Shown: positions 1 through 48,939 of the stretch, piece by piece
Layout of the letters: every line of letters starts with the position of its first letter
Numbering within the stretch: the stretch's first letter is position 1
NCBI GenBank assembly: GCA_017626015.1
Contig: JAGAJO010000024.1
Span: 1 to 48,939, forward strand
Source: Ruminococcus sp.
GTDB taxonomy: Bacteria > Bacillota > Clostridia > Oscillospirales > Ruminococcaceae
Length of the DNA stretch: 48,939 nucleotides
Reading direction: 5' to 3'
Program-made: the position numbers and the translations under genes
The notes under the pieces: model-generated
The model's input: the letters and a program-made list of their open reading frames with translations, nothing else
The model's database searches: none
What the model was told of the DNA's origin: nothing

Positions 1-49
1 ATACTTGATTTTTTTGTTACCATATGATATAATGTTTTTATTGTGTAAT

Positions 50-139
50 GGAGAGTTGTCCGAGTGGTCGAAGGTGCAGCACTCGAAATGCTGTGTGGGG
101 TAAAACTCACCCAGGGTTCGAATCCCTGACTCTCCGCCA
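50..139 (+). tRNA. tRNA-Ser (anticodon CGA)
   Basis: The acceptor stem GGAGAGT (50-56) pairs with ACTCTCC (129-135). The anticodon loop CTCGAAA gives anticodon CGA, reading UCG serine codons. A long variable arm precedes the T arm GGGTTCGAATCCC, and CCA is encoded at 137-139. The prophage has recombined into the 3' end; the gene remains intact because attL carries the same 3' sequence. Confidence 0.97.
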
Positions 140-141
140 TA
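123..141 (+). repeat. attL core (19-bp direct repeat, copy 1)
   Basis: TCCCTGACTCTCCGCCATA covers the 3' part of the tRNA-Ser T arm, acceptor stem and CCA. The identical 19 bases recur at 48799-48817, and the flanks differ at once on both sides. This is the expected outcome of tyrosine-integrase insertion into a tRNA gene. Confidence 0.95.
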
Positions 142-150
142 TACACAAAA

Positions 151-180
151 AGTCGCCATTTTAGGCGGCTTTTTTATTTT
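151..180 (+). terminator. Terminator after tRNA-Ser, phage-supplied
   Basis: AGTCGCC (151-157) pairs with GGCGGCT (164-170), followed by a T-rich run. It lies inside the element next to attL, so the phage replaces the terminator displaced to beyond attR. Read leftward, the A-rich flank at 147-151 could also stop integrase transcripts. Confidence 0.8.
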
Positions 181-182
181 GT

Positions 183-198
183 ACACGTTTTTTACACG
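183..198. other. Candidate integrase arm-type sites, left arm
   Basis: Two TACACG elements are spaced 11 bp apart (ACG at 185 and 196), one helical turn. A matching pair with the same 11-bp spacing lies in the right arm at 48656-48677. Repeated short sites near both ends are typical binding sites for the N-terminal arm-binding domain of tyrosine integrases. Function is inferred. Confidence 0.45.
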
Positions 199-200
199 AA

Positions 201-1352
201 TTATTCCGTGTCGGTATCGTTCAGAGTGATATTATCAAGTATACTTAATGCTCTTTCTGATTCGCTGGGGTAAAGGTGGGAGTACGTCCCGAGAGTAATG
301 GATACGTCGGAATGTCCGAGCCTTTTAGCAATTTCTTGAATATTGATCCCCTCGTGAACAAGCAGTGAGGCGTGCGAGTGACGGTAATCATGTATACGGA
401 TAGATTTCACACCCGCAAGTTCCGCAAACATATCGTTCATATTCTTGACGGACGTGTCCCTCAAAGCCCTTTCACCGCCGCAGATATGATAATCCTCCGT
501 AAAATTCGGAACTTGTTCCCAGCGGCTGCGGTGCTGTCTTAGGACATCTTTGAGGGGCTGCGGGATCTGTACATTTCGAATCGAACTGCGGTTCTTGGGC
601 GGAGTGATCCTGTCTTCGCCCTTTAGTTTTTGGTTCAGACTTTTGGTTACGCTGATGTGGTTTTCCTTAATATCCGTCCAGTTAAGGGCATTGATCTCCC
701 CTTTTCTCATTCCGGTGTAAAATGCAATGCAGAAAAATACATAGTAATTCCACTCAAACAGGCTGCCTTTATCCTCGCATTTACGGCAGTAGTCACGTGC
801 GGCTGTAATGAATTTCTTAAATTCTTCGGGAGTATAAAAGTCCATTTCCTTTTTCAACTCCAGCGGAGCTTTGAAATTACCGACCTTAAGCAGCGGATTT
901 TTCTGTAGATATTCCATTTTCACACCGTAGTTTAGCAGCGCACGAAACTCTCCGTAAATGTTCTTGCGAGTGATTATTCCCAGTCCCAGTTCTTCGATCG
1001 ACTGCTTCCATTCCTGCAAAACAGGGGTTGTAAGCTTGTCAAGCTTTTTGTTTTTCAGGCTTCCGAGTACGTACCTATTAAGGATCCTCTGAGTTTTATC
1101 TATAGAAGACTCTCTGACCTCAAATCTTTTAGCCCTTATATACTCGTCATAAAGAGCCTGTACAGTCAGCTTGGCGGCAGGTTTTTCCTGCTTTATCTGA
1201 TAATTAAGCTCACGTTCAAGCTGCTTGGCTTCCTCCGAGCCATATGCAACACGCTCGATCTGGCGTGGCTTGCCGAGATTGTCTACATAGTTTATCCTCA
1301 CCCGGTATTTTTGCTTACCGTCACGCTTACCGTCCATTTTGTAGATCGGCAT
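201..1352 (-). CDS. int: Tyrosine site-specific integrase
   Basis: This 383-residue tyrosine recombinase integrates and excises the prophage at tRNA-Ser. The N-terminal 55 residues resemble an arm-type DNA-binding domain, residues about 60-155 look like the SAM-like core-binding domain, and the rest is catalytic. The catalytic set is complete: R216 (GMRKGE), H321 and R324 (HDYRH), H347 (LGHSD) and nucleophile Y357 (GTYSHLY). The ATG is preceded by AGGAGG (complement of 1361-1366). The gene sits next to attL and reads toward it, the usual arrangement. No excisionase is recognisable beside it. Any transcript starting upstream of about 1480 would have a leader antisense to the small RNA at 1404-1479. 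Confidence 0.97.
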   Translation of the reverse strand: MPIYKMDGKRDGKQKYRVRINYVDNLGKPRQIERVAYGSEEAKQLERELNYQIKQEKPAAKLTVQALYDEYIRAKRFEVRESSIDKTQRILNRYVLGSLKNKKLDKLTTPVLQEWKQSIEELGLGIITRKNIYGEFRALLNYGVKMEYLQKNPLLKVGNFKAPLELKKEMDFYTPEEFKKFITAARDYCRKCEDKGSLFEWNYYVFFCIAFYTGMRKGEINALNWTDIKENHISVTKSLNQKLKGEDRITPPKNRSSIRNVQIPQPLKDVLRQHRSRWEQVPNFTEDYHICGGERALRDTSVKNMNDMFAELAGVKSIRIHDYRHSHASLLVHEGINIQEIAKRLGHSDVSITLGTYSHLYPSESERALSILDNITLNDTDTE

Positions 1353-1370
1353 AATATTTTCCTCCTATCG

Positions 1371-1399
1371 TTGACAACCCCTGCGGATTGTGCTATAAT
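1371..1399 (+). promoter_or_regulatory. Consensus sigma-A promoter of small RNA
   Basis: TTGACA (1371-1376), a 17-bp spacer and TATAAT (1394-1399) match the housekeeping consensus in full. It fires rightward, away from int, and no ORF follows before the terminator ending at 1479. Confidence 0.85.
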
Positions 1400-1403
1400 A
1401 AAA

Positions 1404-1479
1404 GGGCAGAATTCGCCCTTGTTGGTTGTTGGGTGGTTCGGTTGCCCCTGAGTATTTGTGGTACTCAGGGGCAGTTTTT
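1404..1479 (+). ncRNA. Putative small RNA (about 75 nt)
   Basis: Transcription from the promoter just upstream should begin near 1404-1407 and stop at the terminator ending at 1479. The 5' end can form a hairpin (AGGGC/GCCCT around 1403-1419). The middle is a G/U-rich unpaired stretch with several GG pairs, and the 3' end is the terminator hairpin. There is no plausible ORF with a ribosome-binding site. The RNA is antisense to the integrase mRNA leader if int is transcribed from upstream, so a role in limiting integrase expression is possible but unproven. I do not recognise an RNA family. Confidence 0.7.
1444..1479 (+). terminator. Intrinsic terminator of small RNA
   Basis: CCCCTGAGTA (1445-1454) pairs perfectly with TACTCAGGGG (1462-1471), followed by CAG and TTTTT. 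In the reverse direction there is no U-run, so it serves the rightward small RNA only. Confidence 0.85.
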
Positions 1480-1531
1480 ATGTTCGTGATAAGGACAATG
1501 CTTTTTTACTACTATCATCTTTGTTGATAAC

Positions 1532-1987
1532 TCAAAATTTCAACATATCATAAAAAACATTTTCAGGAATGATATCAATTTCCTGACCTTCTAATTTATA
1601 CTTTTCTGCTTTTTTCTGTTTAGAACTTTTTCCGTCTTTAATTCTTGAGCAGTAGTCGTTATTTCCCAATATCAGATAATTTGTCCTTTTAGTGACTTTA
1701 TCTTCACAAATTCCGCCATGATCTAAAACGATCTGCATAGCTTCCCGACGTGTCATTCTTTCTAATGCTCCGGTAAATACACATGATTTACCATAGAGAA
1801 TGTGGGATTCGTCAAAATTCTCAGTTGTTGCAGAAAGATCATTAGCAGATAACGTCTTTTTAGCAAAGAGTCTGAAAAAAGCGTTTTCATCAGAATATCT
1901 ATTTACAGCTTCCTTATGCATAATTTCAAGGCACTTGCTTGTCATTTCCGAATCGGCAAGGGCACGGTGAAAGACAGAAGGAGCCAC
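1532..1987 (-). CDS. Exonuclease C-terminal part plus BRCT (frame -1 half)
   Basis: This is the downstream half of the DnaQ-type exonuclease gene starting at 2451. Its first residues carry the missing ExoIII motif (HRALADSE, H-x4-D). About 60 residues of linker follow, then a C-terminal BRCT domain of roughly 80 residues (YGKSCVFTGALERMTRREA, then TNYLILGN), like that of NAD-dependent DNA ligases. The GTG shown as start has no good ribosome-binding site, so I think it is made as a -1 frameshift extension of the upstream ORF or marks a broken gene. A similar BRCT ends the ArdC protein at 22027-23862. Confidence 0.75.
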   Translation of the reverse strand: MAPSVFHRALADSEMTSKCLEIMHKEAVNRYSDENAFFRLFAKKTLSANDLSATTENFDESHILYGKSCVFTGALERMTRREAMQIVLDHGGICEDKVTKRTNYLILGNNDYCSRIKDGKSSKQKKAEKYKLEGQEIDIIPENVFYDMLKF

Positions 1988-1989
1988 AT

Positions 1990-2451
1990 TCAGTTTTTTA
2001 CTACATCTTCTAAACGGTGGTGGGACATTTCAGGATAAAGCTTTTTTGCAATTCTCAGTGTATCTACATAGCTATTTGAAAGAGAAGCTTCACTGGCAGC
2101 CAACAATGCTTCGCATATAAAGTTGATATCAAAAGAAACGTTATATCCCACAAGGATATTTTCGCCGACAAAGAGCCTGAATTTTTGGATAACCTCGTTT
2201 ATTTTCGGCGCTGACGATACCATATCATTTGTAATACCTGTCAGATTGGAAATGAAATCACTTATAGATACATCGGGTTTTACAAGGGACTGAAATGTAT
2301 CCGTTATCTCTCCTTTATGTACTTTAACAGCTCCTACTTCAATTATCTCATCATATTGCGGGGACAATCCTGTTGTTTCAAGGTCAAATGAAACATAGTC
2401 ATCGGGGAAACATATTATACTTTTCCCCTTATTTCTTTCAGCGGTTTTCAT
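1990..2451 (-). CDS. DnaQ-like 3'-5' exonuclease, N-terminal part, probable frameshift
   Basis: This encodes the start of a DEDD-superfamily exonuclease: ExoI motif SFDLETTG (D23, E25) and ExoII GYNVSFDINF (D108). The frame stops at residue 153, right after SHHRLEDVVKN and before ExoIII, so this product alone lacks two active-site residues (H and D). At the stop the mRNA reads A AAA AAC TGA (1999 down to 1990), a classic -1 slippery heptamer in the correct zero-frame register. A -1 slip continues exactly into the ExoIII motif and BRCT at 1532-1987. The alternative is loss of one A from the run, leaving a pseudogene. The start ATG has AGGAGGA upstream. Confidence 0.8.
   Translation of the reverse strand: MKTAERNKGKSIICFPDDYVSFDLETTGLSPQYDEIIEVGAVKVHKGEITDTFQSLVKPDVSISDFISNLTGITNDMVSSAPKINEVIQKFRLFVGENILVGYNVSFDINFICEALLAASEASLSNSYVDTLRIAKKLYPEMSHHRLEDVVKN
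1993..1999 (-). other. -1 frameshift slippery site A AAA AAC
   Basis: The zero-frame codons GTA AAA AAC TGA contain the heptamer X XXY YYZ as A AAA AAC with a stop directly after it. The -1 frame is open for 150 codons and completes the exonuclease domain. I see no strong stimulatory hairpin downstream. Confidence 0.55.
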
Positions 2452-2595
2452 TCAAAATCCTCCTTAGTAATTAATTTTATCGTCCGCCATATGAGCGGGT
2501 ATTTTTACTTATGGTTCTATATTTTCAATGTGCTTGGTTACCATTAACAAAACATGAGCTACAAGGTTTTACTATATTCCCGTATAATTCTGCAT

Positions 2596-3912
2596 TCAGT
2601 AACTTTGGATTTTTTTATAATAATTAAAGGCAGTTTTTAAATATTCCGTCCAATCCCTGTATCTGGTGCGCTGTTTTACAATGCGGTCTAATTCCGATAC
2701 ATCTGTCATCATAAACTGTTCCGGCGACATATCGCCAAGAGACGAAAGAAATTCATCCAATGTTGAGCAGTCTGCCGTTTTGCTGATAAAGTCATCAGAG
2801 AACAGATCGTCAAACGATATGATCCTGTCTGTTCCTGATCCGCCTAATTCACTCAATGCAACTACAACATTCAAGCTTTCGGAAACAGTAATGTAAATTC
2901 CTTTTCCCGGCGGGAATTTATATTCCTTTATAAGCATATTACGAAAAAGATTAGCAGTAGCCAGGGCATCAGCCATTGCCCTGTGAGCGTCATAAAAAAT
3001 ATCATAGTGGCTGCACAATGTACTCAACTTATAATTATATACATCATACCCGCCAAAATAATACGTAAAATCTTTTTTGGCTTCCCTACTGTCAAACCTC
3101 ACCAAAACATCTTTTGCCATTTCACAAGTGTCATAGTACTTTCGTTGACATTGAGTGAAGTCATACCCATACTTATAAAGGAATTTCAGATCAAACATCA
3201 GATTATGTCCCAGCAGATCAGACGTGCCTATAAACTCACTCAGTGCGGGAACGATAGATTTAAATGTCGGTTTGCCTGCAACCATTGAATCAGTTATATT
3301 ATTGATTTTAGTTGCTTCGGGAGGTATAGGTACTTGCGGATCTATCAAAGTTACAAATGCACTGGTAGGTCTGAAATTTGTAAAACGTATCGCCGATACT
3401 TCAACAATGCGGCTTTTCGTTACAACTGTTCCAGTGGTCTCGATGTCTATTGCCACAAAATCAGAAAAATCATAAGGCTGTTTTAGATCCGGCTTTGTTA
3501 TCTCGACCTTTGACTGCATTTCAGTAAGTTTACCATTAGATATCTTTTCATTTGAAATAGTGACGGGAACAACAGGTATGTTCTCCAAGGTATTCATAAA
3601 CGCAGAACGCAGCAGCTTTTCCCGTTCTTCCAAAGCTTCTTTTCTTTTAATGCGTTCCTTCTCAATTTCTTCTTGTTTTACTTCATAATCGTGTATAATG
3701 CGTTTCTTTACCCAGTATCTCCAGAATGCGATTAGTACAGCGATACACGCTGCTTTATAACAAAAGGACTTCGTTGATTCGCTGAACAGACCAAGGAACA
3801 TTCCTGCTAAAACACAAACTATAGCTATAAAGGTCGACCAAGCAATACGATCAAATTCACGACTGAGTTTCTCACGGGTTTCATAATCATACTTATCATT
3901 CAATTTTATCAT
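2596..3912 (-). CDS. Membrane-anchored DnaQ-type exonuclease
   Basis: Two hydrophobic segments near the N-terminus (about residues 26-43 and 50-68) are followed by a charged coiled coil and an intact DEDD exonuclease domain (FVAIDIETTG; GHNLMFDLKFL; HRAMADALAT, giving H-x4-D). The last 90 residues are not recognised. I chose ATG at 3912 (438 residues) because a consensus promoter ends at 3934. The longer TTG start at 3945 would lie upstream of the transcript start. The protein is probably membrane-tethered with the nuclease in the cytoplasm. It is the second DnaQ-like gene in this lysogenic block, which suggests a lysogen-expressed nuclease or defence role, but no substrate can be read from the sequence. 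Confidence 0.85.
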   Translation of the reverse strand: MIKLNDKYDYETREKLSREFDRIAWSTFIAIVCVLAGMFLGLFSESTKSFCYKAACIAVLIAFWRYWVKKRIIHDYEVKQEEIEKERIKRKEALEEREKLLRSAFMNTLENIPVVPVTISNEKISNGKLTEMQSKVEITKPDLKQPYDFSDFVAIDIETTGTVVTKSRIVEVSAIRFTNFRPTSAFVTLIDPQVPIPPEATKINNITDSMVAGKPTFKSIVPALSEFIGTSDLLGHNLMFDLKFLYKYGYDFTQCQRKYYDTCEMAKDVLVRFDSREAKKDFTYYFGGYDVYNYKLSTLCSHYDIFYDAHRAMADALATANLFRNMLIKEYKFPPGKGIYITVSESLNVVVALSELGGSGTDRIISFDDLFSDDFISKTADCSTLDEFLSSLGDMSPEQFMMTDVSELDRIVKQRTRYRDWTEYLKTAFNYYKKIQSY

Positions 3913-3933
3913 CCCATTATTAATTTTTATATA

Positions 3934-3961
3934 ATTATACCACAATTCGGCAGAATGTCAA
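3934..3961 (-). promoter_or_regulatory. Leftward promoter of exonuclease gene
   Basis: On the minus strand TTGACA (3961-3956), a 16-bp spacer and TATAAT (3939-3934) lie 22 bp before the ATG at 3912. Both hexamers match consensus, so the gene should be expressed in the lysogen unless repressed. Confidence 0.8.
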
Positions 3962-4106
3962 TGATTACTACACAAATTGTTATATGTAAAAAACGTCGAA
4001 ATATGTCGTTGAAAGATAAAATATTCAAATCAGTTCTTTTTAGTAAATGATCTGGTAAGATTAAATAATTTCGTACTATATTCAAATAATAATAAGGGTG
4101 ATAATC

Positions 4107-4301
4107 ATGATATACCAAACCAGATTAAAAGAACTGCGGAAATCAAGGGGTTTAACAATACGTCAGCTTGCCGAGCTGTCTGGAGTGAGCCGCAGCGCAA
4201 TAAGCGAGATTGAACGAAATGAGATAGATTTAAAAGTTTCCACTTTAGTCAATTTAGCTAAATTTTTCAATTGTAATTTAGAAGATATCATAAATTATTG
4301 A
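4107..4301 (+). CDS. Small XRE-family transcriptional regulator
   Basis: This 64-residue protein is almost entirely one Cro/C1-type helix-turn-helix (LTIRQLAELSGVSRSAISEIE). It begins at ATG 4107 with AAGGG nine bases upstream; the in-frame GTG at 4098 overlaps that site and is unlikely. It reads away from the membrane exonuclease gene, with about 190 bp between them, so it may control that divergent region. It has no dimerisation or cleavage domain. Target and role in immunity are unknown. Confidence 0.85.
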   Translation: MIYQTRLKELRKSRGLTIRQLAELSGVSRSAISEIERNEIDLKVSTLVNLAKFFNCNLEDIINY

Positions 4302-4403
4302 TTTTTGTGTCCGTCTTACCGGACAAGTTCGTCCGTTTTCGACATTTTAGGTATTTAAGTGTATGAAAGAGAAATCTTTATACAAAATAAGGAGGATACT
4401 TAA

Positions 4404-4559
4404 ATGAATGTGAGAAAGCTTGAACTGTTAGTAGAACTTTTAAAAAGCATGAACGATCTACAGGATAGCCGTAAGAAGAAAAAAAGGGGGAATACCCCCA
4501 ATTCTTCCGGCTTGCCTAATGATCCTCACGCCACCTCAGATACTGTACATACTTTATAA
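4404..4559 (+). CDS. Small basic protein near repressor
   Basis: A 51-codon ORF with a strong AAGGAGG site starts with a leucine-rich amphipathic helix (LELLVELLKSMNDLQDS) followed by a run of basic residues (RKKKKR). Its last 44 bp overlap the 3' end of the leftward repressor gene. The helix resembles those of the small proteins at 5300 and 6424. No function is recognised. The C-terminal part after the lysine run may be read-through of non-conserved sequence. Confidence 0.6.
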   Translation: MNVRKLELLVELLKSMNDLQDSRKKKKRGNTPNSSGLPNDPHATSDTVHTL

Positions 4560-4851
4560 CTTCAATCAAGGTTTCTTCCTCCAGTGAGGATAACAGTCTT
4601 TGCACCTCGTTTAAAAGCGAGGTGTTTTTTTCGTCGTCAATACCGAATATATAATCGGTTGTTACACCAAAAAAATCGGCTATTTTTATAAATAGATCTG
4701 TTTTAGGTTCTCGGAGTTCCTTTTCATACTTACTAATCGAGTTCTGAGTACAACGATATTGTTCTCCATATTTATCTCCTAAAGCGTTAGCAAATTCAAG
4801 TTGAGATAAATTCATTCCTTCCCGAAGCTCTTTGATACGTTGCCCGTACAT
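4516..4851 (-). CDS. CI-like repressor 1 (XRE family, short)
   Basis: This 111-residue protein has an N-terminal helix-turn-helix (MNLSQLEFANAL ... TQNSISKYEKELREP), the common PKTDLFIKIADFFGVTTDYIFG segment, and a short C-terminal helix region. It lacks a LexA-type peptidase domain, so induction is not by RecA-stimulated self-cleavage. Start ATG 4851 has GAAGGTG upstream; the longer frame runs through the promoter. It is divergent from the Cro-like gene at 5041 with repeated TACAAAACGG-type sites between, the standard genetic-switch layout. Confidence 0.9.
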   Translation of the reverse strand: MYGQRIKELREGMNLSQLEFANALGDKYGEQYRCTQNSISKYEKELREPKTDLFIKIADFFGVTTDYIFGIDDEKNTSLLNEVQRLLSSLEEETLIEVIKYVQYLRWREDH

Positions 4852-4876
4852 TATTTTCACCTTCTTTCCGTATATC

Positions 4877-4905
4877 ATTATAGTACAAAATGTATTGATT
4901 GTCAA
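4877..4905 (-). promoter_or_regulatory. Leftward repressor promoter
   Basis: On the minus strand TTGACA (4905-4900), a 17-bp spacer and TATAAT (4882-4877) match consensus. The spacer contains TTTTGTAC, one half of the operator motif, which suggests autoregulation of repressor 1. Confidence 0.85.
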
Positions 4906-4948
4906 TTGTAGTAAGTACAATTCGGCAATATACACAAAAAAACTTATT

Positions 4949-5001
4949 CCGTTTTGTATTATATTATATGCCGATTCGTATTGACAAATAGTACAAAACG
5001 G
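4949..5001. promoter_or_regulatory. Operator inverted repeat, immunity module 1
   Basis: CCGTTTTGTA (4949-4958) and TACAAAACGG (4992-5001) are exact inverted copies. A third related copy, GTACAAAA, lies at 4883-4890 within the leftward promoter. The right copy sits inside the spacer of the rightward promoter, so occupancy would block it. Repressor 1 and the 5041 product are the likely binders. Confidence 0.65.
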
Positions 5002-5009
5002 AGTATAAT
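4981..5009 (+). promoter_or_regulatory. Rightward promoter of Cro-like gene
   Basis: TTGACA (4981-4986), a 17-bp spacer and TATAAT (5004-5009) match consensus and lie 31 bp before ATG 5041. The spacer carries operator half-site TACAAAACGG. Confidence 0.85.
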
Positions 5010-5040
5010 ATAATCAATCCAAACGAGAGGGGGCGAAAAA

Positions 5041-5265
5041 ATGGCTAATGAGTGCAAATTAAAAAACCTTGAAATACTCAGAAAAGCGCATAATATGACA
5101 GTTGATGAACTTATGACAAAAATAGGAAAGGAGAACAGCAGAAGTACATACTACACTTGGCTGAAAACCGGACAGATCAAAGTTTGCGACATTAAAAAGC
5201 TTCATGCTCTTTTCAATGTTACCTCTGATTGCATTCTGGACATTGTTCCAATTAAGATTTGCTAA
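5041..5265 (+). CDS. Cro-like helix-turn-helix protein
   Basis: This 74-residue protein has a predicted helix-turn-helix (MTVDELMTKIG ... SRSTYYTWLKTGQIKVCDIKKL) ending in FNVTSDCILDI, a relative of the DYIFG ending in short repressors. It is divergent from repressor 1 and shares the operator region, so it probably acts as Cro does, repressing the repressor promoter during lytic growth. The start has GAGAGGGGG upstream. Confidence 0.8.
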   Translation: MANECKLKNLEILRKAHNMTVDELMTKIGKENSRSTYYTWLKTGQIKVCDIKKLHALFNVTSDCILDIVPIKIC

Positions 5266-5299
5266 ACAGTGAAAAAATAATTTGAGGGAGATGATATCA

Positions 5300-5437
5300 A
5301 TGAAGGATAAAGACAAAAAGGAAGCTGCCGAGTTTGTTAAGCTTATAAAGAAGCTTAACGATCAGCAGAAAGCGGGCTTACTGCTAACGCTTCAGGGCTT
5401 AAAGATAATGAAGGACGGTAAAAAGAAAAAGCGGTGA
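5300..5437 (+). CDS. Small helical lysine-rich protein
   Basis: A 45-residue ORF with GAGGGAG upstream lies 34 bp behind the Cro-like gene, so it is co-transcribed with it. The core FVKLIKKLNDQQKAGLLLTL aligns with FITLLHKLGGEEQIRLLYMI of the 6424 product, and the end is KKKKR. It ends one base before the convergent repressor 2 gene stops. A repressor-modulating peptide is possible. Function is not recognised. Confidence 0.7.
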   Translation: MKDKDKKEAAEFVKLIKKLNDQQKAGLLLTLQGLKIMKDGKKKKR

Positions 5438-5438
5438 A

Positions 5439-5798
5439 TCAATCGCCGCTTTCGTTCATAACTTTTTCAACCGATTTTTGCAGGAACTCCATAAGGTCGC
5501 CACGCATATTCTCCGGCAGGGCAAGGTAATTGTCGAGTATCTCCTTTTCAAGAGCCGACATATTGAACTGACTTGCCAAACTGTCGATCGGTTCGGGTTC
5601 CCCGGTGTCTCGACCGAGGAGATAATCAGTGGTTACACCGTAGAAGTCGGCGAGCTTGGAAACTGTTTCAAGGTCAGGTTCTCTTCTGCCATATTCATAA
5701 TTTTTATAAGTTGAACTATTAACGTTTATACCGTCTGCAACATCTTGTTGTGTAAGCTTTTTATTTTCACGCAGCTTCTTTAACATATCAGCTATCAT
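5439..5798 (-). CDS. CI-like repressor 2 (XRE family, short)
   Basis: This 119-residue protein has an N-terminal helix-turn-helix (LTQQDVADGINVNSSTYKNYE), the PDLETVSKLADFYGVTTDYLLG segment, and a helical tail that may mediate dimerisation. It lacks a peptidase domain. It is paralogous in plan to repressor 1 but faces its own promoter pair at 5824-5955. Start ATG 5798 has AGGAGGTG upstream. It probably controls the main early promoter in front of 6025. Confidence 0.9.
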   Translation of the reverse strand: MIADMLKKLRENKKLTQQDVADGINVNSSTYKNYEYGRREPDLETVSKLADFYGVTTDYLLGRDTGEPEPIDSLASQFNMSALEKEILDNYLALPENMRGDLMEFLQKSVEKVMNESGD

Positions 5799-5823
5799 TG
5801 CAGCACCTCCTTAATACAATTCT

Positions 5824-5852
5824 ATTATAAGCCATTTTGAAACTTTTGTCAA
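5824..5852 (-). promoter_or_regulatory. Leftward promoter of repressor 2
   Basis: On the minus strand TTGACA (5852-5847), a 17-bp spacer and TATAAT (5829-5824) match consensus. The spacer contains TTTCAAAATGGC, related to the CATTTTG motif repeated in this region. Confidence 0.85.
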
Positions 5853-5949
5853 GCTCAATTTTTATATCTGAGTTCATTTTGACATAATAAACAATAAATT
5901 TGGTTTCGATTTGTCTAACTTGCATATTGACTTTAGTGTCATTTTGGCT
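5832..5949. promoter_or_regulatory. Operator-like CATTTTG repeats, immunity module 2
   Basis: CATTTTGA (about 5833), TCATTTTGACA (about 5874) and TCATTTTGGCT (about 5939) recur in direct orientation. The first and third lie in the spacers of the leftward and rightward promoters. They differ from the TACAAAACGG sites of module 1, so the two repressors should have separate specificities. Confidence 0.6.
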
Positions 5950-5955
5950 TATAAT
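5927..5955 (+). promoter_or_regulatory. Main early rightward promoter
   Basis: TTGACT (5927-5932), a 17-bp spacer and TATAAT (5950-5955) precede the 6025 gene by about 70 bp. No rightward terminator is obvious between here and 21523, so this promoter probably drives much of the 15-kb early operon. Confidence 0.8.
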
Positions 5956-6024
5956 ATAATCACAGCAAGGGACAAAACGAAACCGAGCAAACCAAAAATC
6001 TAAATTTGAAAAGGAGAAATCACT

Positions 6025-6405
6025 ATGAAAAACACAATGAAGAGAACAGGTGCAGATCTGGAGAGATACTACGCAGAGAGAAGAGCGGCAGACGTTAAGG
6101 CGGCTGCAGAAAGAATGACCGATATCCCCGACGGCGAGGTTGAAAGCAACGAGAGAGCCGCACATATTATAATGTCCGTACTGAGAGATGTAAAAGAGCA
6201 GATCGAGAGCGGAGCTATCGAGGGCTTTATCAAGGATAAGACGGCAGACGCTATCTGCGGAACACTGGATATCATCACAGAGGTGTACGAATGCAGAGAC
6301 GAGAAGTACGACATTTACGACCGTGATTTTGAGGACGGTCGTGCAGTTGACGATCTTGCGGGTCACATTGCCCACAGGATAGAAATGATGTCGAGAGACA
6401 TCTAA
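6025..6405 (+). CDS. Hypothetical early protein
   Basis: This 126-residue acidic, largely helical protein has no recognised domain. It is the first gene of the early operon, with AAAGGAG nine bases before the ATG, directly behind the repressor 2 operator. Being made first after induction, a regulatory or host-takeover role is conceivable but not visible in the sequence. Confidence 0.85.
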   Translation: MKNTMKRTGADLERYYAERRAADVKAAAERMTDIPDGEVESNERAAHIIMSVLRDVKEQIESGAIEGFIKDKTADAICGTLDIITEVYECRDEKYDIYDRDFEDGRAVDDLAGHIAHRIEMMSRDI

Positions 6406-6423
6406 AAAAGGGAGGGTAATTTA

Positions 6424-6537
6424 ATGAACGAAGAAACCAAAAAATTCATAACGCTTTTGCATAAGCTCGGCGGTGAAGAGCAGATAAGACTGCTGTATAT
6501 GATCATGGGCGCTAGGCTGGTCGCACAAAGCATTTAA
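6424..6537 (+). CDS. Small helical protein
   Basis: A 37-residue ORF with GGGAGGG upstream. FITLLHKLGGEEQIRLLYMI aligns with the core of the 5300 product, so the two are likely paralogues without a shared lysine tail. Function is unknown. Confidence 0.65.
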   Translation: MNEETKKFITLLHKLGGEEQIRLLYMIMGARLVAQSI

Positions 6538-6583
6538 CCCATTCGGAACAGCATGAGCGGGCTTTATGGGAAGGGGTGAGAAA

Positions 6584-6781
6584 ATGAATGAGAACACAAC
6601 TGCCAATGATTTCAAGCGTTTTGAGAATGTTTTGCTTGAATTTATAGAGCGTGTTTCAAAAGGGAACGCAGCTCCGGAAGAGATTGCGGCTCTTCCGGAG
6701 GTTGCTAAGGTTTGGCTTACGGCACAAAGAATTAATCTTGACTGCATTCCACATCTATATCATTATGTTCAAGCTCGTTAA
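6584..6781 (+). CDS. Hypothetical early protein
   Basis: This 65-residue protein is helical with no recognised domain. ATG 6584 is preceded by AAGGGGTG; an in-frame ATG at 6566 lies before that site and is not favoured. Its 3' 50 bp overlap the leftward gene ending at 6732, so the two mRNAs are antisense over that stretch. Confidence 0.7.
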   Translation: MNENTTANDFKRFENVLLEFIERVSKGNAAPEEIAALPEVAKVWLTAQRINLDCIPHLYHYVQAR

Positions 6782-6965
6782 TATTTGATATGTAAACAGC
6801 TTGCGCACAATGCATCAAAGAACCAGCTTGATTCAGATATCCGACAGCTGCAATTTCATTAGGCATTTCTGAAAAAAGAATATCATCAACTGATTTTGCA
6901 CAAATTATTGCTCTTTTAACCAATAACTTCATTTGATCTACAAGAATATAAAACTTATCATCCAT
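6732..6965 (-). CDS. Hypothetical leftward protein inside early operon
   Basis: A 77-residue protein without a recognised domain is encoded against the flow of the early operon. ATG 6965 has AAGGAGG upstream and its own promoter at 7000-7028, so it is probably real and may be expressed in the lysogen. The predicted helices, with several Cys and His, form no clear metal motif. The longer frame from 7028 would start upstream of the promoter. Confidence 0.7.
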   Translation of the reverse strand: MDDKFYILVDQMKLLVKRAIICAKSVDDILFSEMPNEIAAVGYLNQAGSLMHCAQAVYISNINELEHNDIDVECSQD

Positions 6966-6999
6966 TGAGTTAACCTCCTTTCCTATGTAAGATATATCC

Positions 7000-7028
7000 A
7001 TTATATCACGCATAAAAAGGAATAGCAA
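7000..7028 (-). promoter_or_regulatory. Leftward promoter of 6732-6965 gene
   Basis: On the minus strand TTGCTA (7028-7023), a 17-bp spacer and TATAAT (7005-7000) lie 35 bp before the ATG. Confidence 0.6.
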
Positions 7029-7149
7029 GGACTTTTTTGCTTATAAGTAAGAGTATTTGAGCGGACTTTTAAGGGAAAGAGAACGAGAGCATAAAAAGCA
7101 AACCCACATAGGAACTAATAGGATATGTCAAACGGGAGGAGGTGTAAAA

Positions 7150-7419
7150 ATGAAACAACCCGATCTGATAACCGCAATCAGGCTCTACTACGAAAAGTCG
7201 GAGCTTGGGACGCAGGACATAATCAAACTTTTTGATGTAAGCAATTCCGGGGCAGCTAAGATGAAAAAGAAGGTTCGGCAGGCAATGGCTGAAAAAAATG
7301 TCAAGTCGTTTTATCCCCACAGCATAAATACCGAGGTAGCCTATGAACTGTGGGGGATCGATATTGAAAAATGCGAAGCACGGCTGAAAAGGCTCAGAAG
7401 TCTTAAGCTTGCGGAATAG
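7150..7419 (+). CDS. Hypothetical DNA-binding-like early protein
   Basis: This 89-residue protein contains a possible helix-turn-helix: ELGTQDIIKLFDVSNSGAAK followed by a basic stretch. Start ATG 7150 has GGGAGGAGGTG upstream; the longer frame from 7057 has none. It resembles phage proteins that use a helix-turn-helix to pick a short DNA site, but no family is recognised. Confidence 0.75.
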   Translation: MKQPDLITAIRLYYEKSELGTQDIIKLFDVSNSGAAKMKKKVRQAMAEKNVKSFYPHSINTEVAYELWGIDIEKCEARLKRLRSLKLAE

Positions 7420-7432
7420 AAAGGACGTAGAG

Positions 7433-7690
7433 ATGAAACTAACCGATGAAACAAAAGCAAGCATAGTATGCGCAGCGGCGCTGGGCGTATTTCTCGGAAT
7501 GGTCTTAGCCAATCATGAAAAGCTTGCGGCGGCATTTATGATCGGAAGTCTCGGGTTTCTGGCAATAGCGGTGTTCTGGGACTGCCATAGCAAAAATATT
7601 TCCGCAAAACGTGCGGGACAGCGTTCCCGAAGGCTGATAGAAAATCAGTTCATAAGAGAAATGACAAGGCTGGAGAACGACAATGATTAA
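7433..7690 (+). CDS. Small two-segment membrane protein
   Basis: This 85-residue protein has two hydrophobic segments (about residues 9-27 and 36-54) then a basic cytoplasmic tail. It is followed with overlap by another tiny membrane peptide. Both may be one membrane-acting unit, such as a superinfection or host-control function. Function is not recognised. ATG 7433 with GGACG upstream is preferred over 7409. Confidence 0.7.
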   Translation: MKLTDETKASIVCAAALGVFLGMVLANHEKLAAAFMIGSLGFLAIAVFWDCHSKNISAKRAGQRSRRLIENQFIREMTRLENDND

Positions 7691-7754
7691 AATAATAACT
7701 CTGCTCTTTGCCTGCGCTGTAGTTGCATTTTTCAAGGGCAGGGACGACAGATAG
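7683..7754 (+). CDS. Tiny single-segment membrane peptide
   Basis: A 23-residue ORF overlaps the end of the previous gene by 8 bp. It is one hydrophobic segment (IITLLFACAVVAFF) ending GRDDR. The overlap suggests translational coupling. At this length it could be spurious. Confidence 0.45.
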   Translation: MIKIITLLFACAVVAFFKGRDDR

Positions 7755-7764
7755 GAGGTCAAAA

Positions 7765-8880
7765 ATGAAAGGGTATAAAGGATTTGAGAAAGGTCTAGTG
7801 TGCAGGGGCAAACAGTACGCCGAAAACACGGTCTTTGAAGAAGATACCGCTGAAATATGTGAAAGCGGAATGCACTTCTGCGAATTGCCGCACGCAGTAT
7901 TTGAATATTACGCAGCAGGAAACAATAACGAATTTACAGAGGTCGAGGCGCTTGATGAAGCTATTACAGATGACGATCGCAAGTATTGCACTAAAAAGCT
8001 TAGGATCGGAGCCAAGGTCAGCGTGTTTGACATCTGTAAGCTTAGTGTAAATGCATTCTTTTCGAAATTCGATTTTCACAAGAAAATAGCAGACATACCA
8101 AAAGAGTCAGCCGCAAACGCTGGTAACCAGGGAGCCGCAAACGCTGGTGACTGGGGAGCTGCAAACGCTGGTGACCAGGGAGCTGCAAACGCTGGTGACT
8201 GGGGAGCTGCAAACGCTGGTAACTGTGGAGCTGCAAACGCTGGTGACTGGGGAGCTGCAAACGCTGGTAACTGTGGAGCTGCAAACGCTGGTGACCAGGG
8301 AGCTGCAAACGCTGGTAACCGGGGATCCGCAAACGCTGGTGACCAGGGAGCTGCAAACGCTGGTAACCGGGGATCCGCAAACGCTGGTGACTGGGGAGCT
8401 GCAAACGCTGGTAACCGGGGAACCGCAAACGCTGGTAACTGTGGAGCTGCAAACGCTGGTGACTGGGGAGCTGCAAACGCTGGTAACTGTGGAGCTGCAA
8501 ACGCTGGTGACTGGGGAGCTGCAAACGCTGGTAACCGGGGATCCGCAAACGCCGGTGACTGGGGAGCTGCAAACGCCGGTGACTGGGGAGCTGCAAACGC
8601 TGGTAACTGGGGAGCTGCAAACGCTGGTGACTATGGAGTCGCAATAGCAAGAAGAGAAGGCAATACATCTGTTGGCAAAAACGGCATTGCAGTTATTCTT
8701 GGAAACAGAGGCAGGGTCAAAGGTGATATAGGAGCTTTGCTGGTTCTGACCGTTCTCGATGATAATTTTAATATCATTGACGCTGAAACTGCGATAGTGG
8801 ACGGCAAAAGCATTAAGCCAAACACATGGTATATGCTCGAAAGTGGCGAATTTGTTGAAGTAAAGGAGGACACCCCATGA
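7765..8880 (+). CDS. DUF7666-like protein with 22 octapeptide repeats
   Basis: This 371-residue protein has three parts. Residues 1-115 (GYKGFEKGL, SGMHFCELPHAVFEYY) look like the DUF7666 domain found in phage and mobile-element proteins. Residues 116-291 are 22 copies of an octapeptide AANAG[DN]xG. The last 80 residues contain VILGNRGRVKGDIGALLVL, which continues a beta-helix-like rhythm. The repeats probably form an elongated beta-structure, by analogy with pentapeptide-type helices. Start ATG 7765 has AGGAGGT. The DNA repeat makes this gene prone to copy-number change. Role in the phage is unknown. Confidence 0.85.
   Translation: MKGYKGFEKGLVCRGKQYAENTVFEEDTAEICESGMHFCELPHAVFEYYAAGNNNEFTEVEALDEAITDDDRKYCTKKLRIGAKVSVFDICKLSVNAFFSKFDFHKKIADIPKESAANAGNQGAANAGDWGAANAGDQGAANAGDWGAANAGNCGAANAGDWGAANAGNCGAANAGDQGAANAGNRGSANAGDQGAANAGNRGSANAGDWGAANAGNRGTANAGNCGAANAGDWGAANAGNCGAANAGDWGAANAGNRGSANAGDWGAANAGDWGAANAGNWGAANAGDYGVAIARREGNTSVGKNGIAVILGNRGRVKGDIGALLVLTVLDDNFNIIDAETAIVDGKSIKPNTWYMLESGEFVEVKEDTP
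8110..8637 (+). repeat. 24-bp coding tandem repeat, 22 copies
   Basis: Each 24-bp unit reads roughly GCTGCAAACGCTGGTxxxxx plus GGA and encodes AANAG[DN]xG. Variation is confined to residues 1, 6 and 7. Counts for residues 6-7 are DW 8, NC 4, NR 4, DQ 3 and one each NQ, NW, DY. Every NR unit is followed by a unit starting S or T (ggatcc or ggaacc) instead of A, so variants travel as linked blocks, as expected for unequal exchange. Confidence 0.95.
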
Positions 8881-9245
8881 ACCTGACAAGAGAACAGACG
8901 ATAGAGGCGTTGGAAGCGTGCCTTGACGATGTCGAGGGAAAAACTTGTGACGGTTGTCCGTTAAAAAATACGTTTAATTGTTTTTCCATTTTGAAGGAAA
9001 CATATTGCAGATACATAAAAGAAAACGAGCCTGCACCGTCTGCAAACGATACAAGCTCAGAAGCCGAAAGCACGGCTAATATTTCACAATCTAAGAATAA
9101 CACAGTTCTTGAAATCTGTCAAGAGCTTGACAAGCGTATAAACGGAGCGTTCCTGATCGCATACAATAAGCTTGACAAGGCAGGTCAGCTGGCGTTTGAT
9201 ATGGGGCGGGATTGCGAGCGTTTTATGAACAGGGGGAAGAAATGA
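8877..9245 (+). CDS. Cys-containing hypothetical protein
   Basis: This 122-residue protein starts inside the previous stop (ATGA overlap). Its N-terminal part has cysteines spaced C-x2-C and further C residues (CDGCPLKNTFNCF ... TYC), suggesting a small metal site. The middle is a serine-rich linker and the C-terminal 45 residues are helical. Family is not recognised. Confidence 0.8.
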   Translation: MNLTREQTIEALEACLDDVEGKTCDGCPLKNTFNCFSILKETYCRYIKENEPAPSANDTSSEAESTANISQSKNNTVLEICQELDKRINGAFLIAYNKLDKAGQLAFDMGRDCERFMNRGKK

Positions 9246-9322
9246 TAAAATTTCAGAATGACTGTGCTGGAGTTCTTCAAGAGGCGTTACATAAAATTGA
9301 GGAGGAAGCTTGGAATGAATAA
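9242..9322 (+). CDS. Tiny coupled ORF
   Basis: A 26-residue ORF starts in ATGA overlap with the previous stop and ends five bases after the start of the next gene. The peptide is acidic and helical (VLQEALHKIEEEAWNE). The overlaps on both sides suggest it is translated, at least as a coupling leader. Confidence 0.45.
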   Translation: MIKFQNDCAGVLQEALHKIEEEAWNE

Positions 9323-10091
9323 AAAGAAGTTGATGCAGCTAAGGTCCTACGCTTCGCAGGAGTATACGGTGGAAGAAATTGCAGCTAGGCTGGGCATGAA
9401 TGAGTCTGATGTGGAGTGTGCCATTATACAGATGGGATACCGTCTTAAATATGCTTCCGGCAAGGCTGGTCGTCAGAGAATCACTAAGGCTGACGAGGGT
9501 CAGATACATAGCGCAGACTGTGGAGACACGGCAGAGGACAAGCTGTATTCAATGCTTAAGGAAGGCTTCAAAAGCGGGTGCAGATTAACATTGACCTATG
9601 CAACGGCGTGCCGCCCAGTTACAGAGAGAAGAGCTTTTCGTGACGTAAAAACATTACTTAAAAAGATAAGGGACGAATATCCGGAGTGCCAGTATATCTA
9701 TGTAATAGAAATAAAGGATTTCGAGGTCATGGCAATTCATATTGATCTGTCGATGACCGAAAGCATTGAAAAGCTTAACCTTCTGTGGAAATACGGATTT
9801 GCGGGAAGCTACATGACCTTGAAGGGGTTTGACAAAGAGGCTCTGAAATGTCATGCGGAATTTTTACGAAGTAAAGGGAGAGTAGTTTATTCCAGGGGGT
9901 TAGAAAAAATAAATAATCAGAATAATGAAAAGTCTGTTGGAAAGCCCCGCAAACTTACTGATGATGAACGCAGCACGATCATCACGTTATACAAAAGCGG
10001 GTCTTCCATAGGCAGCATATGCAGGACAGTAAAAAGGTCGTACACAGCTGTGCGGGCAGTCATTTACAGATGGGAGGGACTAAAGACATGA
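9315..10091 (+). CDS. Degenerate Rep (HUH) paralogue with flanking HTHs
   Basis: This 258-residue protein has an N-terminal helix-turn-helix (YTVEEIAARLGMNESDV), a middle domain and a C-terminal helix-turn-helix (GSSIGSICRTVKRSYTAV). The middle domain aligns with the Rep at 19742: LTLTY with LELTY, YIYVIEI with YIYSIEA, and YSRGLEKI near the later SRNCVEP. The metal motif HFH of Rep is here H142-I-D144, and the catalytic Tyr171 of Rep is F183, so nicking activity is probably lost while the fold is kept. I infer a DNA-binding or regulatory relative of Rep. Start ATG 9315 has GAGGAGG upstream. Confidence 0.75.
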   Translation: MNKKKLMQLRSYASQEYTVEEIAARLGMNESDVECAIIQMGYRLKYASGKAGRQRITKADEGQIHSADCGDTAEDKLYSMLKEGFKSGCRLTLTYATACRPVTERRAFRDVKTLLKKIRDEYPECQYIYVIEIKDFEVMAIHIDLSMTESIEKLNLLWKYGFAGSYMTLKGFDKEALKCHAEFLRSKGRVVYSRGLEKINNQNNEKSVGKPRKLTDDERSTIITLYKSGSSIGSICRTVKRSYTAVRAVIYRWEGLKT

Positions 10092-10282
10092 CGAAGAACA
10101 AATTCAGGTGCAGATCTTTTTTATCCTGCGAGTATGCAAAGTGGGACTGTACAAATGAGGACGGTTTCTCATGCATGAACAACGGCAATTGTGACTACTG
10201 CGAATACAAAAAGGACCTTTACATATGCCGTCAGTGTACAAAATTCAAGGAGGAACTGACTGATGAATGCAAGGATAGCTAA
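10088..10282 (+). CDS. Small Cys-rich protein
   Basis: This 64-residue protein has ten cysteines including C-x2-C pairs (CDYCEYK, CRQC), so it is probably zinc-binding. It overlaps the previous stop by ATGA. Its pattern SCMNNGNCDYC closely matches TCINYGKCGYC in the 10561 product, so the two share a Cys-rich module. Function is unknown. Confidence 0.8.
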   Translation: MTKNKFRCRSFLSCEYAKWDCTNEDGFSCMNNGNCDYCEYKKDLYICRQCTKFKEELTDECKDS

Positions 10283-10559
10283 CAACATGGATTTTCCATC
10301 GGCGGAATACATTGAAAATGTAAAAAAGTATGTCAGGCAAAAGCTTGTTTTTTCCGGGATCAGCCATCCAGCCGAGGTCAGATACGGATACTCGATCTGT
10401 GTCGGGGAGTATGTTGAAATAGCCATAACGGCAAATGGACACAACTTTGTCAAAAGCACATCTGCGCTTGACATGACTGAACTATTTAAGAATATAAACA
10501 AATTGGTGCGTAATATCTCAGACGAAATATGTGCCAGTGAGAAGTCAAGCGGTGATTAA
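10263..10559 (+). CDS. Hypothetical early protein
   Basis: This 98-residue protein overlaps the previous gene by 20 bp, with AAGGAGG upstream of its ATG. The central part looks like a small alpha/beta domain (RYGYSICVGEYVEIAITANG). No family is recognised. Confidence 0.75.
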   Translation: MNARIANNMDFPSAEYIENVKKYVRQKLVFSGISHPAEVRYGYSICVGEYVEIAITANGHNFVKSTSALDMTELFKNINKLVRNISDEICASEKSSGD

Positions 10560-10560
10560 A

Positions 10561-11046
10561 ATGGATTGTTTTACTTGTATAAATGCCGGAACATGTGTAT
10601 ATCACAACGTGGGAGACGGATGTGAGAACGAGAACGGAAAAACGTGCATCAACTATGGCAAGTGCGGCTACTGCGTTAATTGCAATGAAGAGATATGCTG
10701 TGAGGACTGTCAATTCAAGGAGCCAGCAAATGAAGCAAAAGGCAGGCAGATAAAAATAATACGCGTTGATAAAAGCATATTCACCAAGGGAGAACCAAAA
10801 GGTTTCCCGCCTACAGGCTACAAGATCAATATCAGTCACCCTGCCATATCGCCTTTTTATGACGCCTTTCATAAAAATCACAATATACCGAAGATATACC
10901 CTCTAAGCGATCAGGAGCGCTTTCGCTTTGAGAAAATTATTTTCAAGATGATAGAAGCGGGAATAATAGTAGTATCTGATGAAAATAGTTGTTTTGCAGA
11001 TGACTTCAAAAACAAAGGAAGTAGTGACAATGAACGGATATTATGA
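10561..11046 (+). CDS. Cys-rich N-terminal module plus winged-helix-like region
   Basis: Residues 1-52 of this 161-residue protein carry many C-x2-C pairs (CFTC, CGYCVNC, CCEDC), like the 10088 product, and are probably zinc-binding. The C-terminal part (LSDQERFRFEKIIFKMIEAG) is helical and may bind nucleic acid. The next ORF overlaps its end. Function is not recognised. Confidence 0.75.
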   Translation: MDCFTCINAGTCVYHNVGDGCENENGKTCINYGKCGYCVNCNEEICCEDCQFKEPANEAKGRQIKIIRVDKSIFTKGEPKGFPPTGYKINISHPAISPFYDAFHKNHNIPKIYPLSDQERFRFEKIIFKMIEAGIIVVSDENSCFADDFKNKGSSDNERIL

Positions 11047-11125
11047 TTTTCTTAAATCCAAAATGGCAATAGCCAAAGACAGCGGGTTTGAAATATCCCC
11101 CGACAAGAGGAAAAGAGTGATATGA
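11030..11125 (+). CDS. Small protein preceding methyltransferase
   Basis: A 31-residue ORF (MNGYYDFLKSKMAIAKDSGF) overlaps the previous gene. Short proteins of this type (YxFLKxKxxIAxxSGF) occur just upstream of phage adenine methyltransferases, where they also appear fused to them, and a methyltransferase-like gene follows here after 4 bp. I read it as a conserved accessory segment of that gene. Confidence 0.65.
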   Translation: MNGYYDFLKSKMAIAKDSGFEISPDKRKRVI

Positions 11126-11129
11126 CAGT

Positions 11130-11759
11130 ATGGCAATAAACATTGGATATTTAACCGCCAACAGGACAAGTGCAGGAGATGAGGTCTATACGCCTTACTA
11201 TGCGGTAGAGCCTTTGACGGAGTTCCTGCCGAAAGACAAGATTATCTGGTGTCCGTTCGATGAGGAATGGAGTGCCTTCTATAATTATCTTTCCGAAAAG
11301 GGATATAAGGTAGTGCGGAGCAGTCTGAGCGAGGGAAAGGATTTCTTTAAGTATGAGCCTGAGCATTGGGACATTCTTGTATCAAATCCACCATTCTCCA
11401 AAAAAGATGAAGTCCTGAAAAGAGCTTTTTCTTTTGAGAAGCCTTTCGCTCTGCTTCTGCCCGTAAACAGCATACAGGGCAAAAAGAGGTATAAGATATT
11501 CAAAAATCAGATACAAATGCTTGTCTTTGACGGACGTGTAGATTATCATACTCGGAATAATATGCAGGAAACCACGAAAGGCAATCATCTCGGCTCGGTA
11601 TACTTTTCCCGTGACCTACTTCCCACAAAACTTGAACTAAGGCAGCTTAAAAAATATGACAGACCATTACTACCCCCAAGCGTGGGTTACTGCAAGGCAG
11701 AAGAAGATAAGATCGATATGCCTACTTTATTTGATTTTATGGACAATGGGACGGCGTGA
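11130..11759 (+). CDS. N6-adenine methyltransferase-like protein
   Basis: This 209-residue protein has the catalytic-type motif SNPPFSKK (motif IV, [DNS]PP[YFW]) near residue 85, and an N-terminal TPYYAVEPLTEFL segment found in phage Dam-like proteins. The SAM-binding motif I is not the typical FxGxG, so binding may be atypical or weak. Likely role: methylation of phage DNA against host restriction. Specificity cannot be read. Confidence 0.75.
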   Translation: MAINIGYLTANRTSAGDEVYTPYYAVEPLTEFLPKDKIIWCPFDEEWSAFYNYLSEKGYKVVRSSLSEGKDFFKYEPEHWDILVSNPPFSKKDEVLKRAFSFEKPFALLLPVNSIQGKKRYKIFKNQIQMLVFDGRVDYHTRNNMQETTKGNHLGSVYFSRDLLPTKLELRQLKKYDRPLLPPSVGYCKAEEDKIDMPTLFDFMDNGTA

Positions 11760-11760
11760 A

Positions 11761-11786
11761 AAAACCGCCCATTGCTGAGCGGCTAC
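11761..11786 (-). terminator. Possible leftward terminator
   Basis: On the minus strand CCGC (11782-11779) can pair with GCGG (11768-11765), followed by TTTTTT. It lies just beyond the stop of the leftward membrane-protein gene. The stem is short. Confidence 0.45.
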
Positions 11787-11788
11787 AT

Positions 11789-12358
11789 TTATGATTTAAA
11801 AATTTTTATTACCAAATCAGCGATTTTATTGCCATTATTTATCGCTGTAACAATAAAAGTTAAAGCACCTCCTATTGTTCCTAAGAATATTCCAACTTTC
11901 TTACAAACTTTTTTTAATGTAACATCTGATTTTTTTATCTTACTAGCTGTAAAGTTATATATTCTATAAAATAATTTAAAGAAATATGTGATTGTTATTA
12001 TACTCGCCATCAAAGCAGGTATATCTAGAATGATAAAGGAAATTTTAGTTTGTATCACTGTTAAATAATAGGATATTGCAAATAACGATATTATTAAATA
12101 TATAAAAATTTGCAAACATTCTTTATAAATAGCATTCCTAATCTCATAAGGTATTTTAGGAAATAATGCGATTGCCGATCCAATCATTATAGACGAATAG
12201 ATATTGTAAGAATATATCTCTGTATATCTATAAACCCAAATAAGAAAAATAGAAAAAATAAGCATAGCTACACATACTATTGTAAGATTTGGGTCTGTAA
12301 GCCAACCATTTATTTTCTTTTTCAAACTAATTTTTTCTTTTTTGTTATCTTTTTTCAC
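11789..12358 (-). CDS. AT-rich multi-pass membrane protein (moron-like)
   Basis: This 189-residue protein has a basic N-terminus and four or five hydrophobic segments. It is leftward within the rightward early operon, with its own promoter (12376-12404), ribosome-binding site GAGGTG and a possible terminator. Base composition is clearly richer in A and T than its neighbours, so it was probably acquired separately. Such islands often code for lysogen functions such as superinfection exclusion. No family is recognised, and the role is inferred only from context. Confidence 0.8.
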   Translation of the reverse strand: MKKDNKKEKISLKKKINGWLTDPNLTIVCVAMLIFSIFLIWVYRYTEIYSYNIYSSIMIGSAIALFPKIPYEIRNAIYKECLQIFIYLIISLFAISYYLTVIQTKISFIILDIPALMASIITITYFFKLFYRIYNFTASKIKKSDVTLKKVCKKVGIFLGTIGGALTFIVTAINNGNKIADLVIKIFKS

Positions 12359-12375
12359 ATAATCACCTCAAGCAA

Positions 12376-12404
12376 ATTATACGACAAAATTTTACAAATA
12401 TCAA
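12376..12404 (-). promoter_or_regulatory. Leftward promoter of membrane-protein gene
   Basis: On the minus strand TTGATA (12404-12399), a 17-bp spacer and TATAAT (12381-12376) lie 18 bp from the ATG at 12358. Confidence 0.7.
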
Positions 12405-12428
12405 TTAGTTTTTATCCCAATTACATAA

Positions 12429-12450
12429 TGCAGAATTTAGTAATTCTGCA
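12429..12450. repeat. Inverted repeat TGCAGAATT / AATTCTGCA
   Basis: Nine-base arms separated by four bases lie between the leftward membrane gene and the 12477 gene. With no U-run it is more likely a protein-binding site than a terminator. Confidence 0.5.
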
Positions 12451-12476
12451 CAAATCATTTTAAGGAGCATTACAAT

Positions 12477-13121
12477 ATGACAAACCAAAAATTCAAAGGT
12501 GCAAGCAAAAACATAGCTGCACACCTTGTAATAAATGCAAACGCTGAAATGCTTGCAATACTTATACTTGTGCTTAACAAGCATTATCCCAAACAGCTTT
12601 ATCCAAAGCGGGTTTTGGAGTACATAAATTCACACGGCGAGACCGTTAAAGAGATGGACGAGTTTACAGACGACGGTATTTTTGATTACAAGTCGGACAA
12701 GCTGGGCGAACGCTATAACATTTCTGATGATGTATGTAAAAGCATTATAAAATATCAGATCGTCAGCAAGTACAAAAGGACAGATCCCGTTGTAGCTAAT
12801 AACCTGATCGTTTTGTATAAAAATCTTAAATTTATGCTGATAACACTCTGTTCTGAATTTGGCTTCGGAGCAGAACGCACAAGGCAGGTCATAGGATATC
12901 TGAGGTCAGAAAAATTTGAAAATCCGCTTGGCCTTGTAAAGGCGAGGTTCGATATCGACCTGTCAGTTCCGATCGAAGCGGTTGATTACCGTAAATTTAA
13001 ACCTAAAAAACAGCGTAAGGCAACCTATAGCGAGGGAGTACAAGCACAAAGGAACATGGCAGCTTTAAAAGCTTATCAGGATGAGATTTTAAAAGGAGTG
13101 CAGAACAGTGAAACAGCCTAA
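12477..13121 (+). CDS. Hypothetical early protein
   Basis: This 214-residue, mostly helical protein has TAAGGAG upstream of the start. No catalytic motif or known domain is visible. The basic C-terminal section (KFKPKKQRKATYSEG) could contact nucleic acid. It begins a new block of the early operon after the AT-rich membrane gene and overlaps the next small gene. Confidence 0.85.
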   Translation: MTNQKFKGASKNIAAHLVINANAEMLAILILVLNKHYPKQLYPKRVLEYINSHGETVKEMDEFTDDGIFDYKSDKLGERYNISDDVCKSIIKYQIVSKYKRTDPVVANNLIVLYKNLKFMLITLCSEFGFGAERTRQVIGYLRSEKFENPLGLVKARFDIDLSVPIEAVDYRKFKPKKQRKATYSEGVQAQRNMAALKAYQDEILKGVQNSETA

Positions 13122-13269
13122 GAAACCTACTGCAAAGCAGAAAAAGATCATATCAGAATACCGTCTCCAGCCTAAAAACTGGTTCGTTACATCAGAGGAT
13201 AAAGAAACACTGGAAATCGTACATCGGCACACAGACACAAAGAAGATATTGAAAAAGAATATTACATAA
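13108..13269 (+). CDS. DUF6906-like small phage protein
   Basis: This 53-residue protein starts with GTG 13108 behind AGGAG and overlaps the previous gene. The pattern KPTAKQKKIISEYRLQPKNW followed by IVHRHT matches the DUF6906 family of small phage proteins (KRPTxxQKxxIxxxGLxPxNWLV). Function of the family is unknown to me. Confidence 0.8.
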   Translation: MKQPKKPTAKQKKIISEYRLQPKNWFVTSEDKETLEIVHRHTDTKKILKKNIT

Positions 13270-13291
13270 AAATAAGGGGCTTTTCAGCCCC
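13266..13291 (-). terminator. Leftward terminator of 13284-13424 gene
   Basis: On the minus strand a GGGGCTGAAAAGCCCC hairpin is followed by TTATTTTTATG. On the plus strand no T-run follows, so it acts leftward. Confidence 0.65.
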
Positions 13292-13424
13292 CCAGATCTA
13301 CTCCCCCCCCGGGACCGTCTCTGCGTTCCCGCTTGTCGGACTTGGATTTCTGGTGCGAAGAAGTCCACTGGTTGTTTCCTGCGGATTTCTTCTTGCCGTT
13401 ACAGTTGCAATTTTTATCAGACAT
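13284..13424 (-). CDS. Small leftward Lys/Asn-rich protein
   Basis: A 46-residue ORF (MSDKNCNCNGKKKSAGNNQW) has a perfect AAGGAGGT site eight bases before its ATG and a leftward terminator right at its stop. These signals support a real gene although composition is simple (Lys, Gly, Ser, Asp). It opposes the early operon. No clear promoter is seen. Confidence 0.55.
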   Translation of the reverse strand: MSDKNCNCNGKKKSAGNNQWTSSHQKSKSDKRERRDGPGGGVDLGG

Positions 13425-13489
13425 GGCAATACCTCCTTTGCGGGTAGTGTGTGCGGGTGGAGGGGGAAATATTCTAAGAGGAGGAAGTA

Positions 13490-14851
13490 ATGAACATATT
13501 AGACTACATAAAACCCACATACACGTTCAAAGAGATCAACGACTATATGAAAAATCTTCCGCTGGAGGTCAAGGAGCAGATATCTGTCGAGGTCATAAGA
13601 CAGGCTCTGAGCAAGAGCAGACACACGATCGCCATAGCATTTTCAGGCGGTAAGGACAGTCAGGTAGTCGCAGACCTGATAGAGCGTAATTCCCCCGAAG
13701 ATTTCAGCCGTGTGCATTGCATTTTCGGCAATACGGGAATCGAATTTCCAGAAAGCCTGAGATTTGCAAGGAAGTACGGAAAGGAGCATTTCGGGGACAG
13801 ATTTCACGAAACCATGCTGCTTGAATTGCAGGAGGACGAACTCAGATACGATTTCGCCCGTCAGATAGTCGATCAGTTGGAGGACGAAAATGCTCTAGAG
13901 GAAATACTCAAGCCCGACGGTAAGTTGAAAGGTCAGAAAGCTCTTGTCAGCGCAGCTCTTAAACGAGGCTATACGCTCGACCGAACAAACTGTTTTTTCA
14001 AAGGACATAAGATGAATTTTGCTTACTGTGTTGAACAGTACGGAGTTCCGCTTCTGGGCAAGGCAACTTCAAAGCTTGACGCTCACAGAATAAACATCGA
14101 GTGCTTTTTAAAGTACTCGCAGACCGACAGCAAAAAGGACGAGCTGAAGGAGTATTACAGCATTCTCCGGGAGTGCAAGTTCTCGCAGCATTGCTGTAAG
14201 CTGCTGAAAAAAGCTCCGTCGGAAAAACTTCAGGCAGAGCTTGATGTTGATATGATCTTCAAGGGACTTATGGCAAGCGAAAGCCACAGCAGAATGACGA
14301 GCATTTCCACCAGAGGACACATTTTCGCAAGCAGCAGACCGCACATCACGGACGGCGCATTTTATCATGTCAACCCCATAGCTTTATGGACAGATGACGA
14401 TGTGTGGGCTTACATTCACAAATATGACATGGAATATTCTCCGCTTTACGATATCACTTACATTGCGGAGGACGGTACAGAGCAGCACATCAAGCGAAAC
14501 GGCTGTATTATGTGCGGAACGGATATTCAGTTTAAAGATAATCACTTAGCGGTACTCAGGCAGACCCACCCGACAGCATGGCGTTCCTGCATGGAAGCGT
14601 TCGGCTACCGAGATCAGCTGTACAAGCTGTTCCGTCTGAAAAAGGATAAGAATATTTTATCATCGTTTACCGACGACGGCACGAAAGCACGGCTGATAGA
14701 CCGTTTCGGAGGAGTTGAAACTCTGTTACACGCAAAGCCCTGTGCGTATGATGATTTCGGAGAACTGGTAGATCTTACGGGTACAGGACTTGAAAGAGAG
14801 TATGATGCTGAGGTGCTGGAAATGGAAGACGGACAGTTGAAGATCATTTGA
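13490..14851 (+). CDS. PAPS-reductase-like PP-loop protein
   Basis: This 453-residue member of the adenine-nucleotide alpha-hydrolase (PP-loop) superfamily has SGGKDSQVV near residue 54, then FGNTGIEFPESL, as in PAPS reductases. C-terminal motifs WTDDDVWAYI and CIMCGTDIQF are also typical. A middle cysteine group (CKFSQHCCKLL) could bind a metal cluster. DndC and IbrA proteins share this fold, but no Dnd or Ibr partners are here. It is followed by a radical SAM gene and a C5-methyltransferase with little or no spacing. I infer a nucleotide- or DNA-modifying role rather than sulfate assimilation. Confidence 0.85.
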   Translation: MNILDYIKPTYTFKEINDYMKNLPLEVKEQISVEVIRQALSKSRHTIAIAFSGGKDSQVVADLIERNSPEDFSRVHCIFGNTGIEFPESLRFARKYGKEHFGDRFHETMLLELQEDELRYDFARQIVDQLEDENALEEILKPDGKLKGQKALVSAALKRGYTLDRTNCFFKGHKMNFAYCVEQYGVPLLGKATSKLDAHRINIECFLKYSQTDSKKDELKEYYSILRECKFSQHCCKLLKKAPSEKLQAELDVDMIFKGLMASESHSRMTSISTRGHIFASSRPHITDGAFYHVNPIALWTDDDVWAYIHKYDMEYSPLYDITYIAEDGTEQHIKRNGCIMCGTDIQFKDNHLAVLRQTHPTAWRSCMEAFGYRDQLYKLFRLKKDKNILSSFTDDGTKARLIDRFGGVETLLHAKPCAYDDFGELVDLTGTGLEREYDAEVLEMEDGQLKII

Positions 14852-14867
14852 TGATTTGGAGGGAGCT

Positions 14868-15779
14868 ATGAAAATCGGTTTATGGAGCGACAGCCATAAT
14901 TTCCCCAGCCTGCCGTTAATGAAACTGTCTGCATATCACAAATCTATCGGCGATACGGTTGAAACGCTGGACTATTTAACACACTACGATCTTGTTTATG
15001 CAAGCAAGGTTTTCAGTTTTACAAAGGACATTGAGGACGACTGCATTGTTCAGGCGGACGAAATACGCAGAGGCGGCACGGGTTACTGCATATCGGTAAT
15101 CGACGGCAAAGAGGTATTTGACAAATCAAAGGACACGCCGCTGCCGAAAGAGATCGAGCATATCTATCCCGATTACAGCATTTTCCCGAAATACGAATAT
15201 GCAACGGGATTTCTGACAAGGGGCTGTCCCCGAAACTGCGGATTTTGCATAGTCGGAAAGAAAGAGGGCTTATGCTCCCGTCAGGTGGCGGACTTGTCCG
15301 AGTTCTGGAGAGGACAAAAGGAAATAAAGCTGCTTGACCCCAATTTACTGGCTTGCAAGGAACACGAAAGTATTTTGAAACAGCTTGCGGAAAGCGGCGC
15401 AAAGGTTGATTTCACACAGGGAATTGACATTCGTCTGACAAATCCCGATAATATATCCCTGCTCAACAAAGTCAAAACAAGTATGATACATTTTGCATGG
15501 GATGATCCGAAACAAGATCTGACAGAATGTTTCAAACTGTTTGCAGAGCATACAAGCATAAAGTCCGATCGGAACAAGGCGGTATATGTACTGACGAATT
15601 TCAACAGCACGATTGACGAAGATCTGTACCGCATATACACCTTGCGTGATCTGGGTTACAGCCCCTACGTTATGATCTATCAAAAGGAGACAGCAGACAA
15701 AACGCACAAACGATTACAACGCTGGGTAAATTGCAGATGGATTTTTCACAGCGTGGAAAGATTTGAGGAATATAAATGA
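14868..15779 (+). CDS. Radical SAM protein
   Basis: This 303-residue protein has the cluster motif C-x3-C-x2-C in RGCPRNCGFC near residue 120. The N-terminal 100 residues (MKIGLWSDSHNFPSLPLMKL) recall B12-binding-like domains of larger radical SAM enzymes. It lies 16 bp after the PP-loop gene and overlaps the methyltransferase by ATGA, so the three are co-translated. Substrate is not known. Start ATG 14868 has GGAGGG upstream; an earlier in-frame TTG lies upstream of that site. Confidence 0.85.
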   Translation: MKIGLWSDSHNFPSLPLMKLSAYHKSIGDTVETLDYLTHYDLVYASKVFSFTKDIEDDCIVQADEIRRGGTGYCISVIDGKEVFDKSKDTPLPKEIEHIYPDYSIFPKYEYATGFLTRGCPRNCGFCIVGKKEGLCSRQVADLSEFWRGQKEIKLLDPNLLACKEHESILKQLAESGAKVDFTQGIDIRLTNPDNISLLNKVKTSMIHFAWDDPKQDLTECFKLFAEHTSIKSDRNKAVYVLTNFNSTIDEDLYRIYTLRDLGYSPYVMIYQKETADKTHKRLQRWVNCRWIFHSVERFEEYK

Positions 15780-17074
15780 CATTCATAGATTTTTTCGCAG
15801 GGACAGGAGGCTTCCGGCGAGGAATGGAGCTTGCCGGACATAAATGCCTAGGCTTCTGCGAGTACGATAAATTTGCGGTGCAGTCGTACCGCGCAATGCA
15901 CGACACGGAGGGAGAATGGTATGCAAAGGATATACGAGAAGTCAGGGCAGCTGACGTTCCTCGAGCCGACGTCTGGTGCGCAGGATTCCCCTGTCAGGAC
16001 GTCAGCATCGCGGGGAAATGCCTCGGGTTCAAAGGAAAGCGTTCAAGCCTGTTTTTTGCAGTTACAGGACTTGTTAGAGACCTCGGGGAAAAAGATCGAC
16101 CCTCTTACCTGTTATTTGAGAACGTTAAAAATCTACTTAGCGTTAACGGAGGGTTTGACTTCGCCCGCATTCTCGTTGAGCTGGACGAGATCGGGTACGA
16201 TGTCGAATGGCAGCTTATCAACTCTGCCGAAGTCGTCCCTCAGAACAGGGAAAGAGTGTTTATTGTCGGACGTATTAGAAGCAAACACGGACGAAAAGTA
16301 TTTCCTGTCGGAGAAAGCGTTGAAATTCATAACAGACCCGAAACGGCTGGGAAAATACACGGAGATAAAGTAATGACATTAACTGCAAAAGGTCAGTCCA
16401 ACTGGACTGGAACATTTATTAAGCAGATATGCAACGTCAGCCCTACAAAAACAAGGTCAAATCCCAATCAGGGCAGAGTGTACGACACAAGCGGAATTGC
16501 ACCCTGTCTGAACTGTATGGGCGGCGGAGGGCTTGAACCTAAGATAGCAATACCTATTTCTATGACGCAGAAAAAAATAAAACCGTGTGAATTAGCACCG
16601 ACTTTGACAGCAGCCGGACCTTCCAGAGGCAGAGGTAACAGCAGTCCTGTCGGCGGAGTAATGATAAAAACCGCAATACCATGTATTACACCTGACCGCA
16701 TAAACAAACGGCAGAACGGACGGCGTTTCAAAAATAATAACGATCCGATGTTTACTCTTACGGCGCAGGACAGACACGGGGTTATAATTTACAGTGGTGA
16801 AAAATATTTTATCCGCAAGCTCACGCCCCTTGAATGCTGGAGATTACAGGGCTGGGAGGACGAATATTTCTTCCGCGCGTTTTTCCTGGACAAGGACTTG
16901 GCGCATAAATTCAATAACGCCTACCAGCGGCATAAAAGCAACCCCGTCCGCCTTATGCGCTGGGCGTTCGGACATCAGAAAATGTCAGACAGTCAGCTGT
17001 ACAAACAGGCGGGCAACGGGGTTACAGTGACGGTTATCCGGCGTATAGCCGAAAAATTCAGATCGGAGGAATGA
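15776..17074 (+). CDS. DNA cytosine-C5 methyltransferase
   Basis: This full-length 432-residue enzyme methylates C5 of cytosine in DNA. Visible motifs: I FFAGTGGF (6-13), IV GFPCQD with catalytic C73, VI ENV (115-117), VIII QNRERVF (156-162), IX RKLTPLECWRLQG, and X QAGNGV near the end. The target recognition region, about residues 175-330, is long and contains several TLTA-type segments. No restriction enzyme partner is beside it, so it is probably a solitary anti-restriction methylase. A second ORF with its own ribosome-binding site is overprinted in the +1 frame at 15921-16373. Confidence 0.95.
   Translation: MTFIDFFAGTGGFRRGMELAGHKCLGFCEYDKFAVQSYRAMHDTEGEWYAKDIREVRAADVPRADVWCAGFPCQDVSIAGKCLGFKGKRSSLFFAVTGLVRDLGEKDRPSYLLFENVKNLLSVNGGFDFARILVELDEIGYDVEWQLINSAEVVPQNRERVFIVGRIRSKHGRKVFPVGESVEIHNRPETAGKIHGDKVMTLTAKGQSNWTGTFIKQICNVSPTKTRSNPNQGRVYDTSGIAPCLNCMGGGGLEPKIAIPISMTQKKIKPCELAPTLTAAGPSRGRGNSSPVGGVMIKTAIPCITPDRINKRQNGRRFKNNNDPMFTLTAQDRHGVIIYSGEKYFIRKLTPLECWRLQGWEDEYFFRAFFLDKDLAHKFNNAYQRHKSNPVRLMRWAFGHQKMSDSQLYKQAGNGVTVTVIRRIAEKFRSEE
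15921..16373 (+). CDS. Overprinted ORF inside the C5 methyltransferase
   Basis: A 150-codon ORF in another frame of the methyltransferase gene has GGAGGGAGA seven bases before its ATG. Segments such as SPVRTSAS, SLSWTRSGTMSNGSL and CLLSDVLEANTDEKYFLSEK recall free-standing phage proteins (RTS..., SLSDILE...KYFLS) that I have seen next to DNA methylases. That resemblance and the ribosome-binding site are why I list it. It could instead be an artefact of methyltransferase codons recurring in other genomes. Expression is not shown. Confidence 0.5.
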   Translation: MQRIYEKSGQLTFLEPTSGAQDSPVRTSASRGNASGSKESVQACFLQLQDLLETSGKKIDPLTCYLRTLKIYLALTEGLTSPAFSLSWTRSGTMSNGSLSTLPKSSLRTGKECLLSDVLEANTDEKYFLSEKALKFITDPKRLGKYTEIK

Positions 17075-17077
17075 AAA

Positions 17078-17485
17078 ATGAAAAGATTAACAACGGACAA
17101 CCCTAAGAACAATATCGAAACGCTAATGAATTACTGCACGGCAGATAAAGACGGCTGGGCAGTCCTGAAATATGCGTGCGGAGAAGAAAACATAAAGCTG
17201 CACGAATACACAGCGAGGTGCTGTCGGGAACACGGCTGTAAAAATATAACCGCTGATTTTGTGGCAGAGGACGGGTTATTTGACTGCTGCGATTGCCCTG
17301 TCGCAATTATGTACTACTGCGGATCTCAGGCGGCGGAAAATAACGCACAGTTTTCTGCTTATGAGGACACTGGGTTTACGCCGGAGGAGATCAAGAAACT
17401 GAAATCTGAAAACGCCAAGCTCCGTGAACTGCTGAAATCGGCGTTGGAGGATATGAAAAAATTGCTGATAAGATCAGATCTATGA
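17078..17485 (+). CDS. Phage protein with Cys-rich core and C-terminal coiled coil
   Basis: This 135-residue protein starts MKRLTTDNPKNN, has several cysteines (CCREHGC, CCDCP), and ends in AYEDTGFTPEEIKKLKSENAKL. That last segment is common at the end of small Firmicutes phage proteins. Function is unknown. CGGAGGA precedes ATG 17078. Confidence 0.8.
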   Translation: MKRLTTDNPKNNIETLMNYCTADKDGWAVLKYACGEENIKLHEYTARCCREHGCKNITADFVAEDGLFDCCDCPVAIMYYCGSQAAENNAQFSAYEDTGFTPEEIKKLKSENAKLRELLKSALEDMKKLLIRSDL

Positions 17486-17643
17486 CAGACGAGGAACTTG
17501 CAGACAGAAGAATAGGAGAAATCAATGGAGTAGCTCCCTGTGCTGTGTGGATAGCTCTTGATGTGCCGGATAAGGTGTTTTTGAGTAAATCCGAAGCATT
17601 GAAATGCGAACCTAAATATTTGCAGAGGAGTGAAGAAAAATGA
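17482..17643 (+). CDS. Small hypothetical protein
   Basis: A 53-residue ORF is linked to both neighbours by 4-bp ATGA overlaps. The sequence (MTDEELADRRIGEINGVAPC) has no recognised domain. Tight coupling supports translation. Confidence 0.65.
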   Translation: MTDEELADRRIGEINGVAPCAVWIALDVPDKVFLSKSEALKCEPKYLQRSEEK

Positions 17644-17957
17644 AAGCATGGATTGCAGGCGTAAAAGATGAATTCGGTAAAACAGTTGTTTTTTCCGAAA
17701 CGCGCGGCAAAGCTAAGTCTATTGCGTTAACAACTGACGTTTGCGAAGATGCGGATTATTGCGACATCGAGGTTCACAGATTGCCACAAGCTGATCATTG
17801 TTACAAAAACGGCAAAACCGAAATGGATTGGAACGATCCCGCTGACCGCTTGATTTTAGTCAGGGATTTTGGATTCTATTGCGAATATGTTGACCCTGAC
17901 AAATGCAAACATTGCTGTGCAAGGGAATTTTGCGAAGAGTATCAAATTAAAATTTAA
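17640..17957 (+). CDS. Conserved phage hypothetical protein
   Basis: This 105-residue protein has a small alpha/beta appearance with C-terminal cysteines (CKHCCAREFC) that may bind metal. It overlaps the previous stop. Similar proteins accompany YopX-type genes in clostridial prophages, and a YopX gene follows here. Function is unknown. Confidence 0.75.
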   Translation: MKAWIAGVKDEFGKTVVFSETRGKAKSIALTTDVCEDADYCDIEVHRLPQADHCYKNGKTEMDWNDPADRLILVRDFGFYCEYVDPDKCKHCCAREFCEEYQIKI

Positions 17958-17974
17958 AATGGAGCGTGAAAACA

Positions 17975-18337
17975 ATGGAGGATAGAGAAATTTTGTTCAG
18001 AGGAAAAATCGGTAACGGCTGGGCTTACGGAGATTTAAGGCATTTTAAAAATTCAGTCGCAATATTCAGACAGGGGTATACATTTCCGTATCTCGTTATC
18101 CCCTCGACCGTCGGTCAGTATACAGGATTGACCGACCAGAACGGCGTGAAGATTTTTGAGGGGGATATTATTGAAACGACTAGTGGAAATAGAGGGTATG
18201 TTGTGTTTGAAAATGGCGCATTTATGAAATCATGTAATCCCAAAGATATGCCGTTTCTGATTGCAGATGTTGTGAATACAGTCATCGGCAATATCCACGA
18301 CAACCCCGAGCTGCTCAGAGGTGACAACAATGCCTGA
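17975..18337 (+). CDS. YopX family protein
   Basis: This 120-residue protein matches the YopX fold: FRGKIGNGWAYGDL at the start, GQYTGLTDQNGVKIFEGDII in the middle and VIGNIHDNPELL at the end. YopX proteins are common in prophages of Firmicutes (first named in SPbeta); the molecular role is unknown. ATG 17975 has GGAG ten bases upstream; GTG 17966 sits too close to it. Confidence 0.92.
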   Translation: MEDREILFRGKIGNGWAYGDLRHFKNSVAIFRQGYTFPYLVIPSTVGQYTGLTDQNGVKIFEGDIIETTSGNRGYVVFENGAFMKSCNPKDMPFLIADVVNTVIGNIHDNPELLRGDNNA

Positions 18338-18398
18338 AAAATCCGACGATATGACTATCATAGAACTACTGAGGGCGATACTGAGAGGTGAACGTTAA
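18330..18398 (+). CDS. Tiny coupled ORF
   Basis: A 22-residue peptide (MPEKSDDMTIIELLRAILRG) overlaps the end of the YopX gene and its stop overlaps the next ATG. It is probably translated by coupling. No function is visible. Confidence 0.5.
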   Translation: MPEKSDDMTIIELLRAILRGER

Positions 18399-18568
18399 TG
18401 TCCGGGACATACGACAAATATGACAGATACAAAGAACTACACAGATGTTATGACTGCGGAAAGCCGACAGAACCTAAGTCAAACGGCGGATATTACGTCC
18501 GCTGTAAGGCTTGCAGAACGAAGTCGGCTGAATATCAATTTGAAAGGAGGCACGCTGATGAACGGTAA
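18398..18568 (+). CDS. Small zinc-ribbon-like protein
   Basis: This 56-residue protein has two C-x2-C pairs (CYDCGKPT and CKACRTKS) separated by about 15 residues, a probable zinc ribbon, then a basic tail. It overlaps both neighbours. It is likely nucleic-acid binding. Confidence 0.75.
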   Translation: MSGTYDKYDRYKELHRCYDCGKPTEPKSNGGYYVRCKACRTKSAEYQFERRHADER

Positions 18569-19001
18569 AGTTCCTGAACATGCAGAGCAGGCAGCTCTTT
18601 TCTGCTGGACTGATTTTGCAACTCATGACAGACGAATAACACAAGTAGTTGTTTTTGGAGAAAAAATGTCGGTGCTTGATTTTCTTCATGCAATACCTAA
18701 TGGAGGATACCGTAACAAGACTACTGCGGCAAAACTAAAAGCAGAAGGTGTAAAGCCGGGAGTGCCGGATATTTGTCTCCCCTACCCTGTGGGAGAATTC
18801 CACGGACTGTATATTGAAATGAAGCGGGAATCAGGCGGCAGATTAAGTGACCGTCAGAAAATATGGATTGCTTATTTACAGTCACAGAATTATGCGGCAT
18901 GCGTTTGTAATGGATTTGAAGAAGCACGTGACGTTTTACTTGCATATTTGTCCGGACGATTTAAAAATATAAACTTAAAGTCAAACGCAAAGAAACCGTA
19001 G
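18558..19001 (+). CDS. VRR-NUC domain nuclease
   Basis: This 147-residue protein has the VRR-NUC core: GVKPGVPDICLPYP, YIEMKRESGG and LSDRQKIWIAYLQSQNYAACV, with the D...E-x-K catalytic pattern of the PD-(D/E)XK superfamily. Stand-alone VRR-NUC proteins in phage replication modules are thought to resolve or trim branched DNA. It starts at ATG 18558 behind AAGGAGG, overlapping the zinc-ribbon gene. Confidence 0.92.
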   Translation: MNGKVPEHAEQAALFCWTDFATHDRRITQVVVFGEKMSVLDFLHAIPNGGYRNKTTAAKLKAEGVKPGVPDICLPYPVGEFHGLYIEMKRESGGRLSDRQKIWIAYLQSQNYAACVCNGFEEARDVLLAYLSGRFKNINLKSNAKKP

Positions 19002-19016
19002 AAAGGGGATAATGTA

Positions 19017-19595
19017 ATGAAAATACCGGCAATATTATCTGTTATGAAGAAAAAGAAGTCTCTCGGAATATGCAGGATAGGTACAGAGGAGCAATATGTA
19101 ACTGACGGACAAGCTGCTTACAATATAAGCTGCCTTCCGTTTGTAAGCCCCGAACAGCTATTGTCAATGATGGGTATTCCCGAGGGGAAAATGAGTGATT
19201 ATTACATAGAATTTAAACCCGACTTGGAAAAGATTATTACAGGGGGTTTCAGTAACGGATATACTGATCAGATGATCGAAAGAAGCAAAATATGCATTAT
19301 GTATATGGGCGGTATTTATGAGCCGCTTGAATTTTCCTGCGGCACAGTTTTTGTGGACTGCAAATTTTTAAAACCCTTTGACGGTATGGAGTACGATCTT
19401 TACGAAAGGCACAGCGAAACTGACAATACTAGCATTATTGCAGTGAAAGCGGGATTTCTGCTTCTTGGATTAATTATCCCAACAAATATTTCTTCCGAGG
19501 ATTTATGCAAATCTCTTATGGTTATCACTAATTCCATAAAAAAAGAATGTAACTACGATCAGAAATTTGAGCAGCAAAGTTTTGATTCTGATTAG
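19017..19595 (+). CDS. Hypothetical early protein
   Basis: This 192-residue protein has no recognised catalytic motif; the N-terminus is basic and the rest mixed alpha/beta. GAAAGGGG precedes the start. It lies between the VRR-NUC nuclease and the Rep gene, which places it in the replication module. Confidence 0.8.
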   Translation: MKIPAILSVMKKKKSLGICRIGTEEQYVTDGQAAYNISCLPFVSPEQLLSMMGIPEGKMSDYYIEFKPDLEKIITGGFSNGYTDQMIERSKICIMYMGGIYEPLEFSCGTVFVDCKFLKPFDGMEYDLYERHSETDNTSIIAVKAGFLLLGLIIPTNISSEDLCKSLMVITNSIKKECNYDQKFEQQSFDSD

Positions 19596-19671
19596 GCAAT
19601 TTTTTTGAAGTAAAACAATCAGCACAAATCTGTATATATTATATATAGTATAAAACAGATGTTTGAATTTT

Positions 19672-19690
19672 CCCGCAGACTGTCTGCGGG
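19672..19690. other. Candidate replication-origin hairpin before rep
   Basis: CCCGCAGA (19672-19679) pairs perfectly with TCTGCGGG (19683-19690) around a 3-base loop, with GCGGG repeated just after. A strongly A/T stretch (about 19631-19655) lies upstream and the HUH Rep starts 51 bp downstream. Rep proteins of this type nick at or near such hairpins, but the nick site is not identified. Confidence 0.5.
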
Positions 19691-19741
19691 AAGCGGGCTT
19701 GTAATGGGTATTAACAAATCAACCAGAAAGAAGGACCAGCT

Positions 19742-20548
19742 ATGAGGACATACAGCAGGAAACGATATAGAGAACAGAAATTCTCTTATAGTAACTATAT
19801 GGAAGTGAATTTATATCCTGTTTATGAATTTCCGAGAGCGGGTAGAAGAAAGACAGTCAGGAAGCCTTCTAAGGAAGTTCAAGTAAAACTAAATCAGAAG
19901 CATGCTGAGCGGAGGCTGGCAAGACTGATCGCCAATAACTTCACCAGTGACGATTACAAGCTAGAGCTTACATATTCAGATAAATTCTATCCCGACAGTC
20001 TTGAAAGAGCGAAAAGAGATATTCAGAATTTTTTCCGCAGACTGAACAGGGTAAGAGAAAAGCAGGGACTTTCACCAACAAAGTATATTTATTCCATAGA
20101 AGCAGGAACAAGAGGCGGACGTATTCATTTCCATCTTATCCTGACAGGCGGTCTGAGTCTGAAAGAGATACAGAAAATATGGGGAAAAGGATATGTTGAC
20201 GCTGTTTTACCGCTGATGTTTGACGAAACAGGTGTACAGGGCATTGCTAAATATTTCTGCAAGCAGAAGTTAGATGAAAACGGGAATATAGACGGCAAGT
20301 ATGCCAAGAGATACCAGCGTTCCCGAAACTGCGTTGAACCGGAACCTAAGACAAACGATTACAGGTTCAGCAAGAAGAAAGTCAGAGAAATTGCAGAGGA
20401 CAGTGAGAACCGGCGAATGGTAGAAAACTATTATCCGGATTTTTTCTGTGCGGAATGCAAGCCTTTTTGGAATGATAATAACGGTGAATTTTACATAACA
20501 ATTATGCTTTATCGAAAAGATACCGTGCTAGATCTGAAAAGGAGGTGA
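19742..20548 (+). CDS. rep: HUH rolling-circle Rep (G2P/ORF2-like)
   Basis: This 268-residue replication initiator has the three Rep motifs: LELTY (I), IHFHLIL with H129 and H131 (II, metal binding), and GIAKYFCKQK with catalytic Y171 (III). The later YQRSRNCVEPEPK segment is typical of G2P-like Reps of Firmicutes mobile elements. Such enzymes nick one strand at the origin and stay linked to the 5' end. There is no helicase, primase or polymerase gene in the window, so replication likely starts by this Rep and uses host machinery. It pairs with a degenerate paralogue at 9315. Confidence 0.9.
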   Translation: MRTYSRKRYREQKFSYSNYMEVNLYPVYEFPRAGRRKTVRKPSKEVQVKLNQKHAERRLARLIANNFTSDDYKLELTYSDKFYPDSLERAKRDIQNFFRRLNRVREKQGLSPTKYIYSIEAGTRGGRIHFHLILTGGLSLKEIQKIWGKGYVDAVLPLMFDETGVQGIAKYFCKQKLDENGNIDGKYAKRYQRSRNCVEPEPKTNDYRFSKKKVREIAEDSENRRMVENYYPDFFCAECKPFWNDNNGEFYITIMLYRKDTVLDLKRR

Positions 20549-20700
20549 TAACAACGAAAATCAAGCCTGAACATATTTTTCCGCTGATCCTGATAGTTCT
20601 TGATATTCTGGCGGCTTTTATTCATGTTTATCACAAGAATTATAAAATGGCTGTTTATTGGCTGGCGGCGGCTGTTTTAAATATTACAGTAACCTTTTAA
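20545..20700 (+). CDS. Small membrane protein, start uncertain
   Basis: An ORF of about 51 codons has two hydrophobic segments (IFPLILIVLDILAAF and MAVYWLAAAVLNIT). The only standard start, GTG 20545, lies within the AAGGAGGTG ribosome-binding site, so the real start may be a non-standard codon (ATA or ACG) near 20548-20556. It follows rep directly. Function is unknown. Confidence 0.6.
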   Translation: MITTKIKPEHIFPLILIVLDILAAFIHVYHKNYKMAVYWLAAAVLNITVTF

Positions 20701-20723
20701 TTTTTTGAAGTGAGGTGACAGAT

Positions 20724-20921
20724 ATGAGCAATGAAGAATTTGCGGTTTGTTTTGAAGAGTTTAAGAAAAGTAAGGCATCTGAAAACGCTGACGAGGAGAT
20801 AGTGTCATATCACTGTGACAGATCGGGTATATATATGACATTCTGGGGAGAGCCTGAAGATGACAAGCTGGAGAGAGAATGTCGTAGGACGTGTCCGTTT
20901 TTTCAGACGTTAAGGAGGTAG
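20724..20921 (+). CDS. Small hypothetical protein
   Basis: This 65-residue acidic protein has three cysteines (CDRSG, CRRTCPFF) and GAGGTG upstream of ATG 20724. It lies between rep and the late regulator. No domain is recognised. Confidence 0.75.
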   Translation: MSNEEFAVCFEEFKKSKASENADEEIVSYHCDRSGIYMTFWGEPEDDKLERECRRTCPFFQTLRR

Positions 20922-20924
20922 CAT

Positions 20925-21329
20925 ATGACCCTGAGTGAGAAGATCGAAAGATTAAAACAAATCCCTAAAAGGATCGCCGAGATTGAGGAGGACAGAAGGA
21001 GATTTTTAGAAGCAAGTAGCTGCACGGGAGAAAGTTCAGCGCATACAGATGAAAATTCTACGGAAAACAAGATGATAAAATATTCTGACGGCGGCAAGGA
21101 CATTGATATGCTCAAAAAAGAGCGCCAACAGCTTATCTTTGAAGTCGCTACGGAGATCGATGAACGAATCAGCGGTGATGGGGCTGTTGCTGTAGATACA
21201 AGACGGATCCTTAAAGCAAGATTTATTGACGGAGAAAAGCTCAAGACTATAAGTCAGAAAGTAGTTTTTCGCAATTACACAACGGTCAGGAGACTTTTTG
21301 ACGAGGGCTGTACAAAGCTGGGGCTATAA
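20925..21329 (+). CDS. DUF1492/ArpU-like late transcription regulator
   Basis: This 134-residue protein has a coiled N-terminal half (KIERLKQIPKRIAEIEEDRR) and a C-terminal sigma-region-4-like helix-turn-helix (ILKARFIDGEKLKTISQKV ... TTVRRLF). That plan is typical of RinA/ArpU/DUF1492 regulators that switch on late genes. It is the last gene before three 20-bp iterons and a promoter with a good -10 but no -35, exactly where such an activator would bind. The ATG has AAGGAGG upstream. Confidence 0.8.
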   Translation: MTLSEKIERLKQIPKRIAEIEEDRRRFLEASSCTGESSAHTDENSTENKMIKYSDGGKDIDMLKKERQQLIFEVATEIDERISGDGAVAVDTRRILKARFIDGEKLKTISQKVVFRNYTTVRRLFDEGCTKLGL

Positions 21330-21335
21330 AAATTT

Positions 21336-21395
21336 CACTGAATTTTACTCAATTGCACTGAATTGTACTCGATTTCACTTGAAATAATCTGAAAA
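21336..21395 (+). repeat. Three 20-bp iterons
   Basis: Units begin at 21336, 21356 and 21376 with CACTGAATT, CACTGAATT and CACTTGAAA. The first two differ at only a few positions; the third is diverged. A 20-bp period keeps them on one face of the helix. They lie directly behind the late-regulator gene and the third overlaps the -35 position of the late promoter, so they are probable activator sites. Confidence 0.7.
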
Positions 21396-21413
21396 GTATG
21401 ATATTATTATAAT
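21385..21413 (+). promoter_or_regulatory. Candidate activator-dependent late promoter
   Basis: TATAAT at 21408-21413 is preceded 17 bp earlier by TAATCT, a poor -35. The weak -35 and overlapping iteron fit activation by the 20925 product. Confidence 0.55.
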
Positions 21414-21522
21414 ACAGAAGTTTGCAAAAAGACATTAACAGCTCTGCCGATGTCACAGCAGATCATTTCAGATTTTTTGCAGATTTTTAGCGTGTCAGAT
21501 GACTGTTTTTTATTACATACTG

Positions 21523-21554
21523 AAAAGCAGCTAATATTTCAGGCTGCTTTTTTT
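21523..21554 (+). terminator. Terminator in late leader
   Basis: AAAAGCAGC (21523-21531) pairs with GCTGCTTTT, followed by more T. It lies between the late promoter and the HNH gene, so the promoter would make a leader RNA of about 135 nt unless read through. Confidence 0.7.
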
Positions 21555-21586
21555 ACGGTAATTTTTTTGAAGGGAGTCGGTCGGAT

Positions 21587-21967
21587 ATGCCAAGAAAGCC
21601 AAAGCGCCCTTGCAGCTTTCCAGGTTGTCCTGAATTAGTGGACGGAAGATTTTGCGAAAAGCACGCAAAAAAAGTCGGTCAGGATTACGAGAAATACGGG
21701 CGCCCTTACAAGTCGTCGGAAAGATACGGCAAGGAATGGCGGAAGATAAGATCGAGATTTATTGCTATACACCCTCTTTGTCAGGACTGTTTAGAGTACG
21801 GTATCACTCCGGTGAGAAAATCAGAAGAAGTCCACCACATCAAGCCGCTGGCAGAGGGCGGAACGAATGATTTTTCAAATCTGCGGGCGTTATGCAAGAT
21901 CTGTCACAGCAAGCGGACAGTAAAAGAAAATAACCGCTGGGGAAGGACTAAAAACAAGAGCCAATAA
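21587..21967 (+). CDS. HNH endonuclease
   Basis: This 126-residue HNH nuclease has zinc-binding C-x2-C pairs at 65/68 and 103/106, the HNH histidines H83-H84, then N98 and H107 (EVHHIKPL ... FSNLRALCKICHSKR). HNH genes beside terminase assist terminase cutting during HK97-type packaging. Here a leftward cassette separates it from terS by 3.1 kb, which is unusual. GAAGGGAG precedes the ATG. Confidence 0.93.
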   Translation: MPRKPKRPCSFPGCPELVDGRFCEKHAKKVGQDYEKYGRPYKSSERYGKEWRKIRSRFIAIHPLCQDCLEYGITPVRKSEEVHHIKPLAEGGTNDFSNLRALCKICHSKRTVKENNRWGRTKNKSQ

Positions 21968-21997
21968 AAACGACGGTTTACCACCGCCGTTTTTTTG
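21966..21997. terminator. Bidirectional terminator
   Basis: AACGACGGT pairs with ACCGCCGTT (one mismatch) and is flanked by A-run and T-run. It can stop the HNH transcript rightward and the ArdC transcript leftward. Confidence 0.7.
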
Positions 21998-22026
21998 TAG
22001 CCCATTATGCTTTTTTGTTGCGGATT

Positions 22027-23862
22027 TTAGGATCTGAGCAGATCAATAAATTGCTGTTCGTTGATAATGGTTATATTATAACCGTCAGCGATAAGTTTTT
22101 CGGCTTTTAAGAGCTTTTCGGATTTCTCCCCTTTAGGTGCATTGAAATCCTCATAGCTTCCCAGAACGAGAATATCTGTTTTTCTGGAAACTTTTTCAGT
22201 GACCTTTCCGCCGGCTGCTTTAACGGCTTTTTTAGCGGTCTCTCTGGATCTTTTAAGGCTTCCGGAAAAAACTACTACTGAATTTTTCAAGGTAAGCGGG
22301 GTAACGTCAGTTTTTGGATCTTCTGCGGGGGTTGACGGCTGGGCGTTATCAATTTTTTCTGTCGGCTGCAGAAGCTTTACAAGCCATTCGGCATTTTTAC
22401 GGAAACTTCTTGCTTCTCTTGTATGGTAATTAAACTTGTGCTCGTCCTCTTTCAGCTCGTGAAGCATTTTATCCTGTTCCGGGGTCAATCTGGCATCGGG
22501 GCGGGTCTTGCGGAATTTTTCTATTGAATTTACAACTTTATCGTATTTTTCAGCATTTTCCCGCAGCAGCTCTGCTGATTTTTCGTTCTGATCTGCTGAA
22601 TCGTTCAGATAGTCGATCAGATTTTTGACGTCTTCAGGGGTGCAGCCGTTTTTTATATCGGTAGCTAAAATTTTCAGATTTTTTATAGTTGTCGGAAAAA
22701 ATTCAGGCAAACAAAGCTCGATCTGTCTTGAACCGTTCTTGATTTTTAGGGCTTTCGGGAAAGTTTTTTTGACTGTCGGAATATCTGAAATTTTATCGGA
22801 AATTCTTTCAGAGGGTTCCGAATCGGTTACAGTTGCCGGAGTTTCGGCGGTTGTAACGGGTCCGGAGCTTTCCGGCAATCCGTCCGGCTTATCGTCGGAC
22901 GGGTCCGGGGTTTCGGGATCCAGCATATTCAGGATATATTCGGCGGCTTTTTGCGCACGGCTGGCAGCGTACACGATCATGTGCTTATCGTTTTTTAACG
23001 CCCTGAGCCACGACTGAATATAGGCGGCTGAATTTTTCAGCGTCGATGCGGTTTCCATACCGGAAGCGCTACACAGAAAAGCGGCTCCCATTTCGGCTAT
23101 AAGCTCCTCACGGCTGTAAACTTCTGAGCCGAAAGGATGATACGAGGCGGCATTAACGCCCTCACGGTCAAGGCGTGTTTTGTGTCCGGTCGAATGCGTC
23201 AGTTCGTGAAATGCCGTGGAATAATATGCTTCCGCTGTTTTGTATTGGCTTATGTCGGGGATTTTTACGGCGTCAACGATCGGGCTGTAATATGCCTTTT
23301 CGGAAATGCCGGAGAAGAACATTATACCGGATTTTTTTACATAGTCGGCTATGATCTTTTCAGCAGATACAGATCTTGCCGGGGGGATCGGTGCAGGCTT
23401 TGCGGTCACGCCTTCAACGTCGCTTTCGTGGAATACGGCGAAACGTCTTAGAACGGGGTAGCCGATGACGATCTTTTCGCCGTTCTCGTCCAGCTCGTCA
23501 GTCTCTTTTTTCTGGGTTTTGTAGAAATAGATATAATCAGCTTTTGCACCCTTGCGGATCTTGGCGCCCGATTCTGTCCACTGTTTGAAAGTGGCATAGC
23601 AGCCGGAGCGGTTGAGGATCATTTGATTGATAAAACTGTACGGCTTGCCGCTGAAATAGTTCCGTGCCGCTGCCGGGTCCCCGCTCCAGGGTTTTTCCCA
23701 TGGAATAATGCCGGCGCTCAACTGCTCTGTGATCTTTGCGGTGATCGTTTCGTAAATGTCAGGCTTGGACTTTTTAGCCGTCTCGCTGCTCTTGCGGGTC
23801 TTGTCGGCGATGGTGATCGTCTGGATCCTTCCTATGTAGTCTGAATTTGTTGCGTTTTTCAT
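22027..23862 (-). CDS. ArdC-like antirestriction protein with C-terminal BRCT
   Basis: This 611-residue protein has three parts. Residues 34-145 form an ArdC N-terminal ssDNA-binding domain (IPWEKPW, ARNYFSGKPYSFIN, GAKADYIYFY). Residues 165-315 form a zincin-like metallopeptidase with HELTHSTGH (H219, E220, H223) and EELIAEMGAAF. After a linker and coiled region, residues about 528-610 form a BRCT domain (VVVFSGSLKRSRETA; TDILVLGSYEDF). ArdC proteins are linked to protection of incoming DNA from restriction. Fusion to BRCT is uncommon to my knowledge. It is leftward inside the late region, which implies separate control. Confidence 0.9.
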   Translation of the reverse strand: MKNATNSDYIGRIQTITIADKTRKSSETAKKSKPDIYETITAKITEQLSAGIIPWEKPWSGDPAAARNYFSGKPYSFINQMILNRSGCYATFKQWTESGAKIRKGAKADYIYFYKTQKKETDELDENGEKIVIGYPVLRRFAVFHESDVEGVTAKPAPIPPARSVSAEKIIADYVKKSGIMFFSGISEKAYYSPIVDAVKIPDISQYKTAEAYYSTAFHELTHSTGHKTRLDREGVNAASYHPFGSEVYSREELIAEMGAAFLCSASGMETASTLKNSAAYIQSWLRALKNDKHMIVYAASRAQKAAEYILNMLDPETPDPSDDKPDGLPESSGPVTTAETPATVTDSEPSERISDKISDIPTVKKTFPKALKIKNGSRQIELCLPEFFPTTIKNLKILATDIKNGCTPEDVKNLIDYLNDSADQNEKSAELLRENAEKYDKVVNSIEKFRKTRPDARLTPEQDKMLHELKEDEHKFNYHTREARSFRKNAEWLVKLLQPTEKIDNAQPSTPAEDPKTDVTPLTLKNSVVVFSGSLKRSRETAKKAVKAAGGKVTEKVSRKTDILVLGSYEDFNAPKGEKSEKLLKAEKLIADGYNITIINEQQFIDLLRS

Positions 23863-23982
23863 GGTGTTTTCCTCCTGATTTTTAAAATTTTATGGGATCG
23901 GGTTTTATGGATAAACCCGTCAAAACCGAAATATTTTGTTTTGCTTTGCACCCCGAAGGGAGAAGAGGGTTGACCGCCTTTT

Positions 23983-24240
23983 TTATCCTCGCAGATCCTC
24001 GTCGGTGGGTTCTTCACTGTGAATGAAATACGCCTCGCCGGTTCTTTTGCCGTCCTCAGTGACCCAGTAAAAACCCTTGCAGTCGCTGTCTTCTTTAAAT
24101 TTAACGTCGTGATCCATCAGCCAATCTTCAAAACTGTAAACGCCGTCCGTTATGATGCTGTCCAGCTCCTCAGGGAAATTGTTGTTCGGGATAGCTTCGT
24201 CGTAATTATCCGTGTACCTAAAATTAATTCTTGTGTTCAT
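23983..24240 (-). CDS. Hypothetical protein upstream of ardC
   Basis: This 85-residue acidic protein has AAGGAGG seven bases before its ATG and lies 121 bp ahead of the ArdC gene in the same direction, behind the cassette promoter at 24306-24334. Its high Asp/Glu content is reminiscent of DNA-mimic proteins, but no family is recognised and that idea is only a suggestion. Confidence 0.8.
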   Translation of the reverse strand: MNTRINFRYTDNYDEAIPNNNFPEELDSIITDGVYSFEDWLMDHDVKFKEDSDCKGFYWVTEDGKRTGEAYFIHSEEPTDEDLRG

Positions 24241-24305
24241 AAAATCCTCCTTGCCCTGTTGGGCGGTTTGTGTTCGGCGTGTGCCGTGTTGTTTGGTATG
24301 TCTGC

Positions 24306-24334
24306 ATTGTACACGATAATTCGTGCAATGTCAA
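24306..24334 (-). promoter_or_regulatory. Leftward promoter of ardC cassette
   Basis: On the minus strand TTGACA (24334-24329), a 17-bp spacer and TACAAT (24311-24306). The spacer is almost entirely the first 18-bp palindrome, so a bound regulator would shut it off. Confidence 0.8.
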
Positions 24335-24409
24335 TACTTTCTTTTCAATTTTGGAACTTTGCACAAAAATTCGTGCAAAGTTTGTGAATATTGCACGATT
24401 GAACGTGCA
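24310..24409. promoter_or_regulatory. Three 18-bp palindromic operators
   Basis: TACACGATAATTCGTGCA (24310-24327), TGCACAAAAATTCGTGCA (24360-24377) and TGCACGATTGAACGTGCA (24392-24409) share TGCACGA/TCGTGCA arms. The first sits in the leftward promoter; the third overlaps the -35 of the rightward promoter for 24461. The 24461 HTH protein is the likely binder, giving autoregulation plus control of ardC. Confidence 0.8.
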
Positions 24410-24427
24410 GCCATTCTGTGTTATAAT
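24399..24427 (+). promoter_or_regulatory. Rightward promoter of small regulator
   Basis: TTGAAC (24399-24404), a 17-bp spacer and TATAAT (24422-24427) lie 33 bp before ATG 24461 and overlap operator 3. Confidence 0.65.
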
Positions 24428-24460
24428 ATATATAATATAAAAACATAGGTGGTGTATTAA

Positions 24461-24700
24461 ATGCTACGGTACAAATGCGACATTATGCAAAAACTGAAAA
24501 ATGCAGGATACAACACGAACAACATCCGCAAAAACAGGCTGCTAGGTCAATCTGAATTGCAAAAAATCCGAAAAAATCAGCCCGTAGGAATAACGGCGTT
24601 GTCACGGCTCTGCTCACTCCTGAACTGTCAGCCGGGCGATCTGCTGGAATACGTCCCCGACAACAACGATCCGCCGGGTCCCGGTGCAGATCAGGCATAA
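24461..24700 (+). CDS. Small Cro/C1-type regulator of ardC cassette
   Basis: This 79-residue HTH protein (GQSELQKIRKNQPVGITALS, then LCSLLNCQPGDLLEYV) belongs to the short HTH_26 (YozG-like) type. It is divergent from the ArdC cassette with three palindromic operators between. It probably represses both promoters, by analogy with small Cro-like autoregulators. GGTGGTG precedes the ATG. Confidence 0.85.
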   Translation: MLRYKCDIMQKLKNAGYNTNNIRKNRLLGQSELQKIRKNQPVGITALSRLCSLLNCQPGDLLEYVPDNNDPPGPGADQA

Positions 24701-24726
24701 ACGCCAGTACAAAAACACATACTTTC

Positions 24727-24777
24727 AGCCCCGCAAGGGTTGCAGACCTGAAACGATCTGCAGCTCGGCGGGGTTTT
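24727..24777 (+). terminator. Terminator after small regulator
   Basis: AGCCCCGC (24727-24734) pairs with GCGGGG (24768-24773), enclosing a second GCAGA/TCTGC hairpin, followed by TTTT. Confidence 0.6.
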
Positions 24778-24820
24778 GCTATGCCGACCGGATATTATTC
24801 AGATCAACCGAAAAACAAAA

Positions 24821-24896
24821 TATATCAAGATATAATACAATACCGCACGCACATACACAGGCGCACGTGTGCGGAATTGTATTATATCTTGATATA
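24821..24896. repeat. Long inverted repeat before terS
   Basis: Arms 24821-24848 and 24869-24896 match at 27 of 28 positions: a perfect 21-bp part, one A/A mismatch, then CCGCAC/GTGCGG, around a 20-base loop. No U-run follows. It lies in the non-coding stretch 24701-25072 just before the terminase small subunit, where pac or cos sites usually lie. Confidence 0.85.
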
Positions 24897-24917
24897 CACG
24901 CACGTACGCCCGTCCTT

Positions 24918-24942
24918 GGGGGTTAGGGTATGGGGTAGGGGG
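24918..24942 (+). other. G-quadruplex motif before terS
   Basis: Four G-runs of 5, 3, 4 and 5 (24918-24922, 24926-24928, 24932-24935, 24938-24942) with loops TTA, TAT and TA meet the canonical quadruplex pattern. The rest of 24943-25072 holds C-rich and G-rich patches and an A/T stretch with no ORF. Confidence 0.75.
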
Positions 24943-25072
24943 TATTCGAAAAGACAGAGCCGCCCCCCTGACAACGGTTGCGCACTATCACACAAAAAAA
25001 TCGGTTTTCAAGGGGGGTATTAACCTTTAGGTATTATTTTTAAAATATTAGATGTAGGGAGAGTGAGATTTT

Positions 25073-25606
25073 ATGGCTAAAGACGGCACTCAGAGGGGCG
25101 GTACACGAGTAAATTCGGGTAGAAAATCGAAAAAACTGGACAGCAAGCTGCTTGACGGAAAAAATGCTGTCGCCTTGCCGGTACCTGCGGATATGAAAGG
25201 TACAGATATGCCGTCTGTAAAGAACTATTTACGAACAAAGCAAGCAAGCGGCAAACAGTTCCGGGCAAAGGAAGTTTATTTGGAAACATATAACTGGCTT
25301 CAATCATTCGGCTGTGAAAATCTTGTAAGCCGTCAAATGATCGAACAATATGCTATTTGCGTTGCCAGATGGATAGCTTGTGAAGAGTTTATTTCGGAAA
25401 CGGGATTTCTGGCTAAACACCCTACGACAGGGGCAGCAATAAAATCCCCTTATGTCGATATGAGTCTAACTTATATGAAACAAGCAAATCAGCTCTGGTT
25501 TCAAATTTATCAAGTTGTAAAAGAAAACAGCAGCGAGAATGTCAGCGGGTTTGTCACTCAGACAGATACTATGGAAATGCTTCTGATAAAGGGACGTCCT
25601 AAATAA
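25073..25606 (+). CDS. terS: Terminase small subunit (P27 family)
   Basis: This 177-residue P27-type small subunit has the N-terminal DGTQRGGTRVNSGRKSK signature and the helical RQMIEQYAICVARWIACEEF core. It recognises the packaging site and loads the large subunit. It starts the structural operon behind a 372-bp non-coding stretch with unusual secondary structure. Confidence 0.93.
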   Translation: MAKDGTQRGGTRVNSGRKSKKLDSKLLDGKNAVALPVPADMKGTDMPSVKNYLRTKQASGKQFRAKEVYLETYNWLQSFGCENLVSRQMIEQYAICVARWIACEEFISETGFLAKHPTTGAAIKSPYVDMSLTYMKQANQLWFQIYQVVKENSSENVSGFVTQTDTMEMLLIKGRPK

Positions 25607-25705
25607 AACTATTACTGATCTGCATTATGTGAAAGTACAGATATTCTTAAACTGACTATAAGCATGAACATCGGCAACCGATTCTATACGTGGGAGGAAA
25701 ATGAA

Positions 25706-25870
25706 ATGTACTCAGAAAAGGAATTTCTTTTAATGCTTGAAAAATACAAACCCGTGATTTCGTTTGTCGCATATATACAGGCAAAGAGTGCGGCGGAACA
25801 TGGATATGTTTCAGCAGCATACAGCATTCTGAGAAATGAGATAATGCAGAAAAACAAACTAAACCGTTAG
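25706..25870 (+). CDS. Small hypothetical protein between terminase subunits
   Basis: This 54-residue helical protein has GGGAGGA upstream of ATG 25706; the in-frame ATG at 25664 lacks a site. A small ORF between terS and terL is often seen in such phages. No function is recognised. Confidence 0.65.
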   Translation: MYSEKEFLLMLEKYKPVISFVAYIQAKSAAEHGYVSAAYSILRNEIMQKNKLNR

Positions 25871-25943
25871 CGCTTCGCAGGAGGCGCTTTATTTATGCTC
25901 ACATGATCCATGCGGCGGAGGCAAAGCCGGGAGGGAAAAGAAG

Positions 25944-27563
25944 ATGCCTGCCAAAAAAGCGGGAATGAGAAAGCTGAAAAATTATAAGCCTACCAGATTT
26001 AAGGCAAAAACCTCAGTATACAACAAGGCTTATGCAGACTATGCCGTTGCCTTTATTGAGAACCTGTGCCACACCAAAGGTATCTGGGCGGGGAAAAAAT
26101 TTGAACTTATCGACTGGCAGGAGCAAATCATAAGAGACCTTTTCGGAATAGTAAAGAAAAACGGGTACAGACAATTCAACTTTGCATATATCGAGATTCC
26201 AAAGAAACAAGGCAAGAGCGAGATCGCCGCAGCTATTTCTTTGCTGCTCACCTGCGGTGACTGTGAACAAAGAGCCGAGGTCTACGGCTGCGCTGCTGAC
26301 AGACAGCAAGCTTCAATAGTTTTTGAGGTTGCCGCCGATATGGTGAGAATGTGTCCTGCCCTCGCAAGACGTACAAAGATACTTGACTCTCAGAAGAGGA
26401 TCATATTCCTTCCGACAAACAGCTTTTATCAGGTTCTTTCGGCGGAAGCCTATTCAAAGCACGGTTTTAACGTTCACGGAGTCATATTTGACGAGCTGCA
26501 CACTCAGCCCAACCGAAAGCTTTATGACGTTATGACAAAGGGTTCAGGCGACGCAAGAACCCAGCCGCTGTATTTTCTCATAACAACAGCGGGAACTGAC
26601 ACGAACAGTATATGCTACGAAGTACATCAAAAAGCCAAGGATATTCTTGAAGGAAGAAAAAAAGATCCGACATTTTATCCTGTAATATACGGTGCAAACG
26701 AGGATGACGATTGGACAGACCCTGAGGTCTGGGCTAAGGCAAATCCGTCATTGGGGATAACCGTCAGTATCGATAAGGTTCAGGACGCCTGCAACTCGGC
26801 AAAAGAAACACCGTCGGAAGAAAACGCTTTCAGACAGCTGAGACTCAATCAATGGGTAAAACAGGCGGTGCGCTGGATGCCTATGGACAAATGGGACTCC
26901 TGCGCCTTCCCTCTTGATCTGGAAGCTCTGAAAGGACGTGTTTGTTATGGAGGTCTGGATCTTTCGCAGACTACGGATATAACCGCATTTGTACTTGTTT
27001 TCCCTCCCCTTGATGAAGATGACAAATATCAGATACTGCCTTTTATGTGGATACCGGAAGAATGCATGGATCTGAGAGTAAGAAGAGACCATGTTCCCTA
27101 TGACGAATGGCACAAGCAGGGATTTCTTGAAACGACAGAGGGAAACGTTATCCATTATGGGTACATTGAGGAGTTTATTGAAGAGCTGGGGAAAATATAT
27201 AACATCAGGGAAATCGCATTTGATCGCTGGGGAGCTGTGCAGATGGCGCAGAATCTTGAAGATATTGGTTTCAAGGTCGTACCCTTCGGTCAGGGCTTCA
27301 AAGATATGTCCCCGCCTACCAAGGAGCTGATGAACCTTACGCTAGATCAGAAGATAGCTCATGGGGGACATCCTGTGCTTCGCTGGATGATGGACAACGT
27401 TTTTGTAAGAAGAGACCCGGCAGGAAATATAAAAATGGACAAAGAAAAATCCACCGAAAAGATCGACGGAGCCGTTGCCACGGTTATGGCGCTTGACAGG
27501 GCTATTCGATGTGGAAACGGAAGCGTATCCATATATGATGACAGAGGGCTGCTGATAATGTAA
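25944..27563 (+). CDS. terL: Terminase large subunit
   Basis: This 539-residue packaging motor has an N-terminal ATPase with Walker A-like PKKQGKS (86-92) and Walker B VIFDELH (D183, E184). The C-terminal RNase H-like nuclease is marked by GGLDLSQTTD, AFDRWGA and DGAVATVMALDRA. It cuts concatemers and translocates DNA through the portal. Size and motifs fit the Terminase_1 family used with HK97-type heads. GGAGGG precedes ATG 25944. Confidence 0.97.
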   Translation: MPAKKAGMRKLKNYKPTRFKAKTSVYNKAYADYAVAFIENLCHTKGIWAGKKFELIDWQEQIIRDLFGIVKKNGYRQFNFAYIEIPKKQGKSEIAAAISLLLTCGDCEQRAEVYGCAADRQQASIVFEVAADMVRMCPALARRTKILDSQKRIIFLPTNSFYQVLSAEAYSKHGFNVHGVIFDELHTQPNRKLYDVMTKGSGDARTQPLYFLITTAGTDTNSICYEVHQKAKDILEGRKKDPTFYPVIYGANEDDDWTDPEVWAKANPSLGITVSIDKVQDACNSAKETPSEENAFRQLRLNQWVKQAVRWMPMDKWDSCAFPLDLEALKGRVCYGGLDLSQTTDITAFVLVFPPLDEDDKYQILPFMWIPEECMDLRVRRDHVPYDEWHKQGFLETTEGNVIHYGYIEEFIEELGKIYNIREIAFDRWGAVQMAQNLEDIGFKVVPFGQGFKDMSPPTKELMNLTLDQKIAHGGHPVLRWMMDNVFVRRDPAGNIKMDKEKSTEKIDGAVATVMALDRAIRCGNGSVSIYDDRGLLIM

Positions 27564-27602
27564 TAAACGGCAGCGATAAAAAAGTGAAAGGAAGGATAAG
27601 CC

Positions 27603-28880
27603 ATGATGGCGACAATAGCAGAAAAACTAAAGCAGTTTGCATTTCGGTCGAGAGACAGACCCAAAGACGAAACGGAAGGAAGCAGATTCAGACCGTTCTT
27701 CGGAGCAAGCACCTCAAATAAGCGGGTATCAGAAAAAACAGCAATGCAGCTTACAGCTGTATACGCTTGTATCAAGGTGCTTTCAGAGTCGGTAGCGCAG
27801 CTCCCCCTCCACCTTTACATAAATACCGATGAAAAGGGCAAGCGGCTTAAAGCGACAGAACACCCTTTGTACTTTCTTCTGCATGACGAGCCAAACCCCG
27901 AAATGAGTTCTTTTGTTTTCAGAGAAGTTATGATGACACATTTGCTTGTCTGGGGAAATGCTTACGCTCAAATAATCCGAAACGGAAAGAATGAGGTAAC
28001 GGCGTTGTACCCATTAATGGCGGACAGAATAACGGTAAGCCGTAACGACAAAGGACTTATAGAATATCAGTACACTACTTCCAACATTGAGTCAGGTAAA
28101 GGCGGCGGAAAAACTGTCACTCTTCCCGCAGACCAGGTATTTCATTTACCGGCAATGGGATTTGACGGGCTTGTGGGATATTCTCCGCTTGCTATGGCTA
28201 AAAATGCCGTAGGAACTGCCATTGCCTGTGAGGAGTACGGTTCAAAGTTTTTCACAAATGCAGCAGCACCCAGCGGCGTACTGGAACACCCAGGAACGCT
28301 GAAAAACCCTGACAAGCTAAGAGAAAGCTGGAATGCGCTGTACAGAGGTTCGGCAAACTCCAGCAAAGTGGCAGTTCTTGAAGAAGGTATGACCTACAAG
28401 CCTATATCAATAACCCCGGAACAGGTACAGTTTCTTGAAACAAGAAAGTTCCAGACCGGAGAGATAGCAAGGATATACAGAGTACCCGGACACATGATAG
28501 GTGACCTGGAATGGACTACCTATGCAAACATTGAGCAGCAGTCGCTTGAATTTGTAAAATACACGCTGGATCCCTGGCTGGTGAGATGGGAACAGGAGAT
28601 AAAGCGCAAACTGCTGACAGGAGATGAAAAGAAAAACTACTACGCCAAGTTCAATGTTGACGGTCTTTTGAGAGGAGACTACGCTAGCAGAATGCAGGGA
28701 TACGCTCTCGGAAGGCAGAACGGCTGGTACAGTGCAAACGACATACGGAACTATGAAAATATGGAACTTATACCCGAGGAAGAGGGCGGAGATCTGTATC
28801 TCATAAACGGAAACATGACGAAGATAAAAGATGCAGGTATTTTTGCCGGAAACAGCGGCACGACGCAAGGAGGTGAGTAA
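27603..28880 (+). CDS. Portal protein (HK97 family)
   Basis: This 425-residue portal has typical segments: TAVYACIKVLSESVAQLPLH, HPLYFLLHDEPNPEMSSF, VWGNAYAQIIRNG and IARIYRVPGHMIGDL. A dodecameric portal sits at one capsid vertex and is the docking site for terminase and head-tail connectors. It starts at ATGATG 27603 with GGAAGGA and ends one base before the protease gene. Confidence 0.97.
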   Translation: MMATIAEKLKQFAFRSRDRPKDETEGSRFRPFFGASTSNKRVSEKTAMQLTAVYACIKVLSESVAQLPLHLYINTDEKGKRLKATEHPLYFLLHDEPNPEMSSFVFREVMMTHLLVWGNAYAQIIRNGKNEVTALYPLMADRITVSRNDKGLIEYQYTTSNIESGKGGGKTVTLPADQVFHLPAMGFDGLVGYSPLAMAKNAVGTAIACEEYGSKFFTNAAAPSGVLEHPGTLKNPDKLRESWNALYRGSANSSKVAVLEEGMTYKPISITPEQVQFLETRKFQTGEIARIYRVPGHMIGDLEWTTYANIEQQSLEFVKYTLDPWLVRWEQEIKRKLLTGDEKKNYYAKFNVDGLLRGDYASRMQGYALGRQNGWYSANDIRNYENMELIPEEEGGDLYLINGNMTKIKDAGIFAGNSGTTQGGE

Positions 28881-29609
28881 ATGAAAAAATTCTGGAGATG
28901 GGAAAACCGGGTCACGAACAGCGAGGAAGGCACGAAGGAAGAAAACATTTTGTATTTCGACGGGACTATTGCAGAGGAAAGCTGGTATGATGATGAAATA
29001 AGCCCGCAAATCTTCAAGGAGGAACTGGCTCAGTGCAACGGAGATATTACAATATGGATAAATTCTCCCGGAGGCGACTGCATAGCCGCAGCGCAGATCT
29101 ACAATATGCTGAGGGAATTTCCTCACAGTGTTACAGCAAAGATAGACGGTCTGGCAGCTTCGGCGGCGACTGTTGTCGCTATGGCTGCGGATAAGGTGTG
29201 CATATCGCCTGTATCAATGTTTATGATACACAATCCGTCCACCATTGCCTGGGGCGACACGCAGGAAATGCGAAAGACAATTGATATGCTCGACCAGGTG
29301 AAGGAGTCCATAATGAACGCTTATGAGCTTAAAACGGGGCTTGACAGGAAGAAGCTTGCCAAGCTTATGGACGAAGAAACGTGGATGAATGCATACAAGG
29401 CGATAGAGCTGGGATTTGCGGACGAGATAACTCAGCGCAGAGAGGATCCTCCGCAGTCAGCAGAATCAATGGCATACTCACAAGCGGCAGTGACAAATTG
29501 TCTGAAGGAAAAGATCATGGCAAAGAGCGGAATACCCGCAACAAAATCAAAAAATGAAGAACCGGCAGACGCTTTTTATGAGCGTCTTAACAAACTGAAA
29601 GAACTGTAA
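28881..29609 (+). CDS. ClpP-like head maturation protease
   Basis: This 242-residue serine protease of the ClpP/S49 type is used for capsid maturation. Motifs: ITIWINSPGGDCIAAAQIYN, catalytic Ser in GLAASAATVVAMAA, His in MFMIHNPS, and an Asp/Glu region later. It trims the scaffold part of the capsid protein. AAGGAGG precedes the ATG. Confidence 0.96.
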   Translation: MKKFWRWENRVTNSEEGTKEENILYFDGTIAEESWYDDEISPQIFKEELAQCNGDITIWINSPGGDCIAAAQIYNMLREFPHSVTAKIDGLAASAATVVAMAADKVCISPVSMFMIHNPSTIAWGDTQEMRKTIDMLDQVKESIMNAYELKTGLDRKKLAKLMDEETWMNAYKAIELGFADEITQRREDPPQSAESMAYSQAAVTNCLKEKIMAKSGIPATKSKNEEPADAFYERLNKLKEL

Positions 29610-29631
29610 TAAAAAGAAAGGCGGAATAACT

Positions 29632-30804
29632 ATGACTATTCAGGAACTTATTGACAAGAGAGTAAAGGCGTGGCAGGCTGCAAAGGATTTTCTCGACAGC
29701 CACCTTACCGAAAAAGGAACGCTGAGCGCAGAGGACAGCCAGACGTATGACAAGATGGAAAAAGACATTACGGATCTCGGAAAGGAGATCGACAGAATGA
29801 GAAAGCTTGCTGATTTTGAGAACGAAATGAGAAAGCCTACGTCTGATCCGATCCTCGGCAATCCGGGAGCAGGAAACCCCGGCAGTGAAAAAAGCGGAAG
29901 AGCCTCAGCCGAATATAAAGAGGCGATGATGTCGGCACTTCGTTCCAACTTCCGTAATGTGAGCAATGTTCTTCAGGAGGGCGTAGACGCAGACGGCGGA
30001 TATCTCGTGCCGGAGGAAATGGACAACAGGATCATTGAAGGGCTTGAAGAAGAAAACTTTATGCGACCTCTTGCCACAATTATTACCACGGTAGGCGAAC
30101 GCAAGATAAATATTGCCGCTTCAATGCCTGCGGCGGCGTGGATAGATGAGGGAGAAGCCCTCAGTTTCGGTGAGGGCAAATTCAAGCAGATGATCCTCGA
30201 CGCCCACAAGCTGTATGTTGCCATCAAGGTAACTGAGGAACTGCTTTATGACAGCGGGTTTGATCTTAACGGCTACATAACCAGAAAATTTACATCTGCA
30301 ATTGCCAACGCTGAGGAGGAAGCTTTCCTCACAGGAGACGGCAACGGAAAGCCTGCGGGAATTTTTGATCCCACGGCAGGAGGCGAAATAACCGAAGAAC
30401 TTACCGCAGCTATCAAGTCTGACAATGTTATAGATCTTGTTTACTCCCTTAAAAGAGCCTACCGTAAAAATGCCGTATTTATCCTCAACGATAAAACGGT
30501 AGCCACCCTCAGAAAGCTTAAGGACAACAACGGTGCGTATATCTGGCAGCCGTCATACAAGGAAGACGAGCCTGACAAGCTACTTGGTTACAGACTTTAC
30601 ACCTCCAGCTACGCACCGGAGGGTTCAATCGCTTTTGGCGATATGAGCTACTACAATATCGGTGACAGAGGCACACGTTCTCTTGCAGAGCTTAAGGAGC
30701 TGTTTGCCGGAAATGGAATGGTAGGCTACATTGCCAAAGAGAGAGTTGACGGCAAGCTTGTACTTCCAGAGGCAGTAAAGATCATTAAGACGAAATCAGA
30801 ATAA
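29632..30804 (+). CDS. Major capsid protein (HK97 fold)
   Basis: This 390-residue capsid precursor has a coiled N-terminal delta/scaffold domain (about residues 1-105) and an HK97-fold shell domain: DGGYLVPEEMDNRI, AWIDEGEALSFGEGKF, EEAFLTGDGNGKPAGIFDP, and FGDMSYYNIGDRG near the end. The upstream protease should cleave after the coiled part. AGGCGG lies ahead of the ATG. Confidence 0.97.
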   Translation: MTIQELIDKRVKAWQAAKDFLDSHLTEKGTLSAEDSQTYDKMEKDITDLGKEIDRMRKLADFENEMRKPTSDPILGNPGAGNPGSEKSGRASAEYKEAMMSALRSNFRNVSNVLQEGVDADGGYLVPEEMDNRIIEGLEEENFMRPLATIITTVGERKINIAASMPAAAWIDEGEALSFGEGKFKQMILDAHKLYVAIKVTEELLYDSGFDLNGYITRKFTSAIANAEEEAFLTGDGNGKPAGIFDPTAGGEITEELTAAIKSDNVIDLVYSLKRAYRKNAVFILNDKTVATLRKLKDNNGAYIWQPSYKEDEPDKLLGYRLYTSSYAPEGSIAFGDMSYYNIGDRGTRSLAELKELFAGNGMVGYIAKERVDGKLVLPEAVKIIKTKSE

Positions 30805-30821
30805 ATATATAAACCCGGTAA

Positions 30822-30851
30822 AGGCTGTTGTCGGATATCCGGCAGCAGCCT
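30822..30851 (+). other. Stable stem-loop after capsid gene
   Basis: AGGCUGUUGUCGG pairs with CCGGCAGCAGCCU (13 bp including two G-U pairs) around AUAU. No U-run follows, so it is more likely an mRNA stabiliser or partial terminator protecting the capsid message. Confidence 0.65.
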
Positions 30852-30880
30852 CAGAATAAGGGGCGTTGCGAGGTGGTTAT

Positions 30881-31159
30881 ATGCAGATCATCACCATGGA
30901 GGAAGCCAAAGCATATCTGAGAGTGGACAGCGATGACGATGACAGCATCATAATGATACTTATAGATACTGCTGAAAAGATATGTATAGACGTAGCAAGA
31001 ATGGCGGACGATGAATTTTTTATGTTAGGAGATTACGTTAAAACGCCGGTGCTGTATGCCTTGGCATATCTCTTTGAACACAGAGAGGAAGCCGATCACG
31101 ACGGACTTAAAAAGACTCTAAGGAGTCTGATGTCCGATATAAGGAAGCAGGTGTTCTGA
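30881..31159 (+). CDS. Head-tail connector (gp6-like)
   Basis: This 92-residue helical protein (MEEAKAYLRVDSDDDDSIIM, then VKTPVLYALAYLFEHREEAD) matches the phage gp6/DNA-packaging connector type that docks beneath the portal. Start ATG 30881 with GAGGTGG is preferred to TTG 30866. Confidence 0.92.
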   Translation: MQIITMEEAKAYLRVDSDDDDSIIMILIDTAEKICIDVARMADDEFFMLGDYVKTPVLYALAYLFEHREEADHDGLKKTLRSLMSDIRKQVF

Positions 31160-31581
31160 TGAACATTGCATCAATGAAGGAAAATATAATCATTCAGAAA
31201 CTTGAATCTCAAAAAGACGAAAGGGGGAACCCTGTCGAGACATGGACGGAAGTATACAGGTGCAGGGCATGCGCCAGTGTTCCGTCAGGTTCGGAAGTGT
31301 ATTCAAGACATGACAACTCGTCCACTTCCAGCGGATATGAAGGATCAGAGTTCTACGGTGCCAGACAGACGTTGCTTGAAAACAAAATAAAATTCAGCGT
31401 AAGGTATACCAAAAAGCTGAAAGATCTGAACACGACTCTTTACCGTTGTATCTGGAATGGCAGAGAGTACAACATACTTTCTGTGGATAATGTCAGATAC
31501 AAAAATAATATCATTACCATCACGGCGATATGCAAGGACGGAAACATGACGATTACGGAGGGAAGTGCCGAAAATGGCTGA
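31159..31581 (+). CDS. Head closure protein
   Basis: This 140-residue beta-rich protein (IIIQKLESQKDERGNPVETW, then YRCIWNGREYNILSVDNVRY) is of the SPP1 gp16 / phage head-tail adaptor type that seals the connector. It overlaps the previous stop by one base. Confidence 0.92.
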   Translation: MNIASMKENIIIQKLESQKDERGNPVETWTEVYRCRACASVPSGSEVYSRHDNSSTSSGYEGSEFYGARQTLLENKIKFSVRYTKKLKDLNTTLYRCIWNGREYNILSVDNVRYKNNIITITAICKDGNMTITEGSAENG

Positions 31582-31987
31582 TAATACAGGTCCCGGGGTT
31601 TATAAACAGCTGGAAGAATATTTTGAGACTCAATGCAAAAATATCTTAAAAGGCGTAAAAAAAATAACAAAAGCTCACGCCAGAAACTGCAAGGAAAACA
31701 TAAAGCGGGACAGCCCGGTAAACACTGCTGACGACGGCAAGACGCACAGAGTATACAAAAACGGCTGGAGGGTATCGACCTACGAAAATCCTTTTTCTAT
31801 ACAGTGTGAGGTGCATCAGTATCGCCGTCCGTATCTGACGTGGCTGCTGGAGGACGGACATCTGCTGCCTGACGGAAGCAGGACGAAGGCACAACCCCAT
31901 ATCAGAAAAAACGGAGAAAAGGAGCTTGACGAATGGTTTCTGGAGTTAAGCAGTCTTGAATTTCTTGACGGAAAAGATCTTTGGTAA
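31574..31987 (+). CDS. HK97 gp10-like tail-connector protein
   Basis: This 137-residue protein has the gp10-type layout: helical N-terminus, a central VYKNGWRVSTYENP segment, and EDGHLLPDGSRTKAQPHIRK near the end (GH...PxPH signature). It links the connector to the tail terminator. ATG 31574 with GGAGGGA is chosen; it overlaps the closure gene by 8 bp. Confidence 0.9.
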   Translation: MADNTGPGVYKQLEEYFETQCKNILKGVKKITKAHARNCKENIKRDSPVNTADDGKTHRVYKNGWRVSTYENPFSIQCEVHQYRRPYLTWLLEDGHLLPDGSRTKAQPHIRKNGEKELDEWFLELSSLEFLDGKDLW

Positions 31988-32000
31988 AGGAGCGGGTTTT

Positions 32001-32312
32001 ATGACGCCGGAGAAATTGTATCTGCTGTTATCCACAAAATTCCCGACAGCAGAAACAGATTGGACGGGACATGAGAGAGTCCCCGAGCCACCGTTTGCGG
32101 TATATCTTTTCAGAGGGATAGACAACATTTGCGCAGATAACAGGGTTTATGCGTCCGAGAACAGATACACCGTTGAACTTTATGTAAGGAAGCGGGATTA
32201 TCATTCGGAAAAGAAGTTGGAAGATCTTTTTGATAAAAATGATATATTCTGGAACAAGGATAAAATATGGAACAGGGAGCTTGGACTGTTTCAAGTAATT
32301 TATGAAATTTAG
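32001..32312 (+). CDS. Tail terminator / minor tail protein
   Basis: This 103-residue protein (TPEKLYLLLSTKFPTAETDW, then YTVELYVRKRDYHSEKKLED) resembles tail-completion proteins encoded just before the tail tube. Start ATG 32001 has AAAGGAG upstream. Confidence 0.85.
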   Translation: MTPEKLYLLLSTKFPTAETDWTGHERVPEPPFAVYLFRGIDNICADNRVYASENRYTVELYVRKRDYHSEKKLEDLFDKNDIFWNKDKIWNRELGLFQVIYEI

Positions 32313-32328
32313 ACAGGAGGAATAATAC

Positions 32329-32949
32329 ATGAAAGCAAAGGTAAACAAAGTAAAATTCGGACTGAAAAACGTAATGATGGCTGCCATCGAAAATATTGAT
32401 AATACTAAGACAGACGGCACGGGATATGAATACGGAGAAATATTTGCTGTACCGGGAGCGCAGTCGCTTAATCTTGCCAATCAGTTTGCTTCTCAGAGTA
32501 TAGCCGCAGATGACGATCCCGATTATGTGACTATGTCTCAGAACAACGGGTATGACGGAACGCTCCAGATCGTGAACATTCCGAAAGAATTTGAGGAAAA
32601 CATTCTTTGTATGAAAAACGGCATTGAGAACGCCGATACGAAGATGAAAGACTTCGCAATAATCTGCGAATTTGACGGGGACGAGAATAGAGCAAGGATA
32701 TGCCTGTGGCACTGCGTTATTACCAAAAAGCCTGATATTGTACATAACACAAAGGACGGTAACCTCTCGGTGGACAATGACACGCTCAGTATCAAGGTCG
32801 TAAAGAGAAAGGACACAGCAGATCTGCGGGGAAAAGCATATGCGGATTGGAGCGTATATGACAAAATGCTTACGGCTATTCCAAAGCCCTCCGACTTTAT
32901 CGATCCCGACAGCACAGAAAGCGGAACAGGCGATCAGGAAACGGCATAA
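32329..32949 (+). CDS. Major tail tube protein (phi13 type)
   Basis: This 206-residue tail tube subunit of the phi13 type starts NKVKFGLKNVMMAAI and contains NNGYDGTLQIVNIP and LWHCVITKKPDI. It polymerises around the tape measure. A second protein of similar plan follows at once. GACAGGAGG precedes the ATG. Confidence 0.93.
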   Translation: MKAKVNKVKFGLKNVMMAAIENIDNTKTDGTGYEYGEIFAVPGAQSLNLANQFASQSIAADDDPDYVTMSQNNGYDGTLQIVNIPKEFEENILCMKNGIENADTKMKDFAIICEFDGDENRARICLWHCVITKKPDIVHNTKDGNLSVDNDTLSIKVVKRKDTADLRGKAYADWSVYDKMLTAIPKPSDFIDPDSTESGTGDQETA

Positions 32950-32964
32950 GGCTCTTCAAGCGGT

Positions 32965-33519
32965 ATGAAAATGGCAAAAAGAAATTATAACTGTGGGTAT
33001 AAAAACTTTCATTATTCCGTAAGGACGGCAGAGGGCGCTTCACCTCCCCTGCCGTTGCCGGGAGCTATAAAACTGTCGTTTGTTCCACAAACGTCTGAAA
33101 GATCTGTGCTTGTCAGGAAAAGAGACGGCAGTATTTCGTCTTTTACGGAAAAAGCCGAAGAGACAGGTAAACGGGCAGAGCTTGAAATACTAAGCTTGCC
33201 CGTTTATTTTCTTAAAGATGTACTTGGGTACACACAAGATGAAAACGGTGTTCTCATTGAAAGAACTCACCCTGCTGTACATGTTTCTCTGCTATATGAA
33301 ACGAAATACGGAGAAGAAAGGGTTAGGCATGAGCTTATAGACTGCGTTTTCTCAAAGCCAAGCTTTGATGTATCCACTATAGCCATGACCCCGGCAGCAG
33401 ATACCAGAAAGATGGACGTAATATTAAACAGGGATCCGGCAAGCGGAGGATATGAAAAGAGTATCAGTGAAAGTGATAATGCCGAAATATTCAACGGCTG
33501 GTTTAATTCAGTATACTAG
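32965..33519 (+). CDS. Second tail-tube-like protein
   Basis: This 184-residue protein shares the tube-type middle and end of the previous gene (HELIDCVFSKPSFDVSTIAM against LWHCVITKKPDIVHNTKDG), with a different N-terminus. It may cap or decorate the tube, or replace part of it near the tip. The ribosome-binding site is weak, so it may be made at a lower level. Paralogy is read by eye. Confidence 0.75.
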   Translation: MKMAKRNYNCGYKNFHYSVRTAEGASPPLPLPGAIKLSFVPQTSERSVLVRKRDGSISSFTEKAEETGKRAELEILSLPVYFLKDVLGYTQDENGVLIERTHPAVHVSLLYETKYGEERVRHELIDCVFSKPSFDVSTIAMTPAADTRKMDVILNRDPASGGYEKSISESDNAEIFNGWFNSVY

Positions 33520-33532
33520 GAGGTAACCGAAA

Positions 33533-34021
33533 ATGGAAAGAACAGTCGAAATTGGCGGTATCAAAGTAAGGCTAAGAGCTTCAGCCGGAACACTTATAAT
33601 ATATAAAGAACAGTTTGGAACGGACTATATTACGGATATGGGTGCGGCAAAAGAAAATCCTGCTGCATTGGAGACAGGCTGCAGACTTCTGTGGTCTATG
33701 GCAAGATCTGCCGATAATTCGATCCCTCCTCCCGAACAGTGGTTTGAAGGATTGGGGAGCTTTGACATTGAAAAGGCGTTTTGCTTTGCCGGCAAGCTCT
33801 TTGAGGAGTCATGTCCGGAACTGTCTGAGGAAAGCAGTCAAGGCGATCCTCTTACTGCTGAAAATCTTGCAGCCAGTGCATTGGTGTGCGGATTGTCGCT
33901 TGAAGAGCTTAACAGAATTTCTCTAGGAATGACACTTAAGATCATGAACGAATACTGCGAAATGAAGAGCGGCGAAGAAAAAGCCGTACCGGCAACGCAG
34001 GACGATTTTGATAATTTCTGA
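33533..34021 (+). CDS. Tail assembly chaperone (gpG-like)
   Basis: This 162-residue protein has the N-terminal GIKVRLRASAGTLIIYKEQF signature of tail assembly chaperones of Firmicutes siphophages and precedes the tape measure. No separate gpT frame is evident, and the tape-measure start lies 14 bp after its stop, so the usual frameshift extension seems absent. AGGAGGT lies upstream. Confidence 0.88.
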   Translation: MERTVEIGGIKVRLRASAGTLIIYKEQFGTDYITDMGAAKENPAALETGCRLLWSMARSADNSIPPPEQWFEGLGSFDIEKAFCFAGKLFEESCPELSEESSQGDPLTAENLAASALVCGLSLEELNRISLGMTLKIMNEYCEMKSGEEKAVPATQDDFDNF

Positions 34022-34034
34022 AAAGGAGCAAACA

Positions 34035-37000
34035 ATGGCAACTTGGAGAAGTATTGGAAAATCAAAGGGCATCAGCGTATATTTTACCGCAGATGTAACG
34101 GCTATGGGAAAAGCCATCAGAAAAATAGACACCGAGGTAAAAGAGCTTGATGCTGACTTAAAGGAAGTAAACAAAGGACTGAAGCTTGACCCGACAAACA
34201 CAGACCTTATGGCAAAGAAACTGAAACTGCTTGTTGACGAGTCCGAAAGAGTAAATGCACGGCTTGCCGAGCTAAAGTCTATGAAGGAGCAGATGGACAA
34301 GGTCAAGGTAAATGAATTGTCTTATGACGACAGAGTAACGTACGAAGAACAGTTCGCCAGTCTGAACAGAGAGATACAGACAACGGAAAACAAGGTCGCA
34401 AATTTCAGGCGTGAGATAAAGAATACCGGCGAAGCGATACGCAATGAGCTTATAAACGGCTTCAATCAACTAAGAGACTCTGCGGCAACTGCGTTTAAGG
34501 TTATAGCGGCGGGAGAAGCCGCACTTACCGCTCTTGCCGTTGCCGCTACAAAAACGGGGGCGGAATTTGACGCTGTAATGTCCAAGGTAGCCGCTACGCT
34601 GAATATCACAAAAGATTCATACGATTTTACAAGACTCAGAGATACGGCAATAGAAATGGGGCGTACCACAACATACACGGCGACTGACGCAGCCGAAGCG
34701 CTTAACTTCCTTGCGCTGGCAGGATTTAATGCAGAAAAATCCATGGAAACGCTGCCTAAAGTCCTTACTCTGGCAAAGGCGGGATCTATGGATCTGGGAA
34801 ACGCCGCAAACATGGTGGTCGCTGCCATATCTGCTCTGGGTCTTAGCTCGGAGGACACCGACAAGCTGATAGATCAGATGGCGAGGACGTCTCAAAAGTC
34901 CAAGACCACAGTAGAGGAGATGGGAGAGACCATACTTAAATCTGCTGCCGCATTCAACATTGCAGGACAATCCACCGAAACAATGTCCGCTATCATCGGA
35001 ACGCTGGCAAACAGATTTGAGGACATTTCCGCACAGGGCAACACGCTCAGAACAGCCCTCACAAAAATAATGACAAACGCTGACAAGCTGGCAGAAATAG
35101 GAGTAACCATAAAGGACAGCTCCGGTCAGGTGCGTGATTTCATTGACATCTTCACAGATCTGCGTAAGGCACTTGAAACAAAAAGTCCCGACGAGCAGGC
35201 TTCAATGCTTACGAGCATATTCGGGACCAGAGGCTATTCCTATGTCAAGTATCTCATGGATTCCACAAAGGGTGAGATACAAGGTCTGAGATCTATGATC
35301 GTAGATTCATCAGGAGCTGCGACTGCTATGGCAGACACTATGACGGATAATCTCCAGGGAGATCTCATTATATTGAAATCTGCCACAGAAAGCTTGCAGA
35401 TAGCCATATCGGACAAGCTTACGCCTTCATTCAGGGAAACCACGCAGGAGGGCGCAAGGCTTGTCAACGGTCTGACCCGTGATGTAAGACGTGGAGAGCT
35501 GGGCGAAATACTAGAAGATTTCGGAAATAAGCTGAATGAATTTATCGAAAACGGGGTAACATCGCTTATCGAAGTTCTGCCCACTATAATCAAGTATCTT
35601 GAAAAAATAATGGAACACGGAGATATTATTGCAGGATTGCTTGTAGGACTTGCCATAGATAAATTTGCAAGCAATGCTGTTTCAGGAATATTGCACGTAT
35701 TTAAAGCACTCTATGACCTTAAGGCACTTCTAGTAGAAGCATCAACAGCGGCGGCGCTACTTAAAGCTGTTTTCAGCGTAAACGGTATAGGAGCTATTGC
35801 AACGGTGATCGGACTTGGCACCGGAGCTTTTGCGGCATACAAAACGTCCGTTGCGCTGGCGACCGAACAGACCGAGGAGTTCTCAAAAGAAACACAGAAT
35901 GCGCTTGACAAAGCACAGGAAATGTCGGAAGCTATTGAGGATTCAAAGAAAACATTTGAGGAATCGACAGGCTCGATCGAGAATAACTACGACAGCCTTG
36001 ATATACTTGTGGACAAGCTTTATGCAATAGCGGACGGACAGGAAACCACAAGTGCAAAAATGCGAGCGGCAAGCTCACTTGTGGACGAGCTTAATTCAAA
36101 AATACCGGATCTCAACTTAAATTATGACTCTACGACCAACAGCCTTTCAAAACAGCGTGGGGAGCTTGAAAAGATCATAGAACTGCGAAAGCAGGAGGCT
36201 ATGCAGGAAGCCTATGCTGACAGGGCAAACGTGATCGCAGGTGAGATCGTTGATGCAGAAGATACGAGGGACACGCTCCTTGAACGAAAGGCGGCAGAAG
36301 AAAAAGCCCGTCGAAAAGCAAAAGCGGAGCGGGACAGAATACAATCCGAGATCGACGCAAATAAGGAAAAATATAAGAACGATGAAACAGCCTTGCAACA
36401 GGCAAACGGCGTAATAGTCGGAACAAGCAAGGCGACCGGAGAGACCGGATATGACGCTCCCGGAAGAAATTCATCGGGTCTTTATTATGAACTTTATAAG
36501 GCGAATACAGAATATGAAAAGCGAAAAAGAGCTGTTGAAGATCTGGGCATTAAAGCCTTTGATCTCAAATCTGATATTGAAAATCTGAACAGACAGCTTG
36601 AAAGATACACTTCTTACGGAAGCTTTGACGAGGAAGTATACGGACCTTCCTTTGAGGGATCTGAAAATTTTGTGGGTCCGATCAAAGAAGCCACAGAGTC
36701 GTATGAAGATCTCAACGAAGAGCAAAAGAAAGCACTGAATACAGTTATAGAGCTTTCGGAAGCGGAAGAAGACAACAGCGATCAGATAGCTAGGCTTATA
36801 GAACAAAATCCGGAGCTGGAAGAAGCTTTAGAAGAGCTGGGGTATGACGTCAGCGATCTGACCTCCAGCACGTCTGCTCTTTCGGAAGAGGAAGAGACCT
36901 TGGCAGATAAGCTGGAAAAGGCTAATACTGCTGTGACGAACAGCCGCACTGCTCTGACGGAATACATAGATCTGTTAAAACAGGTAAGCGAAGGAACAGC

Positions 37001-38114
37001 GTTCTCTACCTCTCAAATGCTCGAGCTTATCGAAAAATATCCCGAACTTGCAGGCGCAATACAGCTTACGAGAAACGGATATATCCTGGAGAAGGAAGCG
37101 GTCGAGGAGCTTGTAAAAGCAAAAGCCGACAAGCTGAAACAGGATTCTTTCGAGGCGTTGCAGCTTGCAGAGCAGCAATACTGGGAAGTGGCAAGGAGCG
37201 GTCATGCCACAAGCGAAGATGAAAACGAAGCATATCAGGCATGGAGACGAGCCAAGGGCTACTACGACGAAACAAGCAGGATAACCGCAACCATAAAGGA
37301 AGGTCATATCATTTACAGCGTGCCGGAGGAAACCGGGGGTTCGGACAATTACGGCTACGCAGACGGAACACCCTCAGATACCACCGACTACTGGAAACAG
37401 GCGGCTGAAAGCGAGATATCCGAAGCTGAACATCTTTACAATATGGGCGAGATCTCCGCAGAGGATTACTATAACAGGCTTGCGGACATAAACCGCAGGT
37501 ACTATGAGAGCAAGGCTGAATACCTGAATGAGTACAACGACCTTGCGGAAAAGGTGTACAGCGGGCTTAAGGAAGCGCAGGAAGATGATCTGAGCAATGC
37601 AAAGGAGCTTGAAGAACGTATCCGCAGTGTGACAGAGGCGGAAAACAAGCTGAAAAACGCAGACAAGCAGGAGGTAAGCGTATACTCCTCCGCAGCGGGA
37701 TTTCACAGTGAAAAGAATACGTCCGCAATATCGGAAGCACAGCAGGATCTTCATGATGCAAGGTACAGCCTTGCGCAGACGCTGCTTAAGCTTGGCAAGT
37801 TTGACGGTTCGGGTATTTCGGCACAGCTGGGCAGTCTGAATATAGGCAAGCTGAAAAATATGCTCCCCGACCTGTCCAAGCTGTCTGTACCCATATCATC
37901 ATCAAGCGCAGCGGTGCAGTCCGGTACATCAGCTAAGTCCTTCAACATAACGGTGAATTATACGGGCGGCGATATTATCCTGCAAGGCAAAGTGGACGAA
38001 GTAACTGTGGCAAGAGTAAAGCGGCTTATGGAAACTGAGTTCAAGGAGCTTTTCTTGAAATGCCTTAACGATTATCTGAATCAGCTGGACCTTGACAGAA
38101 TGACAGGAGGTTGA
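34035..38114 (+). CDS. Tail tape measure protein
   Basis: This 1359-residue protein sets tail length. The N-terminus is coiled; residues about 180-340 match the TP901-type tape-measure core (GAEFDAVMSKVAATL, GRTTTYTATDAAEALNFLAL); a hydrophobic segment follows (about residues 540-600), then a long coiled region and a glycine/serine-rich end. At roughly 0.15 nm per residue a tail near 200 nm is expected, an estimate from the usual scaling. ATG 34035 with AAAAGGAG is chosen over 34008. Confidence 0.97.
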   Translation: MATWRSIGKSKGISVYFTADVTAMGKAIRKIDTEVKELDADLKEVNKGLKLDPTNTDLMAKKLKLLVDESERVNARLAELKSMKEQMDKVKVNELSYDDRVTYEEQFASLNREIQTTENKVANFRREIKNTGEAIRNELINGFNQLRDSAATAFKVIAAGEAALTALAVAATKTGAEFDAVMSKVAATLNITKDSYDFTRLRDTAIEMGRTTTYTATDAAEALNFLALAGFNAEKSMETLPKVLTLAKAGSMDLGNAANMVVAAISALGLSSEDTDKLIDQMARTSQKSKTTVEEMGETILKSAAAFNIAGQSTETMSAIIGTLANRFEDISAQGNTLRTALTKIMTNADKLAEIGVTIKDSSGQVRDFIDIFTDLRKALETKSPDEQASMLTSIFGTRGYSYVKYLMDSTKGEIQGLRSMIVDSSGAATAMADTMTDNLQGDLIILKSATESLQIAISDKLTPSFRETTQEGARLVNGLTRDVRRGELGEILEDFGNKLNEFIENGVTSLIEVLPTIIKYLEKIMEHGDIIAGLLVGLAIDKFASNAVSGILHVFKALYDLKALLVEASTAAALLKAVFSVNGIGAIATVIGLGTGAFAAYKTSVALATEQTEEFSKETQNALDKAQEMSEAIEDSKKTFEESTGSIENNYDSLDILVDKLYAIADGQETTSAKMRAASSLVDELNSKIPDLNLNYDSTTNSLSKQRGELEKIIELRKQEAMQEAYADRANVIAGEIVDAEDTRDTLLERKAAEEKARRKAKAERDRIQSEIDANKEKYKNDETALQQANGVIVGTSKATGETGYDAPGRNSSGLYYELYKANTEYEKRKRAVEDLGIKAFDLKSDIENLNRQLERYTSYGSFDEEVYGPSFEGSENFVGPIKEATESYEDLNEEQKKALNTVIELSEAEEDNSDQIARLIEQNPELEEALEELGYDVSDLTSSTSALSEEEETLADKLEKANTAVTNSRTALTEYIDLLKQVSEGTAFSTSQMLELIEKYPELAGAIQLTRNGYILEKEAVEELVKAKADKLKQDSFEALQLAEQQYWEVARSGHATSEDENEAYQAWRRAKGYYDETSRITATIKEGHIIYSVPEETGGSDNYGYADGTPSDTTDYWKQAAESEISEAEHLYNMGEISAEDYYNRLADINRRYYESKAEYLNEYNDLAEKVYSGLKEAQEDDLSNAKELEERIRSVTEAENKLKNADKQEVSVYSSAAGFHSEKNTSAISEAQQDLHDARYSLAQTLLKLGKFDGSGISAQLGSLNIGKLKNMLPDLSKLSVPISSSSAAVQSGTSAKSFNITVNYTGGDIILQGKVDEVTVARVKRLMETEFKELFLKCLNDYLNQLDLDRMTGG

Positions 38115-38116
38115 AT

Positions 38117-39754
38117 ATGAGATCAAGCTTAAGAACGCCTACGGAGATCTCTCTTGCGAACGCCGTAGGCGACGCAGTACACAAAAACATAGGGCTGAGC
38201 TTTCGGGTAAACTGCGACAGCCTTTCCTGGGTCGTTGTTGTCTACCGTGACAACGAAACGGGAGAACAGTTCGGCTGGTACTACCCGAAAGGCGGCGAAA
38301 TGCTGGCAAGGCATAACGGGGAAATATGGCGGGGAACCTTCGGACCCAACGACTGGATGACGGCGGGACATGATTACACAGCGCAGATGACCATATTCCA
38401 GAACTACCCCCAAAGCGTGGAAAAACCATTAAACACAGGCGAGGGAAAATACGACGTATATATGGGCGCAGGCAAGATACAGCAGGACAGCTCCGGCACG
38501 ACAGAAGCATATCTCGACAAAGATATTACAAGTATACGGAACCCGGAGAGATTCGATGGACGGCTGATAGGCGGCTGTATGCTGAAAACAGGCACAGAGA
38601 CGGTGTTGATAGAAAGCTACAACAGATATACCGGAAAAGCAGTGCTGGCAAGCGGACTTTCTTCTGCGCCCAAGGCGGGAGACGAATACAAGCTCATAAG
38701 CAATTACATTGACTGTGAGCCGTTCGTGTTCTACTGCCGAAGCGATCCGGAGTGCGAGCTGACGGTGAAAAGAACAGAAGAGGGACTGACAGTGTCGGGG
38801 ATCTACTCTCAGGCGGAGGAAGTCGCAATGCAGTCCTATCAGTTCACGCTGATGGGAAGCACGGTGGAGCTTGAAAAGTCCGGAAAAAAGTTTACGTACA
38901 CATTCGAGCATACTTTCCCGTTCAACGACTGCAAAAGGGCGGGCAAGCGTGTCAAATGCATTGTTACCACACAGGACAATTTCAGCAAGGAATTTTACAC
39001 CGGCTATATATCCGAAGAGATATCAGAGGGAGGTATAACAAACGTCACCGCCGTTCAGCATGAGACGGCATATGCAGTGATACGGTTTGAAACTGCGTCT
39101 TCGGGTACGTTCAGCATTTTCCGTGAGGACGAAAACGGAAACGATGTTTTTATCAAAAACATCACCAACGCCCACAGCGGAGTGCATTACGCACAGGACT
39201 ACACGGCAGGAAGTAATCAGACATACATTTACACGGTCTGCGCCTGCATAGACGGAGCCGTTTACTGCGCACGTTCAGAGCCTGTGCGTTTTACCGACGG
39301 CAGGAGCTGTCTTGTAAAGCTGACGGATAAGACGGACGTTCTTGGCAGAAGGCGTTTCGGGGCGGGGAAAGCGTTTGTATTTGAGTGTGATACGGACAAC
39401 GGCGCTATATCCACAGTATTGGGTAATACATACGATCTGACAAACAGCCCGACACCGAAGCTCATAAGCGGCGGGAACAAATTCGATACGGGAACGTTCA
39501 CAGCCGTACTCGAGACTATAGACAGTACGGGACTTATGCTGACAAGCGGATATGCACGGATACGGGCATGGACTGATTTCATATCGCAGCCGGGACTTTT
39601 CCTGTATAAGAACGGAGACGGCGATGTAAAGGTAGTTGCTATTACGGGCAACCCATCCCGTACATACGGAGCTGACGCAGCCAGTCTTGGCATTACCGGA
39701 ATAAGCTACGAGTGGACGGAAGTGACCGACATCGGCATGACGATAATCGAATAG
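38117..39754 (+). CDS. Distal tail / baseplate protein
   Basis: This 545-residue beta-rich protein starts SSLRTPTEISLANAVGDAVH and lies just after the tape measure, the place of distal-tail and baseplate-hub genes. Internal segments suggest fibronectin-like or Ig-like folds (about residues 295-390). No enzyme motif is seen. AGGAGG lies six bases ahead of ATG 38117. Confidence 0.85.
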   Translation: MRSSLRTPTEISLANAVGDAVHKNIGLSFRVNCDSLSWVVVVYRDNETGEQFGWYYPKGGEMLARHNGEIWRGTFGPNDWMTAGHDYTAQMTIFQNYPQSVEKPLNTGEGKYDVYMGAGKIQQDSSGTTEAYLDKDITSIRNPERFDGRLIGGCMLKTGTETVLIESYNRYTGKAVLASGLSSAPKAGDEYKLISNYIDCEPFVFYCRSDPECELTVKRTEEGLTVSGIYSQAEEVAMQSYQFTLMGSTVELEKSGKKFTYTFEHTFPFNDCKRAGKRVKCIVTTQDNFSKEFYTGYISEEISEGGITNVTAVQHETAYAVIRFETASSGTFSIFREDENGNDVFIKNITNAHSGVHYAQDYTAGSNQTYIYTVCACIDGAVYCARSEPVRFTDGRSCLVKLTDKTDVLGRRRFGAGKAFVFECDTDNGAISTVLGNTYDLTNSPTPKLISGGNKFDTGTFTAVLETIDSTGLMLTSGYARIRAWTDFISQPGLFLYKNGDGDVKVVAITGNPSRTYGADAASLGITGISYEWTEVTDIGMTIIE

Positions 39755-39765
39755 AGGTCAGCGCA

Positions 39766-40962
39766 ATGGAATACTACAACATAATAAACCAAGCATATCT
39801 TGACGCTGTGGGAAAACCCGACAGCAGGATAGTGTACAAGCTTCAGCCGCTGGATCACTGGGAAAATGCCGTCGGAGAAATAACCGCAGACATTGACGGA
39901 AGTACAAGCAGCACGATTAGCGTTAACGCACAGAACGGCGTAAGACGTGGCTGCTCGCTGTCACTGATAAACGAAAATGATAAATACACGCCGTCAAGAG
40001 ACGGATACTTCTGGTACAACAGAAAGTTCAGGATCGCTGCGGGGATCGAAGGTGCAGACACTTATTGGCACCCTCAGGGGGTTTTCATCTGCACAGGCAG
40101 TGAAGAAAGCGGCGGCACAGTAACGCTGAAAGGCACAGACAAGTTCGGGATCTTAAGCGGAGAGCTGAATGTGGGAAAATGTACAAAAGAATTTTCCACC
40201 GATATCGGTTCAGGAGATATTTATGTCGCCGAAATTATCCGCATGACCCTTATGCGGGATATGGGAAACGGTATGCCTCTCGATCCGATACAGCCGCAGA
40301 TAGATCCTTACTTCGAGACTGCGAAGCTATATGCCGATATGACCCTAAGTGTGGGACAGTATTACGGCGAGATCATTATTACGCTTGCAAATATGTACGG
40401 AGCCGACACCTATTACGATCCTGACGGAAGGCTGATATTCCGCAGAAAAGCTACATACAACATTCCGTCCTGGTATTGTCATCAGGGGTATTTGTGGCGG
40501 TTTCCGGAAAATGACCCGAATATATTTGCCGGTGCGGCAGTTTCAAGAAGTCTTGACGGGATAAACGCCGTAACGGTATCTACCGACAATGCAAACGGCG
40601 AAATTTTCAGCTATACAGCTAAAAACCGGAATGCCGAAAGTCCGATAAACGTCAAGGCAATAGGTGAAAGATATCCCGACGATCCTGTCGTATACATATC
40701 TGTCGGAGACACTACAAGAGAAACAGCGGAAGAAAAATGCAGGCAGTATGCGGAGTATCTGCTTTTGCAGTCAACCTCAAACAGTGTGGCTGAGACCTTC
40801 ACTTCCCCGTTTGTCCCGCACTTTGACGTGGACAGGGTGATAGCATACAAAGATTCGGACTATCTGATAAAAAGTCTCACTTTAGACCTGACGGCGAAGC
40901 GAATGCAGGTGAGAGCCTGCAATGTAGCATTCCTGCCGTCAAATCAAAATATATCGGAATAG
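39766..40962 (+). CDS. Tail protein (DUF5048-like)
   Basis: This 398-residue protein contains GEITADIDGSTSSTISVNAQ, RRGCSLSLINENDKYTPS and YWHPQGVFICTG, a pattern of the DUF5048 tail proteins. These resemble baseplate hub components. It lies between two other tail genes. GAGGT precedes ATG 39766. Confidence 0.85.
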   Translation: MEYYNIINQAYLDAVGKPDSRIVYKLQPLDHWENAVGEITADIDGSTSSTISVNAQNGVRRGCSLSLINENDKYTPSRDGYFWYNRKFRIAAGIEGADTYWHPQGVFICTGSEESGGTVTLKGTDKFGILSGELNVGKCTKEFSTDIGSGDIYVAEIIRMTLMRDMGNGMPLDPIQPQIDPYFETAKLYADMTLSVGQYYGEIIITLANMYGADTYYDPDGRLIFRRKATYNIPSWYCHQGYLWRFPENDPNIFAGAAVSRSLDGINAVTVSTDNANGEIFSYTAKNRNAESPINVKAIGERYPDDPVVYISVGDTTRETAEEKCRQYAEYLLLQSTSNSVAETFTSPFVPHFDVDRVIAYKDSDYLIKSLTLDLTAKRMQVRACNVAFLPSNQNISE

Positions 40963-40972
40963 GTGTGTGAAA

Positions 40973-41899
40973 ATGAACAACAGACTTTTAGATATCATGG
41001 ATAGATTTTTCGACAGGAAATTTAAAGAAAAGCAGATCCCGCAGAGAGAAGCCGCTGTGGTAGTTTCGGTAAGCGAGGGCTGCAAGCGGGCGGTAGTAAG
41101 GCTTGCCGGCGACGCAAGTCTGGAATTGCTCAATAAAAGCGGTGAAAAGCTGTACGAAGGAGACAGCGTGTGGATAGAATACAGAACTGCGCCATCCGGC
41201 GGGTATATAGCCATGCGAAACGGAGAGGCGGATCCTTTAGGCTCGGGCGCAGCATTCATCATAGAAAACGCCGCAGTGCTGACGGCAGATGAGGGGCAGG
41301 AGCTGACGGCGGAGCAGGAGATCGTCAACGTTGATACGGCAAGCAGGACGACCACCGTGTACGGCAACCCCAAAAATACCGTTATCGTCGGAGGAAACCG
41401 CTGGCTGTTCTGCGCCGACACTGCGGAATTGAAGCTCCGTGCGTCGCCCGAGGACGCAGTTACGGACGCAGAATTTTACATTAACGACACAGCATGGAGC
41501 TATATGACAAGGCTGTCCTCAATGGCTAAAACTGCGGAGGGCTTCAGCTGGACGGTGGGTCTGTGGCGGCGAAAAAGCGGCAGTACGGACAACTGGGGAA
41601 ACATAGCAAATCTCACCGTTACGGAAGAACCCGCCTCCTTCGGGATAGTCTGCCGTGCGCAGTCAATGTCCGAAAATACTACCTGCAGATATGGTTCGAC
41701 CACATATCAGACCCCCAACGGCTATGTGCTGGGCAGAATGAATATTGCCGCATTTTCCGCAGACGGTTCGGTCATTTCGGTCTCGGAGATCACAAGCAAC
41801 GTGGTGTCATGGCAGCGATTTTCCTCCGCCGCAGAGCGTGACTACGCATTTGCGGTGACAACACGCTCCGAGATATCCGAGGTGACTGAAAATGTATGA
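40973..41899 (+). CDS. Tail/baseplate protein
   Basis: This 310-residue protein has a compact beta-barrel-like N-terminal part (AAVVVSVSEGCKRAVVRLAG, GDSVWIEY), reminiscent of OB-fold tail proteins, and a C-terminal receptor-side region. No catalytic motif is seen. Start at ATG 40973 or GTG 40967. Confidence 0.75.
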   Translation: MNNRLLDIMDRFFDRKFKEKQIPQREAAVVVSVSEGCKRAVVRLAGDASLELLNKSGEKLYEGDSVWIEYRTAPSGGYIAMRNGEADPLGSGAAFIIENAAVLTADEGQELTAEQEIVNVDTASRTTTVYGNPKNTVIVGGNRWLFCADTAELKLRASPEDAVTDAEFYINDTAWSYMTRLSSMAKTAEGFSWTVGLWRRKSGSTDNWGNIANLTVTEEPASFGIVCRAQSMSENTTCRYGSTTYQTPNGYVLGRMNIAAFSADGSVISVSEITSNVVSWQRFSSAAERDYAFAVTTRSEISEVTENV

Positions 41900-42494
41900 T
41901 CTGCCGATAAAAATAGTCAGAGGTACAAGGCTCAGAGGGCGTAAAAACGCCGTTAAGCACACCTACGGATATACTACAGAGGAAACAGCGAAAAAAGCCC
42001 CGGAGCTTTGCTATTCGTTCTCCCAGGGGGTGAATTACGCCATGCTTGCGGAGAACAGCGAAGAAACCATTGCACCGATAATGTGGGAGCCTGTCGGAGG
42101 AGGACTTGAGGTGCTGTCATATCTGTGCCGGCTGAGCAGCGGCGAGCTGTCATACGGACGGGTATCTTCCGAGCTGATGGGTTCTGACAACGATCCGCCC
42201 GAAAGCCGGTTCTGGAAGGTCTGGATCAAATCCGGCGGGAGCGTAACGCAGATGATCCTGAATGAATACCGGGGGATCCGTAAGCCTCCCAAGTTCGGAC
42301 TTAGCGCACCCAGAATAAAATACGACCCGGCAAACGACTGCTATTACACCGACGGAACGACCCTGAGCGTAACTATTTCCGACGATACCATAACCACCAA
42401 ATCGGTGGGCGCCGCAGTTGTAAGACCTGTTACCGCAGCAGGCTCCGACATCAAAGTGAACGTAGTACAGACCTCGCAGGACGAGGTGGTTTAG
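41892..42494 (+). CDS. Tail-associated hypothetical protein
   Basis: This 200-residue protein overlaps the previous gene by 8 bp and precedes the holin. No fold is recognised beyond beta-rich composition. Position between tail and lysis genes suggests a tail-tip or adsorption component. Confidence 0.75.
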   Translation: MYDLPIKIVRGTRLRGRKNAVKHTYGYTTEETAKKAPELCYSFSQGVNYAMLAENSEETIAPIMWEPVGGGLEVLSYLCRLSSGELSYGRVSSELMGSDNDPPESRFWKVWIKSGGSVTQMILNEYRGIRKPPKFGLSAPRIKYDPANDCYYTDGTTLSVTISDDTITTKSVGAAVVRPVTAAGSDIKVNVVQTSQDEVV

Positions 42495-42512
42495 GAAAAC
42501 AAAGGAGGACAT

Positions 42513-42932
42513 ATGACAGAATTCAAATCGGTAATACTAGCCTGTATAGGCGCAATAGGAGGGGGTATAGCCTCATTGTTCGGAGGCTGGACATCTGCAA
42601 TGACAACGCTGATAATTTTTATGATGATCGACTATATCACGGGACTTGTTGTGGCAGGGGTATTCAGGAAATCGAAGAAATCGGAAAGCGGCGCCCTTGA
42701 AAGCCGTGCGGGATTTAAGGGGCTGTGCCGCAAGGGAATGATATTGCTTATCCTGCTTGTGGCTTGTCGGCTTGACCTCGCCCTTGGGACAACATACATA
42801 AAAGACGCCGTATGCATAGCGTTTGTGGTAAACGAAGCGTTGTCTATCGTGGAAAATGCCGGACTTATGGGCGTTCCCATACCAAAAGCGATAACTAAAG
42901 CGATCGACGTTCTGAAATCCAAGGAGGACTGA
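42513..42932 (+). CDS. Holin (Cph1/TcdE type)
   Basis: This 139-residue holin has three to four hydrophobic segments and the MMIDYITGLVVAG hallmark of the phage_holin_4 (Cph1, TcdE) family, followed by AFVVNEALSIVENAG. It forms the membrane lesion that lets the endolysin reach the wall. AAAGGAGG lies upstream. The fibre gene sits between holin and endolysin, which is slightly unusual. Confidence 0.94.
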   Translation: MTEFKSVILACIGAIGGGIASLFGGWTSAMTTLIIFMMIDYITGLVVAGVFRKSKKSESGALESRAGFKGLCRKGMILLILLVACRLDLALGTTYIKDAVCIAFVVNEALSIVENAGLMGVPIPKAITKAIDVLKSKED

Positions 42933-42934
42933 TC

Positions 42935-44866
42935 ATGCTAATCAAGCTGAAGCAAAGCTATTACGCCGACGTTTCCGAGACCGTTATCGGCTACGTGGGC
43001 GAGACCAACGCCCGCACAATTACGTTTTCGGGGTTGGAAACGGACAGCGCACAGGCGTACAAAATGCGGCTGAAATATCCGGACGGCGTCGTGTACGATG
43101 TGGATATCACAGGCGGAAAGTACACGGTGGACGGTTCTGTCCTGCGTATGCCATGCAATGTCCATGCGCAGATCTTCGCCTATGCTGCGGAGGGCGAAAC
43201 GTATACGATTGTAAAAAAATCGCAGATATTTACGCTGGCGATAAAAGAGTCGCTGGACGATGAGCCTGCACCCATACCCACCTACGAGCAGTCTTTAGAT
43301 GCGCTGGAAAAAGTCCTGTCGGCGGAGATAAGGGCGCAGGAGTGTATTGAAGTTGCTCAGTCCGCCAAAGCTGACACCGAGTCTGCACAGAAGTCCGCTG
43401 AAACAGCGAGAAACGCCGCACAGTTGGCTGCACAGTCGGCGGAGGAAAGTTACGCAGGTGCAGACAGATCCGCCCAAAACGCCGCACAATCGGCTCTGAC
43501 GGCGGAGGAAAGTGCGGATATCGCCAAGAAGTCCGAACAGGCTGTTTTGTCCGCAAAGTCCGAAATAGACAGCGTTGCGGAGGAGATATCCGCAGCGGCG
43601 CAGGAGATTTCGCAGACTGCCGAAAGGGTCGCAGCCGACAAAACAGCAGCCGAAACCGCAAAGGATATCGCAGTGGAAAAGTCCCGGGAGATATCCGGAA
43701 GTGCCGAACAGATACGGCGGAATACCGACGATATCGCAGAATTGAAGTCGGACGTAGGTCTTGTGCATGATCTTCTGGGCGGCGTTGCGGTCGAAAGCTG
43801 GGCGGACGTTCAGAAGATAGTCCGTGCAGGACAAGCCGCAAAATATTTTTCCGTAGGAGATCAGCTTGTGTGCGAAAAAGCCAAGTCCGACGGCACGTCC
43901 GAAAGGCTGGTGTGGGACGTTATCGGCATAGACCATGACACGCCCAGCGATCCGCAGTTTACGCATTCGCTGACATTGCAGCTTCACGAACTGTATCAGA
44001 ATATGCAGTTTGACAGTCCCGAAGCAATGTGTTACTGCGAGACGGGATTGCCCGCAGGAACGTATAATTTTACCCTGCCCGACGGCTACGACACGGAACA
44101 CGGCGGAGGTAAAACATATAGTTTTACGATCACAAAACCCGTTCCCGCAGCGGGACAGATAATGTTCCCGTGGGGATCTAATCAGCAGGCAAGCGCAACG
44201 AAAATTTCGACGTATGTGGACAACACAACATCAGCCGCCCTTGAAGCAGTACCCGTTGTCGAGGGTTCGGAGGGTACATATCTCGGCACGGCTGACGGTA
44301 AGAGCGCAAATATGAACAACGTTTACCGTATCTGCTACGGCTCGAATAACTGGATCAAATCCGATATACGAATGCGGCTGAACAGTGACGCACCTAAAGG
44401 GGATATTTCTTGGAGAGCCACCACAAAATTCGCCCGCAAGCCCTCATGGGTCAAGACCGAAGCAGGATTCCTCAATGGCATTGACGCCGATTTCTTAGCC
44501 GTCCTCGGGAACGTCAAAAAGGTCACGGCACGCAATAAAATTACAGACGGCGGAGGCTCGGAAGAAAGCGACGAGTTGATTTTTCTGCTTTCCCGCCCGG
44601 AGGTTTTTGCGGGCAAAGAAAACAACATTGACGAGGGTGTGCCCTATCCGTATTATGCCGACAATTCCGACCTGCCGTCAGCGGGTACGGGCAGCGATAC
44701 GAACCGAATCAAATATACTCGTAGCGGTGCGCCGTTCTATTGTTATCTGCGGTCGCCGTTCCCAAACGACGCCGATCGTGTGAGGGGTGTGGATCCGTCT
44801 GGAGCTTTGACCGGTCTCCATGCAGACACAATTCTCGGCTTCTCCCCGGCTTGTTGCATTATCTGA
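42935..44866 (+). CDS. Tail fibre with lectin-type, DGR-like C-terminus
   Basis: This 643-residue protein has an N-terminal BppU-like domain (about residues 1-105), a long alanine-rich coiled coil (about 115-285), and a C-terminal domain of about 250 residues. That domain contains RICYGSNNWIKSDIRMRLNS, KKVTARNKITDGGG, VPYPYYADNSDL, YCYLRSPFP and an ending SGALTGLHADTILGFSPACC. This is the plan of C-type-lectin receptor-binding proteins that are targets of diversity-generating retroelements. No reverse transcriptase or template repeat is visible here. It probably binds the host surface. Confidence 0.85.
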   Translation: MLIKLKQSYYADVSETVIGYVGETNARTITFSGLETDSAQAYKMRLKYPDGVVYDVDITGGKYTVDGSVLRMPCNVHAQIFAYAAEGETYTIVKKSQIFTLAIKESLDDEPAPIPTYEQSLDALEKVLSAEIRAQECIEVAQSAKADTESAQKSAETARNAAQLAAQSAEESYAGADRSAQNAAQSALTAEESADIAKKSEQAVLSAKSEIDSVAEEISAAAQEISQTAERVAADKTAAETAKDIAVEKSREISGSAEQIRRNTDDIAELKSDVGLVHDLLGGVAVESWADVQKIVRAGQAAKYFSVGDQLVCEKAKSDGTSERLVWDVIGIDHDTPSDPQFTHSLTLQLHELYQNMQFDSPEAMCYCETGLPAGTYNFTLPDGYDTEHGGGKTYSFTITKPVPAAGQIMFPWGSNQQASATKISTYVDNTTSAALEAVPVVEGSEGTYLGTADGKSANMNNVYRICYGSNNWIKSDIRMRLNSDAPKGDISWRATTKFARKPSWVKTEAGFLNGIDADFLAVLGNVKKVTARNKITDGGGSEESDELIFLLSRPEVFAGKENNIDEGVPYPYYADNSDLPSAGTGSDTNRIKYTRSGAPFYCYLRSPFPNDADRVRGVDPSGALTGLHADTILGFSPACCII

Positions 44867-44881
44867 ATCGGAGGTGCAGAG

Positions 44882-45049
44882 ATGTTTAAGTATATACCTA
44901 TAGCCAAACAAATGATAAAGGAACGTGCAAAAAACGTCCGTAATGCACAGGAAAACGCCCGGAATGCGGCTAATATCGATTATCTGGCGATGATGTGCGG
45001 CGTGGAGCTTTCGGATAATGAAGCGGAGGAGGCGGTCGGCGATGAGTAA
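44882..45049 (+). CDS. Small tail-associated protein
   Basis: This 55-residue helical protein (MFKYIPIAKQMIKERAKNV, then YLAMMCGVEL) has GAGGTG upstream and overlaps the XkdX-like gene. Proteins of this form commonly precede XkdX in Firmicutes prophages. Function is unknown. Confidence 0.75.
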   Translation: MFKYIPIAKQMIKERAKNVRNAQENARNAANIDYLAMMCGVELSDNEAEEAVGDE

Positions 45050-45173
45050 AAAATTCAGCAAGGTCAAGGAGTATTATGACAAGGGCTTCTGGTCGGCGGA
45101 AATGGTGCAAAATGCAGTCGGCAAGTGGATAACCGCAGAAGAAGCGGACATTATTTTGAAAACGGAGGAATAA
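45042..45173 (+). CDS. XkdX family protein
   Basis: This 43-residue protein matches XkdX by its YYDKGFWSAEMVQNAVGKWI core followed by TAEEADIIL. XkdX is a small PBSX-type protein near the lysis genes, role unknown. It overlaps the previous gene by 8 bp. Confidence 0.9.
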   Translation: MSKKFSKVKEYYDKGFWSAEMVQNAVGKWITAEEADIILKTEE

Positions 45174-45175
45174 CT

Positions 45176-45850
45176 ATGGCAATTACATACGACGAATTTA
45201 TCAAGAACCACAAAGGCAAAGCCTGCGACACCGACGGCGTTGCGGGGGCGCAGTGTGTAGACCTTGCCGTCGCGTACATGGACGAGGTCTTCGGCAGCGG
45301 GATCAAAAATTTCTGGTTCGACGCACATCATTTCTACGATAATTTCGACTCCAATGCGTGGCTGAAAAAGAACTTCACCCGCATTGCAAACACGCCCAGC
45401 TTCGTCCCGCAAAAGGGCGATATCTGCGTGTGGAAGTCCTCTCTTAGCTCGGGCGGCTGGGGACATATCTCCATTGCAACGGGCGAGGGAAACACGTCAT
45501 ATTTCTACAGCTACGACCAGAACTGGACAGGCAAACACGACCCCTGCGCCAAAGTACGGCACAATTACAGCCACTTTGCGGGAGTCCTCCGCCCCAAAGA
45601 TCAGTCGAAGATAAATCCGCCGAAACCGAAGGTCCTCGACAGCTCGGGGTTCAAGAAAGGCAATAAGTCCGACGGAGTCCTTGCGGTGAAGCAGCTGCTC
45701 ATGCTGGCGGGGTACAAGCTGGACAACAACGGCATTTTCGGCGCTGGCACGCAGAAGGCTGTCAATGCCCTGCTCAAAAAGTGGGGGTATGAGCAGAACG
45801 GCGTTGCGGGGACGAGGTTTATTAAGAGGCTGTCGGAGGGTATTAAGTAG
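45176..45850 (+). CDS. Endolysin: CHAP domain plus peptidoglycan-binding domain
   Basis: This 224-residue lysin has an N-terminal CHAP cysteine amidase/endopeptidase (catalytic C27 in GVAGAQCVDL; H97 in GWGHISIATG) and a C-terminal PG_binding_1-type domain (about residues 163-222, KSDGVLAVKQLLMLAGY). It has no signal peptide, so it depends on the holin. GGAGG precedes ATG 45176. Confidence 0.96.
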   Translation: MAITYDEFIKNHKGKACDTDGVAGAQCVDLAVAYMDEVFGSGIKNFWFDAHHFYDNFDSNAWLKKNFTRIANTPSFVPQKGDICVWKSSLSSGGWGHISIATGEGNTSYFYSYDQNWTGKHDPCAKVRHNYSHFAGVLRPKDQSKINPPKPKVLDSSGFKKGNKSDGVLAVKQLLMLAGYKLDNNGIFGAGTQKAVNALLKKWGYEQNGVAGTRFIKRLSEGIK

Positions 45851-45860
45851 GTATGATTAT

Positions 45861-45900
45861 AGCCGTCCTGGGGGTGTTCCGGGGCGGCTGAATTTTATTT
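45861..45900 (+). terminator. Terminator of structural/lysis operon
   Basis: AGCCGTCC (45861-45868) pairs with GGGCGGCT (one G-U pair), followed by GAATTTTATTT. It separates the lysis genes from the accessory operon. The rest of 45901-45976 is A/T-rich without an ORF. Confidence 0.7.
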
Positions 45901-45976
45901 CAGATAGACAAATACGCATTGAGCATAATGTACATAAATAGCCTGTTAGATTTATAACAATGTATAAATTTCTAGA

Positions 45977-46000
45977 TTCGTGTAAATAAATTTACACGAA
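45977..46000. promoter_or_regulatory. 24-bp palindromic operator
   Basis: TTCGTGTAAAT (45977-45987) and ATTTACACGAA (45990-46000) are perfect inverted copies with a 2-base centre. It ends three bases before the -35 of the next promoter, whose spacer repeats TGTAAAT and TTCGTG pieces. The regulator is not known. Confidence 0.75.
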
Positions 46001-46003
46001 CTA

Positions 46004-46032
46004 TTGACAATGTAAATTATTCGTGCTATAAT
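46004..46032 (+). promoter_or_regulatory. Consensus promoter of accessory operon
   Basis: TTGACA (46004-46009), a 17-bp spacer and TATAAT (46027-46032) match consensus. It drives 46079-48262 including the ribozyme. Confidence 0.85.
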
Positions 46033-46078
46033 AAGAACATAGAAAAACAACATCAAAAAACGGAGAGAGGTTGGTAAT

Positions 46079-46291
46079 ATGAAAAAGACCAATGAACTAA
46101 AAGCAAAATTACACGAAACATTTTCAAACAGAAATAATTGGAATAGGGAGGTTACGATTGACGGAGAAGTGTATATTTACATTTCTGCCACAAATGAAAT
46201 CCGCAGAATAGTTAAACAGCCTTGCGAAACAATAGCGCAATTAGTTGCTTGTTTAGTATGCAATTTTCAGGTCATTGTGTGGTGCTGTTAA
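46079..46291 (+). CDS. Small hypothetical protein of accessory operon
   Basis: This 70-residue protein (NELKAKLHETFSNRNNWNRE) is the first gene of the accessory operon; its last 15 residues are hydrophobic with Cys residues. Its stop falls five bases before the hammerhead stem I. No family is recognised. AGAGG precedes the ATG. Confidence 0.75.
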   Translation: MKKTNELKAKLHETFSNRNNWNREVTIDGEVYIYISATNEIRRIVKQPCETIAQLVACLVCNFQVIVWCC

Positions 46292-46295
46292 ATAA

Positions 46296-46348
46296 ACGCC
46301 CTGAGGAGTCTTTGAAAATTAAGACGAAACGCTGTAAAGCGTCGGTGT
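46296..46348 (+). ncRNA. Type I hammerhead ribozyme
   Basis: All conserved core positions are present in order. Stem I ACGCC (46296-46300) pairs with GGUGU (46344-46348). CUGAGGA (46301-46307) is core box 1. Stem II GUCUU (46308-46312) pairs with AAGAC (46321-46325) around an 8-nt loop. GAA (46326-46328) is core box 2. Stem III ACGCU (46329-46333) pairs with AGCGU (46338-46342) around a GUAA tetraloop, with the required A15.1-U16.1 pair. C46343 is H17, so self-cleavage is predicted between 46343 and 46344. Stem I is the open stem, hence type I. It lies between two co-transcribed genes and would leave a 33-nt 5'-OH leader on the 46377 message. Confidence 0.93.
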
Positions 46349-46376
46349 AAGCTAATCGAAATAGGGGGAAAAATCA

Positions 46377-47063
46377 ATGAAATACGACATAACATATTCT
46401 TGCGGACACACAGGTACAGTTGAACTGTTTGGAAAATCAGATGACAGACACCGCCGCTTAGAATGGCTGAAAGAGAACGCATTGTGTCCAGAGTGTTACA
46501 AAGAGCAGCACAAGGACGACCCAGTTGTTGTTAAAGTAACACCATTCGGGAGTGTAAAAGGCACAGGTGAGCCTGTGTTTCTGACAGAAATTTGTGGAAA
46601 CACAAGACCCCACAAAGGGGCTATAAAAAATATAGGTTTTGAGTGGGACGGTATCTGCTGGCACAGAAAATTATATATGTCTCAGCTAGACGATTTCGAG
46701 AACGCTGTAATGCAGATCGGTAACGTGAAACTGGACGATAGTTACGTTAATATCCGCCGTGAAATGGAAAATCTGCCGGACGAAGCGAAAGAGTTGCTGG
46801 CAAAGTTCCACGCAGAGTGGGACGAAAAGAAAAAGGGATATGTTGTTCCGGAAAAGCCGGCACTGCTTTCTTCGGGCAAAAGGTGGAACGGCAAAGTATA
46901 CGGAAAATCAGGCAACTTTTCGGTATATCTTGATGGCGAAAAGGTCAACGTGTCGGACGCTGAAGCTGATGATCTGCGCAGATACCTGACTGCAAAGGGA
47001 GAAAGCGAAGACATTCACGAAGAAATGAAAGGCGTATTAATTATGCCGGCGGTGAGAGGATGA
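46377..47063 (+). CDS. Phage protein with SCGHTG N-terminus
   Basis: This 228-residue protein starts YDITYSCGHTGTVELFG, a recurring N-terminal metal-binding-like domain (C-x-H plus later C-x2-C in CPECYK) of phage and plasmid proteins. The second part (GFEWDGICWHRKLYM) is seen in the same family. The C-terminal half is not recognised. Its leader is created by ribozyme cleavage if that occurs; AGGGGG precedes the ATG. Confidence 0.8.
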   Translation: MKYDITYSCGHTGTVELFGKSDDRHRRLEWLKENALCPECYKEQHKDDPVVVKVTPFGSVKGTGEPVFLTEICGNTRPHKGAIKNIGFEWDGICWHRKLYMSQLDDFENAVMQIGNVKLDDSYVNIRREMENLPDEAKELLAKFHAEWDEKKKGYVVPEKPALLSSGKRWNGKVYGKSGNFSVYLDGEKVNVSDAEADDLRRYLTAKGESEDIHEEMKGVLIMPAVRG

Positions 47064-47067
47064 TAAA

Positions 47068-47802
47068 ATGGCTTGCGAAGATCTTATAGGACATAAATTC
47101 GGGGAATTGGAGGTACTAGAAAAGTTATCCTGGAAAAGCAGCAGAGGTTATTTCTGTTGGAAATGTCGTTGTAACGTCTGCGGAAAAATCGTTGAACGTG
47201 ATACAAAACAATTACACAGCAAAAGCATTCGTAGTTGCGGCTGCACAGTCAAACAAAAGAATTTAAAAAAATGTGTCTATTGTGGCAAGAAATTTTCATG
47301 TTCCCCATCATCTAAAAGGGTAACGTGTTCCAAAGAATGCAGCAGCTTATGGCGGAGCAATTTTCAAAAAGGAAAGAAAATGTCATCTGACCAAAAGAAA
47401 AAAATTTCTGAAACACACAAAAAAATAAGTGCAGAAAATGAAGAAATAAAATTGAAATGGCAGACATGCGCAAAAAAAGCTTCAGACGCCGCTAAAAAAT
47501 CGCCTAACTCTGGTAGATTTGTTACACATCACGCCGCAAAAGTATGGACGGTTATATATCTTCCGACGCAAGAAGAGTTTACATTTACAAATCTGTCCTT
47601 GTGGGTCAGAGAAAATATTGAAAGATTTGATTGTGAATTGACTGATAAAAATGTTGCAAGGATAGTACATGGATTTTACACAATAAAACGAAACGCAAAG
47701 CAAGGGAAAAACTGTATTACATACAGGGAATGGCAAGTAATTGCGTGGGGAGACGATTTAAGAAACAGGGAAAAAGCATCTACAGAACAGGAGGAAAAGT
47801 AG
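47068..47802 (+). CDS. Zinc-binding, HNH-accessory-like DNA-binding protein
   Basis: This 244-residue protein has an N-terminal domain with DLIGHKFGELEVLEKL, CRCNVCGK and SIRSCGCT, typical of phage proteins often joined to HNH or AP2 homing domains. A second Cys cluster follows (KKCVYCGKKFSC, TCSKEC), then a basic coiled region and a C-terminal domain of about 100 residues that may be a NUMOD-like DNA-binding part. No complete nuclease motif is seen. Confidence 0.75.
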   Translation: MACEDLIGHKFGELEVLEKLSWKSSRGYFCWKCRCNVCGKIVERDTKQLHSKSIRSCGCTVKQKNLKKCVYCGKKFSCSPSSKRVTCSKECSSLWRSNFQKGKKMSSDQKKKISETHKKISAENEEIKLKWQTCAKKASDAAKKSPNSGRFVTHHAAKVWTVIYLPTQEEFTFTNLSLWVRENIERFDCELTDKNVARIVHGFYTIKRNAKQGKNCITYREWQVIAWGDDLRNREKASTEQEEK

Positions 47803-47803
47803 A

Positions 47804-48262
47804 ATGGAATTAAGAGATCAGGTATACAATTTAGGTCAGATCTATGCTCGGCTGTGCAAGGCGGCAAATATGAACAGCCTCAACAATCCGCAGAGCTACG
47901 AGAGGGCCTGCCGTCAGCCAATGAGAGAGATCACGATAATTTATATTCAAAAACTGAGGGGAAGGCTGTCAAAGGAAGATAATGAATATGTGGGCATTCG
48001 TTTTAATGACATCGACGCAGACAACGATCTACTGTTCGGAGGGGCATTGCCGATAGAGCTGCAAGGCGTTTTTCAGTTGGGATATCACCACTCACAAGAG
48101 GAAAAGACCGTAAAGGAACTGATCGTCCGCACTGGATATAACCAGATTGAAATCGCCGAAAAACTGGGCGTAACACCTACTACGGTAAGTCGCTGGGCGT
48201 CAGGCAGCGTTAAAATTTCACAAGAAAACATCTATAAGATTGAACGTTTGAGGAAACCCTGA
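47804..48262 (+). CDS. Cas8c/Csd1 C-terminus-like domain fused to HTH
   Basis: Residues 1-98 of this 152-residue protein read like the C-terminal helical region of type I-C Cas8c (Csd1): VYNLGQIYARLCKAA at the start, a middle RQPMREITIIYIQKL, and LPIELQGVFQLGYHHSQEE at the end (Csd1 ends with a similar E-Q-G-x-F-x-x-G-Y-x-H-Q). In type I-C systems that region also yields the small subunit Cas11c. Residues 105-150 form a helix-turn-helix (NQIEIAEKLGVTPTTVSRWA). No other cas gene or array is in the window. I infer a phage-borne Cas mimic or DNA-binding relative that might interfere with a type I-C complex. Function is unproven. Confidence 0.7.
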   Translation: MELRDQVYNLGQIYARLCKAANMNSLNNPQSYERACRQPMREITIIYIQKLRGRLSKEDNEYVGIRFNDIDADNDLLFGGALPIELQGVFQLGYHHSQEEKTVKELIVRTGYNQIEIAEKLGVTPTTVSRWASGSVKISQENIYKIERLRKP

Positions 48263-48326
48263 TAAGATCTTCGTGCGTGGAATTTTACCTCTATAAATAT
48301 TTATATTGAATCTTTTACAAGGTGCA

Positions 48327-48355
48327 TTGACATATCGCTCCAGTTATGGTAAAAT
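48327..48355 (+). promoter_or_regulatory. Promoter of last prophage gene
   Basis: TTGACA (48327-48332), a 17-bp spacer and TAAAAT (48350-48355) lie 34 bp before ATG 48390. Confidence 0.75.
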
Positions 48356-48389
48356 GAATACATGAATCATGTCAAATGGAGTCGAAACA

Positions 48390-48647
48390 ATGAGATACAG
48401 TGTGTTTTTACCGCAGGAAAAAGGCGGCTATAAGGTCGGCGAGGATAACGATCTGGTGACAATTCTGTGCCTGTGCCACGAGCAGAGCCGCATACATCAG
48501 ACAACGTGCATAGTCTACGACAGCAAGCTGAAAACCACGGATCTGAATGTTATACTTAAAAAGAAGCTTTACGACGATTATCACCCAACTTCTTCGGACG
48601 ATATGATGGATCAGCTGGAGAAGTACGGACGGTATAGTTCGAGTTAA
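48390..48647 (+). CDS. Small protein at attR edge
   Basis: This 85-residue protein (MRYSVFLPQEKGGYKVGED) has its own promoter and is the last gene before attR, a typical place for lysogenic conversion or anti-defence genes. No family is recognised. Excisionase is not excluded, but no winged-helix motif is evident. ATG 48390 with GGAG is preferred to ATG 48369, which lacks a site. Confidence 0.75.
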   Translation: MRYSVFLPQEKGGYKVGEDNDLVTILCLCHEQSRIHQTTCIVYDSKLKTTDLNVILKKKLYDDYHPTSSDDMMDQLEKYGRYSSS

Positions 48648-48655
48648 GTTTTTCA

Positions 48656-48677
48656 TACACGTTTTATCCACGTTTTC
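48656..48677. other. Candidate integrase arm-type sites, right arm
   Basis: ACACGTTTT and CCACGTTTT are spaced 11 bp apart (ACG at 48659 and 48670), the same spacing and core as the left-arm pair at 183-198. The region 48678-48798 has no gene; it holds only A/T-rich sequence and a weak GCAC/GTGC hairpin. Confidence 0.45.
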
Positions 48678-48798
48678 TGTAAATTTCAAAAAATACGGTC
48701 AGCAAGTCCAAACATATTGTTAAGCGAAAAGCACGTAAAACCGCACTTTTTTGAATGTGCGTATATACTCATGCATTAAAAGAAACAGGGAATATAAC

Positions 48799-48817
48799 TC
48801 CCTGACTCTCCGCCATA
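48799..48817 (+). repeat. attR core (19-bp direct repeat, copy 2)
   Basis: It is identical to 123-141 and marks the right end of the prophage. Only the 3' tip of a tRNA-Ser is present, not a full gene. Confidence 0.95.
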
Positions 48818-48821
48818 AATT

Positions 48822-48857
48822 AAGCCTCTTTTGTCTTTCATGGCAAAAGAGGCTTTT
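48822..48857 (+). terminator. Chromosomal terminator beyond attR
   Basis: GCCTCTTTTG pairs with CAAAAGAGGC, followed by TTTT. Before integration this would have been the terminator of the tRNA-Ser gene. The remaining host DNA to 48939 has no gene. Confidence 0.85.
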
Positions 48858-48939
48858 GTTGTCTGCTTATTTAGCAGATCAAATAAGTTTTAAAGAATAC
48901 ATGAACCATTTTATAGGTAGTGAGAATATACAGACAAGC

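Follow-up and report, generated by a model that had tools for sequence, protein, structure and literature searches.

The prophage operon

The window (the whole stretch of DNA analysed, 48,939 nt) carries genes for an integrase, a terminase, a portal protein, a holin and a CHAP endolysin. The terminase was up to 82% identical to those of phages recorded with Oscillospirales hosts, and the sequence-only reading of the region as a prophage was thus borne out. A tRNA-Ser gene beside the integrase is a likely attachment site. In the same prophage, genes for a PAPS-reductase-like protein and a C5-cytosine methylase lie near each other, and an anti-restriction protein of the ArdC type that includes a BRCT domain is encoded as well.

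The hammerhead motif described below adjoins co-directional prophage genes on both sides. It lies in an operon in which a promoter is followed by the 70-aa gene, the ribozyme and three further genes encoding 228, 244 and 152 aa. The features outside the ribozyme are as follows.

50-139: tRNA-Ser gene, beside the integrase
About 204-1352 (also given as 201-1352), minus strand: integrase, a prophage gene
13490-17074 and 22027-23862: PAPS-reductase-like and C5-cytosine methylase genes; ArdC-type protein
45860-45890, plus strand: terminator-like hairpin behind the endolysin
45977-46000, no strand assigned: inverted repeat TTCGTGTAAAT-AA-ATTTACACGAA, 24 nt, found by eye directly upstream of the promoter
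46004-46032, plus strand: promoter-like TTGACA-17-TATAAT of the sigma-70 type, 12/12, with TG before the second hexamer
46079-46291, plus strand: upstream cistron encoding 70 aa, without a match in Pfam or PHROG
46289-46291, plus strand: UAA stop codon ending the upstream gene, 4 nt 5' of stem I
46292-46295, plus strand: AUAA, immediately 5' of stem I
46344-46376, plus strand: predicted 33-nt leader (5'-OH) at the head of the downstream message, from the sequence
46377-47063, plus strand: downstream cistron, 228 aa, residues 1-46 matching phrog_16123 (unknown function)
47068-47802, plus strand: next gene, 244 aa, no Pfam match
47804-48262, plus strand: HTH_3 protein, 152 aa, Pfam match

The hairpin at 45860-45890 sets the operon apart from the late genes. 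Together with the 12/12 promoter at 46004-46032, it agrees with the earlier description of an accessory operon. The inverted repeat appears operator-like by eye, and the HTH_3 protein is a possible regulator of the operon. The predicted leader contains a purine-rich stretch, AUAGGGGGA, before the start codon, which looks like a Shine-Dalgarno (SD) sequence by eye.

In 197 genomes of the family, the 70-aa protein had, outside the own genome, a single clear relative, at 53% identity, and a single weak match besides. The clear relative (locus L287, around 1501) has the same VWCC end, and by eye its stop codon runs straight into UAGGGGGGG without a ribozyme. The finder detected no hammerhead at the locus with a relative of the 228-aa gene (L290).

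Structure of the hammerhead

The type I hammerhead consensus consists of CUGANGA and GAA core segments, an A15.1-U16.1 pair and H at position 17. All of these were present between 46296 and 46348 of the plus strand, in the following arrangement.

46296-46348, plus strand: type I hammerhead ribozyme, predicted cut 46343^46344 (from the sequence, the finder and model R1)
46296-46300 (ACGCC) with 46344-46348 (GGUGU), plus strand: stem I, 5 bp, with a single G-U pair, G46298-U46346
46301-46307, plus strand: CUGAGGA core, from the sequence
46308-46312 (GUCUU) with 46321-46325 (AAGAC), plus strand: stem II, 5 bp, loop UGAAAAUU
46326-46328, plus strand: GAA core, G12 being 46326
46329-46333 (ACGCU) with 46338-46342 (AGCGU), plus strand: stem III, 5 bp, loop GUAA
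46343, plus strand: C17, from the sequence

Stem I is open-ended, and stems II and III are closed by loops. The element is therefore a complete type I hammerhead, and every consensus feature that the sequence-only reading had listed (CUGAGGA, GAA, A15.1-U16.1, H17 = C and three 5-bp stems with one G-U in stem I) was confirmed. The G at core position 7 is rare, occurring in 4 of 299 hammerheads, the window's included.

The minimum-energy fold of the 53 nt was exactly the hammerhead structure (-14 kcal/mol, z -2.0). Since 7 of 200 shuffles folded as stably, folding energy by itself is weak evidence.

A strict finder (CUGANGA, stems I/II/III of at least 4/3/3 bp, GAA, A15.1-U16.1 and H17) gave a single match in the 48,939 bases of both strands, with a score of 14.5. 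The 300 windows simulated by an order-2 Markov model gave two matches in total, both with a score of 10, and none of the 300 equalled the window. Searches of the window for type II and type III hammerheads were negative.

A covariance model, R1, was built from 60 relatives among the finder's hits, with the window excluded (77 were eligible before thinning). It gave the window ribozyme 70.7 bits (E 1.6e-19), and no other place in the window exceeded 11.7 bits (E 0.44). In the window's own genome, R1 found no second match at E up to 1 among the 150 of 1298 candidates scored. These results, with the full motif and the 0 of 300 simulated windows, upheld the assignment as a type I hammerhead.

Pairing was conserved among the relatives. 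In the R1 alignment, whose 60 sequences had been pre-selected for pairing by the finder, 99.3% of the cells were paired, and sliding the partner reduced this to 25-42%. There were 218 double-changed cells, compared with 62.5 in shuffles. Stems I and III covaried; stem II was invariant in this set because the search pattern had fixed it. In a separate count that avoided circularity, 159 distinct hits were chosen solely by a pattern of the core, stem II and AC. Stem I with 5 bp or more and stem III with 4 bp or more both formed in 135 of them, and 24 gave no fold under these stem limits. When the 3' parts were re-dealt, the mean number that paired was 13.35 and the maximum 18 (20 trials).

Coverage by Rfam

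The sequence-only reading had proposed a scan with the Rfam hammerhead models, and this check turned out negative: Rfam 15 reported no hammerhead, and also no Pistol ribozyme, at gathering score in the window. In an E-value scan of 57 nt, Hammerhead_3 (RF00008) gave 25.5 bits (gathering 48.5) in a different register, cut at the 5' end. RAGATH-1-hammerhead (RF03152) gave 14.1 bits (gathering 56.3). Both families have the same core as the window ribozyme, and RF03152 alone aligned in the right register.

Likewise, no hammerhead was reported at gathering score in 58 sibling loci (20 + 19 + 19). Forty-nine of these were among the 51 bacterial contigs described below, every one with an R1 match. 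This suggested that the Rfam models do not cover the subfamily, so the miss in the window carries little information. A family model for the phage type I hammerheads of the 58 loci could be added to Rfam.

The subfamily and its hosts

A compact type I hammerhead pattern matched at least 120 stretches in viral contigs, and the window's stem II, GUCUUUGAAAAUUAAGAC, recurred exactly or nearly so in other loci. The pattern of core, stem II and AC matched 51 stretches of bacterial contigs and 114 of viral ones. By record title, 41 of the 51 bacterial matches were from Clostridia-type taxa, 7 were from Anaeroplasma, Elusimicrobia, Gastranaerophilales or Bacteroidales, and 3 could not be placed. Nine records matched in the phages collection (E up to 10), including Agathobaculum phages AB434P2 and AB434P3 and four crAss-like phages. 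Altogether, the finder detected 328 hammerheads (299 distinct) in 277 loci, spread over 250 of them. The subfamily comprised 146 distinct hammerheads, the window's included.

The loop UGAAAAUU was conserved in the subfamily, although it was partly fixed by the search pattern, and so were two A residues in front of stem I. With a 5-bp stem I, A was present at -2 in 77 of 79 members and at -1 in 77 of 79; with a 6-bp stem I, in 50 of 61 and 61 of 61, respectively. The AA was less constant in the other type I members, in which -1 was A in 34 of 48 and 66 of 84. This nearly invariant tail (-2, -1) may take part in a tertiary contact with loop II of the kind that allows fast cleavage.

Some phage contigs carried several type I hammerheads by the finder: 8, 7, 5 and 4 in L116, L029, L117 and L023, respectively. 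Their stems I were often near-identical and their stems III different. The crAss-like phage cr273_1 (L282, 2986-3045) gave a subfamily match of 61.5 bits with one extra core base (CUGAAUGA). The strict finder does not accept this match, and the ribozyme is possibly inactive.

The window ribozyme itself was not found elsewhere at the DNA level. Its 43-nt string had no near-identical DNA in viral contigs, the 100 related genomes had none besides the own genome, and a 1.25-kb query had none in phages. Of 295 genomes of the same taxonomic order, R1 matched 3, one of them the own genome. The matches in the remaining two (28.1 and 26.3 bits) are probably not members, since the finder gave no type I fold for them. 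In three related Oscillospirales-type phage records (one whole, two partial), the finder detected no hammerhead.

A close parallel is Agathobaculum phage AB434P2 (OP172633.1, L280), in which, as in the window, a short ORF is followed by a hammerhead, with the next CDS 33 nt on. Its hammerhead (69.2 bits with R1) has the UAA directly before stem I, compared with 4 nt before it in the window. It also differs in having a 6-bp stem I, a longer stem II and an A at core position 7. The flanking proteins differ from those of the window, and the CDS shown are all annotated as hypothetical. Taken together, the ribozyme's family is widespread and probably splits viral messages where one gene ends.

Placement relative to genes

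With genes called by a crude longest-ORF caller, 146 of 298 distinct hammerheads lay in co-directional gaps, compared with 7.9% of random placements, and 34 lay inside a gene of the same strand, compared with 56.1%. The remaining ones were inside an opposite-strand ORF (55), in convergent (25), divergent (16) or antisense (3) gaps, or at contig edges (19). Thus 152 of the 298 were outside a co-directional gap by this caller.

Stop codons were counted for genes of at least 180 nt ending within 60 nt of stem I, one case per locus. The stop codon ended no more than 1 nt from stem I in 59 of 128 loci, compared with 19% expected for three frames. Counting only the genes that did not stop before -3, 59 of 105 abutted stem I, compared with 30% (p 3e-8). 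The stop codon at this junction was UAA in 57 of 75. With the near-invariant AA, this indicated that the stop codon and a structural element coincide. The window, with its stop codon 4 nt before stem I, is near this tight class and yet outside it.

On the other side, the next gene started at a median of 34 nt after the cut (149 cases), and an SD-like tetramer was present within the last 20 nt of the leader in 103 of the 149. The 33-nt leader of the window is typical in this respect. The sequence-only reading had the ribozyme splitting 46079-46291 from 46377-47063 with such a leader; the coordinates agree with this.

Sequence conservation ended at the borders of the ribozyme. The flanking proteins were unrelated across loci, with no cluster larger than 3 of 84 on the upstream side and 5 of 75 on the downstream side. 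A tie to one gene family was ruled out, as the flanking genes share no common protein.

Five Pistol ribozymes (RF02679) were found in 4 of the 58 loci (L163, L137, L133 with two, and L170). All shared the strand of the subfamily hammerhead, and the stop codon of an ORF lay 1-8 nt ahead of each. In L137, an 84-aa ORF begins 35 nt after the Pistol and ends 1 nt before the hammerhead. The Pistol fold is unrelated to the hammerhead, and yet it occurs in a comparable position, just after a stop codon. We infer from two unrelated ribozymes in one type of slot that selection acts on the cut at the gene boundary rather than on the ribozyme fold.

Proposed separation of two cistrons and alternative readings

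We interpreted the element as an intercistronic, constitutive type I hammerhead whose self-cleavage would separate two cistrons, with a probability of about 0.7. RNA from the promoter near 46004-46032 would run through the 70-aa gene and the ribozyme, which would fold on leaving the polymerase and cut at 46343^46344. The upstream RNA, about 300 nt long, would keep stems II and III, so that its 3' end would consist of two hairpins and carry a 2',3'-cyclic phosphate. On the downstream message, a 5'-OH would precede a leader of 33 nt that extends to the AUG at 46377, and stability and translation would then be separate for each cistron. These ends are predicted on the basis of the known hammerhead reaction; RNA that ends in this way is generally protected from decay that depends on a 5'-monophosphate and from some 3' decay. 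With the single copy in the genome (150 of 1298 candidates scored), no gene would be cut out at both ends.

The motif, the independent model match, the conserved and covarying structure, the placement, the unrelated flanking genes, the Pistol ribozymes in the same slot and the published cases of cleavage support separation of the cistrons. A competing fold, the rare G7, the single genomic copy, the ribozyme-less L287, the inactivity of some consensus hammerheads (14 of 18 active in PMC3088659) and the 152 of 298 hammerheads outside co-directional gaps count against it. The full leader preferred the other fold (-20.5 kcal/mol, compared with -15.0 for the ribozyme), in which CCCUG pairs with UAGGGG. 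Of ten 3' ends tested, the ribozyme fold was the minimum only at 46352 and 46356. This pointed to cutting during transcription as the likely route.

The same competing helix could instead mean that translation depends on cleavage: an SD-like GGGGG would be held by CCCUG of stem I and the core until the cut freed it. The best fold of 46280-46376 does form the CCCUG/UAGGGG helix. Its duplex energy of -8.7 kcal/mol was equalled or exceeded by 11% of other leaders, and the strands could remain paired after the cut. Over 65 subfamily members, the value was -5.03 kcal/mol, compared with -5.18 with the leaders re-dealt, and 44 of 60 re-deals were at least as strong, so this is no family property. SD sequestration was rejected as a general mechanism for the subfamily, and for the window we regard it as very unlikely. 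The alternative fold, being more stable, and the missing Rfam gathering match would also suit a chance resemblance or a dead ribozyme. In view of the 0 of 300 simulated windows as good and the 70.7 bits with an independent model, this is highly improbable. A selfish or passenger element, that is, a hammerhead in a mobile element or a relic without a role in the phage, would account for the sporadic occurrence (of 100 related genomes, only the own one had a DNA match) and for the relative of the upstream gene without a ribozyme (L287). We consider it unlikely: conservation stops at the ribozyme borders, the flanking genes have no protein in common, all three stems are reported as kept by covariation (stem II being fixed by the search pattern), and random insertion would fall mostly into coding sequence (56% of random placements).

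A different possibility, rather unlikely, is that translation gates the cut. A terminating ribosome would cover the AA tail, stem I and the core, and cleavage would wait until it left, so that the ribozyme would sense whether the upstream gene is translated. The abutting stop codons (59 of 128, expected 19%; 59 of 105, compared with 30%), the UAA in 57 of 75 junctions and the nearly invariant AA would fit such gating. The abutment is also accounted for by genome compactness, and the window's own stop codon, 4 nt before stem I, is outside the tight class. A broader reading, about as unlikely, is that tailed phages use interchangeable ribozymes (type I hammerhead, Pistol) as standard parts in the slot that separates a stop codon from the following ribosome-binding site. 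The stop codon would abut or form part of the ribozyme's conserved 5' end, and the terminating ribosome on it would time the cut. Separation of the two cistrons by constitutive cleavage remains our preferred reading.

Comparison with known hammerheads

A 2017 review (PMC6155905) described the role of bacterial and phage hammerheads as an unsettled question. The rule of a stop codon against the ribozyme is measurable and makes this question experimentally addressable, for a subfamily (51 + 114 matches) that Rfam did not report in the 58 loci tried.

According to the excerpted text of Perreault et al. 2011 (PMC3088659), hundreds of bacterial hammerheads were reported, with clusters flanking genes in prophages, and phage hammerheads were proposed to process long transcripts into operon- or gene-length mRNAs. 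The same excerpts describe tandem phage-type arrays of C. scindens, A. caulinodans and A. tumefaciens that cleave in vitro, those of A. tumefaciens in E. coli as well. A halovirus mRNA 5' end maps no more than 3 nt from a hammerhead cut. Not all consensus hammerheads were active (14 of 18). Since phage hammerheads as mRNA processors were thus published in 2011, the window ribozyme joins a known kind.

Open-licence PMC text, mostly in the form of listings, yielded no paper on the stop-codon placement of phage hammerheads. Within the literature covered, the additions here are the stop-codon rule and the exchange with Pistol over many loci. As excerpted, the phage and prophage type I hammerheads of PMC3088659 have the same core and permutation as the window ribozyme and likewise lie between phage genes. 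They often, though not always, occur in several copies flanking single genes, in contrast to the one copy in the window and its genome. Stop-codon placement, measured here over 128 loci, was not seen in those excerpts.
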